The position numbers and the translations under genes are program-made. Of a DNA stretch of 64,000 bases, positions 1 through 64,000 are shown in pieces. Location of the stretch: the NCBI RefSeq assembly GCF_015291625.1, contig NZ_CP030047.1, forward strand, positions 6,138,001 through 6,202,000. Direction: 5' to 3'. This DNA is from Bradyrhizobium sp. CCBAU 53421 (lineage in GTDB: Bacteria; Pseudomonadota; Alphaproteobacteria; Rhizobiales; Xanthobacteraceae). The notes under the pieces are model-generated. The model had not been told where the DNA came from. It made no database searches and saw only the letters and a program-made list of their open reading frames with translations. The stretch's first letter is position 1, and each line of letters opens with the position of its first letter.

Positions 1-1197
1 TTCGCGTTTGGCGAACGGTCTTTGGTCGAAGGCCTGTTTCGTGTCTCCGGTCCAGTTCTGTTCAAGCCAGCGCCGAACCTGCTCGCGAAATGCGTTTCCG
101 GCAGGTCCGAGGTCGTATTGCGGCAGCCCGGCGCCGCCCGCATCCAACAGCCGCGCGGCCAGTCTGTGCTTTGCATCCGCGGCGCCGCCGAGCGTGATCG
201 TATCCAGATGCACGCGCTTGAAATGAATCGGCGCCTCGTGCTCCTCGGCATAGCCGATCGCACCGAACGTATGTTGGGTCTCCAGCGAGACCTGCCGCAG
301 CGCAGTGCCGGCGAAGGCCGATGCGCAATCGGCGAAGTAACGCCAGTCGTCGTCGCCGCCATCATGCAGTCTGGCGGCATGCTCGAGGATCAACCTGACG
401 CCCTCGAGCGCGACCAGGCAGTTGGCCAGCTTGTGCTGGATCGCCTGGAATTTACCGATCGGTTGGCCGAACTGGTGCCGTTCCTTGGCGTAGTCCACAG
501 CGAGCTCAAAGGCACGCCGTGCCGCGCCGTAAGCACGCGCGGTCAGCGCCACCTTGCCCTTGAGACGGAGGTCATCCAAAACGAGGGCCCTGACGGGAAT
601 AGGCGTGACCGGCGCTGCGTTCAGCCTGACCTCGTGAAGTCCCCAGGCACCCATCGCACGAACGGCGATGCATTCAACGCCGGCACCGCCAAGATCGATC
701 AGCACAAGGCGAGCCCCGTCGAGAGCGACCAGAAGATGCGTAGCGCTTCCCGCAGCTTCCACAAAGCGGAGCACGCCGTTGGCCTTGAGGTCCGTGACCT
801 CGATCGAGCCCGTCCCGGGATCGGGATCCAGCGCGCCGAACGAGAAGGCGACAATCGCCTGCCGGGAATGCAGCCGCTCCAGGAGATCCACCGCCGCGTC
901 AAACCGCGATCCAGAGATCAAGAGATTGACCAACGCCGCAGACCACATCGGCGCCGGGCACCCGGCACGGCCAAGCTCCGCCATCACGACCAAAATCTCG
1001 GCGAGCCCGCCCTCACCGCTCGCCGAGCCGAGCGCGGCGACGCCCTGCCCCACCAGCTTGCGCCAGATCGCCGACACCTCGTCCGGCGAGGACGAGGCCG
1101 TTGCGCCGCGCGGGCACCAATGCTCGTCGAGGAAGCCGCGCAGGGAGTCGCGCAGCATTCCTGCGACATCGTTATCCGACGCTTCGGTCGCCGTCAT
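1..1197 (-). CDS. acyl-CoA dehydrogenase, apparently two-domain (3' end beyond left edge)
   Basis: The minus-strand frame is open from an ATG at 1197 to the window edge, giving 399 codons without a stop. The visible part is a complete acyl-CoA dehydrogenase-like domain. Residues about 236-258 (YAKERHQFGQPIGKFQAIQH) carry the family signature for the C-terminal helical bundle, and residues 308-330 match the following substrate/FAD-site region. The first domain should end near residue 365. The frame then continues into FREQVRRWLEQNW at residues 370-382, which resembles the N-terminus of a second acyl-CoA dehydrogenase. This suggests a tandem fusion of about 750 residues. The gene starts 13 bp after the enoyl-CoA hydratase stop, so the two are probably co-transcribed for FAD-dependent acyl-CoA oxidation in the cytoplasm. 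The substrate is unknown. The first domain is poor in the usual N-terminal features and may be structural rather than catalytic. Confidence 0.82.
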   Translation of the reverse strand, partial: MTATEASDNDVAGMLRDSLRGFLDEHWCPRGATASSSPDEVSAIWRKLVGQGVAALGSASGEGGLAEILVVMAELGRAGCPAPMWSAALVNLLISGSRFDAAVDLLERLHSRQAIVAFSFGALDPDPGTGSIEVTDLKANGVLRFVEAAGSATHLLVALDGARLVLIDLGGAGVECIAVRAMGAWGLHEVRLNAAPVTPIPVRALVLDDLRLKGKVALTARAYGAARRAFELAVDYAKERHQFGQPIGKFQAIQHKLANCLVALEGVRLILEHAARLHDGGDDDWRYFADCASAFAGTALRQVSLETQHTFGAIGYAEEHEAPIHFKRVHLDTITLGGAADAKHRLAARLLDAGGAGLPQYDLGPAGNAFREQVRRWLEQNWTGDTKQAFDQRPFAKRE

Positions 1198-1210
1198 TGC
1201 CAGCCTCGCG

Positions 1211-2020
1211 CTACGCCTGGCCGAACTTCGGCTTGCGCTTCTCCTTGAACGACATGGTCGCTTCCTTGTGGTCCGCGGTCTCGAACGTCACCTGTTCCAG
1301 CGCCATCGAGGCTTCCAGCAGCATGTTCACGCGCTCCTTGACGATCTGGTTGATCGACAGCTTGGTCCAGCGAATGGCCCAGGTCGGACCGCTCGCAAGC
1401 TCGACCGCGATCTCGCGGGCCTTGGCCAACACTTCCGCGCGCGGCGCGACATGGTTGACCAGCCCGATCCGCTCGGCTTCCTTGCCCTTCAGCAGCGTGC
1501 CGCGGATCAAAAATTCCTTGGCCTTGTTGATGCCGATCAGCAGCGGCCAGATCACCGTGCCGCCGTCGCCCGCGACCAGACCAACGCGCGAGACGTGGGT
1601 GTCGCCGATCCGGGCATCCTCGGCCATCACGGTGATGTCGCAGAGCAACGCATGAGTCGCAGCCAAGCCGATCGCATCGCCGTTGATCGCCGCGATGATC
1701 GGCTTGTCGAGCTCGAGCTGTCGGGTGACCCCGCGCCGGCTGATCATGGGGTCGTGGACCTCGCCCTCTTCGAGCACGTCGCCGCCCGGCCGCTCCGACA
1801 TTGCCTTCACGTCGCCGCCGACGCTGAAGAAGTCGCCGGCGCCGGTCAGCACCACGACATTGACGGCGTGGTCGTCGGCGAGGTCGTCCCAGATCGTCCG
1901 CAGCTCGCGGATCAGTTTCTGATTGATGGCATTGCGCGCCTGCGGGCGATTCAAGGTCACGGTCGCGACCTTGTCCGCGACCTCGACCGTCAGGCATTCA
2001 TACTTGGCGTAGTTGGACAC
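1211..2020 (-). CDS. enoyl-CoA hydratase/isomerase family protein
   Basis: A 269-residue crotonase-fold protein. The start chosen is GTG at 2020 because GGAGG lies five bases upstream. An ATG at 2032 would add four residues but has no clear ribosome binding site. The N-terminal VATVTLNRPQARNAIN and the oxyanion-hole segment GDFFSVGGDVKAM are typical of the family, as is IAAINGDAIGLAATHALLCD. In a by-eye alignment with rat mitochondrial hydratase, the second catalytic glutamate (E164) is kept in AKEFLIRG, but the E144 position appears to be histidine (GDTHVSRVG). Strict hydratase activity is therefore uncertain. It sits between a GntR regulator and an acyl-CoA dehydrogenase on the same strand, which fits one beta-oxidation-like operon. 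Confidence 0.9.
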   Translation of the reverse strand: MSNYAKYECLTVEVADKVATVTLNRPQARNAINQKLIRELRTIWDDLADDHAVNVVVLTGAGDFFSVGGDVKAMSERPGGDVLEEGEVHDPMISRRGVTRQLELDKPIIAAINGDAIGLAATHALLCDITVMAEDARIGDTHVSRVGLVAGDGGTVIWPLLIGINKAKEFLIRGTLLKGKEAERIGLVNHVAPRAEVLAKAREIAVELASGPTWAIRWTKLSINQIVKERVNMLLEASMALEQVTFETADHKEATMSFKEKRKPKFGQA

Positions 2021-2077
2021 GTTTGCCTCCATTGTTATTGCTGTTTGAGTGTTGATTTTGTTCGCCGGCGCTGCGCA

Positions 2078-2944
2078 CTACCGGCGCAACCCGGGTTGCA
2101 CGTCGGCCAATGCGACGTGAAGCGACATGGCTCCCGGATCCTGCTCCAGCATGCGCTGCACGGATTCCAGGTGCGAGCGCAGCAGCCGGCTCGCCAGCGC
2201 CACGTTTCGCTCGCTCAGTGCCGCCAGGAATTGCCGCCGCTTCTCCGCCAGCCGCGCCATCGCGACCCCGCTGGAAGCGACCTTGGCGTAGACGAAGCGC
2301 ATATGGATCTCGGTGACGGAGTCCACGATCATCGCGATCACCTTGTTGCCGGTCGATGCCGCCAGCAGCTTGTAGAACTCGCGCGAGCATTCGACGCGAT
2401 CGAGCAGCCGGCCTTCCTTCGTCGCAAGCTCCGTCCGTTCGATATTGGCTTCGAGCGCATCGAGGTCGGCCCGGCGCGCGTTCGCGCAGGCCAACTGAAC
2501 CACGAGATCGAGCACGTGGACGCGCGCCTCCGACAATTCCCGCACGGATATCGTGCCGAGGCTCAGCATGTCGCGCATGACCTCGTTCATGCGGCGGGTG
2601 TCGCCCTGCTGGATGAAGGCGCCGCCCTTGACGCCCTTCTGCAGCCGCAGCACGCCGGCCATCTCCAGGCTGCGCAGCGCCTCCCGCAGCACATTCCGGC
2701 TGACGCCGAGCTGCTGCGCGAGTTCGCGCTCGGCCGGCAGCTTGTCGCCGGGCTTCAGCACGCCGAGCGCCAGCTGCTCGCGAATCCGCTCGCAGATTTC
2801 CTCGAACGTCCGCCTGGTGTGGATCGGCTTGAAGGTCGGCGCGGCGGCGGAGCCGGCGGCACGGAGATCGGCGGCCCGCTCCCGCCGGTTCGGCGAGGCG
2901 GTGCGGGAGCGCTGCGGCGCGCGAGGGCTTGACTTGGTGCTCAT
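2078..2944 (-). CDS. GntR/FadR-family (FCD domain) transcriptional regulator
   Basis: 288 residues. The winged-helix domain spans about residues 44-112 (KLPAERELAQQLGVSRNVLREALRSLE is the recognition region). It is followed by an all-helical FCD ligand domain (about 130-265). The N-terminal 40 residues are basic, Ala/Ser-rich and probably disordered. The frame stays open upstream of 2944, but that stretch reads through the opposite acyl-CoA dehydrogenase gene and is not believed. The gene lies between an enoyl-CoA hydratase and a divergent acyl-CoA dehydrogenase, with a palindrome in the shared spacer. It is probably the local regulator of these acyl-CoA genes, with an acyl-CoA or organic acid as effector (inference). 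Confidence 0.9.
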   Translation of the reverse strand: MSTKSSPRAPQRSRTASPNRRERAADLRAAGSAAAPTFKPIHTRRTFEEICERIREQLALGVLKPGDKLPAERELAQQLGVSRNVLREALRSLEMAGVLRLQKGVKGGAFIQQGDTRRMNEVMRDMLSLGTISVRELSEARVHVLDLVVQLACANARRADLDALEANIERTELATKEGRLLDRVECSREFYKLLAASTGNKVIAMIVDSVTEIHMRFVYAKVASSGVAMARLAEKRRQFLAALSERNVALASRLLRSHLESVQRMLEQDPGAMSLHVALADVQPGLRR

Positions 2945-2958
2945 GCGATGAATTATTA

Positions 2959-2973
2959 AATGGATCACCCATT
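2959..2973. promoter_or_regulatory. candidate operator for the divergent GntR regulator
   Basis: AATGGATCACCCATT has 5-bp inverted arms (AATGG/CCATT) around a 5-bp centre. It sits in the 81-bp spacer between the GntR gene (starting at 2944) and the acyl-CoA dehydrogenase (starting at 3026). FadR-subfamily operators are short palindromes of this size. The match to the published TNGTN3ACNA pattern is only partial. Confidence 0.45.
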
Positions 2974-3025
2974 CAATGGAAGCCCCTTTTTGGCTTCCGG
3001 CAAAGAAAACAGACGGGGAGTCCGT

Positions 3026-4165
3026 ATGAGTTTTTCCGAGGAGCAGGTCGCATTCCGCGACAACGTGCGCAGGATGGTCGCAAGGCACGTGGCGCCGATC
3101 GCCGCCGAGATCGACGAGACCGACCGCTTCCCGCTCGAGCTGGTCAAGCTGTTCGGCGAGATGGGACTGATGCAGCTCTGGGTGCCGGAGCGCTATGGTG
3201 GCCCGAACGGCAACCTGACCATGGCCTGCATCGCGCGCGAGGAGATCTCGAAGGTCTCGCCTGCCTGCGCATCGATCGCGGCGCTCAACACCATGTTCAT
3301 CATGCCGCTGCTGCATTTCGGCTCGGAGGAGCAGCGCAAGAAGTATCTGCCGATCATCGCCGAGGGCGGCGTGGTCACGGCGATCGCGATCTCGGAGCCG
3401 CAGGCCGGCTCCGACGTCGCAGCGCTCAACACCCGCGCCCGCAAGGACGGCGACAGCTATGTCCTGAACGGCCGCAAGCAATGGTGCAGCTACGGCGTCG
3501 CCGCCGACTACATCGTGGTGATGGCGCGGACCAGCGACGGTGCCGGCGCCGACGGAATCAGCGCCTTCATCGTCGAGCCGAAGAAGATGCCGGGCATTAC
3601 GTTCGGCCGTCACGAGCGCAAGATGGGCTTTCGCGGCGCCCCCAACACCCCGATCTTCTTCGACAACGTCCGGGTGCCGGCCGAGAACCTCGTCGGCGAG
3701 GAAGGCAAGGGTTTTCGCGCGTCGATGCGCGCGCTCGACCTCAACCGCCCGACCATCGGCGCGCAGTCGGTCGGCCTCGCCCAGGGTGCGCTCGATGCCT
3801 GCATCGCCTACGCCAAGGAACGCAAGCAGTTCAAGAAGCCGATCGCCGAGTTCCAGGGCGTGCAGTTCATGCTCGCCGACATGGCGATGCAGATCGAGGC
3901 GGCCCGCGCGCTGGTCTACGAATGCGCCCGGGCCGGCGATGCCGGCGACTGGAAGCGGCTCAACGTGCTTGCCAGCATGGCCAAATGCGTCGGCAGCGAC
4001 ATGGCGATGAAGGTCACGACCGACGCGGTCCAGATCTTCGGCGGCTACGGCTACACCATGGACTACCCGGTCGAGCGCATGATGCGCGACGCCAAGCTGA
4101 CCCAGATTTTCGAAGGCACCAACCAGATCCAGCGCGTGGTGATCGCCCGCGAGCTGCTGCGCTAG
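3026..4165 (+). CDS. acyl-CoA dehydrogenase
   Basis: 379 residues, the usual length for the medium/short-chain acyl-CoA dehydrogenase family. The ATG at 3026 is preceded by GGGGAG. An upstream in-frame ATG at 2960 lies inside the candidate GntR operator and is not used. The FAD/substrate motif [10 protein letters not shown], the signature [19 protein letters not shown] and the C-terminal [19 protein letters not shown] are all intact. The catalytic base is the glutamate of FEGTNQIQR (residue 363). The enzyme would remove the alpha and beta hydrogens of an acyl-CoA and pass electrons to electron-transfer flavoprotein. The chain-length preference cannot be read. It diverges from the GntR gene and is followed 45 bp later by a solute-binding protein gene, suggesting uptake and activation of the same carboxylate. 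Confidence 0.93.
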
Positions 4166-4210
4166 CGCGGATCGATTGCAACAAGAAACGAATTACAGGG
4201 AGAGACGACC

Positions 4211-5422
4211 TTGAACCACATCATCGACCGGGCATTGGCAGCCGTCGCGCTGTCAGCCCTGCTGGCGGCGCCTGCTTACGCGCAGAAAGCCTATGGACCC
4301 GGGGTCAGCGACACCGAGATCAAGCTCGGCCAGTCGACGCCGCTGAGCGGCCCCGCCTCCGCGTTCGGCGCCGGCGCCGGACGTGCCGTGGTCGGCTATT
4401 TCGAGATGCTGAATACCAAGGGCGGCATCAACAGCCGCAAGATCAGCTTCACCCAGCTCGACAATGCCTACAGCGCGCCGAAGGCGGTCGAGCAATCCCG
4501 CAAGCTGATCGAGGACGTCGGCATATTGGCCGAGGTCGGCACGATCGGCACTGCGCCCAACGTCGCGATCCAGAAATACCTCAACGCCAAGCAGGTGCCG
4601 CAGCTCTTCATCACCGCCGGCGGACGCCGCTTCAACGATCCCAAGACGTTCCCGTGGACGATCCCGCTCTATCCGGACTTCGAAACCGAAGGCCGCGTCG
4701 TCGCCAAGTACATCCTGCGGGCAAAGCCCGACGCCAGGATCGGCGTGCTCTACCAGAATGACGACTACGGCAAGGACTACCTCAAGGGCCTGCGCGCCGG
4801 GCTCGGTCCGAAGGCCGAGCTGATCGTCGCCCAGGCCTCCTACGAGCTTGCCGACCCGACGATCGACTCGCAGATCGTGCAGCTGAAGGCCGCCGGCGTC
4901 GACACGCTGATCGAGCAGTCGTCGTCGAAGGCCGCCGCGCAATCGATCCGCAAGGTCTATGAGCTCGGCTGGAAGCCGCTGCACGTGATCGGCGGCTCGA
5001 CGGCGTCGGTCGAAACCATCCTGAAGCCCGCGGGCCTCGAAGCATCGAAGGGGCTGGTCACCACGCAATTCCTCAAGCAGCCTGGCGACCCGGCCTGGGC
5101 CAATGACGACGAGGTCAAGGCCTACAAGGATTTCCTGAAGACGTACGCGCCCTCGGCCAATCCGGACGACTATTCGGTGCTGGTTGCCTATATGAACGTG
5201 CACGCCGTGGAGCTGGCCTTGCGCAAATGCGGCGACGACCTCACTCGTGAGAACCTGATCAAGCAGGCGACGTCGCTGAACGGCGAGCGGCTGCCGATGA
5301 TGCTGCCGGGCGTCACGATCGGCACCCGACCCGGCGACTACACGCCGTTCAGGACCTTGCGGATCGCGACATTCGATGGCGAGAGCTGGTCGCTGACCGG
5401 CGAGCCGCTGTCGGCCGATTGA
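4211..5422 (+). CDS. LivK-type ABC transporter solute-binding protein (orphan)
   Basis: 403 residues starting at a TTG at 4211, preceded by CAGGGAGAG. A signal peptide (hydrophobic residues 7-22, cleavage after AYA at residue 24) is followed by a mature periplasmic type I binding-protein fold (DTEIKLGQSTPLSGPASAFGAG). The family binds branched-chain amino acids, amides or aromatic acids. No permease or ATPase is nearby, so it either borrows a transporter encoded elsewhere or works as a receptor. A close relative with the same opening of the mature chain (YGPGVSDxEIK) lies at 60965 in this window. Its position behind an acyl-CoA dehydrogenase suggests a carboxylic acid ligand (inference). Confidence 0.92.
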   Translation: MNHIIDRALAAVALSALLAAPAYAQKAYGPGVSDTEIKLGQSTPLSGPASAFGAGAGRAVVGYFEMLNTKGGINSRKISFTQLDNAYSAPKAVEQSRKLIEDVGILAEVGTIGTAPNVAIQKYLNAKQVPQLFITAGGRRFNDPKTFPWTIPLYPDFETEGRVVAKYILRAKPDARIGVLYQNDDYGKDYLKGLRAGLGPKAELIVAQASYELADPTIDSQIVQLKAAGVDTLIEQSSSKAAAQSIRKVYELGWKPLHVIGGSTASVETILKPAGLEASKGLVTTQFLKQPGDPAWANDDEVKAYKDFLKTYAPSANPDDYSVLVAYMNVHAVELALRKCGDDLTRENLIKQATSLNGERLPMMLPGVTIGTRPGDYTPFRTLRIATFDGESWSLTGEPLSAD

Positions 5423-5427
5423 GCCGG

Positions 5428-5460
5428 GTTGGCGAGAACCGTCATGGGCTTCTCGCCAAC
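5428..5460. terminator. bidirectional hairpin between convergent genes
   Basis: GTTGGCGAGAA at 5428-5438 and TTCTCGCCAAC at 5450-5460 form a perfect 11-bp stem with an 11-nt loop. It lies in the 44-bp gap between the convergent solute-binding protein gene and hutU. There is no strong T tract, so termination strength is uncertain. Confidence 0.65.
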
Positions 5461-5466
5461 GTCAGC

Positions 5467-7137
5467 TCACGCGCGCAAGCTCGGCAGATCGAGCCCGTTG
5501 GCGCGGGCGCATTCGATCGCCGTTTCATAGCCAGCGTCGGCGTGACGCATGACACCGGTCGCCGGGTCGTTCCACAGCACGCGTTCGAGCCGGCGCGCCG
5601 CCTCCGGCGTGCCGTCGGCGACGATCACCATGCCGGCGTGCTGCGAATAGCCGATGCCGACGCCGCCGCCATGGTGCAGCGACACCCAGGTGGCGCCGCT
5701 CGCGCAGTTGAGCAGCGCATTGAGCAGCGGCCAGTCGGACACCGCGTCCGAGCCGTCACGCATCGCTTCGGTCTCGCGGTTCGGGCTTGCCACCGAGCCG
5801 CTGTCGAGATGATCGCGGCCGATCACGATCGGCGCCTTGAGCTCTCCGCGCGCCACCATCTCGTTGAAGGCAAGGCCGAGCCGATGGCGGTCGCCGAGCC
5901 CGACCCAGCAAATCCGCGCCGGCAGCCCCTGGAACTTGATGCGCGCCTTCGCCATGTCGAGCCAATTATGCAGATGGCCATCGTTGGGCATAAGCTCCTT
6001 GACCTTGGCATCGGTCTTGAAGATGTCCTCGGGATCGCCCGACAACGCCGCCCAGCGGAACGGCCCGACGCCGCGACAGAACAGCGGCCGGATATAGGCC
6101 GGAACGAACCCCGGAAAATCGAATGCCTGCTTCAGGCCCATGTCCTTTGCCATCTGGCGGATGTTGTTGCCGTAGTCGAGCGTCGGAATGCCTTGCGCGT
6201 GGAAATCCAGCATGGCCTGGACATGATCGACCATCGAGGTCTTGGCTGCCGTCTCGACCGCCTTCGGATCGGCGGCGCGCCGCGCCTCCCAATCGGCGAG
6301 CGTCCATCCCTTGGGCAGATAGCCGTTGATCGGATCGTGCGCGCTGGTCTGGTCGGTGACGATATCCGGCCGCACGCCGCGGCGCACCAGCTCGGGAAAG
6401 ATCTCGGCCGCATTGCCGAGCAGGCCGACCGACACCGGCTTTTGAGCCTTGGCGGCGTCGGCGATGATCGCGAGGGCTTCATCGAGCGTCGCCGCCTGGC
6501 GATCGAGGTATCCCGTGCGCAGACGCATCTCGATCCGGCTCGGCTGGCACTCGACGGCGAGCATCGAGGCGCCGGCCATGGTCGCGGCCAGCGGCTGGGC
6601 GCCGCCCATGCCACCAAGGCCCGCCGTCAGGATCCATTTGCCCGCAAGACTGCCGCCATAGTGCCGGCGGCCGACCTCGACGAACGTCTCATAGGTCCCC
6701 TGCACGATGCCCTGGCTGCCGATATAGATCCAGGAGCCCGCCGTCATCTGGCCGAACATCATCAGGCCCTGGCGGTCGAGCTCGTTGAAATGATCGAGCG
6801 TCGCCCAATGCGGCACCAGGTTCGAATTCGCGATCAGCACGCGCGGCGCATCGGCGTGAGTGCGGAAGATGCCGACCGGCTTGCCGGACTGCACCAGCAG
6901 CGTCTGATCGCCTTCGAGCTTGCGCAACGAGGCGGCAATCCGGTCAAAGCTCTCCCAGTCGCGCGCCGCGCGGCCGATGCCGCCATAGACCACGAGCTCG
7001 CTCGGGCGCTCGGCGACATCGGGATCCAGATTGTTCATCAGCATGCGCAGCGGCGCTTCCGTCAGCCAGCTCTTCGCGCTGATCTCGGTGCCGCGAGAAG
7101 CGCGGATGATACGTTCGTTATCCAGTCGGCGGTTCAT
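5467..7137 (-). CDS. hutU: urocanate hydratase
   Basis: 556 residues, full length for HutU. This NAD-dependent cytosolic enzyme converts urocanate to imidazolonepropionate, the second step of histidine degradation. Recognisable family segments are [20 protein letters not shown] (Rossmann-like NAD-binding region), [14 protein letters not shown] and [22 protein letters not shown] (with the conserved active-site cysteine). The gene is last in the minus-strand hutI-hutH-hutU operon and is separated from hutH by 18 bp. Control should come from HutC through the operator at 9958-9977. Confidence 0.97.
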
Positions 7138-7155
7138 GACGGATGTCCCTGTCGG

Positions 7156-8715
7156 CTAAGCAAGTTTTGGAAACGGATCGGTCGGAAGCACCGCGACCGC
7201 AGCGGCGGGCAACGCGTCGGCCTCGATCAGCGACGCGGCCTTTGCGAGATCGTCAGCCATGTAGCGGTCGGCGGCCAGCGCCGGAACATGCACGCGCAAC
7301 GCGGCAATCACCGCAGCGAGCGGCGCGCTTGTCGAGTGCGGCGCGCGCAGCGTGATGCCTTGCGCTGCGACCAGCAGCTCAATGCCGAGGATGGCCGCGA
7401 GGTTGTCGGCCATGTCGGAAAGCCGGCGCGCGGCATGCGCGGCCATCGAGACGTGATCCTCCTGATTGGCGCTGGTCGGTGTGGAGTCGATCGAGCACGG
7501 CATCGCGCGCTGCTTGGTCTCGGCGTAGAGCGCGGCCGCCGTCACCTCGGCGATCATGAACCCGGAATTGATGCCGGGGTCGGGCGTCAGGAACGGCGGC
7601 AGACCGAAGTTCAAGGCGGGATCGACGAGGGTCGCGATCCGGCGCTCGCTGGTCGCGCCGACCTCCGAGAGCGCCAGCGCGATCTGGTCGGCAGCAAACG
7701 CCACCGGCTCAGCGTGGAAATTGCCGCCGGAGACGATCTCACCGGTCTCGACCAGGACCAGCGGGTTATCGGTCACGGCATTAGCCTCGATCGTCAATCC
7801 GCGCGCGGCTTGCGCCAGCAGATCGAGCACGGCGCCCGCGACCTGCGGCTGGCAGCGCAGGCAATACGGGTCCTGAACGCGCTCATCGCCTTCGAGGTGA
7901 GATTGCCTGATGTCACTGCCGTCGAGCAACGCGGTCAGCGCCGCAGCCGCGGCGATCTGTCCATCATGGCCACGCAGCGATTGAATCTCCGGACGAAACG
8001 GCACCGTGGAAGCCATCGCCGCATCGACTGACAGCGCACCGGTCACCAGCGCGGAACACGCCAGACGGTGCGCGCGCAGCAGGCCGGAAATCGCATAGGC
8101 CGTCGAAAACTGCGTGCCGTTGATCAGCGCGAGCCCCTCCTTGGGGCCGAGCGTCAGCGGCGCGAGCCCTGCAGTGGCAAGCGCGTCGTGACCCGGCACG
8201 ATCCTGCCATCGAGGAACGCCTGCCCCTCCCCGATCATGACCGCGGTCATATGGGCGAGCGGCGCCAGATCGCCGGAAGCGCCGACCGAGCCCTGCTGCG
8301 GCACCAGCGGAGCGACACCGCGCGCCAGCATGCCCTGCAACTGCTCGATCACATCACGCCGCACGCCGGACGCGCCGCGCCCCAGCGAGATCACCTTCAG
8401 CGCCATCATCAGGCGCACGATCGGCTCGGGCGTCGCCGGGCCAACCCCGCAGCAATGCGACAGGATGAGGTTGCGCTGAAGCAGCGCGGTCTGATCGGGT
8501 GCAATGCGCGTCGAGGCCAGCTTCCCGAAGCCGGTATTGATGCCGTACGCGGGCACGTCGGTCTGCGCCGCTTTCGCCACGATCCCCGCAGCGGCCTCGA
8601 CGCGCGGCCAGAACGAGGGATCGAGCGCAATGGGCGCGCCGGCAAGCACGCGCGCCAGCACGTCGAGGCCGACCGTGCCGGGCGTCACGACAATGGGAGC
8701 GTCCGTATCGCTCAT
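7156..8715 (-). CDS. hutH: histidine ammonia-lyase
   Basis: 519 residues. HutH removes ammonia from L-histidine to give urocanate. The autocatalytic MIO cofactor tripeptide Ala-Ser-Gly is at residues 146-148 in [25 protein letters not shown] and QEDHVSM are also intact. The start at 8715 gives a 4-bp ATGA overlap with the hutI stop region and a normal N-terminus. The frame is open further upstream but only as read-through of hutI. It is translationally coupled to hutI. Confidence 0.97.
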
Positions 8716-9926
8716 TGCCCTCTCCACACCCGGCTGTGCAACGGATTGAAACCGATGCGGTAGACCAGCTCGGCAGGACGCTCGATGTCCCAGATCGCCA
8801 GATCGCACCATTTGCCGGCTTCCAGCGTGCCGGTCTCGGCAAGCATGCCGAGCGCGCGCGCCCCTTCCCGCGTCACCCCGGCGAGGCATTCGGCGACGGT
8901 CATCCGGAACAGCGTTGCGCCCATGTTCATCGCAAGCAGCAGCGAGGTCAGCGGCGAGCTGCCGGGATTGCAGTCGGTCGCCAGCGCCATGTTCACACCG
9001 TGGCTGCGGAACAGCTCGACCGGCGGCTTCTGCGTTTCGCGAATGAAATAGAATGCGCCGGGCAGCAGCACCGCTGTTGTCCCCGCCTTCGCCATTGCAA
9101 CAGCACCGGCTTCATCGGTGTGCTCCAGATGGTCGGCCGATAGCGCGGAAAACTCCGCGGCGAGTGCCGCGCCGCCGAGATTCGACAACTGATCAGCATG
9201 CAGCTTCACGGGCAGCCCGAGCGCACGCGCCGCTGCGAACACCCGCGCCGTCTGTTCTCCGGAAAATGCAATGCCTTCCATGAAGCCGTCGACGGCATCG
9301 GCAAGGCCGGCCTTGGCCACCGCCGGCAGCATCTCGTTGCAGACCAGATCGATGTAGCGGTCCTTGTCGCCATTGGCCTCGGGCGGCAGCGCATGCGCGC
9401 CGAGAAACGATGTGCGGATCGCAACCGGGCGCTGGCGGCCGAGGCTACGTGCCGCCGCCAGCTGCCGCATCTCGGTCTCGGCATTGAGGCCATAGCCGGA
9501 CTTGATCTCGACGGTGGTTGCGCCTTCGCCGATCAGCGCGTCGAGTCGCGGCAGTGCGCCGGCGACAAGCTCGGCCTCGGTCGCGCTGCGCGTTGCGGCG
9601 ACGGTCGAGACGATGCCGCCGCCCGCGCGCGCGATCTCCTCATAGCCCGCGCCCTTCAGGCGCAGCTCGAATTCGTGCGCACGGTTGCCGCCATAGACGA
9701 GATGGGTGTGGCAATCGACCAGCCCGGGCGTGATCCAGCGGCCGCCGCAATCGATCCGCTCCACGGCATCCGCATCCACAGGAAAATTCGACTGTGCCCC
9801 CGCATAGACGATGCGGCCGTCGCGCGCCGCGATCAGACCCCGCTCGATCTCGCCGAGATCGGGGCGATCGCCGCGCATCGTGGCGAGCCGGGCATTGTGC
9901 CAGATGCGGTCGAAACGCTCTGCCAT
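8712..9926 (-). CDS. hutI: imidazolonepropionase
   Basis: 404 residues of the amidohydrolase superfamily. HutI opens the imidazolone ring to give N-formimino-L-glutamate. The metal ligands HxH lie at residues 73-75 in [34 protein letters not shown] and [10 protein letters not shown] are family motifs. It is the first gene of the minus-strand hut operon. Its start is 32 bp from the palindromic HutC-type operator that it shares with the divergent hutF. Confidence 0.97.
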
Positions 9927-9957
9927 GCGATCGTCCCCTTGAGGTGGGATGCTTGAC

Positions 9958-9977
9958 TTATATGTCTAGACATATAA
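9958..9977. promoter_or_regulatory. HutC-type operator, perfect 20-bp palindrome
   Basis: TTATATGTCTAGACATATAA is a perfect 20-bp palindrome in the 90-bp spacer between hutI and hutF. Its core GTCTAGAC fits the GT-N-TA-N-AC pattern described for HutC-subfamily GntR regulators. One site could repress both divergent hut transcripts, released by urocanate as in other HutC systems. Confidence 0.8.
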
Positions 9978-10016
9978 TCGTGTGGGGGTTCTGTCCAGCC
10001 GGCGTGGAAAAATGAA

Positions 10017-11375
10017 ATGACACGACTGCATTTCGCATTCGCGCTGCTGCCTTCGGGCTGGGCCAATGACGTGCAAATCGTGCTCACTGACGGCGCGATC
10101 GCCGCGGTGACGGCAGGCGTTGCGCCGGCCGCCGGCGACGAGCGTCACCAATTGGCGGTTCCGGGGCTGGCGAGCCTGCATAGCCACGCGTTTCAGCGCG
10201 GCATGGCCGGCCTTGCCGAACTGCGCGGTGACACCACCGATACGTTTTGGACCTGGCGCGAGACGATGTATCGCTTCGCGCTGACGATGACGCCGGACGA
10301 CGTCGCTGACGTTGCGACCCTGCTCTATGTCGAGATGCTCGAGCGCGGCTTCACCCGCGTCGGCGAGTTTCACTATCTCCATCACGATCGGGACGGCGCG
10401 CCCTACGCCAATCCCGCCGAGATGGCGGTGCGTATCGCAGAGGCGGCTGGAGCGTCCGGCATCGGACTTACGCTGCTGCCCAGCTTTTATGCCCACGGCA
10501 CTTTCGGCGGCGCAGCACCGCATGCCGGGCAGCGCCGCTTCATCTGCTCGGTCGATCAATTCGCCGCGCTGATGGCAGCCTCGCGCGAAGCGATCCGAAA
10601 ACTGCCTGGCGCCAACATCGGCATCGCGCCGCACAGCCTGCGCGCCGTGGCGCCAGACGAGTTCGCGGCGATCATTCCGCTCGCCGGTGCCGACCCAATC
10701 CATATCCACGCCGCCGAACAGATGCGCGAGGTGGAAGATTGCCTTGCCTGGTCGGGGCAGCGGCCGGTGGAATGGCTGCTGGAGCATGCCCCGGTCGATC
10801 GGCGCTGGTGCCTGATTCATGCAACCCACATGACGGAGCAGGAAGTCGCCGCGCTCGCCGGCAGCGGCGCCGTTGCCGGGCTCTGCCCGGTGACTGAAGC
10901 AAGCCTCGGCGACGGCATCTTTTCGGCGCGCGAGTTCCTCGCCGCATCCGGCCGGTTCGGCATCGGGACCGATTCCAACGTACTGGTCGGGGTCGCCGAC
11001 GAGCTTCGTCAACTGGAATACGGCCAGCGGCTGAAGCACCGCGAGCGCAACGTGCTCTCGGGTCGCCCCGGCGCATCGACCGGCCGCGCCCTGTTCGATC
11101 ACGCGCTCGCCGGCGGCGCACAGGCTCTCGCGCAGACCAATGCGGGGCTCGTGCCGGGCGCGCGTGCCGACATCGTCACCCTCGACACTGCACACCCATC
11201 CCTGGCGGGACGGTCGAGCGATGCCGTGCTCGACGGCTGGCTGTTTGCGTCCGGAAGCGATGCGATCGATTGCGTCTGGGCCGGTGGCGACAAGGTGGTC
11301 GCGGGCGGACGGCACAGGCTGCGCGATGCGGCGCGGGAGCGGTTCAATGCCAGCGTCCGGAGGCTCGTCGCATGA
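10017..11375 (+). CDS. hutF: formimidoylglutamate deiminase
   Basis: 452 residues, an amidohydrolase-superfamily enzyme that hydrolyses N-formimino-L-glutamate to N-formyl-L-glutamate and ammonia. The metal-binding HxH is at residues 55-57 (LASLHSHAFQRGMAG). HIHAAEQ, CLIHATHMT and the conserved GTDSNV near the C-terminal third support HutF over other deaminases. It defines the five-step hut route that needs HutG (formylglutamate deformylase), which is not in this window. It overlaps hutC by 4 bp (ATGA). Confidence 0.95.
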   Translation: MTRLHFAFALLPSGWANDVQIVLTDGAIAAVTAGVAPAAGDERHQLAVPGLASLHSHAFQRGMAGLAELRGDTTDTFWTWRETMYRFALTMTPDDVADVATLLYVEMLERGFTRVGEFHYLHHDRDGAPYANPAEMAVRIAEAAGASGIGLTLLPSFYAHGTFGGAAPHAGQRRFICSVDQFAALMAASREAIRKLPGANIGIAPHSLRAVAPDEFAAIIPLAGADPIHIHAAEQMREVEDCLAWSGQRPVEWLLEHAPVDRRWCLIHATHMTEQEVAALAGSGAVAGLCPVTEASLGDGIFSAREFLAASGRFGIGTDSNVLVGVADELRQLEYGQRLKHRERNVLSGRPGASTGRALFDHALAGGAQALAQTNAGLVPGARADIVTLDTAHPSLAGRSSDAVLDGWLFASGSDAIDCVWAGGDKVVAGGRHRLRDAARERFNASVRRLVA

Positions 11376-12115
11376 GCCTCGCCTCCGAACGGGCTAAACC
11401 GGGCGCAAGCGGCAAGCCGACACTCTACAAGCGGATCAGGCTCGATATCGAGACCCGGATCCTGACCGGCGAATGGCCTCCGGGTCATCGCATCCCGTTC
11501 GAGCACCAGCTGATGGCGCGCTATCGCTGCTCGCGCATGACGGTCAACAAGGCGTTGTCGGAACTGGCGCAAGCGGACCTGATCGAGCGGCGGCGGCGTG
11601 CCGGCTCATTCGTGCGCCGTCCGCAGCACATGTCGGCGGTGCTCAAGATCGCCGACATCCGTGCCGAGATCACTGCGCTCGGCCGCAGCTACGGCTATCA
11701 GCTGATCGATTGCCAGCGTCGTGCCGCGACCGCAGCCGATCGGGCCCGGCTCGGCGTGAGCACCGCCGGCAAAGTGATCGCGATCGCATGCCGGCACAGC
11801 GCCGACAACGTGCCATTCGCGGTCGAGGACAGGCTGATCGATCTCTCGACGGTGCCGGAAGCCGCGACGGCGGACTTTGCGCGCGAACCGCCGGGATCAT
11901 GGCTGCTGCATCATGTGCCGTGGACGGAAGCCGAGCATACGATCAGCGCGATTGTTGCGGACGATCGCACGGCGAAGGCGCTCGACATCGCGGTCGGCGC
12001 GCCCTGCCTTGTGATCGACCGCTACACCTGGCGCAGCGCCCGCACGGTGACGGCGGTGCGGCTGCATTATCCAGGCGAGACGCACCGGCTGGTCGCTCGG
12101 TTCAAGGGAGGCTGA
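11372..12115 (+). CDS. hutC: histidine utilization repressor, GntR family
   Basis: 247 residues. The N-terminal winged helix is at about residues 17-82 (PFEHQLMARYRCSRMTVNKA) and the UTRA effector domain at about 100-240. The start at 11372 overlaps the hutF stop, so the pair is translationally coupled. An open extension upstream of this ATG is read-through of hutF. HutC proteins bind urocanate and leave the DNA. The palindrome at 9958-9977 is the obvious target, which would make the hutF-hutC transcript self-regulated. Confidence 0.93.
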   Translation: MSLASERAKPGASGKPTLYKRIRLDIETRILTGEWPPGHRIPFEHQLMARYRCSRMTVNKALSELAQADLIERRRRAGSFVRRPQHMSAVLKIADIRAEITALGRSYGYQLIDCQRRAATAADRARLGVSTAGKVIAIACRHSADNVPFAVEDRLIDLSTVPEAATADFAREPPGSWLLHHVPWTEAEHTISAIVADDRTAKALDIAVGAPCLVIDRYTWRSARTVTAVRLHYPGETHRLVARFKGG

Positions 12116-12262
12116 GGACGTCTTGCGCGGCATAATTCATGCAATGCATCATGGGCCACCATCCACCGCCATGCGTCATACGGCAATCCGCCGCGACTGA
12201 AAAGACATCACGACGTGAAGACATCAACTGGGTTCAATCCATCGTTCAAGGGGTCGACAATC

Positions 12263-13207
12263 ATGCGTTCCTTCAAGCTATTGCCCGCAATCGCAGCACT
12301 GCTCGCGTCCACTGCAGCATTCGCGGATGACGTCAAGGTCGGCGTCGGCATCTCCGGATGGACCGGCTTCGCGCCGCTGACGCTCGCCAAGGAAGCCGGC
12401 ATCTTCAAGAAGAACGGCCTCGACGTGACCTTGACGAAGATTCCGCAGAAGGACCGGCATCTGGCGATCGCCTCGGGCGACATCCAGTGCGCGGCCACGA
12501 CGGTGGAGACCTGGATCTCCTGGAATGCCAATGGCGTCGCGACCAAGCAAATCTTCCAGCTCGACAAGAGCTATGGCGCCGACGGCATGGCCGTGCGCAA
12601 CGACGTCGCCGCGATCAAGGATCTGAAGGGCAAGACCGTCGCGGCATCGGCGCCGGGCACCTCGCCCTATTTCGCGCTGGCCTGGATGCTGAAGAAGAAC
12701 GGCCTCACGGTAAAGGACGTCACGGTGGTCAATCTGGAGCCGGCCGCGGCGGCGCAGGCTTTCGTCTCCGGCCAGAACGATGCCGCGATGACCTACGAGC
12801 CCTATCTGTCGACGGTGCGTGCCGCCCCCGACAAGGGCAAGATCATCGCCACCACGCTCGACTATCCGATCGTGATGGACACGTTCGGCTGCACGCCGAA
12901 ATTCCTGACCGACAATCCGAAGGCAGCCCAGGCGCTGGCCGACAGCTATTTCGAGGCGCTCGACATGATCGCCAAGGATCAGGCCAAGGCCTATGAGATC
13001 ATGGGCGCGGACGTAAAGCAGAGTGGCGAGCAGTTCGGCAACTCGGCAAAGTACCTGCGCTGGCAGGACAAAGCCGCCAACCAGAAATTCTTCGCCGGCG
13101 ACTTCCTCAGCTTCAACAAGGACGCAGCAGAGCTCCTGCTCGAGGTCGGCATCATCAAGGCGGCGCCGAAGATCGAAGACATCTACGACGCGAGCTTCAT
13201 CAAGTAA
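12263..13207 (+). CDS. SsuA/TauA (NMT1)-type ABC transporter solute-binding protein
   Basis: 314 residues. The ATG at 12263 is chosen because AAGGGG lies nine bases upstream and a clean signal peptide follows (cleavage after AFA, residue 21). An ATG at 12215 lacks a ribosome binding site. The mature protein is a type II binding protein of the nitrate/sulfonate/taurine/thiamine-precursor class (VGVGISGWTGFAPLTLAKEAGIFKKN). It heads a plus-strand importer set with permease and ATPase, 147 bp behind hutC. Substrate unknown. The position suggests histidine, urocanate or a related compound (inference), but no HutC palindrome is visible in front of it. Confidence 0.9.
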   Translation: MRSFKLLPAIAALLASTAAFADDVKVGVGISGWTGFAPLTLAKEAGIFKKNGLDVTLTKIPQKDRHLAIASGDIQCAATTVETWISWNANGVATKQIFQLDKSYGADGMAVRNDVAAIKDLKGKTVAASAPGTSPYFALAWMLKKNGLTVKDVTVVNLEPAAAAQAFVSGQNDAAMTYEPYLSTVRAAPDKGKIIATTLDYPIVMDTFGCTPKFLTDNPKAAQALADSYFEALDMIAKDQAKAYEIMGADVKQSGEQFGNSAKYLRWQDKAANQKFFAGDFLSFNKDAAELLLEVGIIKAAPKIEDIYDASFIK

Positions 13208-13285
13208 CGCAGTCATCATTTCGGCCGGTCCTGCCTCGCGACAAGCCGGGCGGGACTGGCGCGTGAGATACGCCTGGATCAATTG

Positions 13286-14059
13286 ATGCGTCCCCTCGAG
13301 CCCACAACATCGAAGCAGCGCGTGGCCTACGGCCTCGCTTTCTTCGTGCTGTTCGTCGCCCTCTGGTCCTGGGCGACGTTCGGCGGCCATGTGTCGAAGA
13401 CATTCCTCGCCAACCCGCTCACCATGATGCAGGAAGGCTATGAGCTGCTCGCCAAGCAAGGTTTTCTGTTCGATATCGGCATGACGGTCTGGCGCGTCGT
13501 CGGCGGCTTTGCCCTCGCCGCCGTCATTGCAGTCCCGCTCGGTGTGCTGATGGGCGCTTACAAGCCGGTCGAGGCCTTCCTCGAACCCTTCGTGTCCTTT
13601 GCGCGCTATCTGCCGGCCTCCGCCTTCATCCCGCTGTTGATCCTGTGGGCCGGTATCGGCGAGCTGCAAAAACTACTCGTGATCTTCATCGGTGCGGTGT
13701 TCCAGATCATCCTGATGGTGGCCGTCACCGTCGGCGCCACACGGCGCGATCTGGTCGAGGCCGCCTACACGCTCGGCGCCCGCGACAGCGGCGTCATCCG
13801 CCGCGTGCTGCTGCCCTCTGCCGCGCCCGAGATTGCCGAGATCCTGCGGCTGGTGCTCGGCTGGGCCTGGACCTACGTCATCGTGGCCGAGCTGATCGGT
13901 TCATCGTCCGGCATCGGGCACATGATCACCGACAGCCAGGCGCTGCTCAACACCGGCCAGATCATCTTCGGCATCATCGTCATCGGGCTGATCGGCCTGA
14001 TCTCCGATTTCCTGTTCAAGGCGTTCAACGCCTGGCTGTTTCCGTGGAAGCTCGCATGA
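13286..14059 (+). CDS. ABC transporter permease, SsuC/TauC type
   Basis: 257 residues with about six membrane helices. The EAA loop EAAYTLGARDSGVIRRVLLP, which contacts the ATPase, is intact, followed by the typical GWAWTYVIVAELIGSSSGIGHMI. The ATG at 13286 follows a possible TTG at 13283; neither has a strong ribosome binding site. It lies between the binding protein and the ATPase and overlaps the latter by 4 bp. Confidence 0.92.
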   Translation: MRPLEPTTSKQRVAYGLAFFVLFVALWSWATFGGHVSKTFLANPLTMMQEGYELLAKQGFLFDIGMTVWRVVGGFALAAVIAVPLGVLMGAYKPVEAFLEPFVSFARYLPASAFIPLLILWAGIGELQKLLVIFIGAVFQIILMVAVTVGATRRDLVEAAYTLGARDSGVIRRVLLPSAAPEIAEILRLVLGWAWTYVIVAELIGSSSGIGHMITDSQALLNTGQIIFGIIVIGLIGLISDFLFKAFNAWLFPWKLA

Positions 14060-14841
14060 CCGCGCTCAGGATCGAACAGGTCTCGCGAACCTTTCCCGCC
14101 CGCGCCGGCCACGCGCCGACGAGAGCGCTCGAGCCGACCACGCTCGATGTCGGCGACAACGACTTCGTCACCATCCTTGGCCCGTCCGGCTGCGGAAAAT
14201 CCACCCTGCTCCGGATCATCGCCGGGCTCGACCGGCCGACCAGCGGGCGGGTTACGCTCGACGGGCGCGAGGTCACCGGCCCCGGCGCCGATCGCGGCAT
14301 GGTGTTTCAGTCCTACACGCTGTTTCCCTGGCTGACCGTGCGCGAGAACATCGCCTTCGGCCTGCGCGAGCGCGGCGTTCCGCAAGGAGAGCGTCATGAC
14401 ATCGCGGACGCCTTCATCCGCCGGGTCGGGCTATCGGGCTTCGAAAACCACTGGCCCAAGCAGCTGTCGGGCGGCATGCAGCAGCGCACCGCGATCGCCC
14501 GGGCGCTGGCCAATGATCCGAAGATCCTGCTGCTCGACGAGCCGTTCGGCGCGCTCGACAACCAGACGCGGGCATTGATGCAGGAGATGCTGCTCGGGAT
14601 CTGGGAGCGCGACCAGAAGACGGTGCTGTTCGTCACCCACGACATCGAGGAAGCGATCTTCCTCGGCAGCCGCGTCATCGTCATGAGCGCGCGTCCCGGC
14701 CGCATCAAGGCCGAGATCGCGGTCGACTTGCCGCATCCGCGCTCCTACAAGATCAAGACCACGCCCGAATTCGTCGCTCTGAAGGAGCGGCTGGTCGAGG
14801 AGATCCGCACCGAGGCCCTGAAGGTCGCCGAACAGGCCTGA
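14056..14841 (+). CDS. ABC transporter ATP-binding protein, SsuB/TauB type
   Basis: 261 residues. Walker A GPSGCGKST is at residues 42-50, the signature LSGGMQQ at 137-143, Walker B ILLLDEP at 157-163, and the H-loop in VTHDIEEA. The sequence FVTHDIEEAIFLGSRVIVMSARPGRI is characteristic of nitrate/sulfonate/taurine importers. The start overlaps the permease stop (ATGA). The C-terminal 30 residues (PHPRSYKIKTTPEF) are usual for this subfamily. Confidence 0.94.
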   Translation: MTALRIEQVSRTFPARAGHAPTRALEPTTLDVGDNDFVTILGPSGCGKSTLLRIIAGLDRPTSGRVTLDGREVTGPGADRGMVFQSYTLFPWLTVRENIAFGLRERGVPQGERHDIADAFIRRVGLSGFENHWPKQLSGGMQQRTAIARALANDPKILLLDEPFGALDNQTRALMQEMLLGIWERDQKTVLFVTHDIEEAIFLGSRVIVMSARPGRIKAEIAVDLPHPRSYKIKTTPEFVALKERLVEEIRTEALKVAEQA

Positions 14842-14872
14842 TGATCCGCCACTCTGTCAGTGGCTGATCATC
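14840..14872. terminator. bidirectional hairpin across the stop codons of convergent genes
   Basis: GATGATC (14840-14846) and CCACT (14849-14853) pair with AGTGG (14859-14863) and GATCATC (14866-14872), with a 2x2 internal loop and a 5-nt apical loop. The structure includes the last stop bases of the ATPase gene and the stop codon of fmdB, a compact shared terminator. Confidence 0.6.
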
Positions 14873-15207
14873 CAGGGACGCGCGGTCGGAAAACCCTTCG
14901 CGCCGCTCTTGGTCTTGGTCATCAGTCGCGCCGGCTTCTTCTTTCCCGAGGAAGAGCAGCAGCCGCAGCCCGGGCCATGCGCAGCCTTGTACTGGTCGAG
15001 CGTCTTCGGCGCGTGCCGGCTCTGCTCGTTGGTGGCATGCGCCTTGCGCTTGTCCGAGGGCATGCAGAAGAACGCCGGTGCGGTCAGGATCACGCGCGGC
15101 GACGTCGTCTCGCATTGTGGGCAGTCCTGCGGCAGGTCGCATTCCGCCATCGGCCGCATGTCGGTGAACGGGCCGCAGTCGTTGCAGAGATATTCGTAGA
15201 TCGGCAT
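14857..15207 (-). CDS. fmdB: FmdB-family zinc-ribbon protein
   Basis: 116 residues. The N-terminal FmdB zinc ribbon (MPIYEYLCNDCGPF) has C8/C11 and C29/C32 as metal ligands. The C-terminal half is basic and has a second cysteine patch, GCGCC (residues 80-84), in a longer tail than in minimal FmdB proteins. FmdB was named as a putative regulator of formamidase in Methylophilus; its biochemical role is not established. Here it is the last gene of the urt-fmdA operon, 100 bp beyond fmdA across a strong hairpin. Confidence 0.88.
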   Translation of the reverse strand: MPIYEYLCNDCGPFTDMRPMAECDLPQDCPQCETTSPRVILTAPAFFCMPSDKRKAHATNEQSRHAPKTLDQYKAAHGPGCGCCSSSGKKKPARLMTKTKSGAKGFPTARPWMISH

Positions 15208-15245
15208 TTCCCTAATCCTTGCGCAGTCGTGTGAAGCCCGGCGAT

Positions 15246-15283
15246 GGGTGCGGGGCGGCCAAATACGCAGCCGTCCCGCACCC
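15246..15283. other. strong RNA hairpin in the fmdA-fmdB spacer
   Basis: GGGTGCGGGGCGGC at 15246-15259 and GCCGTCCCGCACCC at 15270-15283 form a 14-bp stem with one mismatch and a 10-nt loop. It fills the spacer between fmdA and fmdB and has no T tract, so an mRNA-stabilising or partial-termination element is more likely than a full terminator. Confidence 0.55.
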
Positions 15284-15307
15284 TTCGCGCAGGGATCGCC
15301 TAAAGGA

Positions 15308-16537
15308 TCACTTGTCGGGCGAGATCGGCATCTGCACGTCGCCCTTGATGTGCTTGATCGGTCCCGCCGACGACGGCATCACGTCGAAGTCGAATATCTC
15401 CGTCGGCAGCCACAGCGTGGCGCAGGCGTTGGGCACGTCGACGACGCCGGAGATATGGCCCTGGCACGGCGCGGTGCCGAGGATCGAATAGGCCTGGGCG
15501 CCGGAGTAGCCGAACTTCTTCAGATACTCGATCGCGTTCAGGCAGGCCTGACGATAGGCGATGTGGACGTCGAGATAGTGCTGCTTGCCGGCCTCGTCGA
15601 CCGAGATGCCCTCAAAGATCAGATAGTCCTTGTAGTTCGGCGTGATCGGCGACGGCTTGAACACGGGATTCTTGATGCCGTATTTCGAGACGCCGTCCTT
15701 GATGACGTCGACCTTGATGTGCAGCCAGCCTGCCATTTCGATGGCGCCGCAGAAGGTGATCTCGCCGTCGCCCTGGCTGAAATGCAGGTCGCCCATCGAG
15801 AGCCCGCCGCCCGGCACATAGACCGGGAAATAGATCTTCGAGCCGCGCGACAGATCCTTGATGTCGCAATTGCCGCCATGCTCGCGCGGCGGCACGGTGC
15901 GCGCGCCCTCGAGGCCGATCTTGGCCTTGACGTCGCCCTTGGCCTGGCCGGCATGCGCGGTCGGCGCGAACGGCGGATTGGCGAGGCCCGGCACACGGGT
16001 CGGGTTGGTCGCGATCAGCTCGGCTTCGCGCGCGTTCCAGGCCGCCAGCATCTTGGCATCGGGCAGACAGCCGATCAGGCCGGGATGAATCAGGCCGGCG
16101 AAGTTGACGCCGGGGACGTGGCGCGACGAGGTGTAGAGGCCCTTGATATCCCAGATCGACTTCTGCGCCAGCGGAAAATGGTCGGTAAGGAAGCCGCCGC
16201 CATTCTGCTTGGAGAAGAAACCGTTGAAGCCCCACAGGCTCTCCTTCAAGGGACCGACGTCGAGCAGGTCGACGACGAGGAGATCGCCGGGCTCGGCGCC
16301 CTTGACACCGATCGGGCCGGACAGGAAGTGCACGATCGACAGATCGATGTCGCGCACGTCATCGGCGGAATCGTTGTTCTTGATGAAGCCGCCGGTCCAG
16401 TCGACGGTCTCGATGATGAAGTCGTCGCCCGGGCTGACCCACTCGACGATCGGAACCTCCGGATGCCAGCGGTTGTGGATCTTGTCGTTTTCATAGGCCG
16501 ACTTGCTGAGATCGACCTTGATCAGTGTATCTGGCAT
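15308..16537 (-). CDS. fmdA: formamidase (acetamidase/formamidase family)
   Basis: 409 residues, the length of FmdA enzymes. It hydrolyses formamide, and less well other short amides, to the acid and ammonia in the cytoplasm. The family is recognised from HNRWHPEVPIVEWVSPGDDF, GPIGVKGAEPGDLLVVDLLD, the glycine-rich GGFLTDHFP, and HVPGVNFAGLIHPGLIGCLP. The start at 16537 has GGGGAG seven bases upstream. It lies 25 bp behind urtE, so it probably shares a transcript with a urea/short-amide importer. Together they would feed amide nitrogen to the cell, most likely under nitrogen limitation (inference). Confidence 0.95.
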   Translation of the reverse strand: MPDTLIKVDLSKSAYENDKIHNRWHPEVPIVEWVSPGDDFIIETVDWTGGFIKNNDSADDVRDIDLSIVHFLSGPIGVKGAEPGDLLVVDLLDVGPLKESLWGFNGFFSKQNGGGFLTDHFPLAQKSIWDIKGLYTSSRHVPGVNFAGLIHPGLIGCLPDAKMLAAWNAREAELIATNPTRVPGLANPPFAPTAHAGQAKGDVKAKIGLEGARTVPPREHGGNCDIKDLSRGSKIYFPVYVPGGGLSMGDLHFSQGDGEITFCGAIEMAGWLHIKVDVIKDGVSKYGIKNPVFKPSPITPNYKDYLIFEGISVDEAGKQHYLDVHIAYRQACLNAIEYLKKFGYSGAQAYSILGTAPCQGHISGVVDVPNACATLWLPTEIFDFDVMPSSAGPIKHIKGDVQMPISPDK

Positions 16538-16562
16538 CGAGATGCTCCCCTTCGTTTACTGG

Positions 16563-17252
16563 TTAGACGGACAAGTATTTGGAGATCTGCGCGGCATCGA
16601 CGCTGGCGCGCGGATCGTCGCGGACGATCTCGCCGTTCTCGATGACCAGCACGCGATCGGCGATATCGAGCGCGAAGCTCAAGACTTGCTCGGAGACGAC
16701 GATCGACAGCCCGCGCTCGTCGCGGATCCGCTTCAACGTGCGTGCCATGTCCTTGATGATCGACGGCTGGATGCCTTCGGTCGGCTCGTCGAGCAGCAGC
16801 ACCTTCGGCTTGGTCGCAAGCGCGCGGGCGATCGCGAGCTGTTGCTGCTGTCCGCCCGAAAGATTGCCGCCGCGGCGGCCTTTCATCTCGAGCAGAACCG
16901 GGAACAGCTCGTAGATATCGCCGGGCACCTCGGAACCGCCTGACACCACGAGCCCGGTCTCGATGTTCTCCTTCACCGTCATGGTGGAGAAGATCATGCG
17001 GCCCTGCGGCACGTAGGCGAGCCCCTTCGCCACCCGCTCGTAGCTCTTCATCGCGCCGAGCTCGGTGCCGTCCATGGTCACCTTGCCGCTCTTGGCCGGC
17101 AGGATGCCCATCAGGGACTTCATCAGCGTCGTCTTGCCCATCCCGTTGCGGCCCATGATCGCGACGATCTCGTTGGGTGCGACCGAGACGTTGAGGCCAT
17201 GCAGCACCTCGCTCTGGCCATAGGCGACGTGAAGATCATTGATTGCCAGCAT
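16563..17252 (-). CDS. urtE: urea/short-chain amide ABC transporter, ATP-binding protein UrtE
   Basis: 229 residues of the LivF-like branched-chain-type ATPases. Walker A GRNGMGKT is at 34-41, the signature LSGGQQQ at 131-137, and the Walker B segment is VLLLDEPTEGIQPSIIKDM. The phrase DEPTEGIQPSII favours UrtE over LivF. It lies between urtD and fmdA with short gaps (12 and 25 bp). Confidence 0.93.
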   Translation of the reverse strand: MLAINDLHVAYGQSEVLHGLNVSVAPNEIVAIMGRNGMGKTTLMKSLMGILPAKSGKVTMDGTELGAMKSYERVAKGLAYVPQGRMIFSTMTVKENIETGLVVSGGSEVPGDIYELFPVLLEMKGRRGGNLSGGQQQQLAIARALATKPKVLLLDEPTEGIQPSIIKDMARTLKRIRDERGLSIVVSEQVLSFALDIADRVLVIENGEIVRDDPRASVDAAQISKYLSV

Positions 17253-17264
17253 CGCTTCAAATCC

Positions 17265-18020
<756 letters not shown>

Positions 18021-18032
18021 GATGATCCCTCC

Positions 18033-19166
18033 TCACTCGGCCGGTGCGCCGTCGGCGACGAGCCCCGCCGATTTTGATCGTCGCGATGCCAGCAGGCGGT
18101 CGATGCGCGGCTGGATATGATCGGCCCAAATGCCGGAGAGCCCGTTCGGGAAAGCCAGCACGACCGCGATGAACAGCGCGCCGAGGCCGAACAGCCAGAG
18201 CTGCGGGAAGGATTCCGAGAGGCTGGTCTTGGCGAAATTGACCAGCAGCGCGCCCCAGACCGCGCCGAAGATCGACATCCGGCCGCCGACCGCGGTGTAG
18301 ATCACCATCTCGATCGACGGCACGATGCCGACGAAGGACGGCGACATGAAGCCGACCTCGAGCGTGAACATGGCGCCACCGATCGCGGCGAACACCGCCG
18401 CGGCACAGAACGCGAAGATCTTGAAGTTGGCGACGCTGTAACCGGAGAAGCGCACGCGATCCTCCTGCTCCCTCATCGCCACCAGGATGCGCCCGAGTTT
18501 TGTCAGCCGGATGAATTGCGCGGCGACGATGCATCCGAACAGCAGCACAACCTCGACGAAATACAGAATGAACTTGGCGTGATCGGTGCGGATGTCCCAG
18601 CCGTGCAGCGTGCGCAGGTCGGTAATGCCGTTGATGCCGCCGGTGTAGCCCTGCTGCCCCACGATCAGGATGGTGAGGATCGCAGCGATCGCCTGCGTGA
18701 TGATCGCAAAGTACACGCCGCCGACCCGGCGCTTGAACATCGCGGCGCCGATGATCAGCGCGAAGAACGCGGGAACCAGCAGGATCGCCAGCAGCGTGAC
18801 CGGGAAACTGTGAAACGGCTTCCAGAAGAAGGGCAGCGAGGTGAGCTGGTTCCAGTCCATGAAATCAGGGATGCCCGGCGTCGACTGGATCTTGGTGTTG
18901 GCAACCGACGATGCCTCGAGCTTGAGGTACATCGCCATGCAGTAGCCGCCGAGGCCGAAGAACACGCCCTGCCCCAGGCTGAGGATGCCGCCATAGCCCC
19001 AGCACAGCACGAGGCCGATGCCGACGAAGGCATAGGTCAGGTATTTGGCGACCAGGTTGAGGCGGAAGATATCCAGCGACAGCGGCAGGATGACAAGCAA
19101 CAGCACCGCGAGTGCAAGGAAGCCGAGCAGTTCGGAGCGATTGAAAAAGCGCGAGTTGATGATCAT
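18033..19166 (-). CDS. urtC: urea/short-chain amide ABC transporter permease UrtC
   Basis: 377 residues, LivM-like, with about ten membrane helices. The start at 19166 gives a normal N-terminus (MIINSRFFNRSELLGF). The same frame stays open upstream through urtB, which could be misread as a UrtB-UrtC fusion. The conserved LCWGYGGILSLGQGVFFGLGGY and the coupling segment RILVAMREQEDRVRFSGYSV are present. Confidence 0.93.
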   Translation of the reverse strand: MIINSRFFNRSELLGFLALAVLLLVILPLSLDIFRLNLVAKYLTYAFVGIGLVLCWGYGGILSLGQGVFFGLGGYCMAMYLKLEASSVANTKIQSTPGIPDFMDWNQLTSLPFFWKPFHSFPVTLLAILLVPAFFALIIGAAMFKRRVGGVYFAIITQAIAAILTILIVGQQGYTGGINGITDLRTLHGWDIRTDHAKFILYFVEVVLLFGCIVAAQFIRLTKLGRILVAMREQEDRVRFSGYSVANFKIFAFCAAAVFAAIGGAMFTLEVGFMSPSFVGIVPSIEMVIYTAVGGRMSIFGAVWGALLVNFAKTSLSESFPQLWLFGLGALFIAVVLAFPNGLSGIWADHIQPRIDRLLASRRSKSAGLVADGAPAE

Positions 19167-19183
19167 GACCAGCCTGCTTGTTC

Positions 19184-20110
19184 TTATTTGCGGACCTTGA
19201 GCGCGAACAGCCCCTGCGGACGCACCATCAGGATCGCGACGATCGTGAGCAGCGTGATCACCTTGGCCATCGATCCCGACAGGAAGAACTCCAGCGTCGA
19301 CTGGGTCTGCGAGATCGAGAACGCGGAGGCGATGGTGCCGAACAGCGAAGCTGCGCCGCCGAACACGACGACCAGGAAGGTGTCGACGATGTAGAGCTGG
19401 CCGGCGGTCGGCCCGGTCGAGCCGATCATGGTGAAGGCCGAGCCTGCAATGCCGGCGATGCCGCAGCCGAGCCCGAAGGTGTAGCGATCGACCTTCTCGG
19501 TGTTGATGCCGACGGCGCCCGCCATCACGCGGTTCTGCACCACCGCGCGCACCTGCTTGCCCCAGTTCGACCAGAACAGGATATAGAACACGACGATCGT
19601 GATCAGGATGGTCAGCCCCATCACGAACATGCCGTTGATCGGAATCTGGATCGAATCGGTCGCCTGCCAGGAGCCCATCATCCATTCCGGCAATTCCACG
19701 CCGACCTCGCGCGCGCCGAAGATCGAGCGATAGGCCTGCTGCAGAATCAGGCTGAGGCCCCAGGTCGCCAGCAGCGTATCGAGCGGACGCTTGTAGAGAT
19801 GACGGATCAGCGCCCATTCGACCAGCATGCCGAGCGCGCCGGAGGCGATGAACGCCAGGATCATCGCAATGAAGAAGTAGCCGGGAAACAGCCAGGGCGC
19901 GACGTGCTGCACGGCGTTCGACGTCATCCAGGTGACGTAAGCGCCGAGGATCATGAACTCGCCATGCGCCATGTTGATGACGCCCATCTGGCCGAAGATG
20001 ATGGCAAGCCCGAGCGCCATCAGCACGTAGACGGAGAACAGGATGAGCCCGGCAAATCCCTGCATCGCAAGGATGGCGCCGAGATCGCTGATCGAATAGT
20101 CGCCGAACAT
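19184..20110 (-). CDS. urtB: urea/short-chain amide ABC transporter permease UrtB
   Basis: 308 residues, LivH-like, with about eight membrane helices (GLAIIFGQMGVINMAHGEFMILGAY is the family core). The ATG at 20110 is chosen because GGAGG lies five bases upstream; an in-frame ATG at 20134 is weaker. It follows urtA after 116 bp, a gap often seen behind abundant binding-protein genes. Confidence 0.92.
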   Translation of the reverse strand: MFGDYSISDLGAILAMQGFAGLILFSVYVLMALGLAIIFGQMGVINMAHGEFMILGAYVTWMTSNAVQHVAPWLFPGYFFIAMILAFIASGALGMLVEWALIRHLYKRPLDTLLATWGLSLILQQAYRSIFGAREVGVELPEWMMGSWQATDSIQIPINGMFVMGLTILITIVVFYILFWSNWGKQVRAVVQNRVMAGAVGINTEKVDRYTFGLGCGIAGIAGSAFTMIGSTGPTAGQLYIVDTFLVVVFGGAASLFGTIASAFSISQTQSTLEFFLSGSMAKVITLLTIVAILMVRPQGLFALKVRK

Positions 20111-20226
20111 GATGTCCTCCAGTCCAAGGGGCACGCGCCGCGCGCAGCGGCGCCCGATCGGCGGCGTGGGCGGTGACGTCCACGCCGCGATGCGTTGAAG
20201 TGAGGTTGCGCCTTACGCGCTCAATC

Positions 20227-21489
20227 TCACTGGTAACCCTTGGGGAACGGATCCGGCTCGACGAGATCGGCGGTCTCGTAGATCAGTTCATACTGGCCAT
20301 CGGCCTTGGCGCGACCGACGCGGGTCTTCGACCAGAGGTGATGGTTCTCGTGGATCCGGACGTAACCTTCCGGCGCGCCCTTGAACTCGACGCCGGGAGA
20401 CGCCGCAGCGATCTTGTCGATGTCGAAGCTCTGCGCCTTCTCCACCGTCAGCTTCCACAGCCACGGGCCGAGATACGCGGCCTGCGTGACGTCGCCGATC
20501 ACGGTCTTCTCGCCCCACATCTTCTTGAACGCGGGCACGAAGGCCTTGTTGTTCGGATTGTCGAGCGACTGGAAGTACTTCATGCAGGCATAGGCTCCCG
20601 CGATGTTCTCGCCGCCGATGCCGTCGATCTCGTCCTCGGTGACCGAGATCGTCAGCAGCGTCTGCTTCGACAGATCGATGCCCGCCGCCTTGAGCTGCTT
20701 GTAGAACGCGACGTTGGAGCCGCCGACGATGATCGCGTAGATCACGTCCGGCTTGGTCAGCTTGATCTTGTTGATCACCGAATTGAACTGGGTCGAGCCG
20801 AGCGGGAAGTATTCCTCGCCGACCACCTTGCAGCCCTGCAGATGGTTCTCGATGTGCTTGCGCGCGATCTTGTTCGAGGTGCGCGGCCAGATGTAGTCCG
20901 AGCCGAGCAGATAGAAGCTCTTGGCGCCCTTGGTCTTGTTGACCCAGTCGAGGCCGGCGATGATCTGCTGCGTCGCCTCCTGCCCGGTGTAGATCACGTT
21001 CTTGGACTGCTCGAGACCCTCATAGAAGGTCGGGTAGTACAGCATGCCGTTGTACTGCTCGAACACCGGCAGCACCGCCTTGCGCGAGGCCGAGGTCCAG
21101 CAGCCCATCACGGCGGCGCATTTGTCGTTGACCAGGAGCTTCTTGGCCTTTTCCGCGAAGGTCGGCCAGTCACTCGCGCCGTCTTCCTGGATGAACTTGA
21201 TCTTGCGGCCGAGCACGCCGCCGGCGGCGTTGATCTGCTCGATCGCGAGCTTCTCGGCCTCGACCGACCCGGTCTCGGAGATCGCCATGGTGCCGGTCAC
21301 GGAGTGCAGGATGCCGACCGTGACTTCGCTATCGGTGACTGCAAGACCGGTGGTGTTGACCGCGGAGGTTGCAGGAACGTCGGCGAATGCGGGACGGCCC
21401 AGCATCGAAACGGCCGGCAAAGCAGCCATTCCCATCAAGAGCTTGCGCCGGAGCGGAGACTTCAGGCCTGGTTTTGTTTCGTCTGACAT
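20227..21489 (-). CDS. urtA: urea/short-chain amide ABC transporter solute-binding protein
   Basis: 420 residues. The N-terminus has a twin-arginine-like start (SPLRRKLLMGMAALP) and cleavage near AFA at residue 36, so export by the Tat pathway is possible. The mature chain VTVGILHSVTGTMAISETGS with GCWTSASRKAVLPVFE and YPTFYEGLEQSKNVIYTGQE is characteristic of UrtA/FmdD-type urea and short-amide binders. The start at 21489 follows GGGGTG. The open frame upstream of it has no such features. It is the first gene of urtABCDE-fmdA-fmdB and diverges from the transporter-like sensor kinase. Confidence 0.94.
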   Translation of the reverse strand: MSDETKPGLKSPLRRKLLMGMAALPAVSMLGRPAFADVPATSAVNTTGLAVTDSEVTVGILHSVTGTMAISETGSVEAEKLAIEQINAAGGVLGRKIKFIQEDGASDWPTFAEKAKKLLVNDKCAAVMGCWTSASRKAVLPVFEQYNGMLYYPTFYEGLEQSKNVIYTGQEATQQIIAGLDWVNKTKGAKSFYLLGSDYIWPRTSNKIARKHIENHLQGCKVVGEEYFPLGSTQFNSVINKIKLTKPDVIYAIIVGGSNVAFYKQLKAAGIDLSKQTLLTISVTEDEIDGIGGENIAGAYACMKYFQSLDNPNNKAFVPAFKKMWGEKTVIGDVTQAAYLGPWLWKLTVEKAQSFDIDKIAAASPGVEFKGAPEGYVRIHENHHLWSKTRVGRAKADGQYELIYETADLVEPDPFPKGYQ

Positions 21490-21557
21490 GAGCACCCCAT
21501 TGGTTCGAGAACGCTTATTGATCAGGCGAGGATTGCTCACTTTTGTGCAGCGCACTG

Positions 21558-21575
21558 ATACGTGAGATCGCGTAT
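21558..21575. promoter_or_regulatory. inverted repeat ATACG-N8-CGTAT in the urtA/sensor-kinase spacer
   Basis: Within the divergent spacer, ATACG (21558-21562) and CGTAT (21571-21575) form an inverted repeat with an 8-bp gap, flanked by TTTTG (21541) and CAAAA (ending at 21589). It is a candidate binding site, possibly for the LuxR-type response regulator encoded nearby. The arms are short, so this is weak evidence. Confidence 0.3.
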
Positions 21576-21605
21576 ACTGCACCGCAAAATAGCGACGTAG
21601 GTTTT

Positions 21606-21620
21606 TGGTACGGGATTTGC
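21606..21620 (+). promoter_or_regulatory. sigma-54-like promoter (-24/-12)
   Basis: TGGTACGGGATTTGC matches the sigma-54 consensus TGGCAC-N5-TTGC with one substitution and has the obligatory GG-N10-GC spacing. It would start transcription near 21632, just ahead of the sensor-kinase ribosome binding site at 21644. RpoN/NtrC control would fit a nitrogen-source sensor. Confidence 0.5.
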
Positions 21621-21657
21621 CCGCGATCAGCGCATCGTGGACCAGGAGTTCAAACGA

Positions 21658-24600
21658 GTGGCAGGGCGGCAGCGGATAGACCGCGTCAGGCGCCAATACA
21701 ATCAATGGGTCGCCAACCAGACGCTGGAAGACTACGCGCTGCGCTTCACCGCCAAAAGCGCGCGGCGCTGGTCCGCCGCCCGTGTCGCCAACACCGCGCT
21801 CGGCGCGATCTCCTTCCTGGCGCTGGAGGCGATCGGCGGCACCATCACGCTGAACTACGGCGCGATGAACGCCTCGGCCGCGATCCTGGTCGTCAGCGTC
21901 ATCATCTTCCTCTGCGGCCTGCCGATCGCCTACCACGCCGCGAAAAGCGGCATCGACATCGACCTGCTGACCCGGGGGGCCGGCTTCGGCTATATCGGCT
22001 CGACCATCACATCACTGATCTACGCCTCCTTCACCTTCATCTTCTTCGCGATCGAGGCCGTGATCCTGGCCAGCGCGCTCGACATGTGCTTCGGCATCCC
22101 GCGACCGATCGGCTATCTGATCAGCGCGGTCGTGATCATTCCACTCGTCGTCTACGGCATCACGCTGATTAGCCGCTTCCAGCTCTGGACCCAGCCGCTG
22201 TGGGTGGTCCTCCACATCATGCCGTTCGCGGCGATCGCCTGGGCCAATCCGCATTCGTTTACCGAGTGGCGCAAGTTCGCCGGCGAGCATGGCGATCCCG
22301 CAGGGAATCTCGACCTCCTGCTGTTCGGCACGGCGGCCTCGGTCGTGTTCGCGCTGGTGGCGCAGATCGGCGAGCAGGTCGACTTCCTGCGCTTCCTGCC
22401 GCGCGACCGCCGCACCTCGCGAAAGGCCTGGTGGATCGCGTTGCTCAGCGCCGGTCCGGGCTGGATCGTGCTCGGCGCGCTCAAGCTGCTGGCCGGCTCG
22501 TTCCTGGCCTTCTTCGCGCTCAGCCATGGCGTCTCGGCCGAGCACGCGGCGGAGCCGGCGAACATGTATCTCGAGGCGTTCCGCTACGTGCTGTCGCAGC
22601 CGGATCTCGCAATGGCGCTGACCGGGACGTTCGTGATCCTGTCGCAGGTCAAGATCAACGTCACCAATGCCTATGCCGGCTCGATCGCATGGTCGAACTT
22701 CTTCTCCCGCCTCACCCATTCGCATCCCGGCCGCGTGGTGTGGCTGGTGTTCAACGTCGTCGTCGCGCTGCTGCTGATGGAGATCGGCGTCTATAAGGCA
22801 CTGGAGCAGACGCTGGCGCTCTACTCGAATGTCGCTATCGCCTGGGTCGGCGCGCTGGTCGCCGATCTCGTCATCAACAAGCCGCTCGGCCTGCGGCCCC
22901 AGCACATCGAATTCAAGCGCGCCCACCTCTGCGACATCAATCCGGTCGGCGTCGGCGCGATGACGATCGCAACCGTGGTCTCGATCAGCGCGTTCTACGG
23001 CCTGTTCGGTCCGACCGCGAAGGCGCTGTCCGCCTTCGTCGCACTTGCGGTCGCGTTCATCACGGCTCCCCTGATTGCCTGGGCGACCGACGGCAAGTAT
23101 TACATCGCGCGCAAACCGAAGCGGAGCTGGCAGAACATCGAATCGATCCAGTGCTGCATCTGCGAGCATGCGTTCGAGCCCGAGGACATGGCGGCCTGCC
23201 CCGCTTATGCCGGCCCGATCTGCTCATTGTGCTGCTCGCTCGACGCCCGCTGCCACGATCTCTGCAAGCCGCATGGGCGGATCGGCGCGCAAGTCGCGGA
23301 TGCACTGGGCAAGGTGATGCCGCAGCCGATCTACGCCCGCATCAACTCGCAGCTCGGCCATTACCTCGGCGTGTTCGCGGTCTCGGCCGGTCTCGTGGCG
23401 CTGGTGCTCGGCCTGATCTATCTGCAGACCACCGCGGCTGTGCATGCCAATGACCTATTGGCCGACGTGCTGTGGAAGGTGTTCTTTGCGCTGACCCTGA
23501 TCATCGGCGTCGTCGCCTGGCTGTTCGTGCTGGCGCAACAGAGCCGCCGCGCCGCGGAGGACGAAACACGCCGGCAGACCACGCTGCTGATCCAGGAGAT
23601 CGACGCCCACAAACGCACCGACGCCGAGCTGCAGCGCGCCAAGGAAGTCGCCGAGTCAGCCAATCTCGCCAAGAGCCGCTATGTCGTCGGCCTCAGCCAC
23701 GAGCTCCGCTCGCCGCTGAATGCGATCTCCGGCTACGCGCAGCTATTGGAGCAGGACGACAGTCTCCATATACGGCCGCGCGAGCAGGTCCGCGTGGTCC
23801 GCCGCAGTGCCGATCATTTGTCCGGACTGATCGATGGCATTCTCGATATCTCCAAGATCGAGGCCGGCCGGCTCTATCTGTCGCGCGACGAGGTGCGGTT
23901 GAACGATTTCCTCGAGCAGCTGGTCGGCATGTTCCGCCTGCAAGCCGCGGCGAAGGGCATCGACTTCGTGTTCAGGCGGCCGGCGGTGTTGCCCGTCGTG
24001 GTCTATGCCGACGAGAAGCGGCTGCGGCAGATCCTGATCAACCTGCTCTCGAACGCGATCAAGTTCACGCAGACGGGCAACGTCCAGTTCATCGTGCATT
24101 ACCGCAGCCCGGTCGCCGAGTTTGAGGTGATCGATACCGGGCCGGGCATCCAGCCCGACGACCTCGAGCGGATCTTCGCGCCCTTCGAGCGCGGTGCGCT
24201 CGGCGTCACCCAGCCGCAGACCGGCACCGGGCTCGGCCTCACCATCAGCCGCCTGCTCGCGGGTGTGATGGGCGGCGACATCAAGGTCCTGAGCACGGTC
24301 GGCACCGGCAGCACGTTCCGCGTCAAGCTGCTGCTGTCCGAGGTCACCAATCCGCGCCGCGACGCGCCGGTCGACGCTCCCGTGTACGGCTATCACGGCC
24401 CTCGCAAGACTATCCTGATCACCGACGATGACCCGACCCACCGCGACCTCCTGCGTGAGATTCTGGCGCCGCTCGGCTTCATCCTGCTCAGCGCACCGGA
24501 CGGACCGGGCTGCCTCGCCCTCGCGCAGCATTGCCGGCCGGACATGTTCCTGCTCGATATCTCGATGGCAGGCATGGACGGCTGGACGGTCGCCGAAACC

Positions 24601-25026
24601 CTGCGCTCCGAAGGCCATCACCAGGCGCGAATCCTGATGATCTCTGCGAGCGCATTGGAAGCTCACGGCGCGCCGCTGGCGCAACCGTTCCACGACGGCT
24701 ATTTGATGAAGCCGATCGACATTCCGCGGCTGCTCGAGACCATCCGGCAGCTGCTCAAGATCGAGTGGCAGTATGAGGTCGAGCAAACTCCGGCTCCGCA
24801 GTGGAAACCTGACACCGGCTCACGCCCGCCGGTGAAACATGTCGAGGAGCTGATCAGCCTCGGCCAGCTCGGCTATATCAGGGCGATCCAGCTCAAGCTC
24901 GACGAGATCGGCAACGAGCATCCCGAACATGCCGATTTCGTCGGCCAGATGCGCACTCTGATCGACCGGTTCGATCTCGATCAATATATGGCGACGTTGA
25001 AGACATTGCACAGCTATGACCATTGA
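21658..25026 (+). CDS. hybrid sensor histidine kinase with NCS1 transporter-like sensor domain
   Basis: 1122 residues from a GTG at 21658 with GGAG ten bases upstream. A GTG at 21637 would add seven residues but has no ribosome binding site. Residues about 20-475 form a 12-helix NCS1 (cytosine/purine/allantoin permease) domain, with TLEDYALRFT at its start as in true NCS1 transporters. A cysteine-rich segment (about 499-536, CCICE...ACPAY...CSLCCSLDARCHDLC) follows and may bind a metal. Then come one or two helices, a coiled-coil-like linker, a HisKA domain (LSHELRSPLN, His about 681), a HATPase domain (N box NLLSNAIKFT; DTGPGI; GTGLGLTISR), a receiver domain (ITDDDP; phospho-acceptor in FLLDISMAGMDGW) and a C-terminal helical extension. 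It resembles the CbrA idea of a kinase fused to a transporter. It likely senses or imports an N-containing solute and signals to the overlapping response regulator. Confidence 0.9.
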   Translation: MAGRQRIDRVRRQYNQWVANQTLEDYALRFTAKSARRWSAARVANTALGAISFLALEAIGGTITLNYGAMNASAAILVVSVIIFLCGLPIAYHAAKSGIDIDLLTRGAGFGYIGSTITSLIYASFTFIFFAIEAVILASALDMCFGIPRPIGYLISAVVIIPLVVYGITLISRFQLWTQPLWVVLHIMPFAAIAWANPHSFTEWRKFAGEHGDPAGNLDLLLFGTAASVVFALVAQIGEQVDFLRFLPRDRRTSRKAWWIALLSAGPGWIVLGALKLLAGSFLAFFALSHGVSAEHAAEPANMYLEAFRYVLSQPDLAMALTGTFVILSQVKINVTNAYAGSIAWSNFFSRLTHSHPGRVVWLVFNVVVALLLMEIGVYKALEQTLALYSNVAIAWVGALVADLVINKPLGLRPQHIEFKRAHLCDINPVGVGAMTIATVVSISAFYGLFGPTAKALSAFVALAVAFITAPLIAWATDGKYYIARKPKRSWQNIESIQCCICEHAFEPEDMAACPAYAGPICSLCCSLDARCHDLCKPHGRIGAQVADALGKVMPQPIYARINSQLGHYLGVFAVSAGLVALVLGLIYLQTTAAVHANDLLADVLWKVFFALTLIIGVVAWLFVLAQQSRRAAEDETRRQTTLLIQEIDAHKRTDAELQRAKEVAESANLAKSRYVVGLSHELRSPLNAISGYAQLLEQDDSLHIRPREQVRVVRRSADHLSGLIDGILDISKIEAGRLYLSRDEVRLNDFLEQLVGMFRLQAAAKGIDFVFRRPAVLPVVVYADEKRLRQILINLLSNAIKFTQTGNVQFIVHYRSPVAEFEVIDTGPGIQPDDLERIFAPFERGALGVTQPQTGTGLGLTISRLLAGVMGGDIKVLSTVGTGSTFRVKLLLSEVTNPRRDAPVDAPVYGYHGPRKTILITDDDPTHRDLLREILAPLGFILLSAPDGPGCLALAQHCRPDMFLLDISMAGMDGWTVAETLRSEGHHQARILMISASALEAHGAPLAQPFHDGYLMKPIDIPRLLETIRQLLKIEWQYEVEQTPAPQWKPDTGSRPPVKHVEELISLGQLGYIRAIQLKLDEIGNEHPEHADFVGQMRTLIDRFDLDQYMATLKTLHSYDH

Positions 25027-25942
25027 ACAGAGAAAGCGCGACGTAGCGCTCGTCGTCGACGACTCGCCGGAGACGTTGCGCCTCTTGACCGATGCGCTCG
25101 ACGGCGCCGGCATGACCGTGATGGTCGCGCTCGACGGCGCCTCCGCGATGCGCATCGTCGACCAGATCACCCCCGACATCGTGCTGCTCGACGCCGTGAT
25201 GCCCGGCATGGACGGGTTCGAGACCTGCAAGCGGCTGAAGCGCGATGCCGGGCTCGACGGCGTGCCGATCATCTTCATGACGGGGCTGGCCGAAACCGAG
25301 CACATCGTCCGTGGGCTGGAGGCCGGCGGCGTCGACTATGTCACGAAGCCGATCGTGGTCGAGGAGATGCTGGCGCGGATCCGGGTCCACCTCGCCAATG
25401 CGCGGATGACGCAGAGCGCCCGCGCCGCGCTCGACGTCTCCGGCCGCTATCTGCTCGCGGTCAACAGTGCGGGCGCGCTGCTATGGGCGACGCCGCAGGC
25501 ACAGCGACTGCTGTCCGATACGCTCGCCGACGCGGCCGATAATTTCGTGCTGCCGGAGCCGATGCCGCAATGGCTCGAGCAGGCGCAGAAGGGCAAGGCG
25601 GGACCGAAGACCGCGACGGTGGCGTCATTCCCCGGCAACGAGCAGCTTCGCCTGCAATTCATGGGCAAGCTCGGGCCCGACGAATTCCTGCTGCGGCTGG
25701 CCAAGGACACCAGCGCCGACATGCCGGCCGAGTTCTCCAGCGAGCTCGGCCTGACCACCCGCGAGGGCGAGGTGCTGTCCTGGCTCTCCAAGGGCAAGAC
25801 CAATCGCGACATCGCGCAGATCCTGGGCCTCAGCCCGCGCACCGTCGACAAGCATCTCGAGCAGATCTACGCCAAGCTCGGCGTCGAGAATCGCACCGCC
25901 GCCGCCGCGATCGCGGTCAACGCCAGGCACCGCAAGTCGTAG
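25016..25942 (+). CDS. response regulator, receiver plus LuxR-type helix-turn-helix
   Basis: 308 residues. The receiver domain at about 8-125 has the acidic pocket VVDDSP and phospho-acceptor Asp59 in VLLDAVMPGMDGF. A middle segment of about 100 residues, PAS-like in pattern (RYLLAVNSAGALLWAT), links to a LuxR/NarL-type DNA-binding domain at about 240-300 (LTTREGEVLSWLSKGKTNRDIAQILGLSPRTVDKHLEQIYAKL, split here for reading). The start overlaps the kinase gene by 11 bp, so the two are translationally coupled partners. Likely targets are the divergent urt-fmd operon and its own promoter. Confidence 0.92.
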   Translation: MTIEQRKRDVALVVDDSPETLRLLTDALDGAGMTVMVALDGASAMRIVDQITPDIVLLDAVMPGMDGFETCKRLKRDAGLDGVPIIFMTGLAETEHIVRGLEAGGVDYVTKPIVVEEMLARIRVHLANARMTQSARAALDVSGRYLLAVNSAGALLWATPQAQRLLSDTLADAADNFVLPEPMPQWLEQAQKGKAGPKTATVASFPGNEQLRLQFMGKLGPDEFLLRLAKDTSADMPAEFSSELGLTTREGEVLSWLSKGKTNRDIAQILGLSPRTVDKHLEQIYAKLGVENRTAAAAIAVNARHRKS

Positions 25943-26038
25943 TCTGCCAGCTCCACCGCCGGCGCGCATCCGAAAATGGCCAATCGCCTCCGACCGTGAC
26001 AGGATGCGCCGGATCGCTCATTCCTGTGGAGAATAGCC

Positions 26039-26917
26039 ATGGATCGTCTGGCAGCGATGGAGACGTTCGTGCGGGTGGTCGAGACCGGCTCGTTCTCCGG
26101 CGCGGCGCGGCAGCTCCGGGTCGGCCAGCCGGCGGTCTCGAAATCGGTTGCGCAGCTCGAGGAGATTCTCGGGGTCAAGCTGCTGACACGCTCGACCCGC
26201 GGACTCACCCCGACTGAAGCAGGGCTCGGCTATCTCGAGCGCGCCAGGCGCGCGCTTGAAGAGGCGGCCGAGGCCGAGATCGCGGCGCGCGGCGCCGGCG
26301 CCGGCCTCAAGGGACGATTGCGGATCTGCGCCGCCGTCACCTTCGCCCGCATCCACCTCATTCCGATGTTGCCGAAGTTTCTCGCCCAGCACCCGGAGCT
26401 GGAGCTCGAGGTCGTGCTCGACGACCGCCAGATCGATCTCGTGCAGGAAGGCATCGACGTCGCCCTGCGGATGGGCAAGATGACGGATTCGACGCTGACC
26501 GCGCGCCGTGTCGCGCGATGCAAGCGCCTGGTGCTGGGCACGCCGGCCTATTTCGACCGCGCCGGTACGCCGGCCACGCCGAGCGAACTGAGCCGGCATC
26601 AGGCCGTCGTCTATCTCCGCGAGGGCAGCGTGTGGTCCTTTCAACGCGAGAGCACCGAGCTCGCCGTCACGGTGCGGAGCCGGTTGCGGGTGAGCGCAGC
26701 CGAAGGCGTCCGCGCTGCGGTGCTCGCCGATTCCGGGCTCGCGATCGCGTCGGAGTGGATGTTCACCCCCGAGCTCAGGACGGGCACCGTCCGTGCGGTG
26801 TTGCCGGAGTGGAGCCTTCCCGCGCTCGATCTCTGGACCGTGCTTCCGACCGGGCGCGCCGCAACCGCCAAGGCCCGCGCATTCGCTGACTTCTTCGAGC
26901 GCAGCTTTAATGCGTGA
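26039..26917 (+). CDS. LysR-family transcriptional regulator
   Basis: 292 residues. The N-terminal helix-turn-helix is at about residues 1-60 (MDRLAAMETFVRVVETGSFSGAARQL). An effector domain of the CrgA/AaeR-like class follows (LKGRLRICAAVTFARIHLIPMLPKFL). The ATG at 26039 has GGAGAA upstream. An inverted repeat with LysR-box geometry lies nine bases behind its stop and ahead of the peroxiredoxin gene, which is its most likely target. It is probably a redox-responsive or small-molecule-responsive regulator. The effector is unknown. Confidence 0.92.
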   Translation: MDRLAAMETFVRVVETGSFSGAARQLRVGQPAVSKSVAQLEEILGVKLLTRSTRGLTPTEAGLGYLERARRALEEAAEAEIAARGAGAGLKGRLRICAAVTFARIHLIPMLPKFLAQHPELELEVVLDDRQIDLVQEGIDVALRMGKMTDSTLTARRVARCKRLVLGTPAYFDRAGTPATPSELSRHQAVVYLREGSVWSFQRESTELAVTVRSRLRVSAAEGVRAAVLADSGLAIASEWMFTPELRTGTVRAVLPEWSLPALDLWTVLPTGRAATAKARAFADFFERSFNA

Positions 26918-26925
26918 TGCGTCAG

Positions 26926-26950
26926 CGCTTATTCCGGATAGGAATAAGCG
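26926..26950. promoter_or_regulatory. LysR-type box ahead of the peroxiredoxin gene
   Basis: CGCTTATTCC (26926-26935) and GGAATAAGCG (26941-26950) are perfect 10-bp inverted arms around GGATA. The core ATTCCGGATAGGAAT has the T-N11-A form of LysR binding sites. The arms could also form a hairpin at the end of the LysR transcript. Confidence 0.6.
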
Positions 26951-27061
26951 TTAGTCCAACGGCAGCGCTACCCGGCGCGGCCATCTCCTTTAGCTTCCTG
27001 CGTGTGATTTCAACAACGGACGGCGCCGCCGTCCACCACGCAGAAACCAAGGAGAACCGCC

Positions 27062-27736
27062 ATGTCGCTGCAAGCCAAGCTCGACGCTTTCAAGGCCGAT
27101 TTCGAAGCCGGAAAGCCGCCCTACAACGTTCCGCCGGCCGTGATCGAGACCATGCACCGCGCCACCGCGGAGCTGATCGCATCCGGTGCTGCCCAGCGCG
27201 CCAAAAAGGCGGGCGATATCGCCCCCGCCTTCTCGCTCCGCGATCCCGACGGCAACATCGTCAACTCGGCCGATTTATTGAAGCGCGGCCCGCTGGTGCT
27301 CAGCTTCTACCGCGGCGTCTGGTGCCCGTATTGCAACATGGAGCTGCAGGCACTGGAAGCCGCCAAGCCGGAATTTGACAGATATGGCGCTTCGCTGATC
27401 GCGATCTCGCCGCAGACCGCGCCGAACAGCCGCAAATCGGTGCGCCAGAACAAGCTCTCCTTCCCGATCCTGTCCGACGTGAAGGGTCAGGTCGGCGACG
27501 CCTTCGGACTGCGCTTCCATCTGCCCGACTATCTGGTCGAGCTTTACAAGCAGCTGAAGAACGATCTGCCGACCTTCAACGACGATCCGAGCTGGACGTT
27601 GCCGATGCCGGCCCGCTACGTGATCGGACGGGACGGCATGATCCTCTACTCCGAGGTCAACCCCGACTACACCCGCCGCCCGGAGCCCGAGGACATGATC
27701 GCAATTCTCCAGCAGGCCGCCGCCGTGAAGGCATGA
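27062..27736 (+). CDS. peroxiredoxin-like (AhpC/TSA family) protein
   Basis: 224 residues with a thioredoxin/AhpC fold. PLVLSFYRGVWCPYCNMEL carries a WCPYC motif with C88 and C91. The CxxC at the peroxidatic position differs from classical 2-Cys AhpC and is found in a family of thiol-specific antioxidant-like proteins. It probably reduces peroxides or disulfides in the cytoplasm. The ATG at 27062 follows AAGGAG. It is preceded by a LysR gene and a LysR-type box, and its end faces an RclR-like regulator gene across a strong terminator. Confidence 0.92.
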   Translation: MSLQAKLDAFKADFEAGKPPYNVPPAVIETMHRATAELIASGAAQRAKKAGDIAPAFSLRDPDGNIVNSADLLKRGPLVLSFYRGVWCPYCNMELQALEAAKPEFDRYGASLIAISPQTAPNSRKSVRQNKLSFPILSDVKGQVGDAFGLRFHLPDYLVELYKQLKNDLPTFNDDPSWTLPMPARYVIGRDGMILYSEVNPDYTRRPEPEDMIAILQQAAAVKA

Positions 27737-27746
27737 CAGCGCGCCG

Positions 27747-27777
27747 AGCGGCCGGTGGCGATCAACCACCGGCCGCT
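27747..27777. terminator. intrinsic terminator between convergent genes
   Basis: AGCGGCCGGTGG (27747-27758) and CCACCGGCCGCT (27766-27777) make a perfect 12-bp stem with a 7-nt loop. The plus strand continues TTTCCTTTC, a fair Rho-independent terminator for the peroxiredoxin gene. It also serves the convergent regulator gene. Confidence 0.8.
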
Positions 27778-27790
27778 TTCCTTTCGCAGG

Positions 27791-28786
27791 TTATTCCGGC
27801 GCAGCCGGCAAACTCCCATCCGGATCGGCGGGTGCGCCAAGTCCGGCCAATGCATCCTCGCCGGAGTGCTGCGCCTTTCGCCAGTGCGCCGGCGTCACGC
27901 CGATATGGCTCTTGAAGGCGCGCTGAAAGGCGGCTTCGGACTGGTAGCCGGCCATCTCCGCAACGGCGCCGGTCGAAAGCGATGATCTCTTCAACTCGTT
28001 CGCCGCAAGCATCATCCTGATATCGGTGAGCAGATCGCTGGGCGACCGCCCGAGCTTCTCCTGGAACTGCCGTGCCAGCGTGGCGCGCGACATGTTGCAA
28101 AGACGCGCAAGCTCCGGCAGCGACCATGCGCGCGCAGGCTGGTTGAACATGGCCGCTACCGCCGGCGCAAGGCGGGGATCGCCGACCAGCGCGAGCAGAC
28201 CGCGAGAGCTGTCATCGGTCTCGCTCGCGAGCCGCAGCACAAGCGCAAACATCGCCGTGGACAGCGCGTCCAGCATGGCGCGGCCGCCCAGATGATCGTC
28301 GGCCGTTTCGCTGCGCATCAGCGACACCAGTCCGGCGAGTTGCGCCGCTGTCCCCTTTCCCGTCCGCGCGCCGGCATGCACGACAAGACGCGGCGGGAGA
28401 TAGGTGCGCAACAGACGGTCGTGCGGCGGCGCGATCGCGAAGTGCCCACACAACAGGTCAAGCCGCTCGTCCGACCCGAGGTTTTCGCTGATCGTGAAAT
28501 TCTGTGCCGCCCGGTTGCGCGGCGGTAGCGGTGCCGCCCCGCTGCCGTCATGCATCACGTGTCGCGGGTTGCCGGGCAGCAGAAGGATGTCACCGGTCTT
28601 CAGCAGCAAAGGCCGGCCGCCCGCGGGATCGTCCAGGATCGCCGAGCCGGCAAGCACCGCATGATAGGGGATCTCGTTGGTCACGCCCGGACCCTGCTCG
28701 ATGCGCCAGGGCACGCTGTAGCTGCAGCGAATATCGAGCCGCCCGCGCACCGGCATCATCTCGAATAGCCGGCTGAGCCAATCCAT
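27791..28786 (-). CDS. AraC-family regulator resembling RclR (reactive chlorine sensor)
   Basis: 331 residues. An N-terminal cupin-type domain (about 10-120; HAVLAGSAIL, GDILLLPGNPRHVMHD) precedes a C-terminal AraC helix-turn-helix pair (about 225-320; SLPELARLCNMSRATLARQF, GYQSEAAFQRAFKSHIG). The ATG at 28786 with GGGGGA upstream is preferred to a TTG two codons earlier. It puts cysteines at residues 21 (LDIRC) and 113 (LLCGHF). From memory, E. coli RclR senses hypochlorous acid through Cys21 and Cys89 in the same two sequence settings, so both sensor cysteines seem conserved. It diverges from an AhpD-like gene and an rclC-like DUF417 gene, as rclR does from rclABC. Confidence 0.85.
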   Translation of the reverse strand: MDWLSRLFEMMPVRGRLDIRCSYSVPWRIEQGPGVTNEIPYHAVLAGSAILDDPAGGRPLLLKTGDILLLPGNPRHVMHDGSGAAPLPPRNRAAQNFTISENLGSDERLDLLCGHFAIAPPHDRLLRTYLPPRLVVHAGARTGKGTAAQLAGLVSLMRSETADDHLGGRAMLDALSTAMFALVLRLASETDDSSRGLLALVGDPRLAPAVAAMFNQPARAWSLPELARLCNMSRATLARQFQEKLGRSPSDLLTDIRMMLAANELKRSSLSTGAVAEMAGYQSEAAFQRAFKSHIGVTPAHWRKAQHSGEDALAGLGAPADPDGSLPAAPE

Positions 28787-28916
28787 GGCCAATCCCCCCG
28801 AGGCAGTTCATGAGACGATTGAGCATATAATCGAGCAATATGAACATTCAATGTCTCAAATCTCAATCCTATTGTCACTCCGCAATCGTTCACCACCCCA
28901 AACAAGGAGTGCCACC

Positions 28917-29453
28917 ATGTCCCGTCTTTCAGTCCCCAATCTCGAAACCGACACCGGCCCGTCGGGCCAGGTCTACGCCCAGATCAAGAAGGCGGCCGGC
29001 AGCGTCCCGAACGCCTATGCGGCGATCGCCGCCCACGGCCCCGCGGCGCTCAAGTCGATGCTTGCCGCCGATGCCGTGCTCGCCGGCGGCAGTCTGTCCA
29101 AGCGCGATCGGGAGATCATCAAGCTCGTGATCAGCGCCGCCGGCGGCTGCGACTACTGTGTCGCCGCACATTCTCATCTCGCCAAGCTCGCCGGCGTGAA
29201 GGCCGACGCACTGAAGCAGATCCGCGACGGCGCGCTGACCGGTGATGCCAAGCAAGACACGCTGATCCATTTCGTCCGCAAGCTCGCGCAGTCGAGCGGC
29301 ACGGTCAGCGCCGAGGACTTCGCCGCGATCAAGGCCGCCGGCTACAGCGACGCGCAGCTGGTCGAGATCAGCCTGGCGTTCGCAACCATCGTCTTCACCA
29401 ACGTTTTCAATCGTATCAACGACACCGACATCGACTTCCCTGCCGTCGCGTGA
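28917..29453 (+). CDS. AhpD-like / carboxymuconolactone decarboxylase family protein
   Basis: 178 residues. The ATG at 28917 follows AAGGAG; an open extension to 28785 covers the divergent promoter and is rejected. Residues 78-85 (CDYCVAAH) carry the CxxC-x3-H motif of AhpD-type alkylhydroperoxidase proteins, so it probably acts as a thiol reductant or peroxidase. It lies between the RclR-like regulator and the DUF417 gene and probably forms a two-gene operon with the latter (36-bp gap). In E. coli the rcl operon has different partners (RclA flavoprotein, RclB). Confidence 0.88.
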   Translation: MSRLSVPNLETDTGPSGQVYAQIKKAAGSVPNAYAAIAAHGPAALKSMLAADAVLAGGSLSKRDREIIKLVISAAGGCDYCVAAHSHLAKLAGVKADALKQIRDGALTGDAKQDTLIHFVRKLAQSSGTVSAEDFAAIKAAGYSDAQLVEISLAFATIVFTNVFNRINDTDIDFPAVA

Positions 29454-29489
29454 AGCGACCGAAGTCAGTCGATTGGAAGGATCACGACC

Positions 29490-30014
29490 ATGACTGCGCT
29501 TTCCAACACCGTTCAGTTGTCCGACACGACGCAAAATCCGATCGTCCGCGCGCTTCATCGATCCGGGCTGCTCGCCGACGATCTTGACTACCACGTCGTC
29601 AGGGCCGCGATGGTGATCATGTTCCTGTTCTTCGGCTACCAGAAATGGTTTCCGTACGAATTCGAACGGCTGGTCCCGTTCATCAGCAACGGGCCGCTGA
29701 TCTGGTGGCTCTATCCGGCCTTTGGTCATGCCGGCGCCAGCTACTTCCTCGGCGCGTCGGAATGGACGTTCGGATCGCTGCTGCTGGCAGGATTCTGGGA
29801 CAAGCGGCTCGGCGTGCTCGGTGCCCTCGGCTCGACCGGCACCTTCATCGCGACCGTAACTATCATCCCGTTCATGCCTGACGGCTGGGACGTTGCGGCC
29901 GGAGGCTTCCCGGCAATGACCGGCAACGTGCCCTTCCTGATGAAGGACGTCGTCCTGCTTGCCGTCTCGCTCTACCTTCTGAGGCAGGACGTGGTTCGCC
30001 TGATCAGGAAATAG
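29490..30014 (+). CDS. DUF417 (YkgB/RclC) family membrane protein
   Basis: 174 residues with about four membrane helices (roughly 35-55, 75-95, 105-125, 145-165). MFLFFGYQKWFPYEFERLVPFISNGPLIWW and MTGNVPFLMKDVVLLAVSLYLL contain the conserved blocks of the DUF417 family that includes E. coli RclC. RclC protects against reactive chlorine species by an unknown inner-membrane mechanism. It lies downstream of an AhpD-like gene under a divergent RclR-like regulator, which supports the same stress role. A perfect 12-bp hairpin follows the stop codon. Confidence 0.88.
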   Translation: MTALSNTVQLSDTTQNPIVRALHRSGLLADDLDYHVVRAAMVIMFLFFGYQKWFPYEFERLVPFISNGPLIWWLYPAFGHAGASYFLGASEWTFGSLLLAGFWDKRLGVLGALGSTGTFIATVTIIPFMPDGWDVAAGGFPAMTGNVPFLMKDVVLLAVSLYLLRQDVVRLIRK

Positions 30015-30036
30015 ATGGCATCCCTTGACGGCCATG

Positions 30037-30069
30037 GATCGCCGGCGAACCTCACGGTCGCCGGCGATC
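30037..30069 (+). terminator. hairpin after the DUF417 gene
   Basis: GATCGCCGGCGA (30037-30048) and TCGCCGGCGATC (30058-30069) form a perfect 12-bp stem with a 9-nt loop, 22 bp after the stop. There is no T tract. Confidence 0.6.
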
Positions 30070-30110
30070 GCGCGTTGATCGAAGACAGGACAGACGAGGA
30101 ACCGACGGGC

Positions 30111-30260
30111 TCAGCGAGATATTGCGGCGCAAGCGCGCTCGGTCCCGCCTTCGACATCACGCCATAACTCATTGCTGAACTTGCAGAATGCGTTGAAGTC
30201 ACCGATCCGTCCCGGTTCGCGATCGAACCAGCGGCGCCGTCGTTCGAGTTGCGACGCCAT
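30111..30260 (-). CDS. possible small hypothetical protein (49 aa)
   Basis: An ATG at 30260 opens a 49-residue frame with protein-like composition (RRRRWFDREPGRIGDF followed by FCKFSNELWRDVEGG). No family is recognised and no strong ribosome binding site is seen (GGAG about 20 bases upstream). It is the only candidate gene in the 340-bp stretch between the DUF417 gene and the zinc-ribbon gene, which otherwise holds only the hairpin at 30037. Confidence 0.3.
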   Translation of the reverse strand: MASQLERRRRWFDREPGRIGDFNAFCKFSNELWRDVEGGTERACAAISR

Positions 30261-30354
30261 GCATGAATGATCCGGAGCTCTCCGGTCATGAACATAGTTC
30301 CGCCGCGCGGTATGCGGTAAAAGCGTGGCGCCGGTGTTGCTCTGGGGTGAGTTG

Positions 30355-30549
30355 ATGAAGAAGGACGACGTCACGTGTCCGCGCTGCGGGGCTGGTTTCC
30401 GGCGCCTTGAGCTGTCATCCGGATCGGGAAGCACGGGCGAGTATCGTTGCCCTGTCTGCGAGACTACGCTCGAGCAGTTCGATGGTGACAAGCTCGTGGC
30501 CTACCGCCTGACGATCCAACCCTCGATTCGCGGATTAAAGACCGGATAG
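30355..30549 (+). CDS. small zinc-ribbon protein (64 aa)
   Basis: A 64-residue protein starting at the ATG at 30355 (MKKDDVTCPRCGAGFRRLEL). Two CPxC pairs (CPRC at residues 8-11 and CPVC near 33-36) form a zinc-ribbon knuckle. The rest is short and polar. An in-frame ATG at 30325 would add ten unlikely residues. Function unknown. It points toward cobF, with which it is convergent (35-bp gap), and has no evident link to cobalamin synthesis. Confidence 0.7.
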   Translation: MKKDDVTCPRCGAGFRRLELSSGSGSTGEYRCPVCETTLEQFDGDKLVAYRLTIQPSIRGLKTG

Positions 30550-30584
30550 TCCCCGCTGCGTGGACCGCCGACGCAATCCCTCGA

Positions 30585-31334
30585 TCACGATCCCCGCTTC
30601 AGGACATAGCTGTCCATGATCCAGCCGTGCTCTTCACGCGCATTCCGGCGCGCGGCGACGATGCGAGGGCCCACCTCGGCTAACTCGCCCGCCATGAGGA
30701 TCTGGTCGGGCATACCGAGATATGCGCCCCACCAGATCTTCATGCCCGCAGGATCCAGCGTCTGGAAGGCAGCGTCGCCATCGAGCATCACGACGATGGT
30801 GTCGACGCCGGAGGGCCAGCCGGCCTCACGCAACCGCCGGCCTGTCGTGACCAGGAACGGCTCGCCGATCTCATTGAGCGGCAGCGCATGCGCCGCGCAC
30901 AGCGCTTGGATCGACGTGATGCCCGGGATCACCTCGATCGACGGCAGCGGATCGAGCCGCCGCGCGATCCGCAGACTCGAGTCGAAGAGCGACGGGTCGC
31001 CCCAGATCAGCAGGGCCACGCGCCCCTCGCCGCCAAGATGGCGTCCGATTTCCTTTGACCAGGTTGCGGCGACGGCGTCATGCCAATCGTCGACGCCCTT
31101 GCGATAGTTCTCTTCACCGGCATCACGCACCGGCAGGTCGAACTCGGCAATGCGCGTGCGCTCGTTGCTCAGCGACCCTGCGCAGATCGTTCGGCGCAAG
31201 TCGGCGAGGTCCGACTTCGCGGTGCCCTTCCGCGGGATCAGGACCAGATCGGCGGCATTGATGGCAGCGATCGCAGCAAGGGTGAGCTGCTTGGGATCGC
31301 CGCAACCGATGCCGATCAGGGACAACGTCAACAT
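30585..31334 (-). CDS. cobF: precorrin-6A synthase (deacetylating)
   Basis: 249 residues, the CobF length. The SAM-dependent enzyme methylates precorrin-5 at C1 and expels acetate to form precorrin-6A in the aerobic pathway. The tetrapyrrole-methylase N-terminus LSLIGIGCGDPKQLT and the central GRVALLIWGDPSLFDSS and IEVIPGITSIQALCAAHALP are present. KIWWGAYLGMPDQIL near the C-terminus is CobF-specific. It is the last gene of the cobL-E-M-B-A-F run, 7 bp after cobA. Confidence 0.94.
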   Translation of the reverse strand: MLTLSLIGIGCGDPKQLTLAAIAAINAADLVLIPRKGTAKSDLADLRRTICAGSLSNERTRIAEFDLPVRDAGEENYRKGVDDWHDAVAATWSKEIGRHLGGEGRVALLIWGDPSLFDSSLRIARRLDPLPSIEVIPGITSIQALCAAHALPLNEIGEPFLVTTGRRLREAGWPSGVDTIVVMLDGDAAFQTLDPAGMKIWWGAYLGMPDQILMAGELAEVGPRIVAARRNAREEHGWIMDSYVLKRGS

Positions 31335-31341
31335 GGCCAGA

Positions 31342-32070
31342 TCAACCTTGCTCCGGCGCCAGCGCGCCGAACAGAATGACGGCAGCCGCCGTGGCAGCGC
31401 CCGCATCCGTCAGCCGTTCTGCAAGCTCCGCGATGGTGGTGCGGAGAAGCCGCTCGTCGGCATGGCCGAGCGACTCCGCGAGCAGTGCAGGCGTGTCGGG
31501 AGAAAGGCCATGCGTGATCAGATTCGCCGCCAAGGCCGGGAACGTGCGCCGGCCCATATAGACGACGGTGGTCGCTTCCGGGTCGGCCAGCGCCGCCCAG
31601 TTCAGATCCGCGGGCAACTCGCCTGTGACATCGGCGCCGGTCACGAACTGGACCCGCCGCGAGGTCAGCCGCCGCGTCAGCGGAATGCCGGCTTGCGCCG
31701 CGGCAACCGAGGCCGAGGTCACGCCGGGAATGATCTCGTAGCCGACGCCTGCCGCGCGCAGCGCCGCGATCTCCTCCTCGAGCCGTCCGAAGATGCCGGC
31801 ATCGCCGGATTTCAGCCGCACCACGCGCACGCCAGCCGCCGCGTAGTCGACCAGCAGGCGGCTGACATGATGCTGCTTCGCCGAGAGGCGGCCGGCGCGC
31901 TTGCCGACCGCGACAAGATTGGCGCCGGGACGCGCCAGATCGAGGATCGCGCCCGAGGCGAGGTCATCATAGAGCACCACGTCGGCCTCGCGCAGCCGAG
32001 CGGCTCCCTTCATGGTCAGGAGTTCGGGATCGCCGGGGCCGGCCGAGACGAAGGAAACGAATCCGCTCAC
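31342..32070 (-). CDS. cobA: uroporphyrinogen-III C-methyltransferase
   Basis: 242 residues. CobA methylates uroporphyrinogen III at C2 and C7 to give precorrin-2, the branch point from haem. SAM-binding motifs are SAGPGDPELLT (about residues 9-19), VRLKSGDAGIFGR, IIPGVTSASVAAAQAGIPLTRR (read in two halves) and TTVVYMG. There is no siroheme-type dehydrogenase domain, so it is a stand-alone cobalamin-pathway enzyme rather than CysG. It overlaps cobB by 4 bp. Confidence 0.94.
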   Translation of the reverse strand: MSGFVSFVSAGPGDPELLTMKGAARLREADVVLYDDLASGAILDLARPGANLVAVGKRAGRLSAKQHHVSRLLVDYAAAGVRVVRLKSGDAGIFGRLEEEIAALRAAGVGYEIIPGVTSASVAAAQAGIPLTRRLTSRRVQFVTGADVTGELPADLNWAALADPEATTVVYMGRRTFPALAANLITHGLSPDTPALLAESLGHADERLLRTTIAELAERLTDAGAATAAAVILFGALAPEQG

Positions 32071-33377
32071 CGGTCCTCCGCAATCAGATGGAAGAATGTA
32101 CCGGTTGCATTACCCCGCCGCGATCCGGTTTCGGCCACGATCGCGCCCGTCGCATCACGTACCACCGCAAGCTGCGTATCGGGCTGTGCGATGATCGTCG
32201 AATAGTGAAACTCGTGGCCGCGCAGGCGCGCGCCCGGACCATGCCCGGGCATCGCGGCGGTAAGCTCGGCGAGCCGGTAGCCCAGATGCATGCGGCGCTT
32301 GGCATAGCTGGTTTCGAGGCCGAGCAAGCCCGCCATCTCGTGGCGCACGCCGTCGGCGTCGGTCAACGCGGCGCCCAGCACCATGTAGCCGCCGCACTCG
32401 CCGTGCACCGGCCTCGTCTCGGCGAATGCGCGCAACTGCCCGAGAAATCGCCTGTTGGATGCAAGCCGGCCAGCGTGCAGTTCGGGATAGCCGCCGGGCA
32501 GCCAACACACATCGGCGGCCGCGTCGGGGCCCTCGTCCGCGAGCGGCGAGAACGTCACTATCTCGGCGCCCGCCGCACGCCAGCCCTCCAGCATGTGCGG
32601 GTAGACGAAGGAGAATGCGGCGTCGCGCGCGAGCGCGATACGCTGGCCCGGCGGAGTGATATCGAGGTCGCGCACGGCCGATTGCGGCGACCAGTCGCGT
32701 GCCGACTGTAGCACCGCGTCGAGATCGACATGTTCGACGACGAAGCGTGCGGCCTCACTGATCAGACCGTCGATCTGAACCTGCTCTTCGGCCTGCACCA
32801 GGCCGAGATGACGTTTCGGCAAGGCGATCTCGGCGTGCCGGGGCAGCGCACCCAGCACCGCAATCCCCGCAGCCGCCATGGCGCTGCGCACCAGCGCTTC
32901 GTGCCGCGCACTGGCGACACGGTTGAGCACGACACCGGCAAGCCGCACGCCGGGCCGGAAATCGCGCAATCCCGCCGCGACCGCGGCCGCCGTCTGCGCC
33001 TGGCCGGAGGGATCGATCACCAGCAGCACCGGCCATCCCATCATCTCGGCGATGTCGGCGGTGGCACCGGTGCCCGAGACCCCGCGCGTAGCGACGCCGT
33101 CGAACAACCCCATCGAGCCTTCGGCCAGCACGAGATCGGCGTCCGCGCCGCGGCTTGCCAGACGCGCGATCGCCTCGCGCGACATCGCCCAGCTGTCGAT
33201 GTTGACGGACGCGCGTCCGGTGGCGACCGCGTGGAAGGCGGGATCGATATAGTCAGGCCCGCTCTTGAGGCATTGCACCTTCAGCCCGCGATTGCGATAG
33301 GCGCGCGCCAGCGCCAGCGTCAGCGTCGTCTTGCCGACGCCCGATGCCGGCGCCGAGATCACGAGCCCCGCGGTCAT
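32067..33377 (-). CDS. cobB: hydrogenobyrinate a,c-diamide synthase
   Basis: 436 residues. This ATP- and glutamine-dependent enzyme amidates the a and c side chains of hydrogenobyrinic acid before cobalt insertion. The N-terminal P-loop ASGVGKTT is at 11-18. A C-terminal class I-like glutaminase domain has its nucleophile at Cys328 in [11 protein letters not shown]. The C-terminal GHEFHYSTI is also conserved. It overlaps both neighbours by 4 bp (ATGA), so it is tightly coupled to cobM and cobA. Confidence 0.95.
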
Positions 33378-34171
33378 TGCGAAGATCCCGGCGATGTTTC
33401 CGGAAAGCGCGGCTCCGCGCCCACCGGCCGATAGCGGCGGTCATAGTCGGCCGCATAGAGACGGCTTTCGGGGAATTCGCCGGCGCCGAGCGTCTTGCCG
33501 ACCAGGATCAGCGCGGTGCGTTCGAGCTCGGGGCCGACCGCGGCATCGAGGGTGGCAAGCGTGGCGCGCACGATGCGCTGCTCCGGCCAGCTCGCGCGCC
33601 AGACGATCGCCACCGGGCAGTCCGCGCCGTAATGCGGCGTGAGCTCGGCGATGACCTTGTCGAGCAGATGGATCGACAGATGGATCGCGAGCACCGCCCC
33701 GGTCGCGGCGAAGGCCGCGAGCGTCTCGCCATCGGGCATCGCGCTCGCCCTGCCCGGCGTGCGCGTCAGCACCACCGATTGCACAAGGCCCGGCAGCGTC
33801 AGCTCAGACTCCAGTGCCGCCGCGGCCGCCGAGAACGCCGGCACGCCGGGCGTGACCGAATATGGAATCTGCAACGCGCGCAACCGGCGCAGCTGTTCCC
33901 CCATAGCCGACCAGATCGAGAGATCGCCCGAATGCAGCCGCGCGACGTCCTTGCCCTCGGCATGCGCCGCGGCGATCTCGGCGATGATCTCGTCGAGCGA
34001 CATCGGCGCCGTGTTCACGATGCGCGCACCCTTCGGGCAATGCGCCAACACGCCCGCGGGGACCAACGATCCGGCGTAGAGGCAGACCGGGCAAGAGGCG
34101 ATGAGATCGCGTCCGCGCAGGGTCAAGAGATCGGCAGCGCCTGGCCCAGCGCCGATGAAGTGCACCGTCAT
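33374..34171 (-). CDS. cobM: precorrin-4 C11-methyltransferase
   Basis: 265 residues. CobM uses SAM to methylate precorrin-4 at C11. [20 protein letters not shown] at the N-terminus and [27 protein letters not shown] and [18 protein letters not shown] are diagnostic of the CobM/CbiF group. It overlaps cobE and cobB by 4 bp each. Confidence 0.95.
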
Positions 34172-34536
34172 TCGCCGTCTCCTTCTGCGATCGCCGCGGT
34201 GGCCATCCGATCTTGGGACATAGCTCTTGCCGCGATCAGGCGAGCGCCGCGTCCGGCGGCAGCGATCGCGGCTGCTTCGGCGACCGAGCCCGTCCCGAAC
34301 CTGGCCTTGATGCGCTCGGATTGCGTTGTAGTCTCTACCTCAGCCAATATTGCGGCGGGAAAGCCGCGGATCGGCAACCCCAATTCCTTCGCCAGCACTT
34401 TCAATGCCAGCGCGTCGGCCTTGTCGCTCACCGTCGCAACCGCCGCAAGGCCGTTGGGCCCGCCGGCCGCGTCGAGCGCTTCGCGCAGTGACGCGACACT
34501 GGCATTGCTCCTGAAGCCCAGCCCCGCGACCTTCAT
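34168..34536 (-). CDS. cobE: CobE/CbiG C-terminal domain protein
   Basis: 122 residues. The ATG at 34536 gives an ATGA overlap with the cobL stop; an ATG at 34551 is less likely. It has the CobE/CbiG_C fold, with GLGFRSNAS at the start, [16 protein letters not shown] in the centre and [15 protein letters not shown] toward the end. CobE is required for B12 synthesis in Pseudomonas denitrificans, but its precise role is debated. It lies between cobL and cobM. Confidence 0.9.
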
Positions 34537-35714
34537 CGGACCGCGCTCCATTGCACGATCGGCCGCGTCGCTTTCCAGGAGCGATACCGGCCGAGCGGCT
34601 CGGCCTGCGCGATCTCCACCCGCATCAATTCACCGCCAAGGCGCTGATGCAGATCGGCAAGCAGCGCCTCGGTTTCCAGCGTCACCGCATGTGCAACCAG
34701 CCGCGTTCCCGGCGCGATGCGCGACCAGATCGCATCGAACGTGTCAACATCGAGGCCGCCACCGATGAACACGGCATCGGGCGCTTCGAGGTCTGACAGA
34801 ATGCCGGGCGCCTCGCCTTCGATAATCGCAATCCGATGCGTCAGGCCAAAGCTCGCCGCATTGCTGCGGATGTTGGCAACGCGTTCGCCGCGGGCCTCGA
34901 CCGCGATTGCCGTCCCGCCACAGAGCGCCCATTCGATCGAGATCGAGCCCGAGCCCGCGCCGACATCCCACAACCGCTCGCCGGGCCGCGGCGCAAGGGC
35001 CGACAGCGCCAGCGCGCGGACCGGCCGTTTCGTCAGTTGACCGTCATGCACAAAGAGTGTGTCGGGAAGGCCCGAGCTGCCTGCGATCCCCTGCGCTCCC
35101 CTCGCCTCCAGCGCAACCGTGACGAGGCTATCACCGGAATCGCCGGCATAATCGTCGGCGCGATGCTGCATGATGGATTCGCGCGGTCCGCCAAGCGCGG
35201 TCAGTGTCCACATCGCTGACGCCCCCCAGCCATGGTCCGTGAGCCATTTCGCGAGATCGGCAGCCGCTCGGCCATCGCGCACCAGGGAGATGATCCGTGC
35301 ATCGCGCACGAGATGCGGCAAGAGCCGTTCGAACGGAGCGGCATGAAGACCGAGACAGGTGACATTCTCGAGCCGCCAGCCCAACCGTGCCGCCGCCAGC
35401 GAGAACGTCGATGACGCGGAGTACGCAACCCATTCGCCGGCCTGCAATTTTCCGACAAGGCTTCCGCCGACGCCATGCCAGAACGGATCGCCCGAGGCGA
35501 GCACCGCGGTCGGACGGCCGCGGCATTCAAGCACGATGTCCACATCGAACGGCACCGGCCAGGCACGTCCGCGGTCGGTGATGCCGGCGAGCGCAAGGTG
35601 CCGCTCGCCGCCGAACACCGTTTCGGCTTCACCAAGCGCCTTTCGGCTTGCGTCGGAGAGGCCGGCAAGGCCATCTTCGCCGATGCCGATGATGGTCAAC
35701 CACGGATTACCCAT
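34533..35714 (-). CDS. cobL: precorrin-6Y C5,15-methyltransferase (decarboxylating)
   Basis: 393 residues from the ATG at 35714, a fused two-domain CobL. The N-terminal tetrapyrrole methylase (CbiE-like, ITIIGIGEDGLAGLS pattern; LASGDPFWHGVGGSL) adds methyls at C5/C15. The C-terminal Rossmann methylase (CbiT-like, LWDVGAGSGSISIEWAL) also carries out the C12 acetate decarboxylation. Its start codon overlaps that of the divergent cobK on the same CATG. An open frame upstream to 35753 lies inside cobK. Confidence 0.95.
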   Translation of the reverse strand: MGNPWLTIIGIGEDGLAGLSDASRKALGEAETVFGGERHLALAGITDRGRAWPVPFDVDIVLECRGRPTAVLASGDPFWHGVGGSLVGKLQAGEWVAYSASSTFSLAAARLGWRLENVTCLGLHAAPFERLLPHLVRDARIISLVRDGRAAADLAKWLTDHGWGASAMWTLTALGGPRESIMQHRADDYAGDSGDSLVTVALEARGAQGIAGSSGLPDTLFVHDGQLTKRPVRALALSALAPRPGERLWDVGAGSGSISIEWALCGGTAIAVEARGERVANIRSNAASFGLTHRIAIIEGEAPGILSDLEAPDAVFIGGGLDVDTFDAIWSRIAPGTRLVAHAVTLETEALLADLHQRLGGELMRVEIAQAEPLGRYRSWKATRPIVQWSAVR

Positions 35715-36462
35715 GATGCGCGCCCTGATCCTGGGCGGAACGGCCGACGCCAATTCGCTTGCCGTTGCGATTGCCCGCGCGGGGATTGACGCGGTCTATT
35801 CGTACGGCGGCCGCACCGCCGCTCCTGCCGAACGACCGCTGCCGACGCGGATCGGCGGCTTCGGCGGCGTCAGCGGTCTTGCCGACTATCTGCGCCGCGA
35901 AGCCATCACGCATGTGATCGATGCGACGCATCCCTTCGCGGCCGAGATGAGCCGCAACGCGATCGCCGCCTGCGCGCAAACCGCAACGCCATTGATCGCG
36001 CTCGAACGCGCAGCCTGGGACAAGACGTCCGGCGATCGCTGGATCGAGGTCGCCGACGTCACATCGGCGGCCGCGGCCCTGCCGGACCGCCGCGCCAGCG
36101 TGTTCCTCGCGATCGGCCGCCAGCACATCGCGCCCTTCGGCGGCCGGCCGCAGCATGCCTATACCTTGCGTTTCGTCGACCCGCCCGAGCACGCGCTGCC
36201 ATTGCCCGATGCCGACGTCATCGTCTCGCGCGGACCGTTCACGCTCGAGGGCGAGCTCGCGCTGTTGCGTGCGCGCGCTATCGAATGGATCGTCGCCCGC
36301 AATTCCGGCGGAAGTGGTGCGCGCGCCAAGATCGACGCCGCCCGTGCGCTCGGCCTTCCCGTCATCATGATCACGCGCCGGCTGTTGCCCGACAGGCCGC
36401 GAGTGGAGAGCGTGAGCGAGGTGATGGAATGGCTCGGTCATCGGACCTGCCTCGGCGCATAG
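35713..36462 (+). CDS. cobK: precorrin-6A reductase
   Basis: 249 residues. CobK reduces precorrin-6A to precorrin-6B with NADPH. LILGGTADANSLA at the N-terminus, VIDATHPFAAEMSRNA and the C-terminal [28 protein letters not shown] are family blocks. The start may be either of two adjacent ATGs (35713 or 35716). It is the only plus-strand gene between 30.6 and 44.3 kb. Its start overlaps cobL and its 3' end overlaps cobJ by 25 bp, so its promoter must lie within cobL and its mRNA is antisense to the flanking run. Confidence 0.94.
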   Translation: MMRALILGGTADANSLAVAIARAGIDAVYSYGGRTAAPAERPLPTRIGGFGGVSGLADYLRREAITHVIDATHPFAAEMSRNAIAACAQTATPLIALERAAWDKTSGDRWIEVADVTSAAAALPDRRASVFLAIGRQHIAPFGGRPQHAYTLRFVDPPEHALPLPDADVIVSRGPFTLEGELALLRARAIEWIVARNSGGSGARAKIDAARALGLPVIMITRRLLPDRPRVESVSEVMEWLGHRTCLGA

Positions 36463-37172
36463 ACCCAGCGGCCGACCCGTCGCGTCGCCGAATTGCAGAC
36501 GATCACCAGCGTCCGCATGTCGGCCATCTCAGGCTTGGCGTCGCGCAATTCGACCGTCTCGATGCGCTGTTCGGGCGCACTGACGGCGCGCGCGAAGATC
36601 ACGATACGCTCGCCACAGCCAGCCTCTTTCAAGATATCAAGGGTCCGTGCAAAGCCTTCAGGGCGGCTCGCCGAGCGCGGATTGTACATCGCGATCGCAA
36701 AATCGGCTTCGGCCGCGAGCCGCAGGCGCTTCTCGATCAGCGGCCATGGCTTGAGATTGTCGGAGAGGTTGATCGCGCAAAAATCATGCCCGAGCGGCGC
36801 GCCGGCGCTCGCTGCCGCCGCCAGCATCGCCGTCACGCCGGGCAGAACGCGGATCGGCAGGTTATGCCATTGCGGCGCGCCCTCCAGCGCCTCGAACACG
36901 GCGGATGCCATCGCAAACACGCCGGGATCGCCCGAGGACACCACGACGACGTGTCTCCCCTCGGATGCAAGCCGCAGCGCCTCGCCAGCGCGCTGCAGCT
37001 CCACGCGATTATCCGAGGGATGCAGCGTGAGCCCGTCGCGCGGCGGCACGCGGGTGACATAGGGCGCATAGCCGACGATGTCGGTCGCATTTGCGAGCGC
37101 TGCGGAGACCTCCGGCGTGATCAGCGCCTCGTCGCCCGGGCCAAGGCCAGCGATGGTCAGCGTGCCGGTCAT
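36438..37172 (-). CDS. cobJ: precorrin-3B C17-methyltransferase
   Basis: 244 residues. CobJ methylates precorrin-3B at C17 and drives ring contraction to precorrin-4. LTIAGLGPGDEALITPEV, GRHVVVVSSGDPGVFAMA, VLPGVTAMLAAAASAGAPLGHDF (in two parts) and ALYNPRSxxR-like AMYNPRSASRPEGF mark the family. It is the last gene before cobK in the riboswitch-controlled minus run and overlaps cobI by 4 bp. Confidence 0.95.
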   Translation of the reverse strand: MTGTLTIAGLGPGDEALITPEVSAALANATDIVGYAPYVTRVPPRDGLTLHPSDNRVELQRAGEALRLASEGRHVVVVSSGDPGVFAMASAVFEALEGAPQWHNLPIRVLPGVTAMLAAAASAGAPLGHDFCAINLSDNLKPWPLIEKRLRLAAEADFAIAMYNPRSASRPEGFARTLDILKEAGCGERIVIFARAVSAPEQRIETVELRDAKPEMADMRTLVIVCNSATRRVGRWVYAPRQVR

Positions 37173-37900
37173 GGCGCCGCCTCCCTGCGCCGCCCCTGCC
37201 CGTGCACCAGCACGATCGCAAAATACGGAGCGTCGGCCTCACCGAGATCGGCGAGCCGCGCGACCCGCTGATCCGGCATGGTGCCACGCTCGATGAGCCA
37301 CGCATCGCCGAGACGCCCTGCTGACGCGAGTGCGCGGCGGATTTTCGTCAAATTGCGGCCGGTCTTCATGACGACCAGCGCATCTGAGCTCTGCATCCGC
37401 TGTGCGAGCTCGGCTTCCGGCAGCGTGCCCATCAGAACGGTGGTGACATCGTCAGCAAGCGCGATCGGCCGGCCGATTGCATTCCAGCAACCGACCATGC
37501 CGGGAATGCCGGCGATCACCTCGATCTCGACCCGCCCCTGCAGGCGCGCATGCAGGTGCATGAACGAGCCGTAGAAATAAGGGTCGCCTTCGCACAGCAC
37601 GACGATGTCGACCGCGCGCGCAAGCCGCGCCAGGCGCTCGGTCCATTCGTCATAGAAACCCGCAAGCAGCCGCGCATAATCCGGACTGTCGAACGCGATC
37701 TCCGTGGTGACCGGATATTCCATCGGATATTCGCTAACGCCGGCGGCGAGCATGCCTTCGACGATACGCCGCGCCTGGCCCAGCTGCCCCTTCTTGCGGA
37801 AATAGGCGACATGCTGCGCGGCGCGCACCGTCCGGTTGGCGCGCACGCTCATCAGATCCGGATCGCCTGGGCCGAGGCCGCAGCAGATGATGCGTCCCAT
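37169..37900 (-). CDS. cobI: precorrin-2 C20-methyltransferase
   Basis: 243 residues. CobI methylates precorrin-2 at C20 to give precorrin-3A. IICCGLGPGDPDLMSVRANR at the N-terminus, VVLCEGDPYFYGSFMHLHAR and VIAGIPGMVGCWNAIGRPI are characteristic, and VMKTGRNLTKIRRAL lies in the C-terminal third. It starts 2 bp from the cobH stop and overlaps cobJ. Confidence 0.95.
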   Translation of the reverse strand: MGRIICCGLGPGDPDLMSVRANRTVRAAQHVAYFRKKGQLGQARRIVEGMLAAGVSEYPMEYPVTTEIAFDSPDYARLLAGFYDEWTERLARLARAVDIVVLCEGDPYFYGSFMHLHARLQGRVEIEVIAGIPGMVGCWNAIGRPIALADDVTTVLMGTLPEAELAQRMQSSDALVVMKTGRNLTKIRRALASAGRLGDAWLIERGTMPDQRVARLADLGEADAPYFAIVLVHGQGRRREAAP

Positions 37901-37902
37901 CG

Positions 37903-38535
37903 CTATTCGCTCCAGCTCGCCAGCGCATTGACGGCGGCAACCGTGATCGCCGAACCGCCCAGGCGCCCCTCCACCGTCAGCGCCGGCACCGGCGGCTCAG
38001 CCATCAACGCCGCCTTCGACTCGGCCGCGCCGACGAAGCCGACCGGACAGCCGATGATCGCCGCCGGCCGTGGACAATCGGCATCCTCCAGCATGTTGAG
38101 CAGATGGAACAGTGCCGTCGGGGCATTGCCGATCGCGACGATGGCGCCGTCGAGATGCGGCCGCCACAGTTCGAGCGCCGCCGCGGAGCGCGTATTGCGC
38201 ATCGATTGCGCCATCGGCGGTACCTGGGGATCGCCGAGCGTGCAGATCACGGCATTGCCGGCCGGCAGCCGTGCGCGCGTGATGCCCTCCGACACCATGC
38301 GTGCGTCGCAGAGGATCGGCGCGCCATTCTGCAAGGCTGTCCGTGCGCTTGCGGCCATGCCAGGCGTGAAGCGGACATACGCTTCCAGGCCCACCATGCC
38401 CGCGGCATGGATCATGCGCACCACCACCGGCTCCTCGTCTGATGTGAAGCGGGCAAGGTCGGCCTCGGAGCGGATGGTGGCAAAGGACTGCCGATAGATC
38501 GCCGCACCATCGGTCTCATAGACGTGCGGCATCAA
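37903..38535 (-). CDS. cobH: precorrin-8X methylmutase
   Basis: 210 residues. CobH moves the C11 methyl to C12, giving hydrogenobyrinic acid. The catalytic histidine corresponds to His43 in VVRMIHAAGM, the same number as in the Pseudomonas enzyme. GAPILCDARMVSEGITRARLP and CPRPAAIIGCPVGFVGAAESK (read in parts) are conserved. It overlaps cobG by 4 bp. Confidence 0.95.
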   Translation of the reverse strand: MMPHVYETDGAAIYRQSFATIRSEADLARFTSDEEPVVVRMIHAAGMVGLEAYVRFTPGMAASARTALQNGAPILCDARMVSEGITRARLPAGNAVICTLGDPQVPPMAQSMRNTRSAAALELWRPHLDGAIVAIGNAPTALFHLLNMLEDADCPRPAAIIGCPVGFVGAAESKAALMAEPPVPALTVEGRLGGSAITVAAVNALASWSE

Positions 38536-39695
38536 TGGCCTCCCCTAAGCACGGAGGGATTGGCGACGAGGTAAGAGCCGGTCAACCCTTGCATGACCGG
38601 CGCATCCCGCGTGGTGCCGCGGCGGATCAGGTCAAACCCCTCGCGCGACGCAACGAGGGTGACGTCAGCAGAGCCGGACTGGGCACAACCCTTGGCGCAG
38701 CCGGACACGTGAAGCCGGGCATCTGCCGGGACAAACGATGCAAGCGCCGATGCCATTGCACGCGTATCGGCATGGGCCTCACGACAGCGCGGTGCGCCGC
38801 TGCAAGCGATTACGCGGAGCGCCGGATCATTGGGATCAGTGACGAGGTCCGCCCCACAGGGCATCTCATGCAGCCCCTCCGCCAGCACCATCCGCCACGG
38901 CGTCACGCGGAGCGCCTGCGTACAACCGGCAAGATGGCTGAGCGTCTGCTGCGGCATTTGCCCGAAGGCCACGCCAACCATCGCACCCGTCGGATAGAGG
39001 CCGGGCACAGGGTCCGCCGATCGGGCCACGGGCTCGGCGTCGCCGCGAAGCGATTCGGGAAGGCTCGCACCGCCTGCCAGATGAGCCGCCATCCGTCGCT
39101 TCTCACCCTTGGGGCCACCGGAGACGACGAACCATTCAGCCAACGCGAGTGCGGCCTGCACGGCTCCGGACCGAGTAACGGAAAGCCCGAATTGTGCGCC
39201 ATCGGCCCGCACCAGCAGTCCGCCGCTACGGTCGCGCTCGATCCTGACATCGGCCGACGCGCCAGCTAGCACCCGCTCGCTACCGTCATCGATCGCGAAA
39301 CCGAACTTGGTTGGGAGATCGAGCGAAGTGCCGGCGAGCGCCCGCTCGAGCTCGACCACGAGTGAGCGCGTGTCGTCACCTGCGGTCCAGAACGGCGTCA
39401 CCAGAATGTTGCGCTGCGCCTCCGTATCCGAATTCGCGTCCAGCAATCCGAGCAAGGCGAGTCCGTCGATCAAGGCGGGATAACCCTCATCGCTGACGCC
39501 GCGGATCTGGAGATTGGCACGGCTGGTCAGATCAATCAGGCCGTTGCCGTATCGCTCAGCCAACTCGGCGATTCCTGCCGCCTGCCTTGCGTCCAGCCGC
39601 CCGCCGCGCGGGCGAATGCGCACCACGAGGCCATCGCCCGATTGCATCGGCCGCAGCGCGCCGGGACACCAGCCCTTGATCGCGACCGCGCTCAT
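38532..39695 (-). CDS. cobG: precorrin-3B synthase (O2-dependent)
   Basis: 387 residues of the sulfite/nitrite reductase-like superfamily. CobG hydroxylates C20 of precorrin-3A using O2, so it marks the aerobic pathway. The [4Fe-4S] ligands are visible as C298 and C304 (CSGAPRC) and C333 and C337 (GCAKGC). The N-terminal GALRPMQSGDGLVVRIRP is the usual ferredoxin-like start. It overlaps cobN and cobH by 4 bp each. Confidence 0.95.
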   Translation of the reverse strand: MSAVAIKGWCPGALRPMQSGDGLVVRIRPRGGRLDARQAAGIAELAERYGNGLIDLTSRANLQIRGVSDEGYPALIDGLALLGLLDANSDTEAQRNILVTPFWTAGDDTRSLVVELERALAGTSLDLPTKFGFAIDDGSERVLAGASADVRIERDRSGGLLVRADGAQFGLSVTRSGAVQAALALAEWFVVSGGPKGEKRRMAAHLAGGASLPESLRGDAEPVARSADPVPGLYPTGAMVGVAFGQMPQQTLSHLAGCTQALRVTPWRMVLAEGLHEMPCGADLVTDPNDPALRVIACSGAPRCREAHADTRAMASALASFVPADARLHVSGCAKGCAQSGSADVTLVASREGFDLIRRGTTRDAPVMQGLTGSYLVANPSVLRGGH

Positions 39696-42600
39696 GAAGC
39701 CTCCTGCAACGCCGCCGCAATCGAATTGCGTCGCGTCTGCCAGAGCGAGGCTTCATGCAGCCGGGTGAAGCAGGTTTCGATCGCAGCCAGCGCCGCCGGA
39801 TTCTCGCGCGCCATAAACGCGCGAACGTCATCGTTGCCGAGCGTCGCGTCGTAATAGAGATCGAACAAATGCGGCGGCACCGCACCGGCGAGATGCGCGA
39901 ACGCCGCCATATGCTCCAGCGTCGCCGATATCTCGGCAGCGCCGCGGAAGCCGTGGCGCATCATGCCCGCGATCCAGGCCGGGTTGGCGGCCCGTGCCCG
40001 CACCACGCGCGAGATTTCCTCGGTCAAGGACCGCGCATGCGGCTGATCCGGCCGCGTCGCATCGAGGTGATAGAGCGACGGAACGTTTGCGCCGAGCCGC
40101 CGCGCCGCCGCGGCGATGCCGGCCTCGTGCGCCGGATAGTCCGCCGCCAGCAGCAGATCGGTTTCCGGCAAGTCCTGGGTATGAACAAAGCTATCGGCAG
40201 CAACGAGCCGCGTCTCGATGCCGGCGCGGTCAGGCCGCATCTCGCCATCAGCCCCGATCGCCCACGACGAGGCCGACAGCCAGGCTTCGCCGGCCGCGTC
40301 GCGCGCCTCCTGAGTGAAAACGTCAGGGACAGCCGCAATGCCGGCGCCGTAGTGTCCGGGACGAGGACCGAACACGCGCGCCATGCGCTGCCGGTAGGGA
40401 TTCTCATCGCCCTCATCGCTGCGTTCGGACAACGCCTCGCTCGCGGCTTCGAACAACTGGGCAAGACCCGAGAAGACGTCGCGGAACAACCCCGATACGC
40501 GCAGTGTCACATCGATGCGGGGACGGCCGAGCTCCGCCGGCGCGATGATATCGTAGCCCGACACCCGGCCCGATCCATGATCCCAGCGCGGCGCGATCCC
40601 GGCGAGATGCAAGGCCATCGCAAAATCCTCGCCGGCGGTGCGCATCGTCGAGGAGCCCCAGAGGTCGACGACGAGCCCTTTCGGCCAGTCGCCATGGTCC
40701 TGCAAATGACGGCGCAGCAGCTCTTCGGCGAGCTTGACGCCTTGCGCGTGCGCCGACGGCGTCGGCACCGCGCGCGGATCGACCGCAAACAGATTGCGTC
40801 CGGTCGGCAGCACGTCGCTGCGCCCACGATAGGGCGAGCCCGACGGTCCCGGCGCAACACGCCGCCCCGAGAGCGCATCGCGGAGCGCCGCCCTCTCCGC
40901 TTCGCCGCAGCTCCCCTGCCCGAACACATGCAGGCCGTCACCGAACTGGCTTTCCTTGAGATCGCAGACGAAGCGATCAATCTGCGGAATGGCCTCGGCC
41001 GCGGAGACCGATGCTGCGAGACCGAGATCGTCCTCCAGCCCGGCGATGCGGGCTTCCTCGCGGATCGCGGCGATCAGCCGCTGCCGCCGCGCCGGATCAA
41101 GACCGTCCGCGGTCGAATACTCATCGAGCAAACGCTCGAGGCTGCGCAAGCTCTCCGGCACAGCCGCCTGCGCCAGCGGCGGCGGCAGATGGCCGATCGT
41201 CACGGCACCGATCCGGCGCTTGGCCTGCGCGGCCTCGCCGGGATCGTTGACGATGAAGGGATAGACCACGGGCAGATCCCCGGTCAGCGCTTCCGGCCAG
41301 CATGCCGACGACAGCGCAACCGACTTGCCGGGCAGCCATTCCAGCGTTCCGTGCGCGCCCATGTGGACCACGGCATCGATGCCCTGCTGCCGGAGCCACA
41401 GATAGAACGCGACATAGGCATGGCGCGGCGTGCGCGACAGATCGTGATAGTCGGCATCGCGACGACCGACCTCGCCGCGCTCCGGCTGAACGGCGATGAT
41501 CGACTTGCCGGACCGGATCGCCGCGAAATGAAACGCGCCGTCACGGCAATCGGCATCATCTTCCGGCGCACCCCATGCACGCGCAAGCTCGTCCCGGAGC
41601 TGCGGCGGGAGGCTGGGGAGCACCGCGCGATATTCGGCCACGTCCCAGGTCAACTTCTGCTGCAGAAGAACGTCGCCAAGTGACCCCACCGGTGCAAGAT
41701 CAAAGCCCGCGCTCGCGAGATCGGCGAGCAACGCTTCGACCGAGGCAAGTGCATCGAGGCCGACGGCATGCGCGATCTGATGCGGGCGGCCCGGATAGTT
41801 CGAGAGCACGAGCGCGAGCTGCTTCTCCTGCGCGGGCTTGCTGGCAAGCCGATGCCAGGCCGCCACGCGCGCGACAACCGCTGCGACGCGCTCGGCATCC
41901 GGGCGATGTGCAAGATGCGCGAATTGCAGATCGGGATCGCGCTCACCAGGCGACTTGAAGCTCACGACACCCGCAAGCAGGCGGCCGTCGACTTCCGGCA
42001 GCACCACATGCATCGCGAGATCGCCGGGCGACAGGCCGCGCAGCGACGAGGCCCAATCCTCGCGCCGCGCCGTGGACAGCGCGACCTGGAATACCGGACA
42101 TGATGCGGCCTCGAATGGCGTCGTGCCGTCGTCACCGGCCGCGGAGAACGCGGTCGCATTGACGATGGCGGCCGGCGGGCGTTGCGCCAACTGAGCGCGC
42201 ATCCAATCGGTCACGCCCGCCGCCTTCAACGAGGTGACGAACACGCCGTGGGCATCGAATCCGTTCTCGCGCAGCGCATCGATCAGCGCATCGACCGGCG
42301 CCATGTCGCCGGCCGCGAGATAGGAGCGATAGAAGGTCACCAGCACAAGCGGCCGGCCATCCGCTGCGGGCAGCGCCGCGACGGCACCGCGCCGGGAATC
42401 GTAGACGCCGATCTCCGGAAGATCGATCTCGCCGACGACAGGTCCGGCATAAAGTCCGGACGCCAGCGCCAGTTGCGCGATCACGGCCTGCGCGGCGACG
42501 GGGCCGCCCTTGTCGCACAGCACCTTCAGCCGACGCAGCGTCGAGACCGGCAAGGTCGAGAATTCATCGAGCCGCAAATCGTCGCGGCCGTCGGCCGGCA

Positions 42601-42940
42601 GCACCACCAGGGCGATGCCGCGTTCCTTCGCCAGCCGATGCACCGCGGCCAGCCCGTATGACCAATAAGGTTCGCCACCGATCAGCCGCACCAGGATGCC
42701 GCGCGCGTGCGACAGCGTCCGTTCGATATAGGTGTCGACCGACAGCGGATGGCGCAGCTCCGCGAGATTGGCGAGCCGCAGCGACGGCAAAGCGGCGCGG
42801 CCTCGCCGCCAGCCGGCCGCGAACGCCGCGAGATCACTGTCGGAAAACGACAACACCACGAGATCGGCCGGATCCTGGCCGAGGTCCCTTGGCGTCGCGG
42901 TCTCCTCAAGGCCGCGGCTCTCGCGGAAGACGACGTGCAT
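39692..42940 (-). CDS. cobN: cobaltochelatase subunit CobN
   Basis: 1082 residues, slightly shorter than many CobN proteins. It is the large catalytic subunit that inserts Co2+ into hydrogenobyrinic acid a,c-diamide. It is homologous to magnesium chelatase H. LSNYPGRPHQIAHAVGLDA, VHMGAHGTLEWLPGKSVALS, VYPFIVNDPGEAAQAKRRIG and GYDIIAPAELGRPRIDVT are conserved blocks. The partner AAA+ subunits CobS and CobT are not encoded here. The start shares one base with the cobW stop (TGATG). Confidence 0.95.
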   Translation of the reverse strand: MHVVFRESRGLEETATPRDLGQDPADLVVLSFSDSDLAAFAAGWRRGRAALPSLRLANLAELRHPLSVDTYIERTLSHARGILVRLIGGEPYWSYGLAAVHRLAKERGIALVVLPADGRDDLRLDEFSTLPVSTLRRLKVLCDKGGPVAAQAVIAQLALASGLYAGPVVGEIDLPEIGVYDSRRGAVAALPAADGRPLVLVTFYRSYLAAGDMAPVDALIDALRENGFDAHGVFVTSLKAAGVTDWMRAQLAQRPPAAIVNATAFSAAGDDGTTPFEAASCPVFQVALSTARREDWASSLRGLSPGDLAMHVVLPEVDGRLLAGVVSFKSPGERDPDLQFAHLAHRPDAERVAAVVARVAAWHRLASKPAQEKQLALVLSNYPGRPHQIAHAVGLDALASVEALLADLASAGFDLAPVGSLGDVLLQQKLTWDVAEYRAVLPSLPPQLRDELARAWGAPEDDADCRDGAFHFAAIRSGKSIIAVQPERGEVGRRDADYHDLSRTPRHAYVAFYLWLRQQGIDAVVHMGAHGTLEWLPGKSVALSSACWPEALTGDLPVVYPFIVNDPGEAAQAKRRIGAVTIGHLPPPLAQAAVPESLRSLERLLDEYSTADGLDPARRQRLIAAIREEARIAGLEDDLGLAASVSAAEAIPQIDRFVCDLKESQFGDGLHVFGQGSCGEAERAALRDALSGRRVAPGPSGSPYRGRSDVLPTGRNLFAVDPRAVPTPSAHAQGVKLAEELLRRHLQDHGDWPKGLVVDLWGSSTMRTAGEDFAMALHLAGIAPRWDHGSGRVSGYDIIAPAELGRPRIDVTLRVSGLFRDVFSGLAQLFEAASEALSERSDEGDENPYRQRMARVFGPRPGHYGAGIAAVPDVFTQEARDAAGEAWLSASSWAIGADGEMRPDRAGIETRLVAADSFVHTQDLPETDLLLAADYPAHEAGIAAAARRLGANVPSLYHLDATRPDQPHARSLTEEISRVVRARAANPAWIAGMMRHGFRGAAEISATLEHMAAFAHLAGAVPPHLFDLYYDATLGNDDVRAFMARENPAALAAIETCFTRLHEASLWQTRRNSIAAALQEAS

Positions 42941-43974
42941 CAGACACCAAGCCGAGCCCTGATCGCAGCTTCGTCGATATCGCCGTGTTCGCCGATCACG
43001 ACGAGCTTTGACTGCCTTGCCCGCACGCCCCAGGGCATGTCGAATTGATGCCTGACGCGCTCGCCGACCGATTGCACCAATAGCCGCATCGGCTTGCCTT
43101 CGACCGCGATGTAGCCCTTGGCGCGCAGCACGTTCTGTTCGCGTGCCAGTCCCTTGATCGATGCGACCAGCGCATCGACGTCCGAGACCTCGGGAAGGTC
43201 GATCACCACGGAATTGAAATCATTGTGCTCGTGCTCATCCTCACCGTCATGGTGCGAGGGGCGCGATGCGAGGTCATCCTCTGCCGCAGCCTCGAGGCCC
43301 AGGATCACGCGGGCGTCGATCGCGCCGTCGACGACGGGCAGCATCGGCACCTCGCGCGGCATCTCCGCCGCGATCACGGCCTTGGCCGCACTGATCCCTT
43401 GGGCACCCGCGAGATCGGCCTTGGTCAGCAGCACGATATCGGCGCAGGCGATCTGGTCCTCGAACACCTCCGACAGCGGCGTCTCGTGATCGATATTGTC
43501 ATCAGCCGCGCGCTGGGCGTCGACCGCCGCGGGATCAGGCGCAAAGCGCCCGGCGGCGACGGCCTCGGCGTCGGCCAACGCGACCACGCCGTCGACCGTG
43601 ATCCGCGAACGAATCTCCGGCCAGTCGAACGCTTTCAGCAGCGGCTTTGGCAGCGCGAGGCCGGATGTCTCGATCACGATGTGATCGGGCTTCACCGGGC
43701 GTGCGAGCAGCTGCTCCATCGCCGGGATGAAATCGTCGGCGACGGTGCAGCAGATGCAGCCATTGGCGAGCTCGACGATGTTCTCGGTCGGGCAATTGGC
43801 ATCCGCACACGACTTCAGGATCTCGCCGTCGACGCCTTCGCTACCGAATTCGTTCACCAGCACCGCGAGCTTCTTGCCGTTGGCATTGCGGATCAGATGC
43901 TGGATCAGCGTCGTCTTGCCGGACCCGAGAAAGCCGGTCACGACGGTGACCGGAACCTTGGCGAGCGTGGTCAT
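42940..43974 (-). CDS. cobW: CobW-family GTPase (COG0523)
   Basis: 344 residues. The P-loop GFLGSGKT is at 14-21, the metal-binding GCICCTV lies in the first third, and a histidine/acidic-rich segment (HHDGEDEHEHND) precedes the C-terminal domain. CobW is a GTP-dependent metallochaperone thought to deliver Co2+ to CobN. The start at 43974 overlaps the DUF1636 stop by 4 bp; an open extension to 44055 is read-through. It sits directly ahead of cobN, which fits this role. Confidence 0.94.
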   Translation of the reverse strand: MTTLAKVPVTVVTGFLGSGKTTLIQHLIRNANGKKLAVLVNEFGSEGVDGEILKSCADANCPTENIVELANGCICCTVADDFIPAMEQLLARPVKPDHIVIETSGLALPKPLLKAFDWPEIRSRITVDGVVALADAEAVAAGRFAPDPAAVDAQRAADDNIDHETPLSEVFEDQIACADIVLLTKADLAGAQGISAAKAVIAAEMPREVPMLPVVDGAIDARVILGLEAAAEDDLASRPSHHDGEDEHEHNDFNSVVIDLPEVSDVDALVASIKGLAREQNVLRAKGYIAVEGKPMRLLVQSVGERVRHQFDMPWGVRARQSKLVVIGEHGDIDEAAIRARLGV

Positions 43975-44345
43975 TCTGCGGCCTCCGGCACGACGGGAAG
44001 AGGTGGAATGCGGGCAAGCGACTGCTTGCGGAAGATTTCGGGACGGCTGCGCCACGGCACGATGCCGTCAGGCGCCGCGGCATAGGCGGTAGCGCCGGCA
44101 ATCACATCCCTGGCATGATCGGCGGAGAGGCGGCCGTAGACATAGGACCACCGCCCCGGCGCACTGAGCGCGACCGAGCAGCCCTGGCTACAGGCCGACA
44201 AGCATTCGACGGGAACCAGATTGACGCTATCGGGCACGCCGGCGTCGACAATTGCGGCATGCAGGCGCGCACCGGGCGCGGTCTCGCCTTCGGCCAGCGT
44301 CTGGCCGGCGCGGCAGGTGATGCAGACATGAAGTGTAACGCTCAT
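43971..44345 (-). CDS. DUF1636 family, ferredoxin-like cysteine protein
   Basis: 124 residues from the ATG at 44345. Four cysteines are arranged CITC near the N-terminus and CLSACSQGC in the middle, a pattern like thioredoxin-fold [2Fe-2S] ferredoxins. The C-terminal tail PEIFRKQSLARIPPLPVVPE is typical of DUF1636 proteins next to cobW. It is the first gene behind the cobalamin riboswitch. A role in cobalt handling or as electron donor for a Cob enzyme is suggested by context only. Confidence 0.85.
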   Translation of the reverse strand: MSVTLHVCITCRAGQTLAEGETAPGARLHAAIVDAGVPDSVNLVPVECLSACSQGCSVALSAPGRWSYVYGRLSADHARDVIAGATAYAAAPDGIVPWRSRPEIFRKQSLARIPPLPVVPEAAE

Positions 44346-44444
44346 CGCCCTTCCTGGATTGACTGCGGGAAGCGATGAGGCACACGAACCTGACGTGAAC
44401 AGGCCCGTTCCCCGTCGCGGAACACCCCGTCCGCCGGTCTCAAA

Positions 44445-44645
44445 CACACTGCGTCGGCAGGTCTCCCGGCTTGCGGAGCGGGATTTCTCCCTTGATGCCC
44501 ACCTTCCCGACTCCATCAGGGAATCAGTGGCTTGGGCATCTCTCCGGTCACGGTCGCGGGGGCGGCTACGCTTCGGGCAAACCTTGCGGTCAGAGCCCTA
44601 TCGCATTCCCTCTTCGCCTGTCGTAGGACAGGAACCAACGCGGGC
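44445..44645 (-). ncRNA. cobalamin riboswitch
   Basis: Read on the minus strand, the region shows the conserved series of the adenosylcobalamin riboswitch: GGTTCC near 44636, GGGAATGCGATAGGGCTC (44593-44610), GCCGCCCCCGCGACCGTG in 44549-44566, GCCACTG near 44530, GGGAAGG near 44505, and the B12 box AAGCCGGGAGACCTGCC (44456-44472). It ends about 100 nt ahead of the DUF1636 start codon and should shut down DUF1636-cobW-cobN-G-H-I-J when cobalamin is plentiful. Its promoter must lie within about 50 bp of the divergent cobO start. Confidence 0.95.
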
Positions 44646-44690
44646 CCACCATTCGTCCAAGCCTCGCACTTGTCAAGCCGAAGGAACGTG

Positions 44691-45344
44691 ATGATTTCTG
44701 ATGGAAACGACGCTGAAGACGGCGCCGTTGGCACCGACCCTTCATTGGATGCGCGCCATGCGGCCAAGATGGCGAAAAAGAAGGTCGCCCGCGACAAGAT
44801 CATGGCGACCAAGAGCGGTGACAAGGGCCTGATCATCGTTCATACCGGCGCCGGTAAAGGAAAATCCTCCTCCGCCTTCGGCATGATCGTGCGCTGCGTC
44901 GCGCACGGCTTTCCCTGCGCGGTGGTACAGTTCATCAAGGGCGCCTGGGATACCGGCGAGCGCCGCCTGCTCACCGGGCATTTCGGCGATCTCTGTCAAT
45001 TCCATGCGATGGGCGAAGGTTTTACCTGGGAGACGCAGGATCGCGCCCGCGATATCGCGGCAGCGCAAGCCGGCTGGGAAAAAGCCAAGCAGCTGATCGC
45101 GGATCCGAGCTTGCGGATGGTCGTGCTCGACGAGATCAACATCGCGCTGCGCTACGACTATCTGGCGATCGCCGATGTTGTCGACTTCCTGACCAATTCG
45201 AAGCCGCCGATGACGCATGTCGTGCTCACTGGGCGTAACGCCAAGGACGAGTTGATCGAGATCGCCGATCTGGTCACCGAGATGACGCTGGTGAAGCACC
45301 CCTTCCGCTCCGGCATCAAGGCGCAACCGGGCGTCGAGTTCTGA
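44691..45344 (+). CDS. cobO: cob(I)yrinic acid a,c-diamide adenosyltransferase
   Basis: 217 residues. The ATG at 44691 follows AAGGAA; longer open frames upstream run through the antisense riboswitch. The P-loop GAGKGKSS is at 53-60 ([17 protein letters not shown]), and [21 protein letters not shown]-like [16 protein letters not shown] and [22 protein letters not shown] (in parts) mark the CobA/CobO adenosyltransferases. It attaches the adenosyl ligand to Co(I). It probably forms a two-gene operon with cobQ (11-bp gap). Confidence 0.95.
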
Positions 45345-45355
45345 TAGACATCACC

Positions 45356-46804
45356 ATGGCGCGCGCATTGATGATTCAGGGAGCCGGTTCGGATGTGGGC
45401 AAGTCGCTCATCGTCGCCGGCCTCGCGCGTGCCGCGAGACGACGCGGCCTGCGCGTGCTGCCGTTCAAGCCGCAGAACATGTCGAATAATGCCGCCGTGA
45501 CCGTCGACGGCGGCGAGATCGGGCGCGCGCAGGCGCTGCAGGCGCTCGCTGCCGGCGTCGAGCCGCATACCGACATGAACCCGGTGCTGCTGAAGCCGGA
45601 AACCGATGTCGGCGCGCAGGTCATCGTGCACGGCAAGCGGATTGCGACCGCCCGCGCGCGCGAATATGCGGGCATGAAACCATCGCTGATGGGCGCGGTG
45701 CTGGAGAGCTTTGCGCGCCTGAAGGCGCGCGCCGACCTCGTGCTGGTCGAAGGCGCCGGCAGCCCCGCCGAGGTCAATCTGCGCCAGTCCGATATCGCCA
45801 ATATGGGCTTTGCGCGGAGGGCCGACGTGCCCGTGGTGCTGGTTGGCGACATCGACCGCGGCGGCGTGATCGCGCAGCTCGTCGGCATCAAGACGGTGAT
45901 CGACCCCGATGATGCCGCGATGATCCACGGCTTCGTCATCAACAAATTCCGCGGTGATCCCTCGCTGTTCGACGACGGCTACCGCCTGATCGAGGCGCGC
46001 ACCGCGTGGCACGGCTTTGGCGTGCTGCCGTGGTTCGCCCGCGCCGGTGAGCTCCCGGCCGAAGATGCGCTTGGGCTGGGCGAGGCGCGCAGGCCCGGCC
46101 AGTGCAAGATCGCGTTTTTGGCGCTGTCGCGGATCGCCAATTTCGACGATCTCGATCCTCTGAAGCTCGAGCCCGGCGTCGATCTCGTGATGGTACGTCC
46201 GGGCGAAGCCATCCCGGGTGATGCGAGGTTGGTCATCCTGCCCGGCTCGAAATCGACCCGCGGCGATCTCGCTTTCCTGCGCGCGCAGGGCTGGGACATC
46301 GATCTTCTTGCGCATCATCGCCGCGGCGGCCATGTCCTTGGCCTGTGCGGCGGGTACCAGATGCTTGGCGAGAGCGTCGCCGATCCTGATGGGATCGAGG
46401 GTCCCGCCGGCGAAACGCCCGGGCTCGGGCTTCTCGATGTGGCCACCGTCATGACCGAACAGAAGACGCTGACCCGCGTCAGCGCGGCGCATGCCGCGAC
46501 CGGTCAACCGATCAGCGCCTACGAAATCCACATCGGACGCACCGACGGCCCGGATCGCGCGCGGCCCTTCTCGATGCTTGACGGCTCGCCGGAAGGCGCC
46601 ATGTCGCGTGACGGGCGCGTTCACGGCAGCTATCTGCACGGCCTGTTCGCATCGGACGGATTTCGCAAGGCGTTCCTCGCGCAGCTCGATATCCCTGCCG
46701 CGGATCAGCCGTACGGCGCCAGGGTCGAGAGCGCACTCGACGCGCTGGCCGCGCACATCGAGGCCCATCTCGATGTCGAGGGCCTGCTCGCGCTGGCGCG
46801 TTAG
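45356..46804 (+). CDS. cobQ: cobyric acid synthase
   Basis: 482 residues. CobQ amidates side chains b, d, e and g of adenosylcobyrinic acid a,c-diamide with ATP and glutamine. The dethiobiotin-synthetase-like P-loop [10 protein letters not shown] is at 8-17, and the conserved [13 protein letters not shown] follows. The C-terminal glutaminase domain has Cys331 ([14 protein letters not shown]) and ends with [13 protein letters not shown]. It is complete. Confidence 0.96.
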
Positions 46805-46837
46805 CGCTGAATGAAATCAGCTCGAACGGCGACGGCG

Positions 46838-47040
46838 CTGTGCTCCCTCTCCCGTTCTTCACGGGGTCGAGACGAGCGAAGCCCGCACTGGGGCGAGCCC
46901 ACATCTGCCTGATTTCGGAATATTGGAAAAATATCCGTGAGTTGCCCGACGTGTCAAGTAGTCCGGTCGAACGCCGGCCACTGCCGGCTACTGTGCATGG
47001 GGTTGTTTTCGATATTTTGGCAAGCGACTGCCCCCGCAAG
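46838..47040. repeat. intergenic stretch, possible dispersed-repeat remnant
   Basis: The 273 bp between convergent cobQ and cobC hold no credible gene. CTCCCTCTCCCGTTCTTCAC near 46850 and GAGTTGCCCGACGTGTCAAG near 46940 resemble phrases often seen in intergenic repeats of Bradyrhizobium and relatives (recognition from memory). The stretch also looks less GC-rich than the genes (TTGGAAAAATATCC, GTTGTTTTCGATATTTTGG). Short frames in it, such as one with CPTC, are not believed. Confidence 0.4.
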
Positions 47041-47077
47041 TGACCGCTCGCGGGGCGAGGTGACGCCGAGTTCGTCG

Positions 47078-48046
47078 CTAGACCGAAGACAGCACGGCGG
47101 AAAGGCGCGACCATTCGGTCTCGTTGCCGGGCAAGCCGAGGCGCAGCCATCCCGGCTTCTGGCGGAAGACCCGCGACCAGATCAGCCCACGCGCAAGTCT
47201 CTCCTGCGCAGCCAGCGCGTTGCCGGTCTCGTAGAGCCGAAACAACGGAGCGCCGCCGAGCAGCATCCAACCTTGCGATCGCGCCTCCGCATCGAGCCTG
47301 CGGCAGTCGTCGGCCAGCCTTGCGATTGTCGCCTTTGCCCAGGCGTGATCGCGCAAGGCGCGCCGTCCGATCGCAATCGCCGCGCCCGACACCGGCCATG
47401 GACCCGCCATCGCCGCAAGCGCGGCGATATCCGGCTCGCTGCCGACGGCGAAGCCGAGCCGCAAGCCGGCAAGCCCGTAAAATTTGCCGAATGAACGCAG
47501 GATCAGAAGACCCGGCTGTCCCGCATCTCCCGCAAGCGACAATTCGGGTACCGCGTCCGCGAAACTCTCGTCGATCACAAGTCTGCCAACGCGCGGCAAC
47601 AGCGCGAGCAGTTCGCGCCGATCATGGTGCCTGCCATCCGGATTGTTCGGATTGACGACGACGGCAAGATCAGCCCCGGCAAGCGCGTCGAGATCGGACA
47701 CCTCGGCAACGTCCCAACCGGTGGCCGACAATATCCCGGCATACTCATTGTAGGTCGGCGCAAGAATCCGCGCCCGCCCGCGTGGCGCGAGATGCGGCAG
47801 CATCTGAATGGTGGCCTGCGCACCGCCCATTGCCACGATCGGCGCGTCAGTGCCGTAAGCCTGCCGCGCGGCGGCGTGCAGCGACTCGATCTCGGATCGC
47901 GACGGCAACGCACTCCATTGCCGCGGCTCGACATCGACGAAGGGATAAGGCACCCGATTGATCCCGGTCGACAGGTCGATCCAGTCTTCCGCGGTGCCGC
48001 CGAAGCGCTGCTGGGCAACATCGAGATTTCCGCCGTGCTCGCGCAT
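47078..48046 (-). CDS. cobC: threonine-phosphate decarboxylase / aminotransferase-like CobC
   Basis: 322 residues of the fold-type I PLP enzymes. The PLP lysine is Lys188 in LRSFGKFYGLAGLRLGF, and VNPNNPDGR is intact. In the aerobic pathway CobC supplies (R)-1-amino-2-propanol O-phosphate for the f side chain, working with CobD. It starts HGGNLDVAQQRFGG, the usual CobC opening. It follows cobD by 12 bp on the minus strand. Confidence 0.93.
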   Translation of the reverse strand: MREHGGNLDVAQQRFGGTAEDWIDLSTGINRVPYPFVDVEPRQWSALPSRSEIESLHAAARQAYGTDAPIVAMGGAQATIQMLPHLAPRGRARILAPTYNEYAGILSATGWDVAEVSDLDALAGADLAVVVNPNNPDGRHHDRRELLALLPRVGRLVIDESFADAVPELSLAGDAGQPGLLILRSFGKFYGLAGLRLGFAVGSEPDIAALAAMAGPWPVSGAAIAIGRRALRDHAWAKATIARLADDCRRLDAEARSQGWMLLGGAPLFRLYETGNALAAQERLARGLIWSRVFRQKPGWLRLGLPGNETEWSRLSAVLSSV

Positions 48047-48058
48047 GCACCGCTCCCT

Positions 48059-49015
48059 TTACGCCAGCGCCAGGGCGACGAACGCCGCGGCCAACAGCAT
48101 CATGGCGTAACGATAGAGTTTCAGCCCGGTGAGGATGTCAGCGGCAGCCGGATCACGCGCCCTCTCGTTCAGCCAGGGCTCATCCGCGACGTGACCGTGA
48201 TAGATGCGGGGGCCGCTGAGCCGCACGCCGAGCGCGCCGGCCATCGCCGCCTCCGGCCAGCCGGCATTCGGCGAGCGATGGCGGCTTGCGTCGCGCAGCA
48301 TGCACGACCAGGCCTGCGAACGATGCGGGGCCAGCAGCGCGAACAGCAGGCCGGTCAGCCGCGCCGGAATGATGTTGGCGAGATCGTCGATCCGGGCGGC
48401 GGCCCAGCCGAACGCCTCGTGCCGCTCGGTGCGATGGCCGATCATCGAGTCCAACGTGTTGACCGCCTTGTAGCCAAGAATTCCCGGCAGGCCGAACAAC
48501 GCCCCCCAGAACACCGGCGCCACGATGCCGTCCGATGCATTCTCGGCAAGGCTTTCGATGGTCGCGCGCGCGATGCCGGCGTCGTCGAGTGTTGCCGGAT
48601 CGCGTCCGACGATCTGCGCGACCGCCGCACGCGCGGCCGCGATGTCGCCGGACGCAAGCGGATTGGCCACCGCGGCAACATGATCATGCAGCGAACGCAG
48701 GGCAACCAGCGGCCACGCCAGCACACCGACAAGGACGACGCGAACCCATCCGGATGCGAGCCAAGACTGTACGGCCCAACCTAGCGCCGTCGCCAGCGCG
48801 ATCACCAGGATGGCAGCCGCGACACCGGCGACGCGACGAAACGCCGGCGGATCGGAGGCCCGGTTCCAGGCGGTATCGACGAGATGGATCAGCCGGCCGA
48901 GCCAGGTCACGGGATGGCCGATGCGGGCAAACAGCCACGCCGGCCAGCCGACCAAGGCGTCCACAGCCATCGCCACCGCCATCGCTCCCGCAAAACCCAC
49001 GCACCCTCTCCTCAC
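48059..49015 (-). CDS. cobD: adenosylcobinamide-phosphate synthase (CobD/CbiB)
   Basis: 318 residues. The start is the GTG at 49015 with a perfect AGGAGG six bases upstream. Internal ATGs at 48982 and 48970 would cut the first membrane helix, and the open frame running up to 49912 is read-through. It is an integral membrane protein with about five helices. LVGWPAWLFARIGHPVTWLG, ATIESLAENASDGIVAPVFW, ALFGLPGILGYKAVNTLDSM and the C-terminal PNAGWPEAAMAGALGVRL are typical. It joins the aminopropanol arm to cobyric acid. Confidence 0.94.
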   Translation of the reverse strand: MRRGCVGFAGAMAVAMAVDALVGWPAWLFARIGHPVTWLGRLIHLVDTAWNRASDPPAFRRVAGVAAAILVIALATALGWAVQSWLASGWVRVVLVGVLAWPLVALRSLHDHVAAVANPLASGDIAAARAAVAQIVGRDPATLDDAGIARATIESLAENASDGIVAPVFWGALFGLPGILGYKAVNTLDSMIGHRTERHEAFGWAAARIDDLANIIPARLTGLLFALLAPHRSQAWSCMLRDASRHRSPNAGWPEAAMAGALGVRLSGPRIYHGHVADEPWLNERARDPAAADILTGLKLYRYAMMLLAAAFVALALA

Positions 49016-49100
49016 CGCGATCCTCCTGATGCGCAAGACATCGGCGGAGTGCAAGCCCTTCGGAGCGGATTTCGGCTTTGTCTTTTGCCGCGATTGATGG

Positions 49101-49138
49101 TTAGAGCGTTTTCGAGGCGAAGCGGAGACCGGTTCGCA
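49101..49138. repeat. partial dispersed palindromic repeat
   Basis: TTAGAGCGTTTTCGAGGCGA followed by AGCGGAGACCGGTTCGC resembles the left half of an intergenic palindromic repeat common in Bradyrhizobium (from memory). The usual right half, with the GAAAACGC complement, is missing. It lies just ahead of the cobP ribosome binding site. Confidence 0.4.
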
Positions 49139-49150
49139 ACGGGAGACCAT

Positions 49151-49654
49151 ATGACCGTCATTCTGATCACCGGCGGAGCCCGGTCCGGAAAAAGCCGCCG
49201 CGCCGAATTGCGCGCGCGCAGCTTTCCAGGTCAGCCGGTCTATGTCGCCACCGCCGAGGCGCTCGACGCGGAAATGGATGAGCGCATCGCGATGCATCGC
49301 GCACGCCGCAGCCGCGACTGGATCGAACGCGAGGTGCCGCTCGACCTCGTGGAGGCATTGGCCGAGACCGATGGCGGCGGCGCAAGGCTGGTCGATTGCC
49401 TGACGCTGTGGCTGTCCAATTTGCTGCATGCGGAGCGCGACTGGTCGCGGGAAGTCACGCGGCTGGCGGACGCGCTGCCACGCCAGCACAGCCCGGTCAT
49501 CATGGTCACCAACGAGGTGGGCTTCGGCATCGTGCCCGACAATGCGCTGGCGCGGACCTTCCGCGACGCCGCAGGGCTCATGAACCAGAGCATTGCAGGT
49601 GCGGCGGACGAGGTCGAGTTCGTCGTCGCAGGCCTGCCGATGAAGCTGAAATGA
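49151..49654 (+). CDS. cobP: adenosylcobinamide kinase/guanylyltransferase
   Basis: 167 residues. The ATG at 49151 follows GGGAGA. The P-loop GGARSGKS is at 8-15. MDERIAMHRARR contains His49, equivalent to the guanylylated histidine of CobU. LVDCLTLWLSNLL and VTNEVGFGIVPDNALARTFRD are conserved. It phosphorylates adenosylcobinamide and adds GMP to form AdoCbi-GDP. The plus-strand run cobP-bluB-DUF1488-like-cbtB-cbtA begins here. Confidence 0.95.
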   Translation: MTVILITGGARSGKSRRAELRARSFPGQPVYVATAEALDAEMDERIAMHRARRSRDWIEREVPLDLVEALAETDGGGARLVDCLTLWLSNLLHAERDWSREVTRLADALPRQHSPVIMVTNEVGFGIVPDNALARTFRDAAGLMNQSIAGAADEVEFVVAGLPMKLK

Positions 49655-49685
49655 ATCCGCGAGCGATCCAGTCAAAGGCCCCGCG

Positions 49686-50318
49686 ATGATCTCTTTCGAC
49701 GATGCGTTTCGCCGGCAATTGCACGAGCTGTTCGTGTGGCGGCGCGACGTGCGCCGCTTCCGCGCCGATCCGCTACCGGACGGCGCGATCGAGCGGCTGA
49801 TCGAGATCGCCTGCCTTTCGCCTTCGGTCGGGTTGAGCCAGCCCTGGCGGTTCGTCATTGTCGACGATACGGCACGGCGCCGCGCTGTCATCGAGGACTT
49901 CAAGAGCTGCAACGCCGACGCGCTGCGATCCTATTCCGGCGAGCGTGCGGCGAAATATGCTGCCTTGAAACTATCGGGTCTCGAAGAGGCGCCCGGCCAT
50001 CTCGCCGTGTTCGCCGAGAAGAGCGATCAGATCGGCTCCGGCCTCGGCCGCGCGACGATGCCGGAGACGACGGAATATTCGGTGGTGGCCGCGATCTGCT
50101 CGATGTGGCTGGCCGCGCGTGCCGAAGGCATCGGACTCGGCTGGGTGTCGATCCTCAATCCAGTCCGCATTGGTGAAATCCTTGAGATACCGGCCTCCTG
50201 GAAGTTTGTCGGCTACCTCTGCATCGGGTATCCCGAGGCGGAATGTGACCGTCCGGAGCTCGAGCAGGCCAAGTGGGAATCGCGGCGAGGCCCGGATGAA
50301 TTCACCATCCGACGCTGA
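49686..50318 (+). CDS. bluB: 5,6-dimethylbenzimidazole synthase
   Basis: 210 residues of the flavin-destructase branch of the nitroreductase fold. BluB breaks down FMNH2 with O2 to make the lower ligand of B12. RRDVRRFRADPLPDGAIERL, SPSVGLSQPWRFVIV and RAEGIGLGWVSILNP are diagnostic. An Asp/Ser pair expected for activity fits this region. It overlaps the following small gene by 23 bp. Confidence 0.95.
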   Translation: MISFDDAFRRQLHELFVWRRDVRRFRADPLPDGAIERLIEIACLSPSVGLSQPWRFVIVDDTARRRAVIEDFKSCNADALRSYSGERAAKYAALKLSGLEEAPGHLAVFAEKSDQIGSGLGRATMPETTEYSVVAAICSMWLAARAEGIGLGWVSILNPVRIGEILEIPASWKFVGYLCIGYPEAECDRPELEQAKWESRRGPDEFTIRR

Positions 50319-50628
50319 GCAATCCCAGATCGGCAGCGACGCCGCCCACTGGCGCGCCGACATTACTTCCCTGGTCTTTCCGCTCCCGGAGCACGGCGCC
50401 ATCTGCGCGGTGCATCGGGGCGCGTTTCGGACGCTGCTTGGCACCGACCCGACCCCGGAAGCCTGCATCGGCTATTTCGCGCGGTATGAAAGCGCGTTCA
50501 GGGCGGCCGCGGGTGCCAAGATTGTGCGCAAGCGCATTCCGCCGGGAACAAATTTGCATCTTACCAGTCGCGACATCGCCCGAAAGCTGCTAGAAGCCGA
50601 CCAAATCGAACGTGGAGAACGACCATGA
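50296..50628 (+). CDS. small protein, possibly DUF1488-like
   Basis: 110 residues from the ATG at 50296 (GGCGAGG upstream). It overlaps bluB by 23 bp and cbtB by 4 bp, so it is inside the operon. The core SLVFPLPEHGAICAVHRGAFRTLLG, then CIGYFARYESAFRAAAGAKI and a final LTSRDIARKL, follows the pattern of the DUF1488 family (short domain ending in a YVLTxxD-like motif). The assignment is tentative. No metal-binding motif is seen. A link to cobalt uptake or lower-ligand synthesis is suggested only by position. Confidence 0.65.
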   Translation: MNSPSDAEQSQIGSDAAHWRADITSLVFPLPEHGAICAVHRGAFRTLLGTDPTPEACIGYFARYESAFRAAAGAKIVRKRIPPGTNLHLTSRDIARKLLEADQIERGERP

Positions 50629-50822
50629 GCCAATCCCCGGTCATGCAAACCCAGGTTACGCATCTGCCGGTCGCCACCCGACAAGTCGGACGGCTTGCCC
50701 AGTCCCTGATGGCGATGACGCTCGGCCTGTTCATCGTTGGCGTGGTCGGCTTTTCGCACATCGACGTGATCCACAACGCTGCGCACGACGTGCGCCATTC
50801 CAACGCATTCCCCTGCCACTGA
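50625..50822 (+). CDS. cbtB: cobalt transporter subunit CbtB
   Basis: 65 residues with one membrane helix (about 29-45). The conserved C-terminal histidine motif HNAAHDVRHSNAFPCH ends the protein, as in CbtB. CbtB and CbtA form a predicted cobalt importer that is usually under B12 control. The start overlaps the preceding gene by 4 bp and it ends 10 bp before cbtA. Confidence 0.93.
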   Translation: MSQSPVMQTQVTHLPVATRQVGRLAQSLMAMTLGLFIVGVVGFSHIDVIHNAAHDVRHSNAFPCH

Positions 50823-50832
50823 TCCGCTCGGC

Positions 50833-51570
50833 ATGAGCACGTTTCGCTCGATCGTCTTCTCGTCGGTCATTGCCGGATTCATCGTTGGGCTGATCGTCGC
50901 GGCGGTCCAGCAGTTCGGCACCGTTCCCCTGATCCTCAGGGCCGAGGTCTATGAGAAGGCGGCCGAGCACAAGCACGAAGCCGCCGCGCCGCCGCAGGTG
51001 ACCCTTGTCCACGATCATGCGGATCATGATCATGGCGCCGAGGCGTGGGAGCCGCGCGACGGTCTGGAGCGCAACCTCTATACCGCTGGCGCGAATATCC
51101 TGACCGCGATCGGCTTTGCGCTGCTGCTTGGCGGCTTCCTCGCGGTCCGCAGCGGCGCCACCGGCGAGCCGATCTCGTGGCACGAAGGCTTGATGTGGGG
51201 CCTCGCGGGTTTCGCCGTCTTCACGCTAGCCCCGGGCCTCGGGCTGCCGCCCGAACTGCCGGGCGTCCCCGCTGCCCCACTGCTCTCGCGTCAGATCTGG
51301 TGGACGACAGCGGTGCTGGCGACATCAGCCGGCCTCGGGCTGATCGTTTTTCGGCGCTCGATGCCGGCCGCGATCGCCGGCGTCGTCCTGATCATGCTGC
51401 CGCATCTGATCGGCGCGCCCGAGCTGGAGCATGTCGAGACCAATGTGCCCTCGTCATTGTCGCATCAGTTCGTGGTCGCGGTCACGCTGACCAGCCTCGT
51501 GTTCTGGTCCTTGCTCGGCGGCTTGACCAGCGCCGCGTTCGCCTATTTCGATCGGCCCGCGTCGGCGTGA
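50833..51570 (+). CDS. cbtA: cobalt transporter subunit CbtA
   Basis: 245 residues with about six membrane helices. Between the first and second helix lies a histidine-rich loop (HKHEAAAPP, then VHDHADHDHGAE at about residues 60-70), probably a metal-binding site. FRSIVFSSVIAGFIVGLIVA, GLMWGLAGFAVFTLAPGLGLPPELPG (in parts) and LPHLIGAP are CbtA blocks. It ends the plus-strand cob run. Confidence 0.93.
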   Translation: MSTFRSIVFSSVIAGFIVGLIVAAVQQFGTVPLILRAEVYEKAAEHKHEAAAPPQVTLVHDHADHDHGAEAWEPRDGLERNLYTAGANILTAIGFALLLGGFLAVRSGATGEPISWHEGLMWGLAGFAVFTLAPGLGLPPELPGVPAAPLLSRQIWWTTAVLATSAGLGLIVFRRSMPAAIAGVVLIMLPHLIGAPELEHVETNVPSSLSHQFVVAVTLTSLVFWSLLGGLTSAAFAYFDRPASA

Positions 51571-51589
51571 CGCCCTGTCTGATCGCGCG

Positions 51590-51616
51590 GCCGCTCAGCT
51601 CGCCTGCCTGAGCGGC
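51590..51616. terminator. bidirectional hairpin over the 3' end of the CoA-transferase gene
   Basis: GCCGCTCAG (51590-51598) and CTGAGCGGC (51608-51616) form a perfect 9-bp stem with a 9-nt loop. It includes the last codons and stop of the minus-strand CoA-transferase and lies 19 bp beyond the cbtA stop. Confidence 0.55.
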
Positions 51617-52866
51617 TTGGCGGCCCGCAACTCCCTGTCCTGCACCAGCACCTTCTCAGGATAGAGCTGGTCGATTTCCTGCTCGGACAGCCCGAGTTCG
51701 CCCAGGATCTCCTCATTGTGCTCGCCGAGCAGATCGGCCCTCAGCTCGGTGCGCTGCGGCCATTCCGAAAAGCGCATCGGCGCGCCCGGGATCGCAAACT
51801 GTCCGATCCGGGGATCGCTGACATGGCGGACCGTACCGCGCTCGATCAAATGCGGCTGCGCCATCGCGTCATTCAAGGTCAGCACCGGCGCGCATGGAAT
51901 CCGCTCCTGCTCCAGCGCGGCGATGGCGGCTTCACGCGAGGGGAACGTCTTGAGCCAGGCTTCGACGATCTCTCCCACCAGCACCCTGTTGTCGGCACGG
52001 GCGCGCGCAGACTCGAATCGTGGATCGTTCTCGAGCTCCGGCCGCCCCAGCGCGCGCACCATCTGCGGCCATTGATGCGCCAGCGCGCAGATCACGAGAA
52101 ACTCGCCGCGGCCGCAATCGAACACCCCGACCGGGCCGCCATTCGGGTGCAGCGAGCCCTCCCGCTGCGGCACGAAGCCATCCCCGCGCAGCGAGACCTT
52201 CGGCACGTTGGCTTCGTGCATATGGAAATAGGTGTCGAGCAGCGTCGACTCGATGAACTGCCCCTCTCCGGTCCGCTCGCGATGAAGCAGGGCGAAACCG
52301 ACCGCCATCGCCGCGGCAACGCCGGTCGAGGCGTCTCCAATCGCGACCGGCACCTGCGCCGGCTTCCCGTCGGGATCGCCGATCACGCCGGTGATGCCGG
52401 CGAAAGCCTGCGCGATGTAGTCGAAGCCGGGCTTGTCGCTCAGCGGGCCGGTCTGTCCAGCGAACGAGATCGAGCACATGATCAGCCGCGGATTGATCGC
52501 CTTGAGCGTCTCGTAGCCAAGTCCGGCGCGCGCCATCACGCCGGGCGTAAAATTCTCCACCAGAACGTCGGCCTTGGCCGCGAGCCGGGTCAGGATCTGG
52601 CGGCTCTTCTCATGCTTGAAGTCGAGCGCGAGGCTGCGCTTCGAATGGTTCTGCTGGAAGAAATAGGTACTCTGCGACGTGTTCTTGTGGGCGGGATCGC
52701 GCGGCTTCAGGCCCTGGAAGCGCGATCGGTCGCCGAATGGCGCGAGCTCGATCTTGATCACGTCGGCGCCGGCTTCGGCCAGCAGACGCGTGCAGGTCGG
52801 GCCCGCGACGAACTGGGTGATATCGAGCACGCGGTAACCGGTCAGCATTTTCGGAGGCAGGGTCAT
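51595..52866 (-). CDS. type III CoA-transferase (CaiB/BaiF family)
   Basis: 423 residues from the ATG at 52866, 1 bp after the GST stop. The longer open frame upstream is read-through of the GST gene. LTGYRVLDITQFVAGPTCTRLLAEAGADVIKIE is the family N-terminus (read in parts). The catalytic aspartate is in IGDASTG (about residue 178), aligned with Asp169 of formyl-CoA transferase. It would move CoA between carboxylic acids. It is the last gene of a five-gene minus-strand cluster. Confidence 0.92.
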   Translation of the reverse strand: MTLPPKMLTGYRVLDITQFVAGPTCTRLLAEAGADVIKIELAPFGDRSRFQGLKPRDPAHKNTSQSTYFFQQNHSKRSLALDFKHEKSRQILTRLAAKADVLVENFTPGVMARAGLGYETLKAINPRLIMCSISFAGQTGPLSDKPGFDYIAQAFAGITGVIGDPDGKPAQVPVAIGDASTGVAAAMAVGFALLHRERTGEGQFIESTLLDTYFHMHEANVPKVSLRGDGFVPQREGSLHPNGGPVGVFDCGRGEFLVICALAHQWPQMVRALGRPELENDPRFESARARADNRVLVGEIVEAWLKTFPSREAAIAALEQERIPCAPVLTLNDAMAQPHLIERGTVRHVSDPRIGQFAIPGAPMRFSEWPQRTELRADLLGEHNEEILGELGLSEQEIDQLYPEKVLVQDRELRAAKPLRQAS

Positions 52867-52867
52867 C

Positions 52868-53599
52868 TCAATTGTCCAGTCGTTGTGATTGTAGAGCTCC
52901 GGCAGGCGCGTCTCCGCTCGCCGGCCTCGTTCCAAACAGATTGCTGCGAGCCTGCGCGTCGAGCGTGCGCACCGCGCGCCGCCCGACCGCGAGCCCCTTC
53001 TGGAGCAGCGGCCGCGCGCGCAATGCGGCGAACCAGCGCCTGACGTGCGGGACATCGTCGAGCGTGAAACGCTGCGCCTTGTGGGTCATCACCCAGGGGA
53101 AACAGGCGATGTCGGCGATCGAATAGCAGTCGCCCGCGACATAGCTGCTCTCGCCCAGCCGATCGTTGAGCACACCGTAGAGACGCCGCGCCTCATTGCC
53201 ATAGCGCTCGACCGCATAGGGAATTTTGTCGGGCGCATAGAGCGCGAAGTGCCCGTTCTGCCCCAGCATCGGCCCGAGCGCGCTCATCTGCCACATCAAC
53301 CATTGCTGCACGCGATAGCGGCGATAGAGATCACGCGGATAGAACCTGCCGGTCTTTTCCGCGAGATACAGCAGGATCGCGCCCGACTCGAAGATCGTCA
53401 GCGGCCCGCCTCCGCCAGGCGGATCCCTGTCGACGATGACAGGTATCCGGCCGTTGGGATTGAGCTTTCGGAATTCGGCCTTGAACTGGTCGCCGCGCGA
53501 GATGTTGACCGGCACGACGGTGTACGGCAGCCCGCATTCCTCGAGCATGATCGAGACCTTCCAGCCATTCGGCGTCGGCGCGAAGTGAAGATCGATCAT
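52868..53599 (-). CDS. glutathione S-transferase family protein
   Basis: 243 residues. The N-terminal thioredoxin-like domain (MIDLHFAPTPNGWKVSIMLEE; NPNGRIPVIVD; FESGAILLYLAEKTGRF) precedes an all-helical domain (YSIADIACFPWV). NGWKVSIMLEE resembles the YfcG/Ure2-like (Nu) class. A 35-residue tail beyond the normal end is rich in Ala/Arg. It may act on a CoA thioester or aromatic intermediate of the cluster. It lies between a CoA-transferase and a DsbA-like gene. Confidence 0.9.
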   Translation of the reverse strand: MIDLHFAPTPNGWKVSIMLEECGLPYTVVPVNISRGDQFKAEFRKLNPNGRIPVIVDRDPPGGGGPLTIFESGAILLYLAEKTGRFYPRDLYRRYRVQQWLMWQMSALGPMLGQNGHFALYAPDKIPYAVERYGNEARRLYGVLNDRLGESSYVAGDCYSIADIACFPWVMTHKAQRFTLDDVPHVRRWFAALRARPLLQKGLAVGRRAVRTLDAQARSNLFGTRPASGDAPAGALQSQRLDN

Positions 53600-53617
53600 C
53601 GAATCCTCCGGCGCAGC

Positions 53618-54235
53618 TTAGGCCAGCTGCTTTTCGCGCGACAGCGAGAGGCCCGCCTCCTGCAGCCGCCGCTCGAGCATCGGCACGCGGTCGTTGCCCC
53701 AGAACTGTTCGCCGCGAAACACGCAGATCGGCACGCCGAAGATATGATCGCCCTGGCTCTCCTGCTGCGCCTCCTCATATTCGCGTCGGCCCTCACCTTC
53801 GAAATAGCTACGGAATTCGGCACCGGACATCCCGAGCGACTCGATGAAGCGTTCCACCGCATCGACCTCGTCGACCGCGAGCTCGCGGCGGAAGAACAGC
53901 TCGTAGACCAGACGGCTGTATTCGATCAGCCGCCCCTGCTTTTCCGCGAACAGCCCGCCGATCAGCGCCGGTGCCGTGTCGAAGATCTTCAGCGGGCCGC
54001 GGATGATCTTCTTGTCACCACGCTCGTTCGCGCTTCGCCGCGCATCCATGTAGGAATACTTGACCTTGTATTCCGAATAGACGCTGCGCTGGCCGGAACC
54101 CTTGATCCGGAGCTGGAACGGCCGCCACTGCACCTTGATGTCGAACTTCTCCTCGAGCTCGAACACCGGATCGAATGCCAGCCAGGCATAGGGGCTCTTG
54201 TAGTCCGAATACATCTTGAGAACTTCGCGGGACAT
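53618..54235 (-). CDS. DsbA/2-hydroxychromene-2-carboxylate isomerase family protein
   Basis: 205 residues. The ATG at 54235 follows GGAGAG. There is a thioredoxin fold with a helical insert of the kappa-GST/HCCA-isomerase type. The N-terminal YSDYKSPYAWLAFDPVFELE carries the Ser-Pro motif in place of CxxC, and GVPICVFRGEQFWGNDRV ends the fold. Such enzymes isomerise aromatic ring-cleavage intermediates with glutathione. Together with the adjoining GST this points to degradation of an aromatic acid (inference). The substrate is not known. Confidence 0.88.
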   Translation of the reverse strand: MSREVLKMYSDYKSPYAWLAFDPVFELEEKFDIKVQWRPFQLRIKGSGQRSVYSEYKVKYSYMDARRSANERGDKKIIRGPLKIFDTAPALIGGLFAEKQGRLIEYSRLVYELFFRRELAVDEVDAVERFIESLGMSGAEFRSYFEGEGRREYEEAQQESQGDHIFGVPICVFRGEQFWGNDRVPMLERRLQEAGLSLSREKQLA

Positions 54236-54255
54236 GGTCTCTCCTTTGTCGATTG

Positions 54256-55479
54256 TCATTGCGATTGAGCGACGAGCGGGCACTGACTCTCCGACAACGG
54301 CTGCGCCGCCTCGGATGCCGGAATGACCTTCTCGATGGTGTAGTAGTCCCAGGGCTTCCTGACCTCGCCGGGGGCCTTGATGCTCGCCATGTAGAACGGA
54401 TGCATCAGCCAGCCGTCGGCGCGCACAAAACCGTTCTCGACATACATGTCGTTGACCGGCAGCTTCCGGATCTCGTCGGCGACCTTCAATCCGTCCAAGG
54501 TCTTGGCCGCAGCGACAGCCTGGAGATAGTGCAGCGTTCCCGAATAGACCGCGGCCTGATCCATGGTCGGCATCGCATGGTGCTGCCCGAAGAAGCGCTC
54601 CGACCAGGCACGGGTCTTGTCGGTGCGGTCCCAGTAGAACGGTGTTGCAAAGGTAAGACCCTGCACGTTGGCGATCCCAAGCGCGTGCACATTGGTGATG
54701 TAGGTCAGCGGCACCACGATGTGCTGCCCGCCCTCGGCGATGCCGAACTCCTTGGCCTGCTTCAGGGCGTTGGTGGTGTCCTCGGCGGCGGAGATCAACC
54801 AGATCACCTTGGCCTTTGACGCCACCGCCTGCAGCAGGAACGAGCTGAAGTCGGGATTGTTCTGCGGGAAGCGCACCGAGCCCAACACCTTGCCCCCGGC
54901 CGCCTTGATTGCACCCGCCGCAGCATCCTCCATCGCCTTGCCGAAGGAGTAGTCGGCCGAGAGAAAGAAGAACGTATCGAGCCCGCGCTCGATCAACGGT
55001 TTCGGCAGCGGCGCCGAAATGGCGTAAGCGTTGAGCGACCATGAGAACGCGGTCGCCGCGCAGGCCTGCTGAGTAATTGCCGGGCTTCCGGTCACGCCGT
55101 GGATGACGATCTTGTTGCGCGTCCGAGCCAGTTCCTGGACCGCGAGCGCCACCGCCGATTGCGCGACGTCGACGACGACGTCGGCGCCGCCATTGTCGAA
55201 CCAGTTGCGGGCGATCGCCGCGCCCACATCGGGCTTCGCCTGGTGATCGCCCGAAATGACCTCGACGGGACGATCCAGCACTCTGCCGCCGAAATCCTCG
55301 ACCGCCATCTTCGCGGCGAGCACCGAGCCCGGTCCCATGATGTCGCGGTACATCCCGGACATGTCGGTGAGCACGCCGATCCTGACCGGTTGCACATCCT
55401 CCGCCCGAAGCGGCGTCAGCATCGCGCTGCCGAACAGCAACGCGATCGCCGCATTTGTGGCTATTCGTTTCCTCGCCAT
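54256..55479 (-). CDS. LivK-type ABC transporter solute-binding protein (orphan)
   Basis: 407 residues from the ATG at 55479 (GAGGAT upstream). The signal peptide is cleaved after LRA (residue 26). The mature chain VRIGVLTDMSGMYRDIMGPGSVLAAKMAVEDFGG belongs to the type I binding proteins near the aromatic/branched-chain acid group. No permease or ATPase is present in the cluster. The frame is open upstream into the CoA-transferase region, but only as read-through. It is likely the uptake component for the acid handled by the flanking CoA-transferases. Confidence 0.92.
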   Translation of the reverse strand: MARKRIATNAAIALLFGSAMLTPLRAEDVQPVRIGVLTDMSGMYRDIMGPGSVLAAKMAVEDFGGRVLDRPVEVISGDHQAKPDVGAAIARNWFDNGGADVVVDVAQSAVALAVQELARTRNKIVIHGVTGSPAITQQACAATAFSWSLNAYAISAPLPKPLIERGLDTFFFLSADYSFGKAMEDAAAGAIKAAGGKVLGSVRFPQNNPDFSSFLLQAVASKAKVIWLISAAEDTTNALKQAKEFGIAEGGQHIVVPLTYITNVHALGIANVQGLTFATPFYWDRTDKTRAWSERFFGQHHAMPTMDQAAVYSGTLHYLQAVAAAKTLDGLKVADEIRKLPVNDMYVENGFVRADGWLMHPFYMASIKAPGEVRKPWDYYTIEKVIPASEAAQPLSESQCPLVAQSQ

Positions 55480-55535
55480 GACTATCCTCGATGCTCCCCG
55501 CTTGGGACGGCATGCATGTGCCGCCCTTCTTTGCT

Positions 55536-56798
55536 TCAGATGATCCGCCTGGACTTCAGGTCGTCGATCCGCTGCCCGGAGAGGCCGAGCAGACCGCCAT
55601 AGATCTCCTGATTGTTCTGCCCGAGCGTCGGCGCCGGCGCGGTGTATCCCTTGTGCGTCCGTCCCATCTTGATCGGAAACCCGGCGCCGATGACGCGCTG
55701 CTCCAGCGGTTCGGTCGGATGCACGACCGCCTGCAGCATGTCGCGGGCGCCGAGATGGTCCCAGGCGAGGATATCGTCGATGCCGCGGATCTGGCTCGCG
55801 GCGACATCGCCGCGATTGAGCGCCTCGATCGCCTCGGCCGTACTGCGGCCCAACGTCCATTCGCTGACGATGCCGTCGATGACCGCATTGTTGGCGACGC
55901 GCCAGCCGGTGTTCATGAACTTCGCGTCCGCGGCGAGGTCCAGCCGGTCCATCACGACGAGCAGCGCCAGCCAGTCTTCGTTGGTGGCGGCGCCGAGCGC
56001 GATCGCGCCGTCCCGCGTGGCATAGGTGTTGAAAGGCGAGAACCGCATGATGCGGTTGCCCTGCCGCGGCGCCATTCCCATCTGCGGATAGCAATCCAAC
56101 GGCTCGTCGAGCACCAGCGACAGCAGGCAGTCGGCCATCGCGACGTCGACGAACTGGCCGCGTCCCGACATGCGCTGCTCGGTCAACGCGGCGAGGATGC
56201 CGGAGACGGCAAACGCGCCGGTGATGCCATCGGCAAGCGCGGTGCCGGCCTTGCTGGGCCCGGCATTCGGCTCACCGGTGATCGACATCAATCCTGTGGC
56301 CGCCTGGATCATCAGGTCGTAGGCCTTGAGGCGCCGGTCGGCACCGGTCGAGCCGTAGCCGGTCAGCGCGCAATGCACGATCGCCGGGTTGACCTGGCGG
56401 TTCGCCTCGTAGTCGATGCCGAGCCGCTCGGCGGCGCCGGGACGCAGATTTTCCACCAGGATGTCCGACTTGCGCAGCAGGGCATGGAACAGCTCCATGC
56501 CCTCCGCCGTGCGCATGTTCAGCGTGATCGATTTCTTGTCGCGGCAGCGCTTCAGATAGGCGAGGCCGAGATCGCTGTCGTGCTCGCGGTCGAGCGAGAC
56601 GCCGTCCTTGCCGAGGAATGGCGGCCCGGTCATGGTGGGATCGCCCTGCTCCGGGGTGTCGATGCGAATGACCTCGGCGCCGAAGCCCGCCAGCATCAAG
56701 GTCGCGAACGGACCCGAATAGAACCGGGTGAGATCGAGAACGCGGACCCCGAGCAGCGCGCCCTGCCTCGTCATTGTCGGGCTCGCCGCCATCTGCAA
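55536..56798 (-). CDS. type III CoA-transferase (CaiB/BaiF family)
   Basis: 420 residues. GVRVLDLTRFYSGPFATLMLAGFGAEVIRID (in parts) is the N-terminus, and the catalytic aspartate is in LADGITG (about residue 190). It is only distantly similar to the enzyme at 51595, so the two probably use different acids. It is the first gene of the minus-strand cluster and diverges from a LysR gene. An ATG at residue 3 or 9 could also serve as the start. Confidence 0.92.
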   Translation of the reverse strand: MQMAASPTMTRQGALLGVRVLDLTRFYSGPFATLMLAGFGAEVIRIDTPEQGDPTMTGPPFLGKDGVSLDREHDSDLGLAYLKRCRDKKSITLNMRTAEGMELFHALLRKSDILVENLRPGAAERLGIDYEANRQVNPAIVHCALTGYGSTGADRRLKAYDLMIQAATGLMSITGEPNAGPSKAGTALADGITGAFAVSGILAALTEQRMSGRGQFVDVAMADCLLSLVLDEPLDCYPQMGMAPRQGNRIMRFSPFNTYATRDGAIALGAATNEDWLALLVVMDRLDLAADAKFMNTGWRVANNAVIDGIVSEWTLGRSTAEAIEALNRGDVAASQIRGIDDILAWDHLGARDMLQAVVHPTEPLEQRVIGAGFPIKMGRTHKGYTAPAPTLGQNNQEIYGGLLGLSGQRIDDLKSRRII

Positions 56799-56902
56799 TT
56801 TCCCTTCCCGCTTGCTGCGCTGTCGTTGTCTTCATCGTTGACGCCGCGGGCATATAGGTCAAATATTTTCCGATCCGGATTATTGATGCAGAAATGGAAT
56901 GA

Positions 56903-57832
56903 ATGATGCGCGAGCGACGCCCACGCGGGTTCGAGGTCAGCCTCAAACATCTTCGCGCCGCCAACTCGGTCGCGGTCTATGGCAGCTTCACCGCCGCTGC
57001 CGCCGACCTCGGCATGACCCAGTCGGCGGTGAGCCGTCTGGTGCTTCAGCTCGAACGACAGCTCGGCGTCTCGCTATTCCTCAGATCGACGCGCAATGTC
57101 ATCCTGACCGCACCGGGCCGCGAGTTCACGGCGTCGATACAGCGCCTGCTTGCCGATCTCGGCGCCCAGGTCGACAACGCCCGCGCGCTGGGCGAACAGA
57201 TCAAGGGGCGCCTGATCATCTCGTGCCTGTTGTCACTCACGCACCATGTGGTGCCGGAAGCCGTGCTGAAATACAGGAAGGCGCATCCCGGCGTCGAAAT
57301 CCACCTCCGCGAGGGTCTCGGCAGCCAAGTCTATGAGGACGTGCGCAGCGGCTTTGCCGACTTTGGCGTCGGCAACGTCACCGCGCTCGGCCAGGAGGTC
57401 GTCAGCGACGACGTGGTGCAGGAGTCCTGCTTCGCGATCCTGCCTTCGCGCCATCCCTTGCGAGACAAGAGCACGCTGAGCCTCCGCGAATTGCGCAACG
57501 AAGCGTTCGTCTCGCTTCCGACCGGCTCGGGCCTGCGGCAGCAGATCGACAGCGTCGCGACCGCCAGCGGCATCGTGCTCAAGCACAGCACCATCGTCGA
57601 GCAGTTCGGCACGCTCTACGACTTCGTCGGCGCCAATGTCGGCATCTCGATCGTTCCGGCCTCGGCGTTGCCGCCGCGCGCCCCGCGCGGCGTGATCGTC
57701 AAGCGCCTGGTCTCGCCGCCGCTGGTTCGCAAGATCGGAATCCTGCGGCTGAAGAACCGCCCGCTGACGCCGGCCGCGACCGGATTTCTGGATATCTTCC
57801 GGCCACTATTCCTGAGCGCATCACGGCGATAG
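56903..57832 (+). CDS. LysR-family transcriptional regulator
   Basis: 309 residues. The helix-turn-helix is at about 12-65 (FEVSLKHLRAANSVAVYGSFTAAAADLGMTQSAVSRLVLQLE, read in parts). The effector domain is of the CbbR/GbpR type. It starts at either of two adjacent ATGs. It diverges from the CoA-transferase cluster across 104 bp. The spacer holds TCCGATCCGGA at 56868-56878 (TCCG/CGGA arms) in an AT-rich context, a possible LysR site. It is the likely regulator of the 51.6-56.8 kb cluster. Confidence 0.92.
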   Translation: MMRERRPRGFEVSLKHLRAANSVAVYGSFTAAAADLGMTQSAVSRLVLQLERQLGVSLFLRSTRNVILTAPGREFTASIQRLLADLGAQVDNARALGEQIKGRLIISCLLSLTHHVVPEAVLKYRKAHPGVEIHLREGLGSQVYEDVRSGFADFGVGNVTALGQEVVSDDVVQESCFAILPSRHPLRDKSTLSLRELRNEAFVSLPTGSGLRQQIDSVATASGIVLKHSTIVEQFGTLYDFVGANVGISIVPASALPPRAPRGVIVKRLVSPPLVRKIGILRLKNRPLTPAATGFLDIFRPLFLSASRR

Positions 57833-57960
57833 CCCAACAATCCCAAGAATCATTTGAGATTCGCGGCGGAGCCTGATTAGGTTCGACGATGCCGTCTGCC
57901 CCGCGCCGCCATTGGTGCGCCTAGCGACGGCCATGCCGAACCGACAGGGCCCGACCACCG

Positions 57961-59007
57961 ATGAGCAAAGCGCGACGGACACGACCGACGATTCGTGACG
58001 TCGCGGCCGAGGCCGGCGTCTCCGTCTCGAGCGTCAGCCGCACGCTCAACGGCGGCATCTATACCAGCGCGGAACTGCATGCCCGCATCATGCGCGCGGT
58101 GAAGCGTCTCGGGTTCGAGCCCGACCAGGCGGCGCAGGCGCTGCGCTCGCGGGCCTCCAACACGATCGGCTGCATGGTGGCTGATTTCTCCAATCCGCAC
58201 TACACCGGGATGGTGAGCGCGGCGGAGGAGGAGTTCCAGCGCGCCGGCTTCCTCCTGATGCTGGCTGCGACCAAGCACGAGGAGGCGCGCGAGGCGGCGT
58301 TCCTGTCGGCGGTGCGGCGGCGCCAGATGGACGGATTGCTGCTGTTCGCCGGCGACAATTCCCACAAGGACTTCATGAAGGGGCTGGCCACGCTCGACCT
58401 GCCCTGCGTCACCGTCGATCGCGAGGTGCCGGATAGCGTCCCGGTTCGGGTCGATCATCGCGGCGGCGCGCTGGAGGCGACGCGCTATCTGATCAGCCTC
58501 GGCCATCGCCGGATCGCGCTGCTCACCGGCAGCGCCGCGGTGCTGCCGAGCACGGAGCGGCTCGCCGGCTACCGGCAGGCGCATCGGGAGGCGAAGATCG
58601 AGGTCGACCCGATCCTGATCCGCCCGCACGTGCAGGGCGCCAACACCGCCTTCAGCTCGGTGTGCCAGTTGCTGCAAATGACAAAACCGCCGACCGCGAT
58701 CATCTCGCTCGGCACCAGCATGCTGGCCGAGGTGCTGGAAGCAATCACCAGCAATGGCCTGCGCTATCCGCAGGACGTCTCGATCGTGTGCAGCGGCGAC
58801 ACCGATCTCGCCCGCCATGCGACGCCCGCGATCTCGGCCTTGAGCTGGGACATGAACGAGGTCGGCCGCACCGCCGCGCGGCTGCTGCTGGAGCGCATCC
58901 GCGACAACGACAAGGCCGGCAGCAGCGCCCCGGTGTTCCTGCCGACGCGCCTCATCCTGCGTCATTCCTGCGCCAAGCCGGCGACGCCCACGCGCGTACG
59001 GAAGTAG
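57961..59007 (+). CDS. LacI-family transcriptional regulator
   Basis: 348 residues. The LacI helix-turn-helix (PTIRDVAAEAGVSVSSVSRTLN) and hinge occupy about residues 7-65, including the hinge helix with QALRSRASNTIG. A periplasmic-binding-like effector domain follows (GCMVADFSNPHYTGMVSAAE; DGLLLFAGDN; PVRVDHRGGALEATRYLISLGHRRIALLTG in parts). The effector could be a sugar or other small molecule. LacI-type palindromes lie at 59028-59043 and 60840-60859, the second in the divergent promoter of the monooxygenase and a solute-binding protein gene. It is probably their repressor. Confidence 0.92.
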   Translation: MSKARRTRPTIRDVAAEAGVSVSSVSRTLNGGIYTSAELHARIMRAVKRLGFEPDQAAQALRSRASNTIGCMVADFSNPHYTGMVSAAEEEFQRAGFLLMLAATKHEEAREAAFLSAVRRRQMDGLLLFAGDNSHKDFMKGLATLDLPCVTVDREVPDSVPVRVDHRGGALEATRYLISLGHRRIALLTGSAAVLPSTERLAGYRQAHREAKIEVDPILIRPHVQGANTAFSSVCQLLQMTKPPTAIISLGTSMLAEVLEAITSNGLRYPQDVSIVCSGDTDLARHATPAISALSWDMNEVGRTAARLLLERIRDNDKAGSSAPVFLPTRLILRHSCAKPATPTRVRK

Positions 59008-59027
59008 TCCGGCGAAACGCCTGGATA

Positions 59028-59043
59028 CTGGAAACGGTTCCAG
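59028..59043. promoter_or_regulatory. imperfect LacI-type operator downstream of the LacI gene
   Basis: CTGGAAACGGTTCCAG matches 14 of 16 positions of a palindrome and shares CTGGAAACG with the perfect site at 60840-60859. It sits 20 bp behind the LacI stop and beyond the 3' end of the convergent monooxygenase gene, so it could be an auxiliary looping operator. Confidence 0.45.
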
Positions 59044-59060
59044 CGTCGCTCTATCCACGT

Positions 59061-59135
59061 CATTGCGAGCGAAGCGAAGCAATCCACTGCTGCCGAGCGT
59101 GCGGAACGGTGGATTGCTTCGCTGCGCTCGCAATG
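59061..59135. repeat. inverted repeat element between convergent genes
   Basis: Arms at 59061-59086 and 59110-59135 (26 bp, starting CATTGCGAGCGAAGCGAAGC) are reverse complements with one mismatch around a 23-bp loop. This looks like a dispersed palindromic element of Bradyrhizobium intergenic regions (from memory). Here it can act as a bidirectional terminator for the LacI and monooxygenase genes. Confidence 0.8.
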
Positions 59136-59154
59136 ACGGAGGCAGACGGCGCTC

Positions 59155-60786
59155 TCAGCACAGCACGAAACCCTCATAGCCACGCTGCGCAATCTGCGCG
59201 ATCCGATGCCGATAGCCCTGGCCGACATAGGGCATGAACACCCGCGGCTTGCCCGCGATGTTGGCGCCCTGGTACCAGGAATTGGCCTTCGGATAGAGCG
59301 TGCGGCTGGCGGCGTCGGCGACATGCGCCATCCAGGCGCGCTCGGCGTCGCGTTCCGGCTCGATCCGCGTCTGTCCCTTGGTACGCATGCTGCCGAGGCA
59401 GGCCGTGATCCATTCGACATGGTTCTCGCAGGCGTGGATCACATTGCCGATGACCGAAGGGCTACCCGGCCCGGTCACGACGAACAGGTTCGGAAAGCCC
59501 GACACCATCAGGCCGAGATAGGCGCGAGGGCCATCGGCCCAGGCCTCCTTCAACGTCGCGCCGTCCCGCCCGCGGATCTGCATCGCGGCGAGCGCCCCGG
59601 TCATCGCGTCATAGCCCGTCGCCAGCACCAGCGCATCGAGCGTAAAGGAGCGCGTCGCGGTCTCGACACCGGTCTCGGTGACCGTCGTCAAAGGCTCCTT
59701 GCGCAGATCGACCAGCTCGACATGCGGCAGATTGTAGGTCGCGAAATAGCCGGTATCGATGCAGATGCGCTTGACGCCGAGCGGATAATCCTTCGGCGAC
59801 AGCGCCTCCGCCGTCGCACTGTCGTGCACGATGCCGCGGATCTTGTCGCGGACGAAATCGCAGGCGACGTCGTTGACAGCCTCGTCGGTCAGGATGTTCG
59901 GGAACGCGGTCAGGATGCCGCCGCCGCCCTGCTCCCACAGCTGCTCGTAGCGCGCCCATTGCGCGTCACGCTCGGGCACCGGCGCGTCGAAGGCATTCGC
60001 AGGAACCCGTCCGAACTCCGGCGTCTCGAGGCTCTCGCGATATTTCGCGATCATGGGCTCGGCGGCGGCGATGTCGGAATCTGACAGCGGCGCATTCCGT
60101 GCAGGCACCGAGTAGTTCGGCGTGCGCTGGAATACGGTCAGGCGGCGTGCCGCCTTTGCGACCATCGGGATCGTCTGCACACCCGAGGAGCCGGTGCCGA
60201 TCACGGCGACGCGCAGCCCGGAAAAGTCGATCTCCCGATGCGGCCACTGCCCGGTGTGATAGACCGGCCCGCGAAAACGCTCGATGCCCGCGAGCTTCGG
60301 CTTGTTGGGAACCGAGAGATTGCCGGTCGCCATCACGCAAGTCGATGCGACGATGCAATCGCCGCGATCGGTGCGCACGGTCCAGCTCTCGCCTGCCTCG
60401 TCCCAGTCGGCATCAGTCACGCGGGTATCGAAGCGGATCAGCGAGCGCAGCTCAAAGCGGTCGGCGACATGCTGTGCGTAGCGCAGAATCTCCGGCTGGG
60501 CGGCGTACTTCTCGCTCCAGCGCCATTCCTGCCGCAGCTCCTCCGACCAGGTGTAGGAATAAAGCAGGCTCGGTATGTCGCAGCGTGCGCCGGGATAGCG
60601 ATTCCAGTACCAGGTGCCGCCGACGTCGGATGCGGCCTCGATGCCGATCACCTTCAGCCCGAGCTCGCGCAACCGGTAGATCGCATAGAGCCCGCCGAAG
60701 CCGGCGCCGACCACGACGGCATCGCATTCGGCGACCAATGGCGGCCTCGCGCCATGGTCCGGGCTCGTCTGCTCCAGTCTGCTCAT
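59155..60786 (-). CDS. flavin-containing Baeyer-Villiger-type monooxygenase
   Basis: 543 residues, the usual size of type I Baeyer-Villiger monooxygenases. FAD-binding GAGFGG is at 27-32, the BVMO fingerprint FRGPVYHTGQWP at 171-182 (FxGxxxHxxxWP exact), and NADPH-binding GTGSSG at 197-202. GGTWYWNRYPGARCD and the late ATGYD are also typical. It inserts oxygen next to a ketone to give an ester or lactone, in the cytosol. The exact substrate (cyclic, aryl or steroid ketone) cannot be told. It is expressed from a promoter carrying a perfect LacI-type operator. Confidence 0.93.
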   Translation of the reverse strand: MSRLEQTSPDHGARPPLVAECDAVVVGAGFGGLYAIYRLRELGLKVIGIEAASDVGGTWYWNRYPGARCDIPSLLYSYTWSEELRQEWRWSEKYAAQPEILRYAQHVADRFELRSLIRFDTRVTDADWDEAGESWTVRTDRGDCIVASTCVMATGNLSVPNKPKLAGIERFRGPVYHTGQWPHREIDFSGLRVAVIGTGSSGVQTIPMVAKAARRLTVFQRTPNYSVPARNAPLSDSDIAAAEPMIAKYRESLETPEFGRVPANAFDAPVPERDAQWARYEQLWEQGGGGILTAFPNILTDEAVNDVACDFVRDKIRGIVHDSATAEALSPKDYPLGVKRICIDTGYFATYNLPHVELVDLRKEPLTTVTETGVETATRSFTLDALVLATGYDAMTGALAAMQIRGRDGATLKEAWADGPRAYLGLMVSGFPNLFVVTGPGSPSVIGNVIHACENHVEWITACLGSMRTKGQTRIEPERDAERAWMAHVADAASRTLYPKANSWYQGANIAGKPRVFMPYVGQGYRHRIAQIAQRGYEGFVLC

Positions 60787-60839
60787 TTGTCACATCTCTC
60801 CGGCCGCAGGAATATTGCCATCGGTGGGAACGCACGCTA

Positions 60840-60859
60840 GTCTGGAAACGTTTCCAGAC
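60840..60859. promoter_or_regulatory. perfect LacI-type operator between monooxygenase and binding-protein genes
   Basis: GTCTGGAAACGTTTCCAGAC is a perfect 20-bp palindrome with the central CG step and GAAACGTTTC core usual for LacI-family sites. It lies 54 bp ahead of the monooxygenase start and 106 bp ahead of the solute-binding protein start, so one repressor could control both. Confidence 0.85.
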
Positions 60860-60964
60860 CGGAAGCGCATACGATAATTGTCGCCGGGCGTCAACGCACC
60901 GGCCCCGAAGGGAGCCGCGCGTACGTCACAAGGCGATCAGCTGATATCGGGGAGTAACTCAGGG

Positions 60965-62181
60965 ATGTTGAACGGTTTTCATCTTCGCGCGTGCGTAGCA
61001 ATTGCGGCGACGATCGGCGCGCTGTCGCCGGCGCTCGCGCAGAAGAACTACGGCCCGGGGGTCTCGGATTCCGAGATCAAGATCGGCAACATCATGCCCT
61101 ATAGCGGCCCTGCGTCCGCCTATGGCGCGATCGGCCGGACCGAGGCGGCCTATTTCAGGATGATCAACGACCAGGGCGGCATCAACGGACGCAAGATCAA
61201 CTTCGTCAGCTATGACGACGGCTTCTCGCCGCCGAAATCGGTCGAGCAGGCGCGCAAGCTGGTCGAGGGCGACGAGGTGCTGCTGGTGTTCCAGCCGCTC
61301 GGCACCGCGCCCAATGTCGCGATCCAGAAATACCTCAACGGCAAGAAGGTCCCTCACCTCTTCATCGCGTCGGGCGCGACGCGGTTCGGCGATCCCCAGG
61401 GCTTTCCTTGGACGATGGGCTGGCAGCCGAACTACCAGAGCGAAGGGCGGATCTACGCCAAATACATCCTCGACAAATTTCCGAACGGCAAGATCGCCGT
61501 GCTCTGGCAGAACGACGATGCCGGCAAGGATGCGCTCAAGGGGCTGCGCGACGGTCTCGGCGACAAGGCGAGCAGCATGATCGTCGCCGACAAGTCCTAC
61601 GAGCTGACCGATCCGACGCTGGATTCGCAGATCGTGGCGCTGCGGGCCTCCGGCGCCGACATCCTGTTCACTTGGGCGGCGCCGAAGGGCGCGGCGCAGA
61701 CCATCAAGAAGGTTGCCGAGCTCGGCTGGAAGCCGACCTTCTTCCTGACCTCGACCGCGACGTCGGTCGCCTCCGTCATGCGCGCCGCCGGCATCGAACA
61801 TTCGCAAGGGATCATCTCGGTCGCTTACCTCAAGGACCCGACCGACACGATCTGGAACGATGACGCCGAAACCAGGGAATGGCGCGCCTTCATGGACAAG
61901 TACATGCCCGACGGCGACAAGACCAACGGCAATCACGTCTATGGCTACGCCGCCGCGCAAACGCTCGCGCAGGTGCTGGGGCAATGCGGCGACGATCTGA
62001 CACGCGACAACGTGATGAAGCAGGCCGCCAGCCTGAAGGACTTTGCGCCGAAGATGATCCCAGGATCAACACCAGCACGACGGACTTCCGTCCGATCGAA
62101 CAGTCGCAGCTGATGCGGTTCGAAGGCGAGAGCTGGAAGCTGTTCGGCAACATCATCACCGGCGAGGTCGGCAGCGAATAG
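60965..62181 (+). pseudogene. LivK-type solute-binding protein gene with a C-terminal frameshift
   Basis: The ATG at 60965 (GGGGAG about 13 bases upstream) opens a solute-binding protein with a signal peptide cut after ALA (residue 25) and mature start NYGPGVSDSEIKIG. It is a close relative of the protein at 4211. The frame is normal to about position 62064 (FAPKMIPG). It then leaves the family and stops at 62113 as a 382-residue product with an odd Ser/Arg-rich tail (STPARRTSVRSNSRS). In the next frame, from 62065 to 62181, the expected C-terminus continues (INTSTTDFRPIEQSQLMRFE, then GESWKLFGNIITGE). A net loss of one base, or an equivalent change, near 62062-62064 explains this. It could be a real mutation or a sequencing error. 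Confidence 0.85.
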
Positions 62182-62294
62182 GGCCGCTCTGCTGTGCCCT
62201 CTATTCAATGAGATGTGGGACGAGACGCAAAGCTGGGGCAATTCGTGTCGCGAGAGCGCGCAAGTATGTCTCACAGACCGTGCAACAAACTCGA

Positions 62295-62418
62295 TGTCGT
62301 CCCTGCGAAAGCAGGGAGCCATAACCACAAATAGTCGTTATTGCGCAACGCCGGAACGACGGGTCCCCATCACAACACCCGCCGCGGAGTATGGGTCCCT
62401 GCTTTCGCAGGGACGACA
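62295..62418. repeat. inverted repeat element downstream of the binding-protein gene
   Basis: Arms at 62295-62323 and 62390-62418 (29 bp, starting TGTCGTCCCTGCGAAAGCAG) are reverse complements with one mismatch. They flank a 66-bp centre, and each arm holds its own short palindrome (CCCTGCGAAAGCAGGG). The sequence resembles a dispersed element of rhizobial genomes (from memory). It fills most of the 286-bp gap between convergent genes; nothing else is seen there. Confidence 0.8.
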
Positions 62419-62467
62419 CCGAACAAGCTGTTCGACGGCTGGATCAGAGCTCGCGCACTCCCCGCCT

Positions 62468-63301
62468 CTACCCGGCCGGCGTCAGGATCGCCTGCTGTGC
62501 CGCGTGCCAGCTCGCCTCGTCGGGCGCGCAGAGCAGGCCCCCGGTCAGGTTGACCGGCTTATAGGGCGATCCGTCGAAATGCGCGCTGTAGCCGCCGGCC
62601 TCGCGATGCAACAGCCAGCCCGCGGCGTGATCCCACGGCATCAGCTTGTTGTAGAACAACAGATGGCAATGGCCGGACGCTGCCATCCGATACTCATGCG
62701 CGGCGCATCGGAGCCAGGCGCTGGCGCCGAGCTTGGACAGATTGCCGTCGACAATTCCGCGCAGTGGCTCCGGCAGAAAGTTGACGCCAACCACCGCATC
62801 CATCTGCTTGACCGGCACCGCCGCGGCCACCTTCAAATCATGCCGCCTGCCGTCCGGCATCTCGAGCCACGCGCCCTCGCCGCGCAGCGCGAACGCGGTG
62901 TCGTTGCTGACGGGATCATGGATCGCACCGAATACGATCTCGCCGCGCACGGTAGCGGCCACCATGGTGCCGAACAGCGGCAGGCTCGAGGTGAAGTTTC
63001 TCGTGCCGTCGATCGGGTCGATGATGAAGGCGAGCTCCGCGGTTCCGATTTGACCGACCGCGGCCGGATCCCACGCCGTGGCCTCCTCGCCGATGATCAC
63101 GGCATTCGGAAACGCCCGGAGCAGCGCAGCCGAGATCGCCTGCTCGGCAAGCTCATCGGCTTCGGTCACGACGTCGAACGCCGATGTCTTGGTGCGGACC
63201 TCGATCTCCCGCACGCGGCGGAACCGCGGCATGATCTCGGTGCGCCCGACCTCGGCGAGGATGTTTCCGATGTTCAGCGCATCGGCATGGGACAGTTTCA
63301 C
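62468..63301 (-). CDS. inositol monophosphatase family protein
   Basis: 277 residues of the Mg2+/Li+-sensitive phosphatase family. Metal-binding motifs are GEE (71-73), DPIDGT (95-100) and PWDHAAG in the C-terminal part. Possible substrates are inositol phosphate, 3'-phosphoadenosine 5'-phosphate or histidinol phosphate; the sequence does not decide. It lies downstream of a sugar-type ABC permease on the same strand (57-bp gap), as often seen in sugar or polyol catabolic operons. Confidence 0.93.
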   Translation of the reverse strand: MKLSHADALNIGNILAEVGRTEIMPRFRRVREIEVRTKTSAFDVVTEADELAEQAISAALLRAFPNAVIIGEEATAWDPAAVGQIGTAELAFIIDPIDGTRNFTSSLPLFGTMVAATVRGEIVFGAIHDPVSNDTAFALRGEGAWLEMPDGRRHDLKVAAAVPVKQMDAVVGVNFLPEPLRGIVDGNLSKLGASAWLRCAAHEYRMAASGHCHLLFYNKLMPWDHAAGWLLHREAGGYSAHFDGSPYKPVNLTGGLLCAPDEASWHAAQQAILTPAG

Positions 63302-63358
63302 GAGGCATTCTCCTGCGTTGCGCCGGCATCCTATCGCAGGATCATGACTGGGCGGCAG

Positions 63359-64000
63359 TCATCGTCGCTGGTTGTAGACATCGATGCATACGGCGCCCAG
63401 CAGGACGAGGCCCTTGATCACCTGCTGGTAATCGATGCCGATGCCGAGGATCGACATGCCGTTGTTCATCACGCCCATGATCATGGCGCCTACCACAGCG
63501 CCGCCGACCCGGCCGACGCCGCCATAGGCCGAGGCGCCGCCGATGAAGCAGGCGGCGATCACGTCGAGCTCGAAGCCGAGGCCGGCCTTCGGCGTCGCGG
63601 TGTTGAGGCGGGCAGCGAACACCAGCCCGGCGAGCGCGGCCAGCACGCCCATGTTGACGAAGGTGAAGAAGGTCAGCCGTTCGGTCTTGACGCCCGAGAG
63701 CTTCGCCGCCTTGGCGTTGCCGCCGACCGCATAGATCTGCCGGCCGATCACGGTCCGCCGCGTCACAAAACCGTAGAGCGCGATCAGCACCGTCATGATG
63801 ACGAGCACGTTGGGCAGGCCGCGATGCGAGGCGATCAGATAGGTGAAATAGAGCACCGCGCCCGCCAGCGCGATGCTCTTGACGATGAAGAATGCGTAGG
63901 GCTCGACGTCGATGCCATGGGCCTGCTCGCGCGCCCGGCCCTTGGCGCTCGCGAGCACCAGCGCGAACGCCAGCACGACACCGATCAACAGCGAGGTCGG
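63359..64000 (-). CDS. sugar ABC transporter permease, XylH/MmsB-like (5' end beyond right edge)
   Basis: The C-terminal 213 codons of a permease of the ribose/xylose-type carbohydrate ABC importers are visible. The frame runs open to the window edge, so the start is missing. YAVGGNAKAAKLSGVKTERL and ACFIGGASAYGGVGRVGGAVVGAMIMGVMNNGMSILG (in parts) are the conserved core. The long linker (KGRAREQAHGIDVEPY) is a feature of the XylH/GguB-type permeases. It is probably in one operon with the phosphatase-family gene behind it. Confidence 0.9.
   Translation of the reverse strand, partial: PTSLLIGVVLAFALVLASAKGRAREQAHGIDVEPYAFFIVKSIALAGAVLYFTYLIASHRGLPNVLVIMTVLIALYGFVTRRTVIGRQIYAVGGNAKAAKLSGVKTERLTFFTFVNMGVLAALAGLVFAARLNTATPKAGLGFELDVIAACFIGGASAYGGVGRVGGAVVGAMIMGVMNNGMSILGIGIDYQQVIKGLVLLGAVCIDVYNQRR

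Follow-up and report, generated by a model that had tools for sequence, protein, structure and literature searches.

What does a histidine kinase sense, and which genes does it serve, when it begins with a transporter-like domain and lies back to back with an amide and urea import operon? This question is raised by the window analyzed here, a stretch of 64,000 nucleotides from Bradyrhizobium sp. CCBAU 53421. Urea and formamide are common sources of nitrogen, and both are known inducers of an fmd cluster that includes an importer and a porin: fmdCABDEF of Methylophilus methylotrophus encodes formamidase, a porin and a short-chain amide/urea importer, and is induced by formamide and urea (PMC10781810). 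The parts of that account drawn on here name a putative positive regulator and no sensor kinase. In Bradyrhizobium japonicum, a second urt cluster of five genes (blr0969-blr0973) adjoins the acetamidase/formamidase FmdA and was inferred in 2010 to carry an amide other than urea (PMC3098086); the excerpt used mentions neither kinase nor regulator. A LuxR-type two-component pair beside a second urtABCDE cluster has been listed in Ectopseudomonas guguanensis (PMC13296017).

Among the listed titles and abstracts of open-licence papers, there was no description of the function of the kinase family, its cysteine module or its operator, and titles and abstract beginnings yielded no urea- or amide-sensing two-component system. 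The matches listed in a search with the motif letters and urea were unrelated by title. A search for NCS1 with histidine kinase gave no fusion in titles, and one account merely cites a thesis.

Organization of the Locus

The annotated features of the window are as follows:

14857..15207, minus strand: fmdB-like small protein with an RPWMISH domain (NCBIfam)
15308..16537, minus strand: fmdA formamidase (NF045496, 750 bits)
16563..17252, minus strand: urtE ATPase (NCBIfam)
17265..18020, minus strand: urtD ATPase (NCBIfam)
18033..19190, minus strand: urtC permease (NCBIfam; start approximate, the longest reading frame extending to 20183)
19184..20134, minus strand: urtB permease (NCBIfam)
20227..21489, minus strand: urtA, urea/amide-binding protein (NCBIfam; 545 bits, cut-off 493)
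21558..21575, no strand: predicted palindromic operator ATACGTGAGATCGCGTAT, between the kinase gene and urtA (motif search)
21598..21603, plus strand: -10-like hexamer TAGGTT, spaced from the operator as is typical of the family
21606..21620, plus strand: sigma-54-like box TGGTACGGGATTTGC, conserved in loci of the same genus
21658..25026, plus strand: NCS1-like hybrid histidine kinase gene (start at 21658 preferred; the reading frame opens at 21637)
21736..23106, plus strand: NCS1/LeuT-fold domain, about residues 27-483 (fold comparison of the predicted structure)
23149..23265, plus strand: cysteine module, residues 498-536, with eight invariant cysteines, probably zinc-binding (alignments, structure model)
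23350..23535, plus strand: membrane hairpin (about residues 565-626, with an approximate end) running into a signalling helix (structure model)
23671..24747, plus strand: HisKA, HATPase_c and receiver domains (Pfam)
25016..25942, plus strand: response regulator, REC plus LuxR/GerE HTH (Pfam; 11-nt overlap with the kinase gene)

A sequence-only reading of this DNA had described a permease-like domain, a cysteine segment and HisKA, HATPase and receiver domains joined in one kinase, a response regulator gene overlapping it, and urtABCDE-fmdAB diverging from it. Pfam and fold comparison confirm the domains, the overlap amounts to 11 nt, and gene annotation bears out the divergent operon. The kinase belongs to the hybrid HisKA class, with an H-box SHELRSPLN and the phospho-acceptor aspartate of the receiver in LLDIS (Pfam and translation). 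Its partner is of the NarL/FixJ type, with REC and GerE/LuxR HTH matches of 96.3 and 67 bits in Pfam. Homologs carry JGI names of the type purine-cytosine permease-like kinase.

The Transporter-Like Domain

Pfam and PDB sequence searches with the N-terminal domain returned no match, and its identity had therefore to be sought by fold comparison. The predicted structure has the LeuT fold, with the NCS1 transporters CodB and Mhp1 as best structural matches. The SLC5-type carriers DUR3 (22.1) and CHT1 (21.9) scored well under the NCS1 chains (24.2-29.8), and an SLC5 identity was rejected. An NCS1-type permease domain had been proposed from the sequence; the fold upholds this, but the family profile does not, since PF02133 was matched by none of 23 kinase-family members at E<=10 in Pfam. 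A stand-alone PF02133 protein (P0123) aligns across the whole domain, and kinship to PF02133 is thus indirect. E57, E239, K332 and other residues are near-invariant in the family and mostly absent from four ordinary NCS1 proteins. Hence the domain shares the LeuT-type NCS1 fold of CodB and Mhp1 (PF02133), but differs from them in lying below Pfam detection, in being fused to a kinase and in having near-invariant residues of its own. NCS1 carriers with known substrates transport nucleobases or hydantoins, not urea.

Alignment columns 169, 231, 235 and others, where formamidase-type and urea-type kinases diverge most, were considered as specificity residues and rejected, because they follow clades.

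Some further transporter genes were seen in passing. Immediately left of the window (genome positions 6118001-6138000, L278), no more than about 41 kb from the kinase, lie a stand-alone NCS1 permease gene and genes for two further UrtA-like binding proteins below the curated cut-off. One contig (G011:C16) has two matches to the N-terminal domain, at positions 547628 and 910796, with equal score and identity; the pair is either a recent duplication or an assembly artefact.

The Cysteine Module and Hairpin

The nine-cysteine segment that had been placed at about residues 499-536 was found at residues 498-536, numbered from 21658. Eight of the cysteines are invariant in 23/23 and in 72/72 members, with the spacing CxxC-x11-C-x7-CxxCC-x5-C-x3-C. 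(The 72-member alignment, A6, was made after removal of 43 of 115 rows; L061 was left out of alignment A4.) The linker is cysteine-rich in all 72 aligned rows, as judged from the alignment and not from a separate comparison with a STAC profile. Modelled alone, the module reached a pLDDT of 71 and a pTM of 0.50, rising to a pLDDT of 85-88 over residues 11-40, and showed short strands and one helix. Many of its closest fold matches were RING, FYVE, PHD and LIM zinc modules, none of them significant, and Prok-RING_1 was weakly matched in 5/72. We infer a structural two-zinc module. In a larger model, the helices of the hairpin (residues 565-594 and from 599) are continuous with the signalling helix of the kinase.

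Distribution and Gene Company of the Family

Loci were drawn from a class sample, a set of relatives and a phylum sample. The kinase was matched in 29/385 genomes of the class sample, three of them weakly, and in 57/100 genomes of the relatives. In the phylum sample, the cysteine module occurs at 57 places in 52/398 genomes; 44 of these places were fetched, six lie in genomes fetched earlier and seven in same-genus genomes. All 44 fetched places also have the NCS1-like domain. By coordinates, FmdA lies about 7-8 kb from the module in six of the seven remaining same-genus genomes, while G574 is split over contigs.

The genes counted as company were formamidase and/or urt, urease, urea carboxylase/allophanate hydrolase and nickel transporter genes, and key annotations were verified against NCBIfam. 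They were found beside 79 of 85 kinase loci, the window included. Both urtA and fmdA of the window's type are present at 47 loci, urtA only at two and fmdA only at two. The company is urea-type at 28 (canonical urtA, ureA/ureC/ureG, urea carboxylase, allophanate hydrolase or NicO), with NicO the sole such gene beside the truncated kinase of L091. None of the genes sought was present at six loci, namely four complete locus windows (L080, L083 and L084, from a single genus, and L082) and two contig ends; the neighbours of L080 and L082 were scanned and included no urea genes. A second, named scan of the best 80 of 578 relatives, sharing some genomes with the first, found urea/amide genes at 73 loci in Pseudomonas, Bordetella, Marinobacter, Alcanivorax, Halomonas, Rhizobium and other genera. 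Of the seven loci where none was found, four are contig ends, while L251, L253 and L258 are complete windows lacking every urea gene sought; for Marinomonas L251 and Phormidium L258, ten neighbours were scanned and no urea gene was seen.

Across the 398 genomes, window-type FmdA (E<=1e-100, a threshold chosen for this analysis) occurs in 40, the cysteine module in 52 and both in 39 (Fisher p 1.4e-41; 27/28 when counted by genus), leaving 13 genomes with the kinase and no window-type formamidase. On a tree of 82 kinases, without the truncated L091, L096 and L179, the context changed between formamidase and urea about four times by parsimony; well-supported branches alone force two to three changes. 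In four of five two-copy genomes, one copy lies at fmd and the other at urease genes (L148/L149, L155/L156, L158/L159, L163/L164); in the fifth, G557, both copies are near fmdA.

The family is thus real, well conserved and wider than the sequence-only reading supposed, and its link to urea and amide genes is strong. Homologs unlinked to urt/fmd, which would have spoken against that reading, proved the exception, as the counts of 79/85 and 73/80 (best 80 of 578) indicate. Its proposal of a dedicated sensor for a nitrogen-containing solute that controls amide use stands as regards the linkage, to which the predicted operator described below adds a physical route, but not in its restriction to amides: many members lie at urease, urea ABC transporter or urea carboxylase genes.

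Some loci depart from the common arrangement. In the cyanobacterium Phormidium (L258, 9971-12937), the same NCS1-like domain and cysteine module precede a different kinase C-terminus; the gene adjoins protochlorophyllide reductase, and the partner regulator of the family was not found there. On a Marinomonas contig (L251, 5694-9489), a family member lies beside a molybdate ABC transporter and not urea genes. In Alcanivorax (L194, 3769-4809), an aliphatic amidase gene sits between urtE and fmdA, which has its own operator.

A Predicted Palindromic Operator

Footprinting of the gaps between kinase and divergent gene led us to predict an operator. From 129 loci, 31 near-copies were dropped, leaving 98 non-redundant regions, of which 61 contain the dyad TACG-N8-CGTA; 0.3 would be expected, and the best dyad in shuffles reached 14. 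The 18-bp family consensus is ATACGTCA-N2-TGACGTAT, refined in the matrix to ATACGTCA-(A/T)(A/T)-TGACGTAT. Above the 1% shuffle threshold of the matrix lie 94/98 training regions, and a matrix trained on formamidase-type regions alone found a site in 13/15 urea-type regions. Two urease-linked loci (L149, L169) had no matrix match in the kinase-urease gap. The window site scores 15.2, against a median of 23.8.

In 3.15 Mb of sequence (165 loci), 184 sites scored above 14, compared with five in block-shuffled loci, and 177 of them lie within 500 bp upstream of a kinase or urea/amide gene. Fifty-one fall outside the training regions: 44 at kinase or urea/amide genes (21 fmdA, ten of them non-redundant; 8 urtA2; 2 allophanate hydrolase; 1 urtA1; 12 kinase) and seven unassigned. 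Three of the seven precede porin genes, either beyond fmdB (L071, and L075 as judged by likeness to it) or at the head of the urt operon (L081), and one precedes a urtC-like permease gene (L229); those at L165, L248 and L249 have no gene assignment. At L276, a further site lies in front of a gene immediately upstream of fmdA whose 385-aa product has no Pfam match. In G150, urtA2 lies about 61 kb from the kinase and has a site scoring 18.2 at a distance of 97 bp upstream from the matched stretch. As controls, one genome each, the formamidase gene of kinase-free G577 and urtA2 of kinase-free G805 had no site.

At 34/165 loci, the 1 kb preceding the kinase gene had no site scoring above 14. Eight loci have the site at the target gene and not before the kinase (L076, L077, L081, L094, L141, L143, L147, L266). 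Others, such as urease-adjacent L152, L164, L178, L149 and L169, have no site above 14 at either, L149 having one of 13.1 before urtA2. The operator is kept before the kinase of L080, L083 and L084 despite no nearby urea genes, and urtA2 there has no site. No site was found at urtA2 of G359, G132 and G261, though the kinase operator is strong there, at urtA2 of G557 and of the window's genome, where it belongs to a separate urease/urtA2 cluster, at the second fmdA of G651, or at the second urtA1-fmdA cluster of G574, which is on another contig than the kinase, with its operator (18.3), and a urtA start. These genomes do have the kinase. The regulon thus appears to be local to particular clusters and does not take in every urea gene.

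In the window's genome, a pattern search found one exact site and one with a single mismatch (control: 0 forward, 2 reverse). The strict pattern matched 4/12 other genomes, only before the kinase; the 12 include G088, which has no kinase match. In G699, G679 and G817, urtA2 has a weaker variant only (12.6-13.2). Weaker variants of the form TACGCC...GGCGYA were seen upstream of urtA2 in L290, L291 and L292 and before ureA in L159 and L173. The pattern in urease-linked members suggests that regulator and site drifted together.

Promoters and Probable Nitrogen Control

On the kinase side, a TANNNT hexamer occurs at one fixed offset from the operator in 34/92 non-redundant sites (mean 1.23 per offset); towards urtA, the same offset is weaker (8/65). 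The predicted operator center would thus lie near -43.5 of the kinase promoter, a position commonly taken by activators that contact RNA polymerase, which makes positive autoregulation of the kinase operon likely. The sigma-54-like promoter proposed before the kinase also has the expected form: the predicted GG-N10-GC core is present with at most one mismatch in 26/31 same-genus loci, and in 1/24 others. In Bradyrhizobium, this box probably adds nitrogen control to the kinase gene.

Proposed Mechanism and Alternatives

Taken together, the evidence makes it probable that the locus encodes a urea/short-chain-amide two-component system, in which the transporter fold serves as receptor and the regulator acts from the palindrome on urtABCDE-fmdA and on its own operon. 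The evidence is strong for control of these genes, and sensing by the kinase is a good hypothesis. Judging from the gene company, the NCS1-like domain would bind urea or a small amide. In the window's genome, the separate urease/urtA2 cluster is without operator, which makes formamide or a close relative the most likely ligand here, rather than urea. Binding would cause a transporter-like rearrangement of the domain, and the signal would pass through the eight-cysteine module, presumably cytoplasmic and probably zinc-binding, and the membrane hairpin to the HisKA kinase. The LuxR-type regulator, once phosphorylated, would then bind the palindrome and presumably activate, rather than repress, the genes to either side of it, urtABCDE-fmdA and the kinase-regulator operon, its targets being import, porin and hydrolase genes.

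The domain might also transport urea or the amide, kinase activity then depending, as in CbrA, on flux and not on occupancy. The carrier fold is complete, and the SLC5 domain of CbrA transports histidine (PMC13022988); however, a dedicated ABC importer is encoded beside the kinase in most loci, and KsAmt5, another carrier-kinase, translocates its ligand poorly (PMC8534201), so we consider such a dual role possible but doubtful. The signal could instead be a nucleobase-like compound, ammonium or nitrogen status, with the urea and amide genes as mere targets. This reading draws on the nucleobase and hydantoin substrates of the NCS1 relatives. Ammonia, moreover, represses the Methylophilus fmd cluster (PMC10781810). 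The placement of paired copies at fmd and at urease genes in four of five two-copy genomes is nevertheless easier to explain by distinct, related ligands than by one general signal for nitrogen. In casual inspection of the loci, moreover, no recurrent set of nucleobase genes was noticed. We regard this reading as unlikely.

The invariance of eight cysteines in 72/72 members, and the NicO nickel transporters adjoining L081 and L091, could mean that the module itself is a nickel, zinc or redox sensor reporting metal supply for urease or formamidase. Yet it is equally invariant in formamidase-linked members with no nickel enzyme nearby, and the fold hints, though not significant, favor a structural zinc module; a metal sensor is quite improbable. 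That another conserved regulator binds the palindrome, the two-component system being a mere neighbor, seems very improbable indeed, as the operator stands before the kinase itself, follows target genes elsewhere in kinase-holding genomes, and is absent at the formamidase gene of G577 and urtA2 of G805, both kinase-free. Two loci (L140, L180) that lack both LuxR-type regulator and operator are neutral in this respect.

Returning to the two-component reading, its extension to the whole phylum seems to us evenly poised between right and wrong. In it, an NCS1 fold would have become the sensor of a phylum-wide family of urea/short-amide receptor kinases, coupled to the kinase by a two-zinc module. 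The family would supply the missing regulator of formamide/urea-inducible fmd-urt clusters and of urease clusters in many cases, would have switched repeatedly between urea and amides while retaining a single operator, and would have been rewired in one branch to another output. The analysis names candidates for the receptor, the regulator and the 18-bp operator, in a family found in roughly an eighth of the phylum genomes sampled (52/398), and its naturally paired paralogues are a way to learn why a transporter fold would answer to urea rather than formamide.

Relation to Known Systems

Carrier-fused kinases are already known (CbrA, CrbS, KsAmt5); the present kinase would add an NCS1-like variant at urea and amide genes. 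In the parts of the sources used, CbrA and its SLC5-STAC relatives (PMC13022988), including CrbS and RpuS, share with the present kinase an N-terminal LeuT-fold carrier, a linker, a histidine kinase and metabolic targets. They differ in having an SLC5 domain rather than an NCS1-like one and a STAC helical bundle rather than a cysteine module and hairpin; the urea and amide targets also set the present family apart. KsAmt5, an ammonium-transporter histidine kinase whose carrier domain acts as receptor (PMC8534201), likewise joins a carrier domain for a nitrogen compound to a kinase, but has the Amt fold and an ammonium ligand and comes from an anammox bacterium; the excerpt mentions no cysteine module. 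The ammonia-sensing pair GrtK/GrtR was rejected as a counterpart, no transporter domain being mentioned for it in the portion of the source used. Porin_O_P-type proteins are encoded close to the operator or first in the urt operon in L071 (182-1549), L081 (9336-10517) and L088 (10883-12052), and resemble the amide/urea porin of Methylophilus, as far as its account was drawn on.

Finally, in L140 (8459-11116) and L180 (8471-11155), the NCS1-like domain and cysteine module are attached to a non-hybrid kinase beside fmdA; the L140 locus further encodes a REC-HATPase protein together with an OmpR-type regulator. Neither urt genes nor the operator were found at these two loci, which represent a second wiring of the same sensor to another output. 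As they keep sensor and fmdA and not the operator, they suggest that the tie to amides belongs to the sensor part and not to the regulator.
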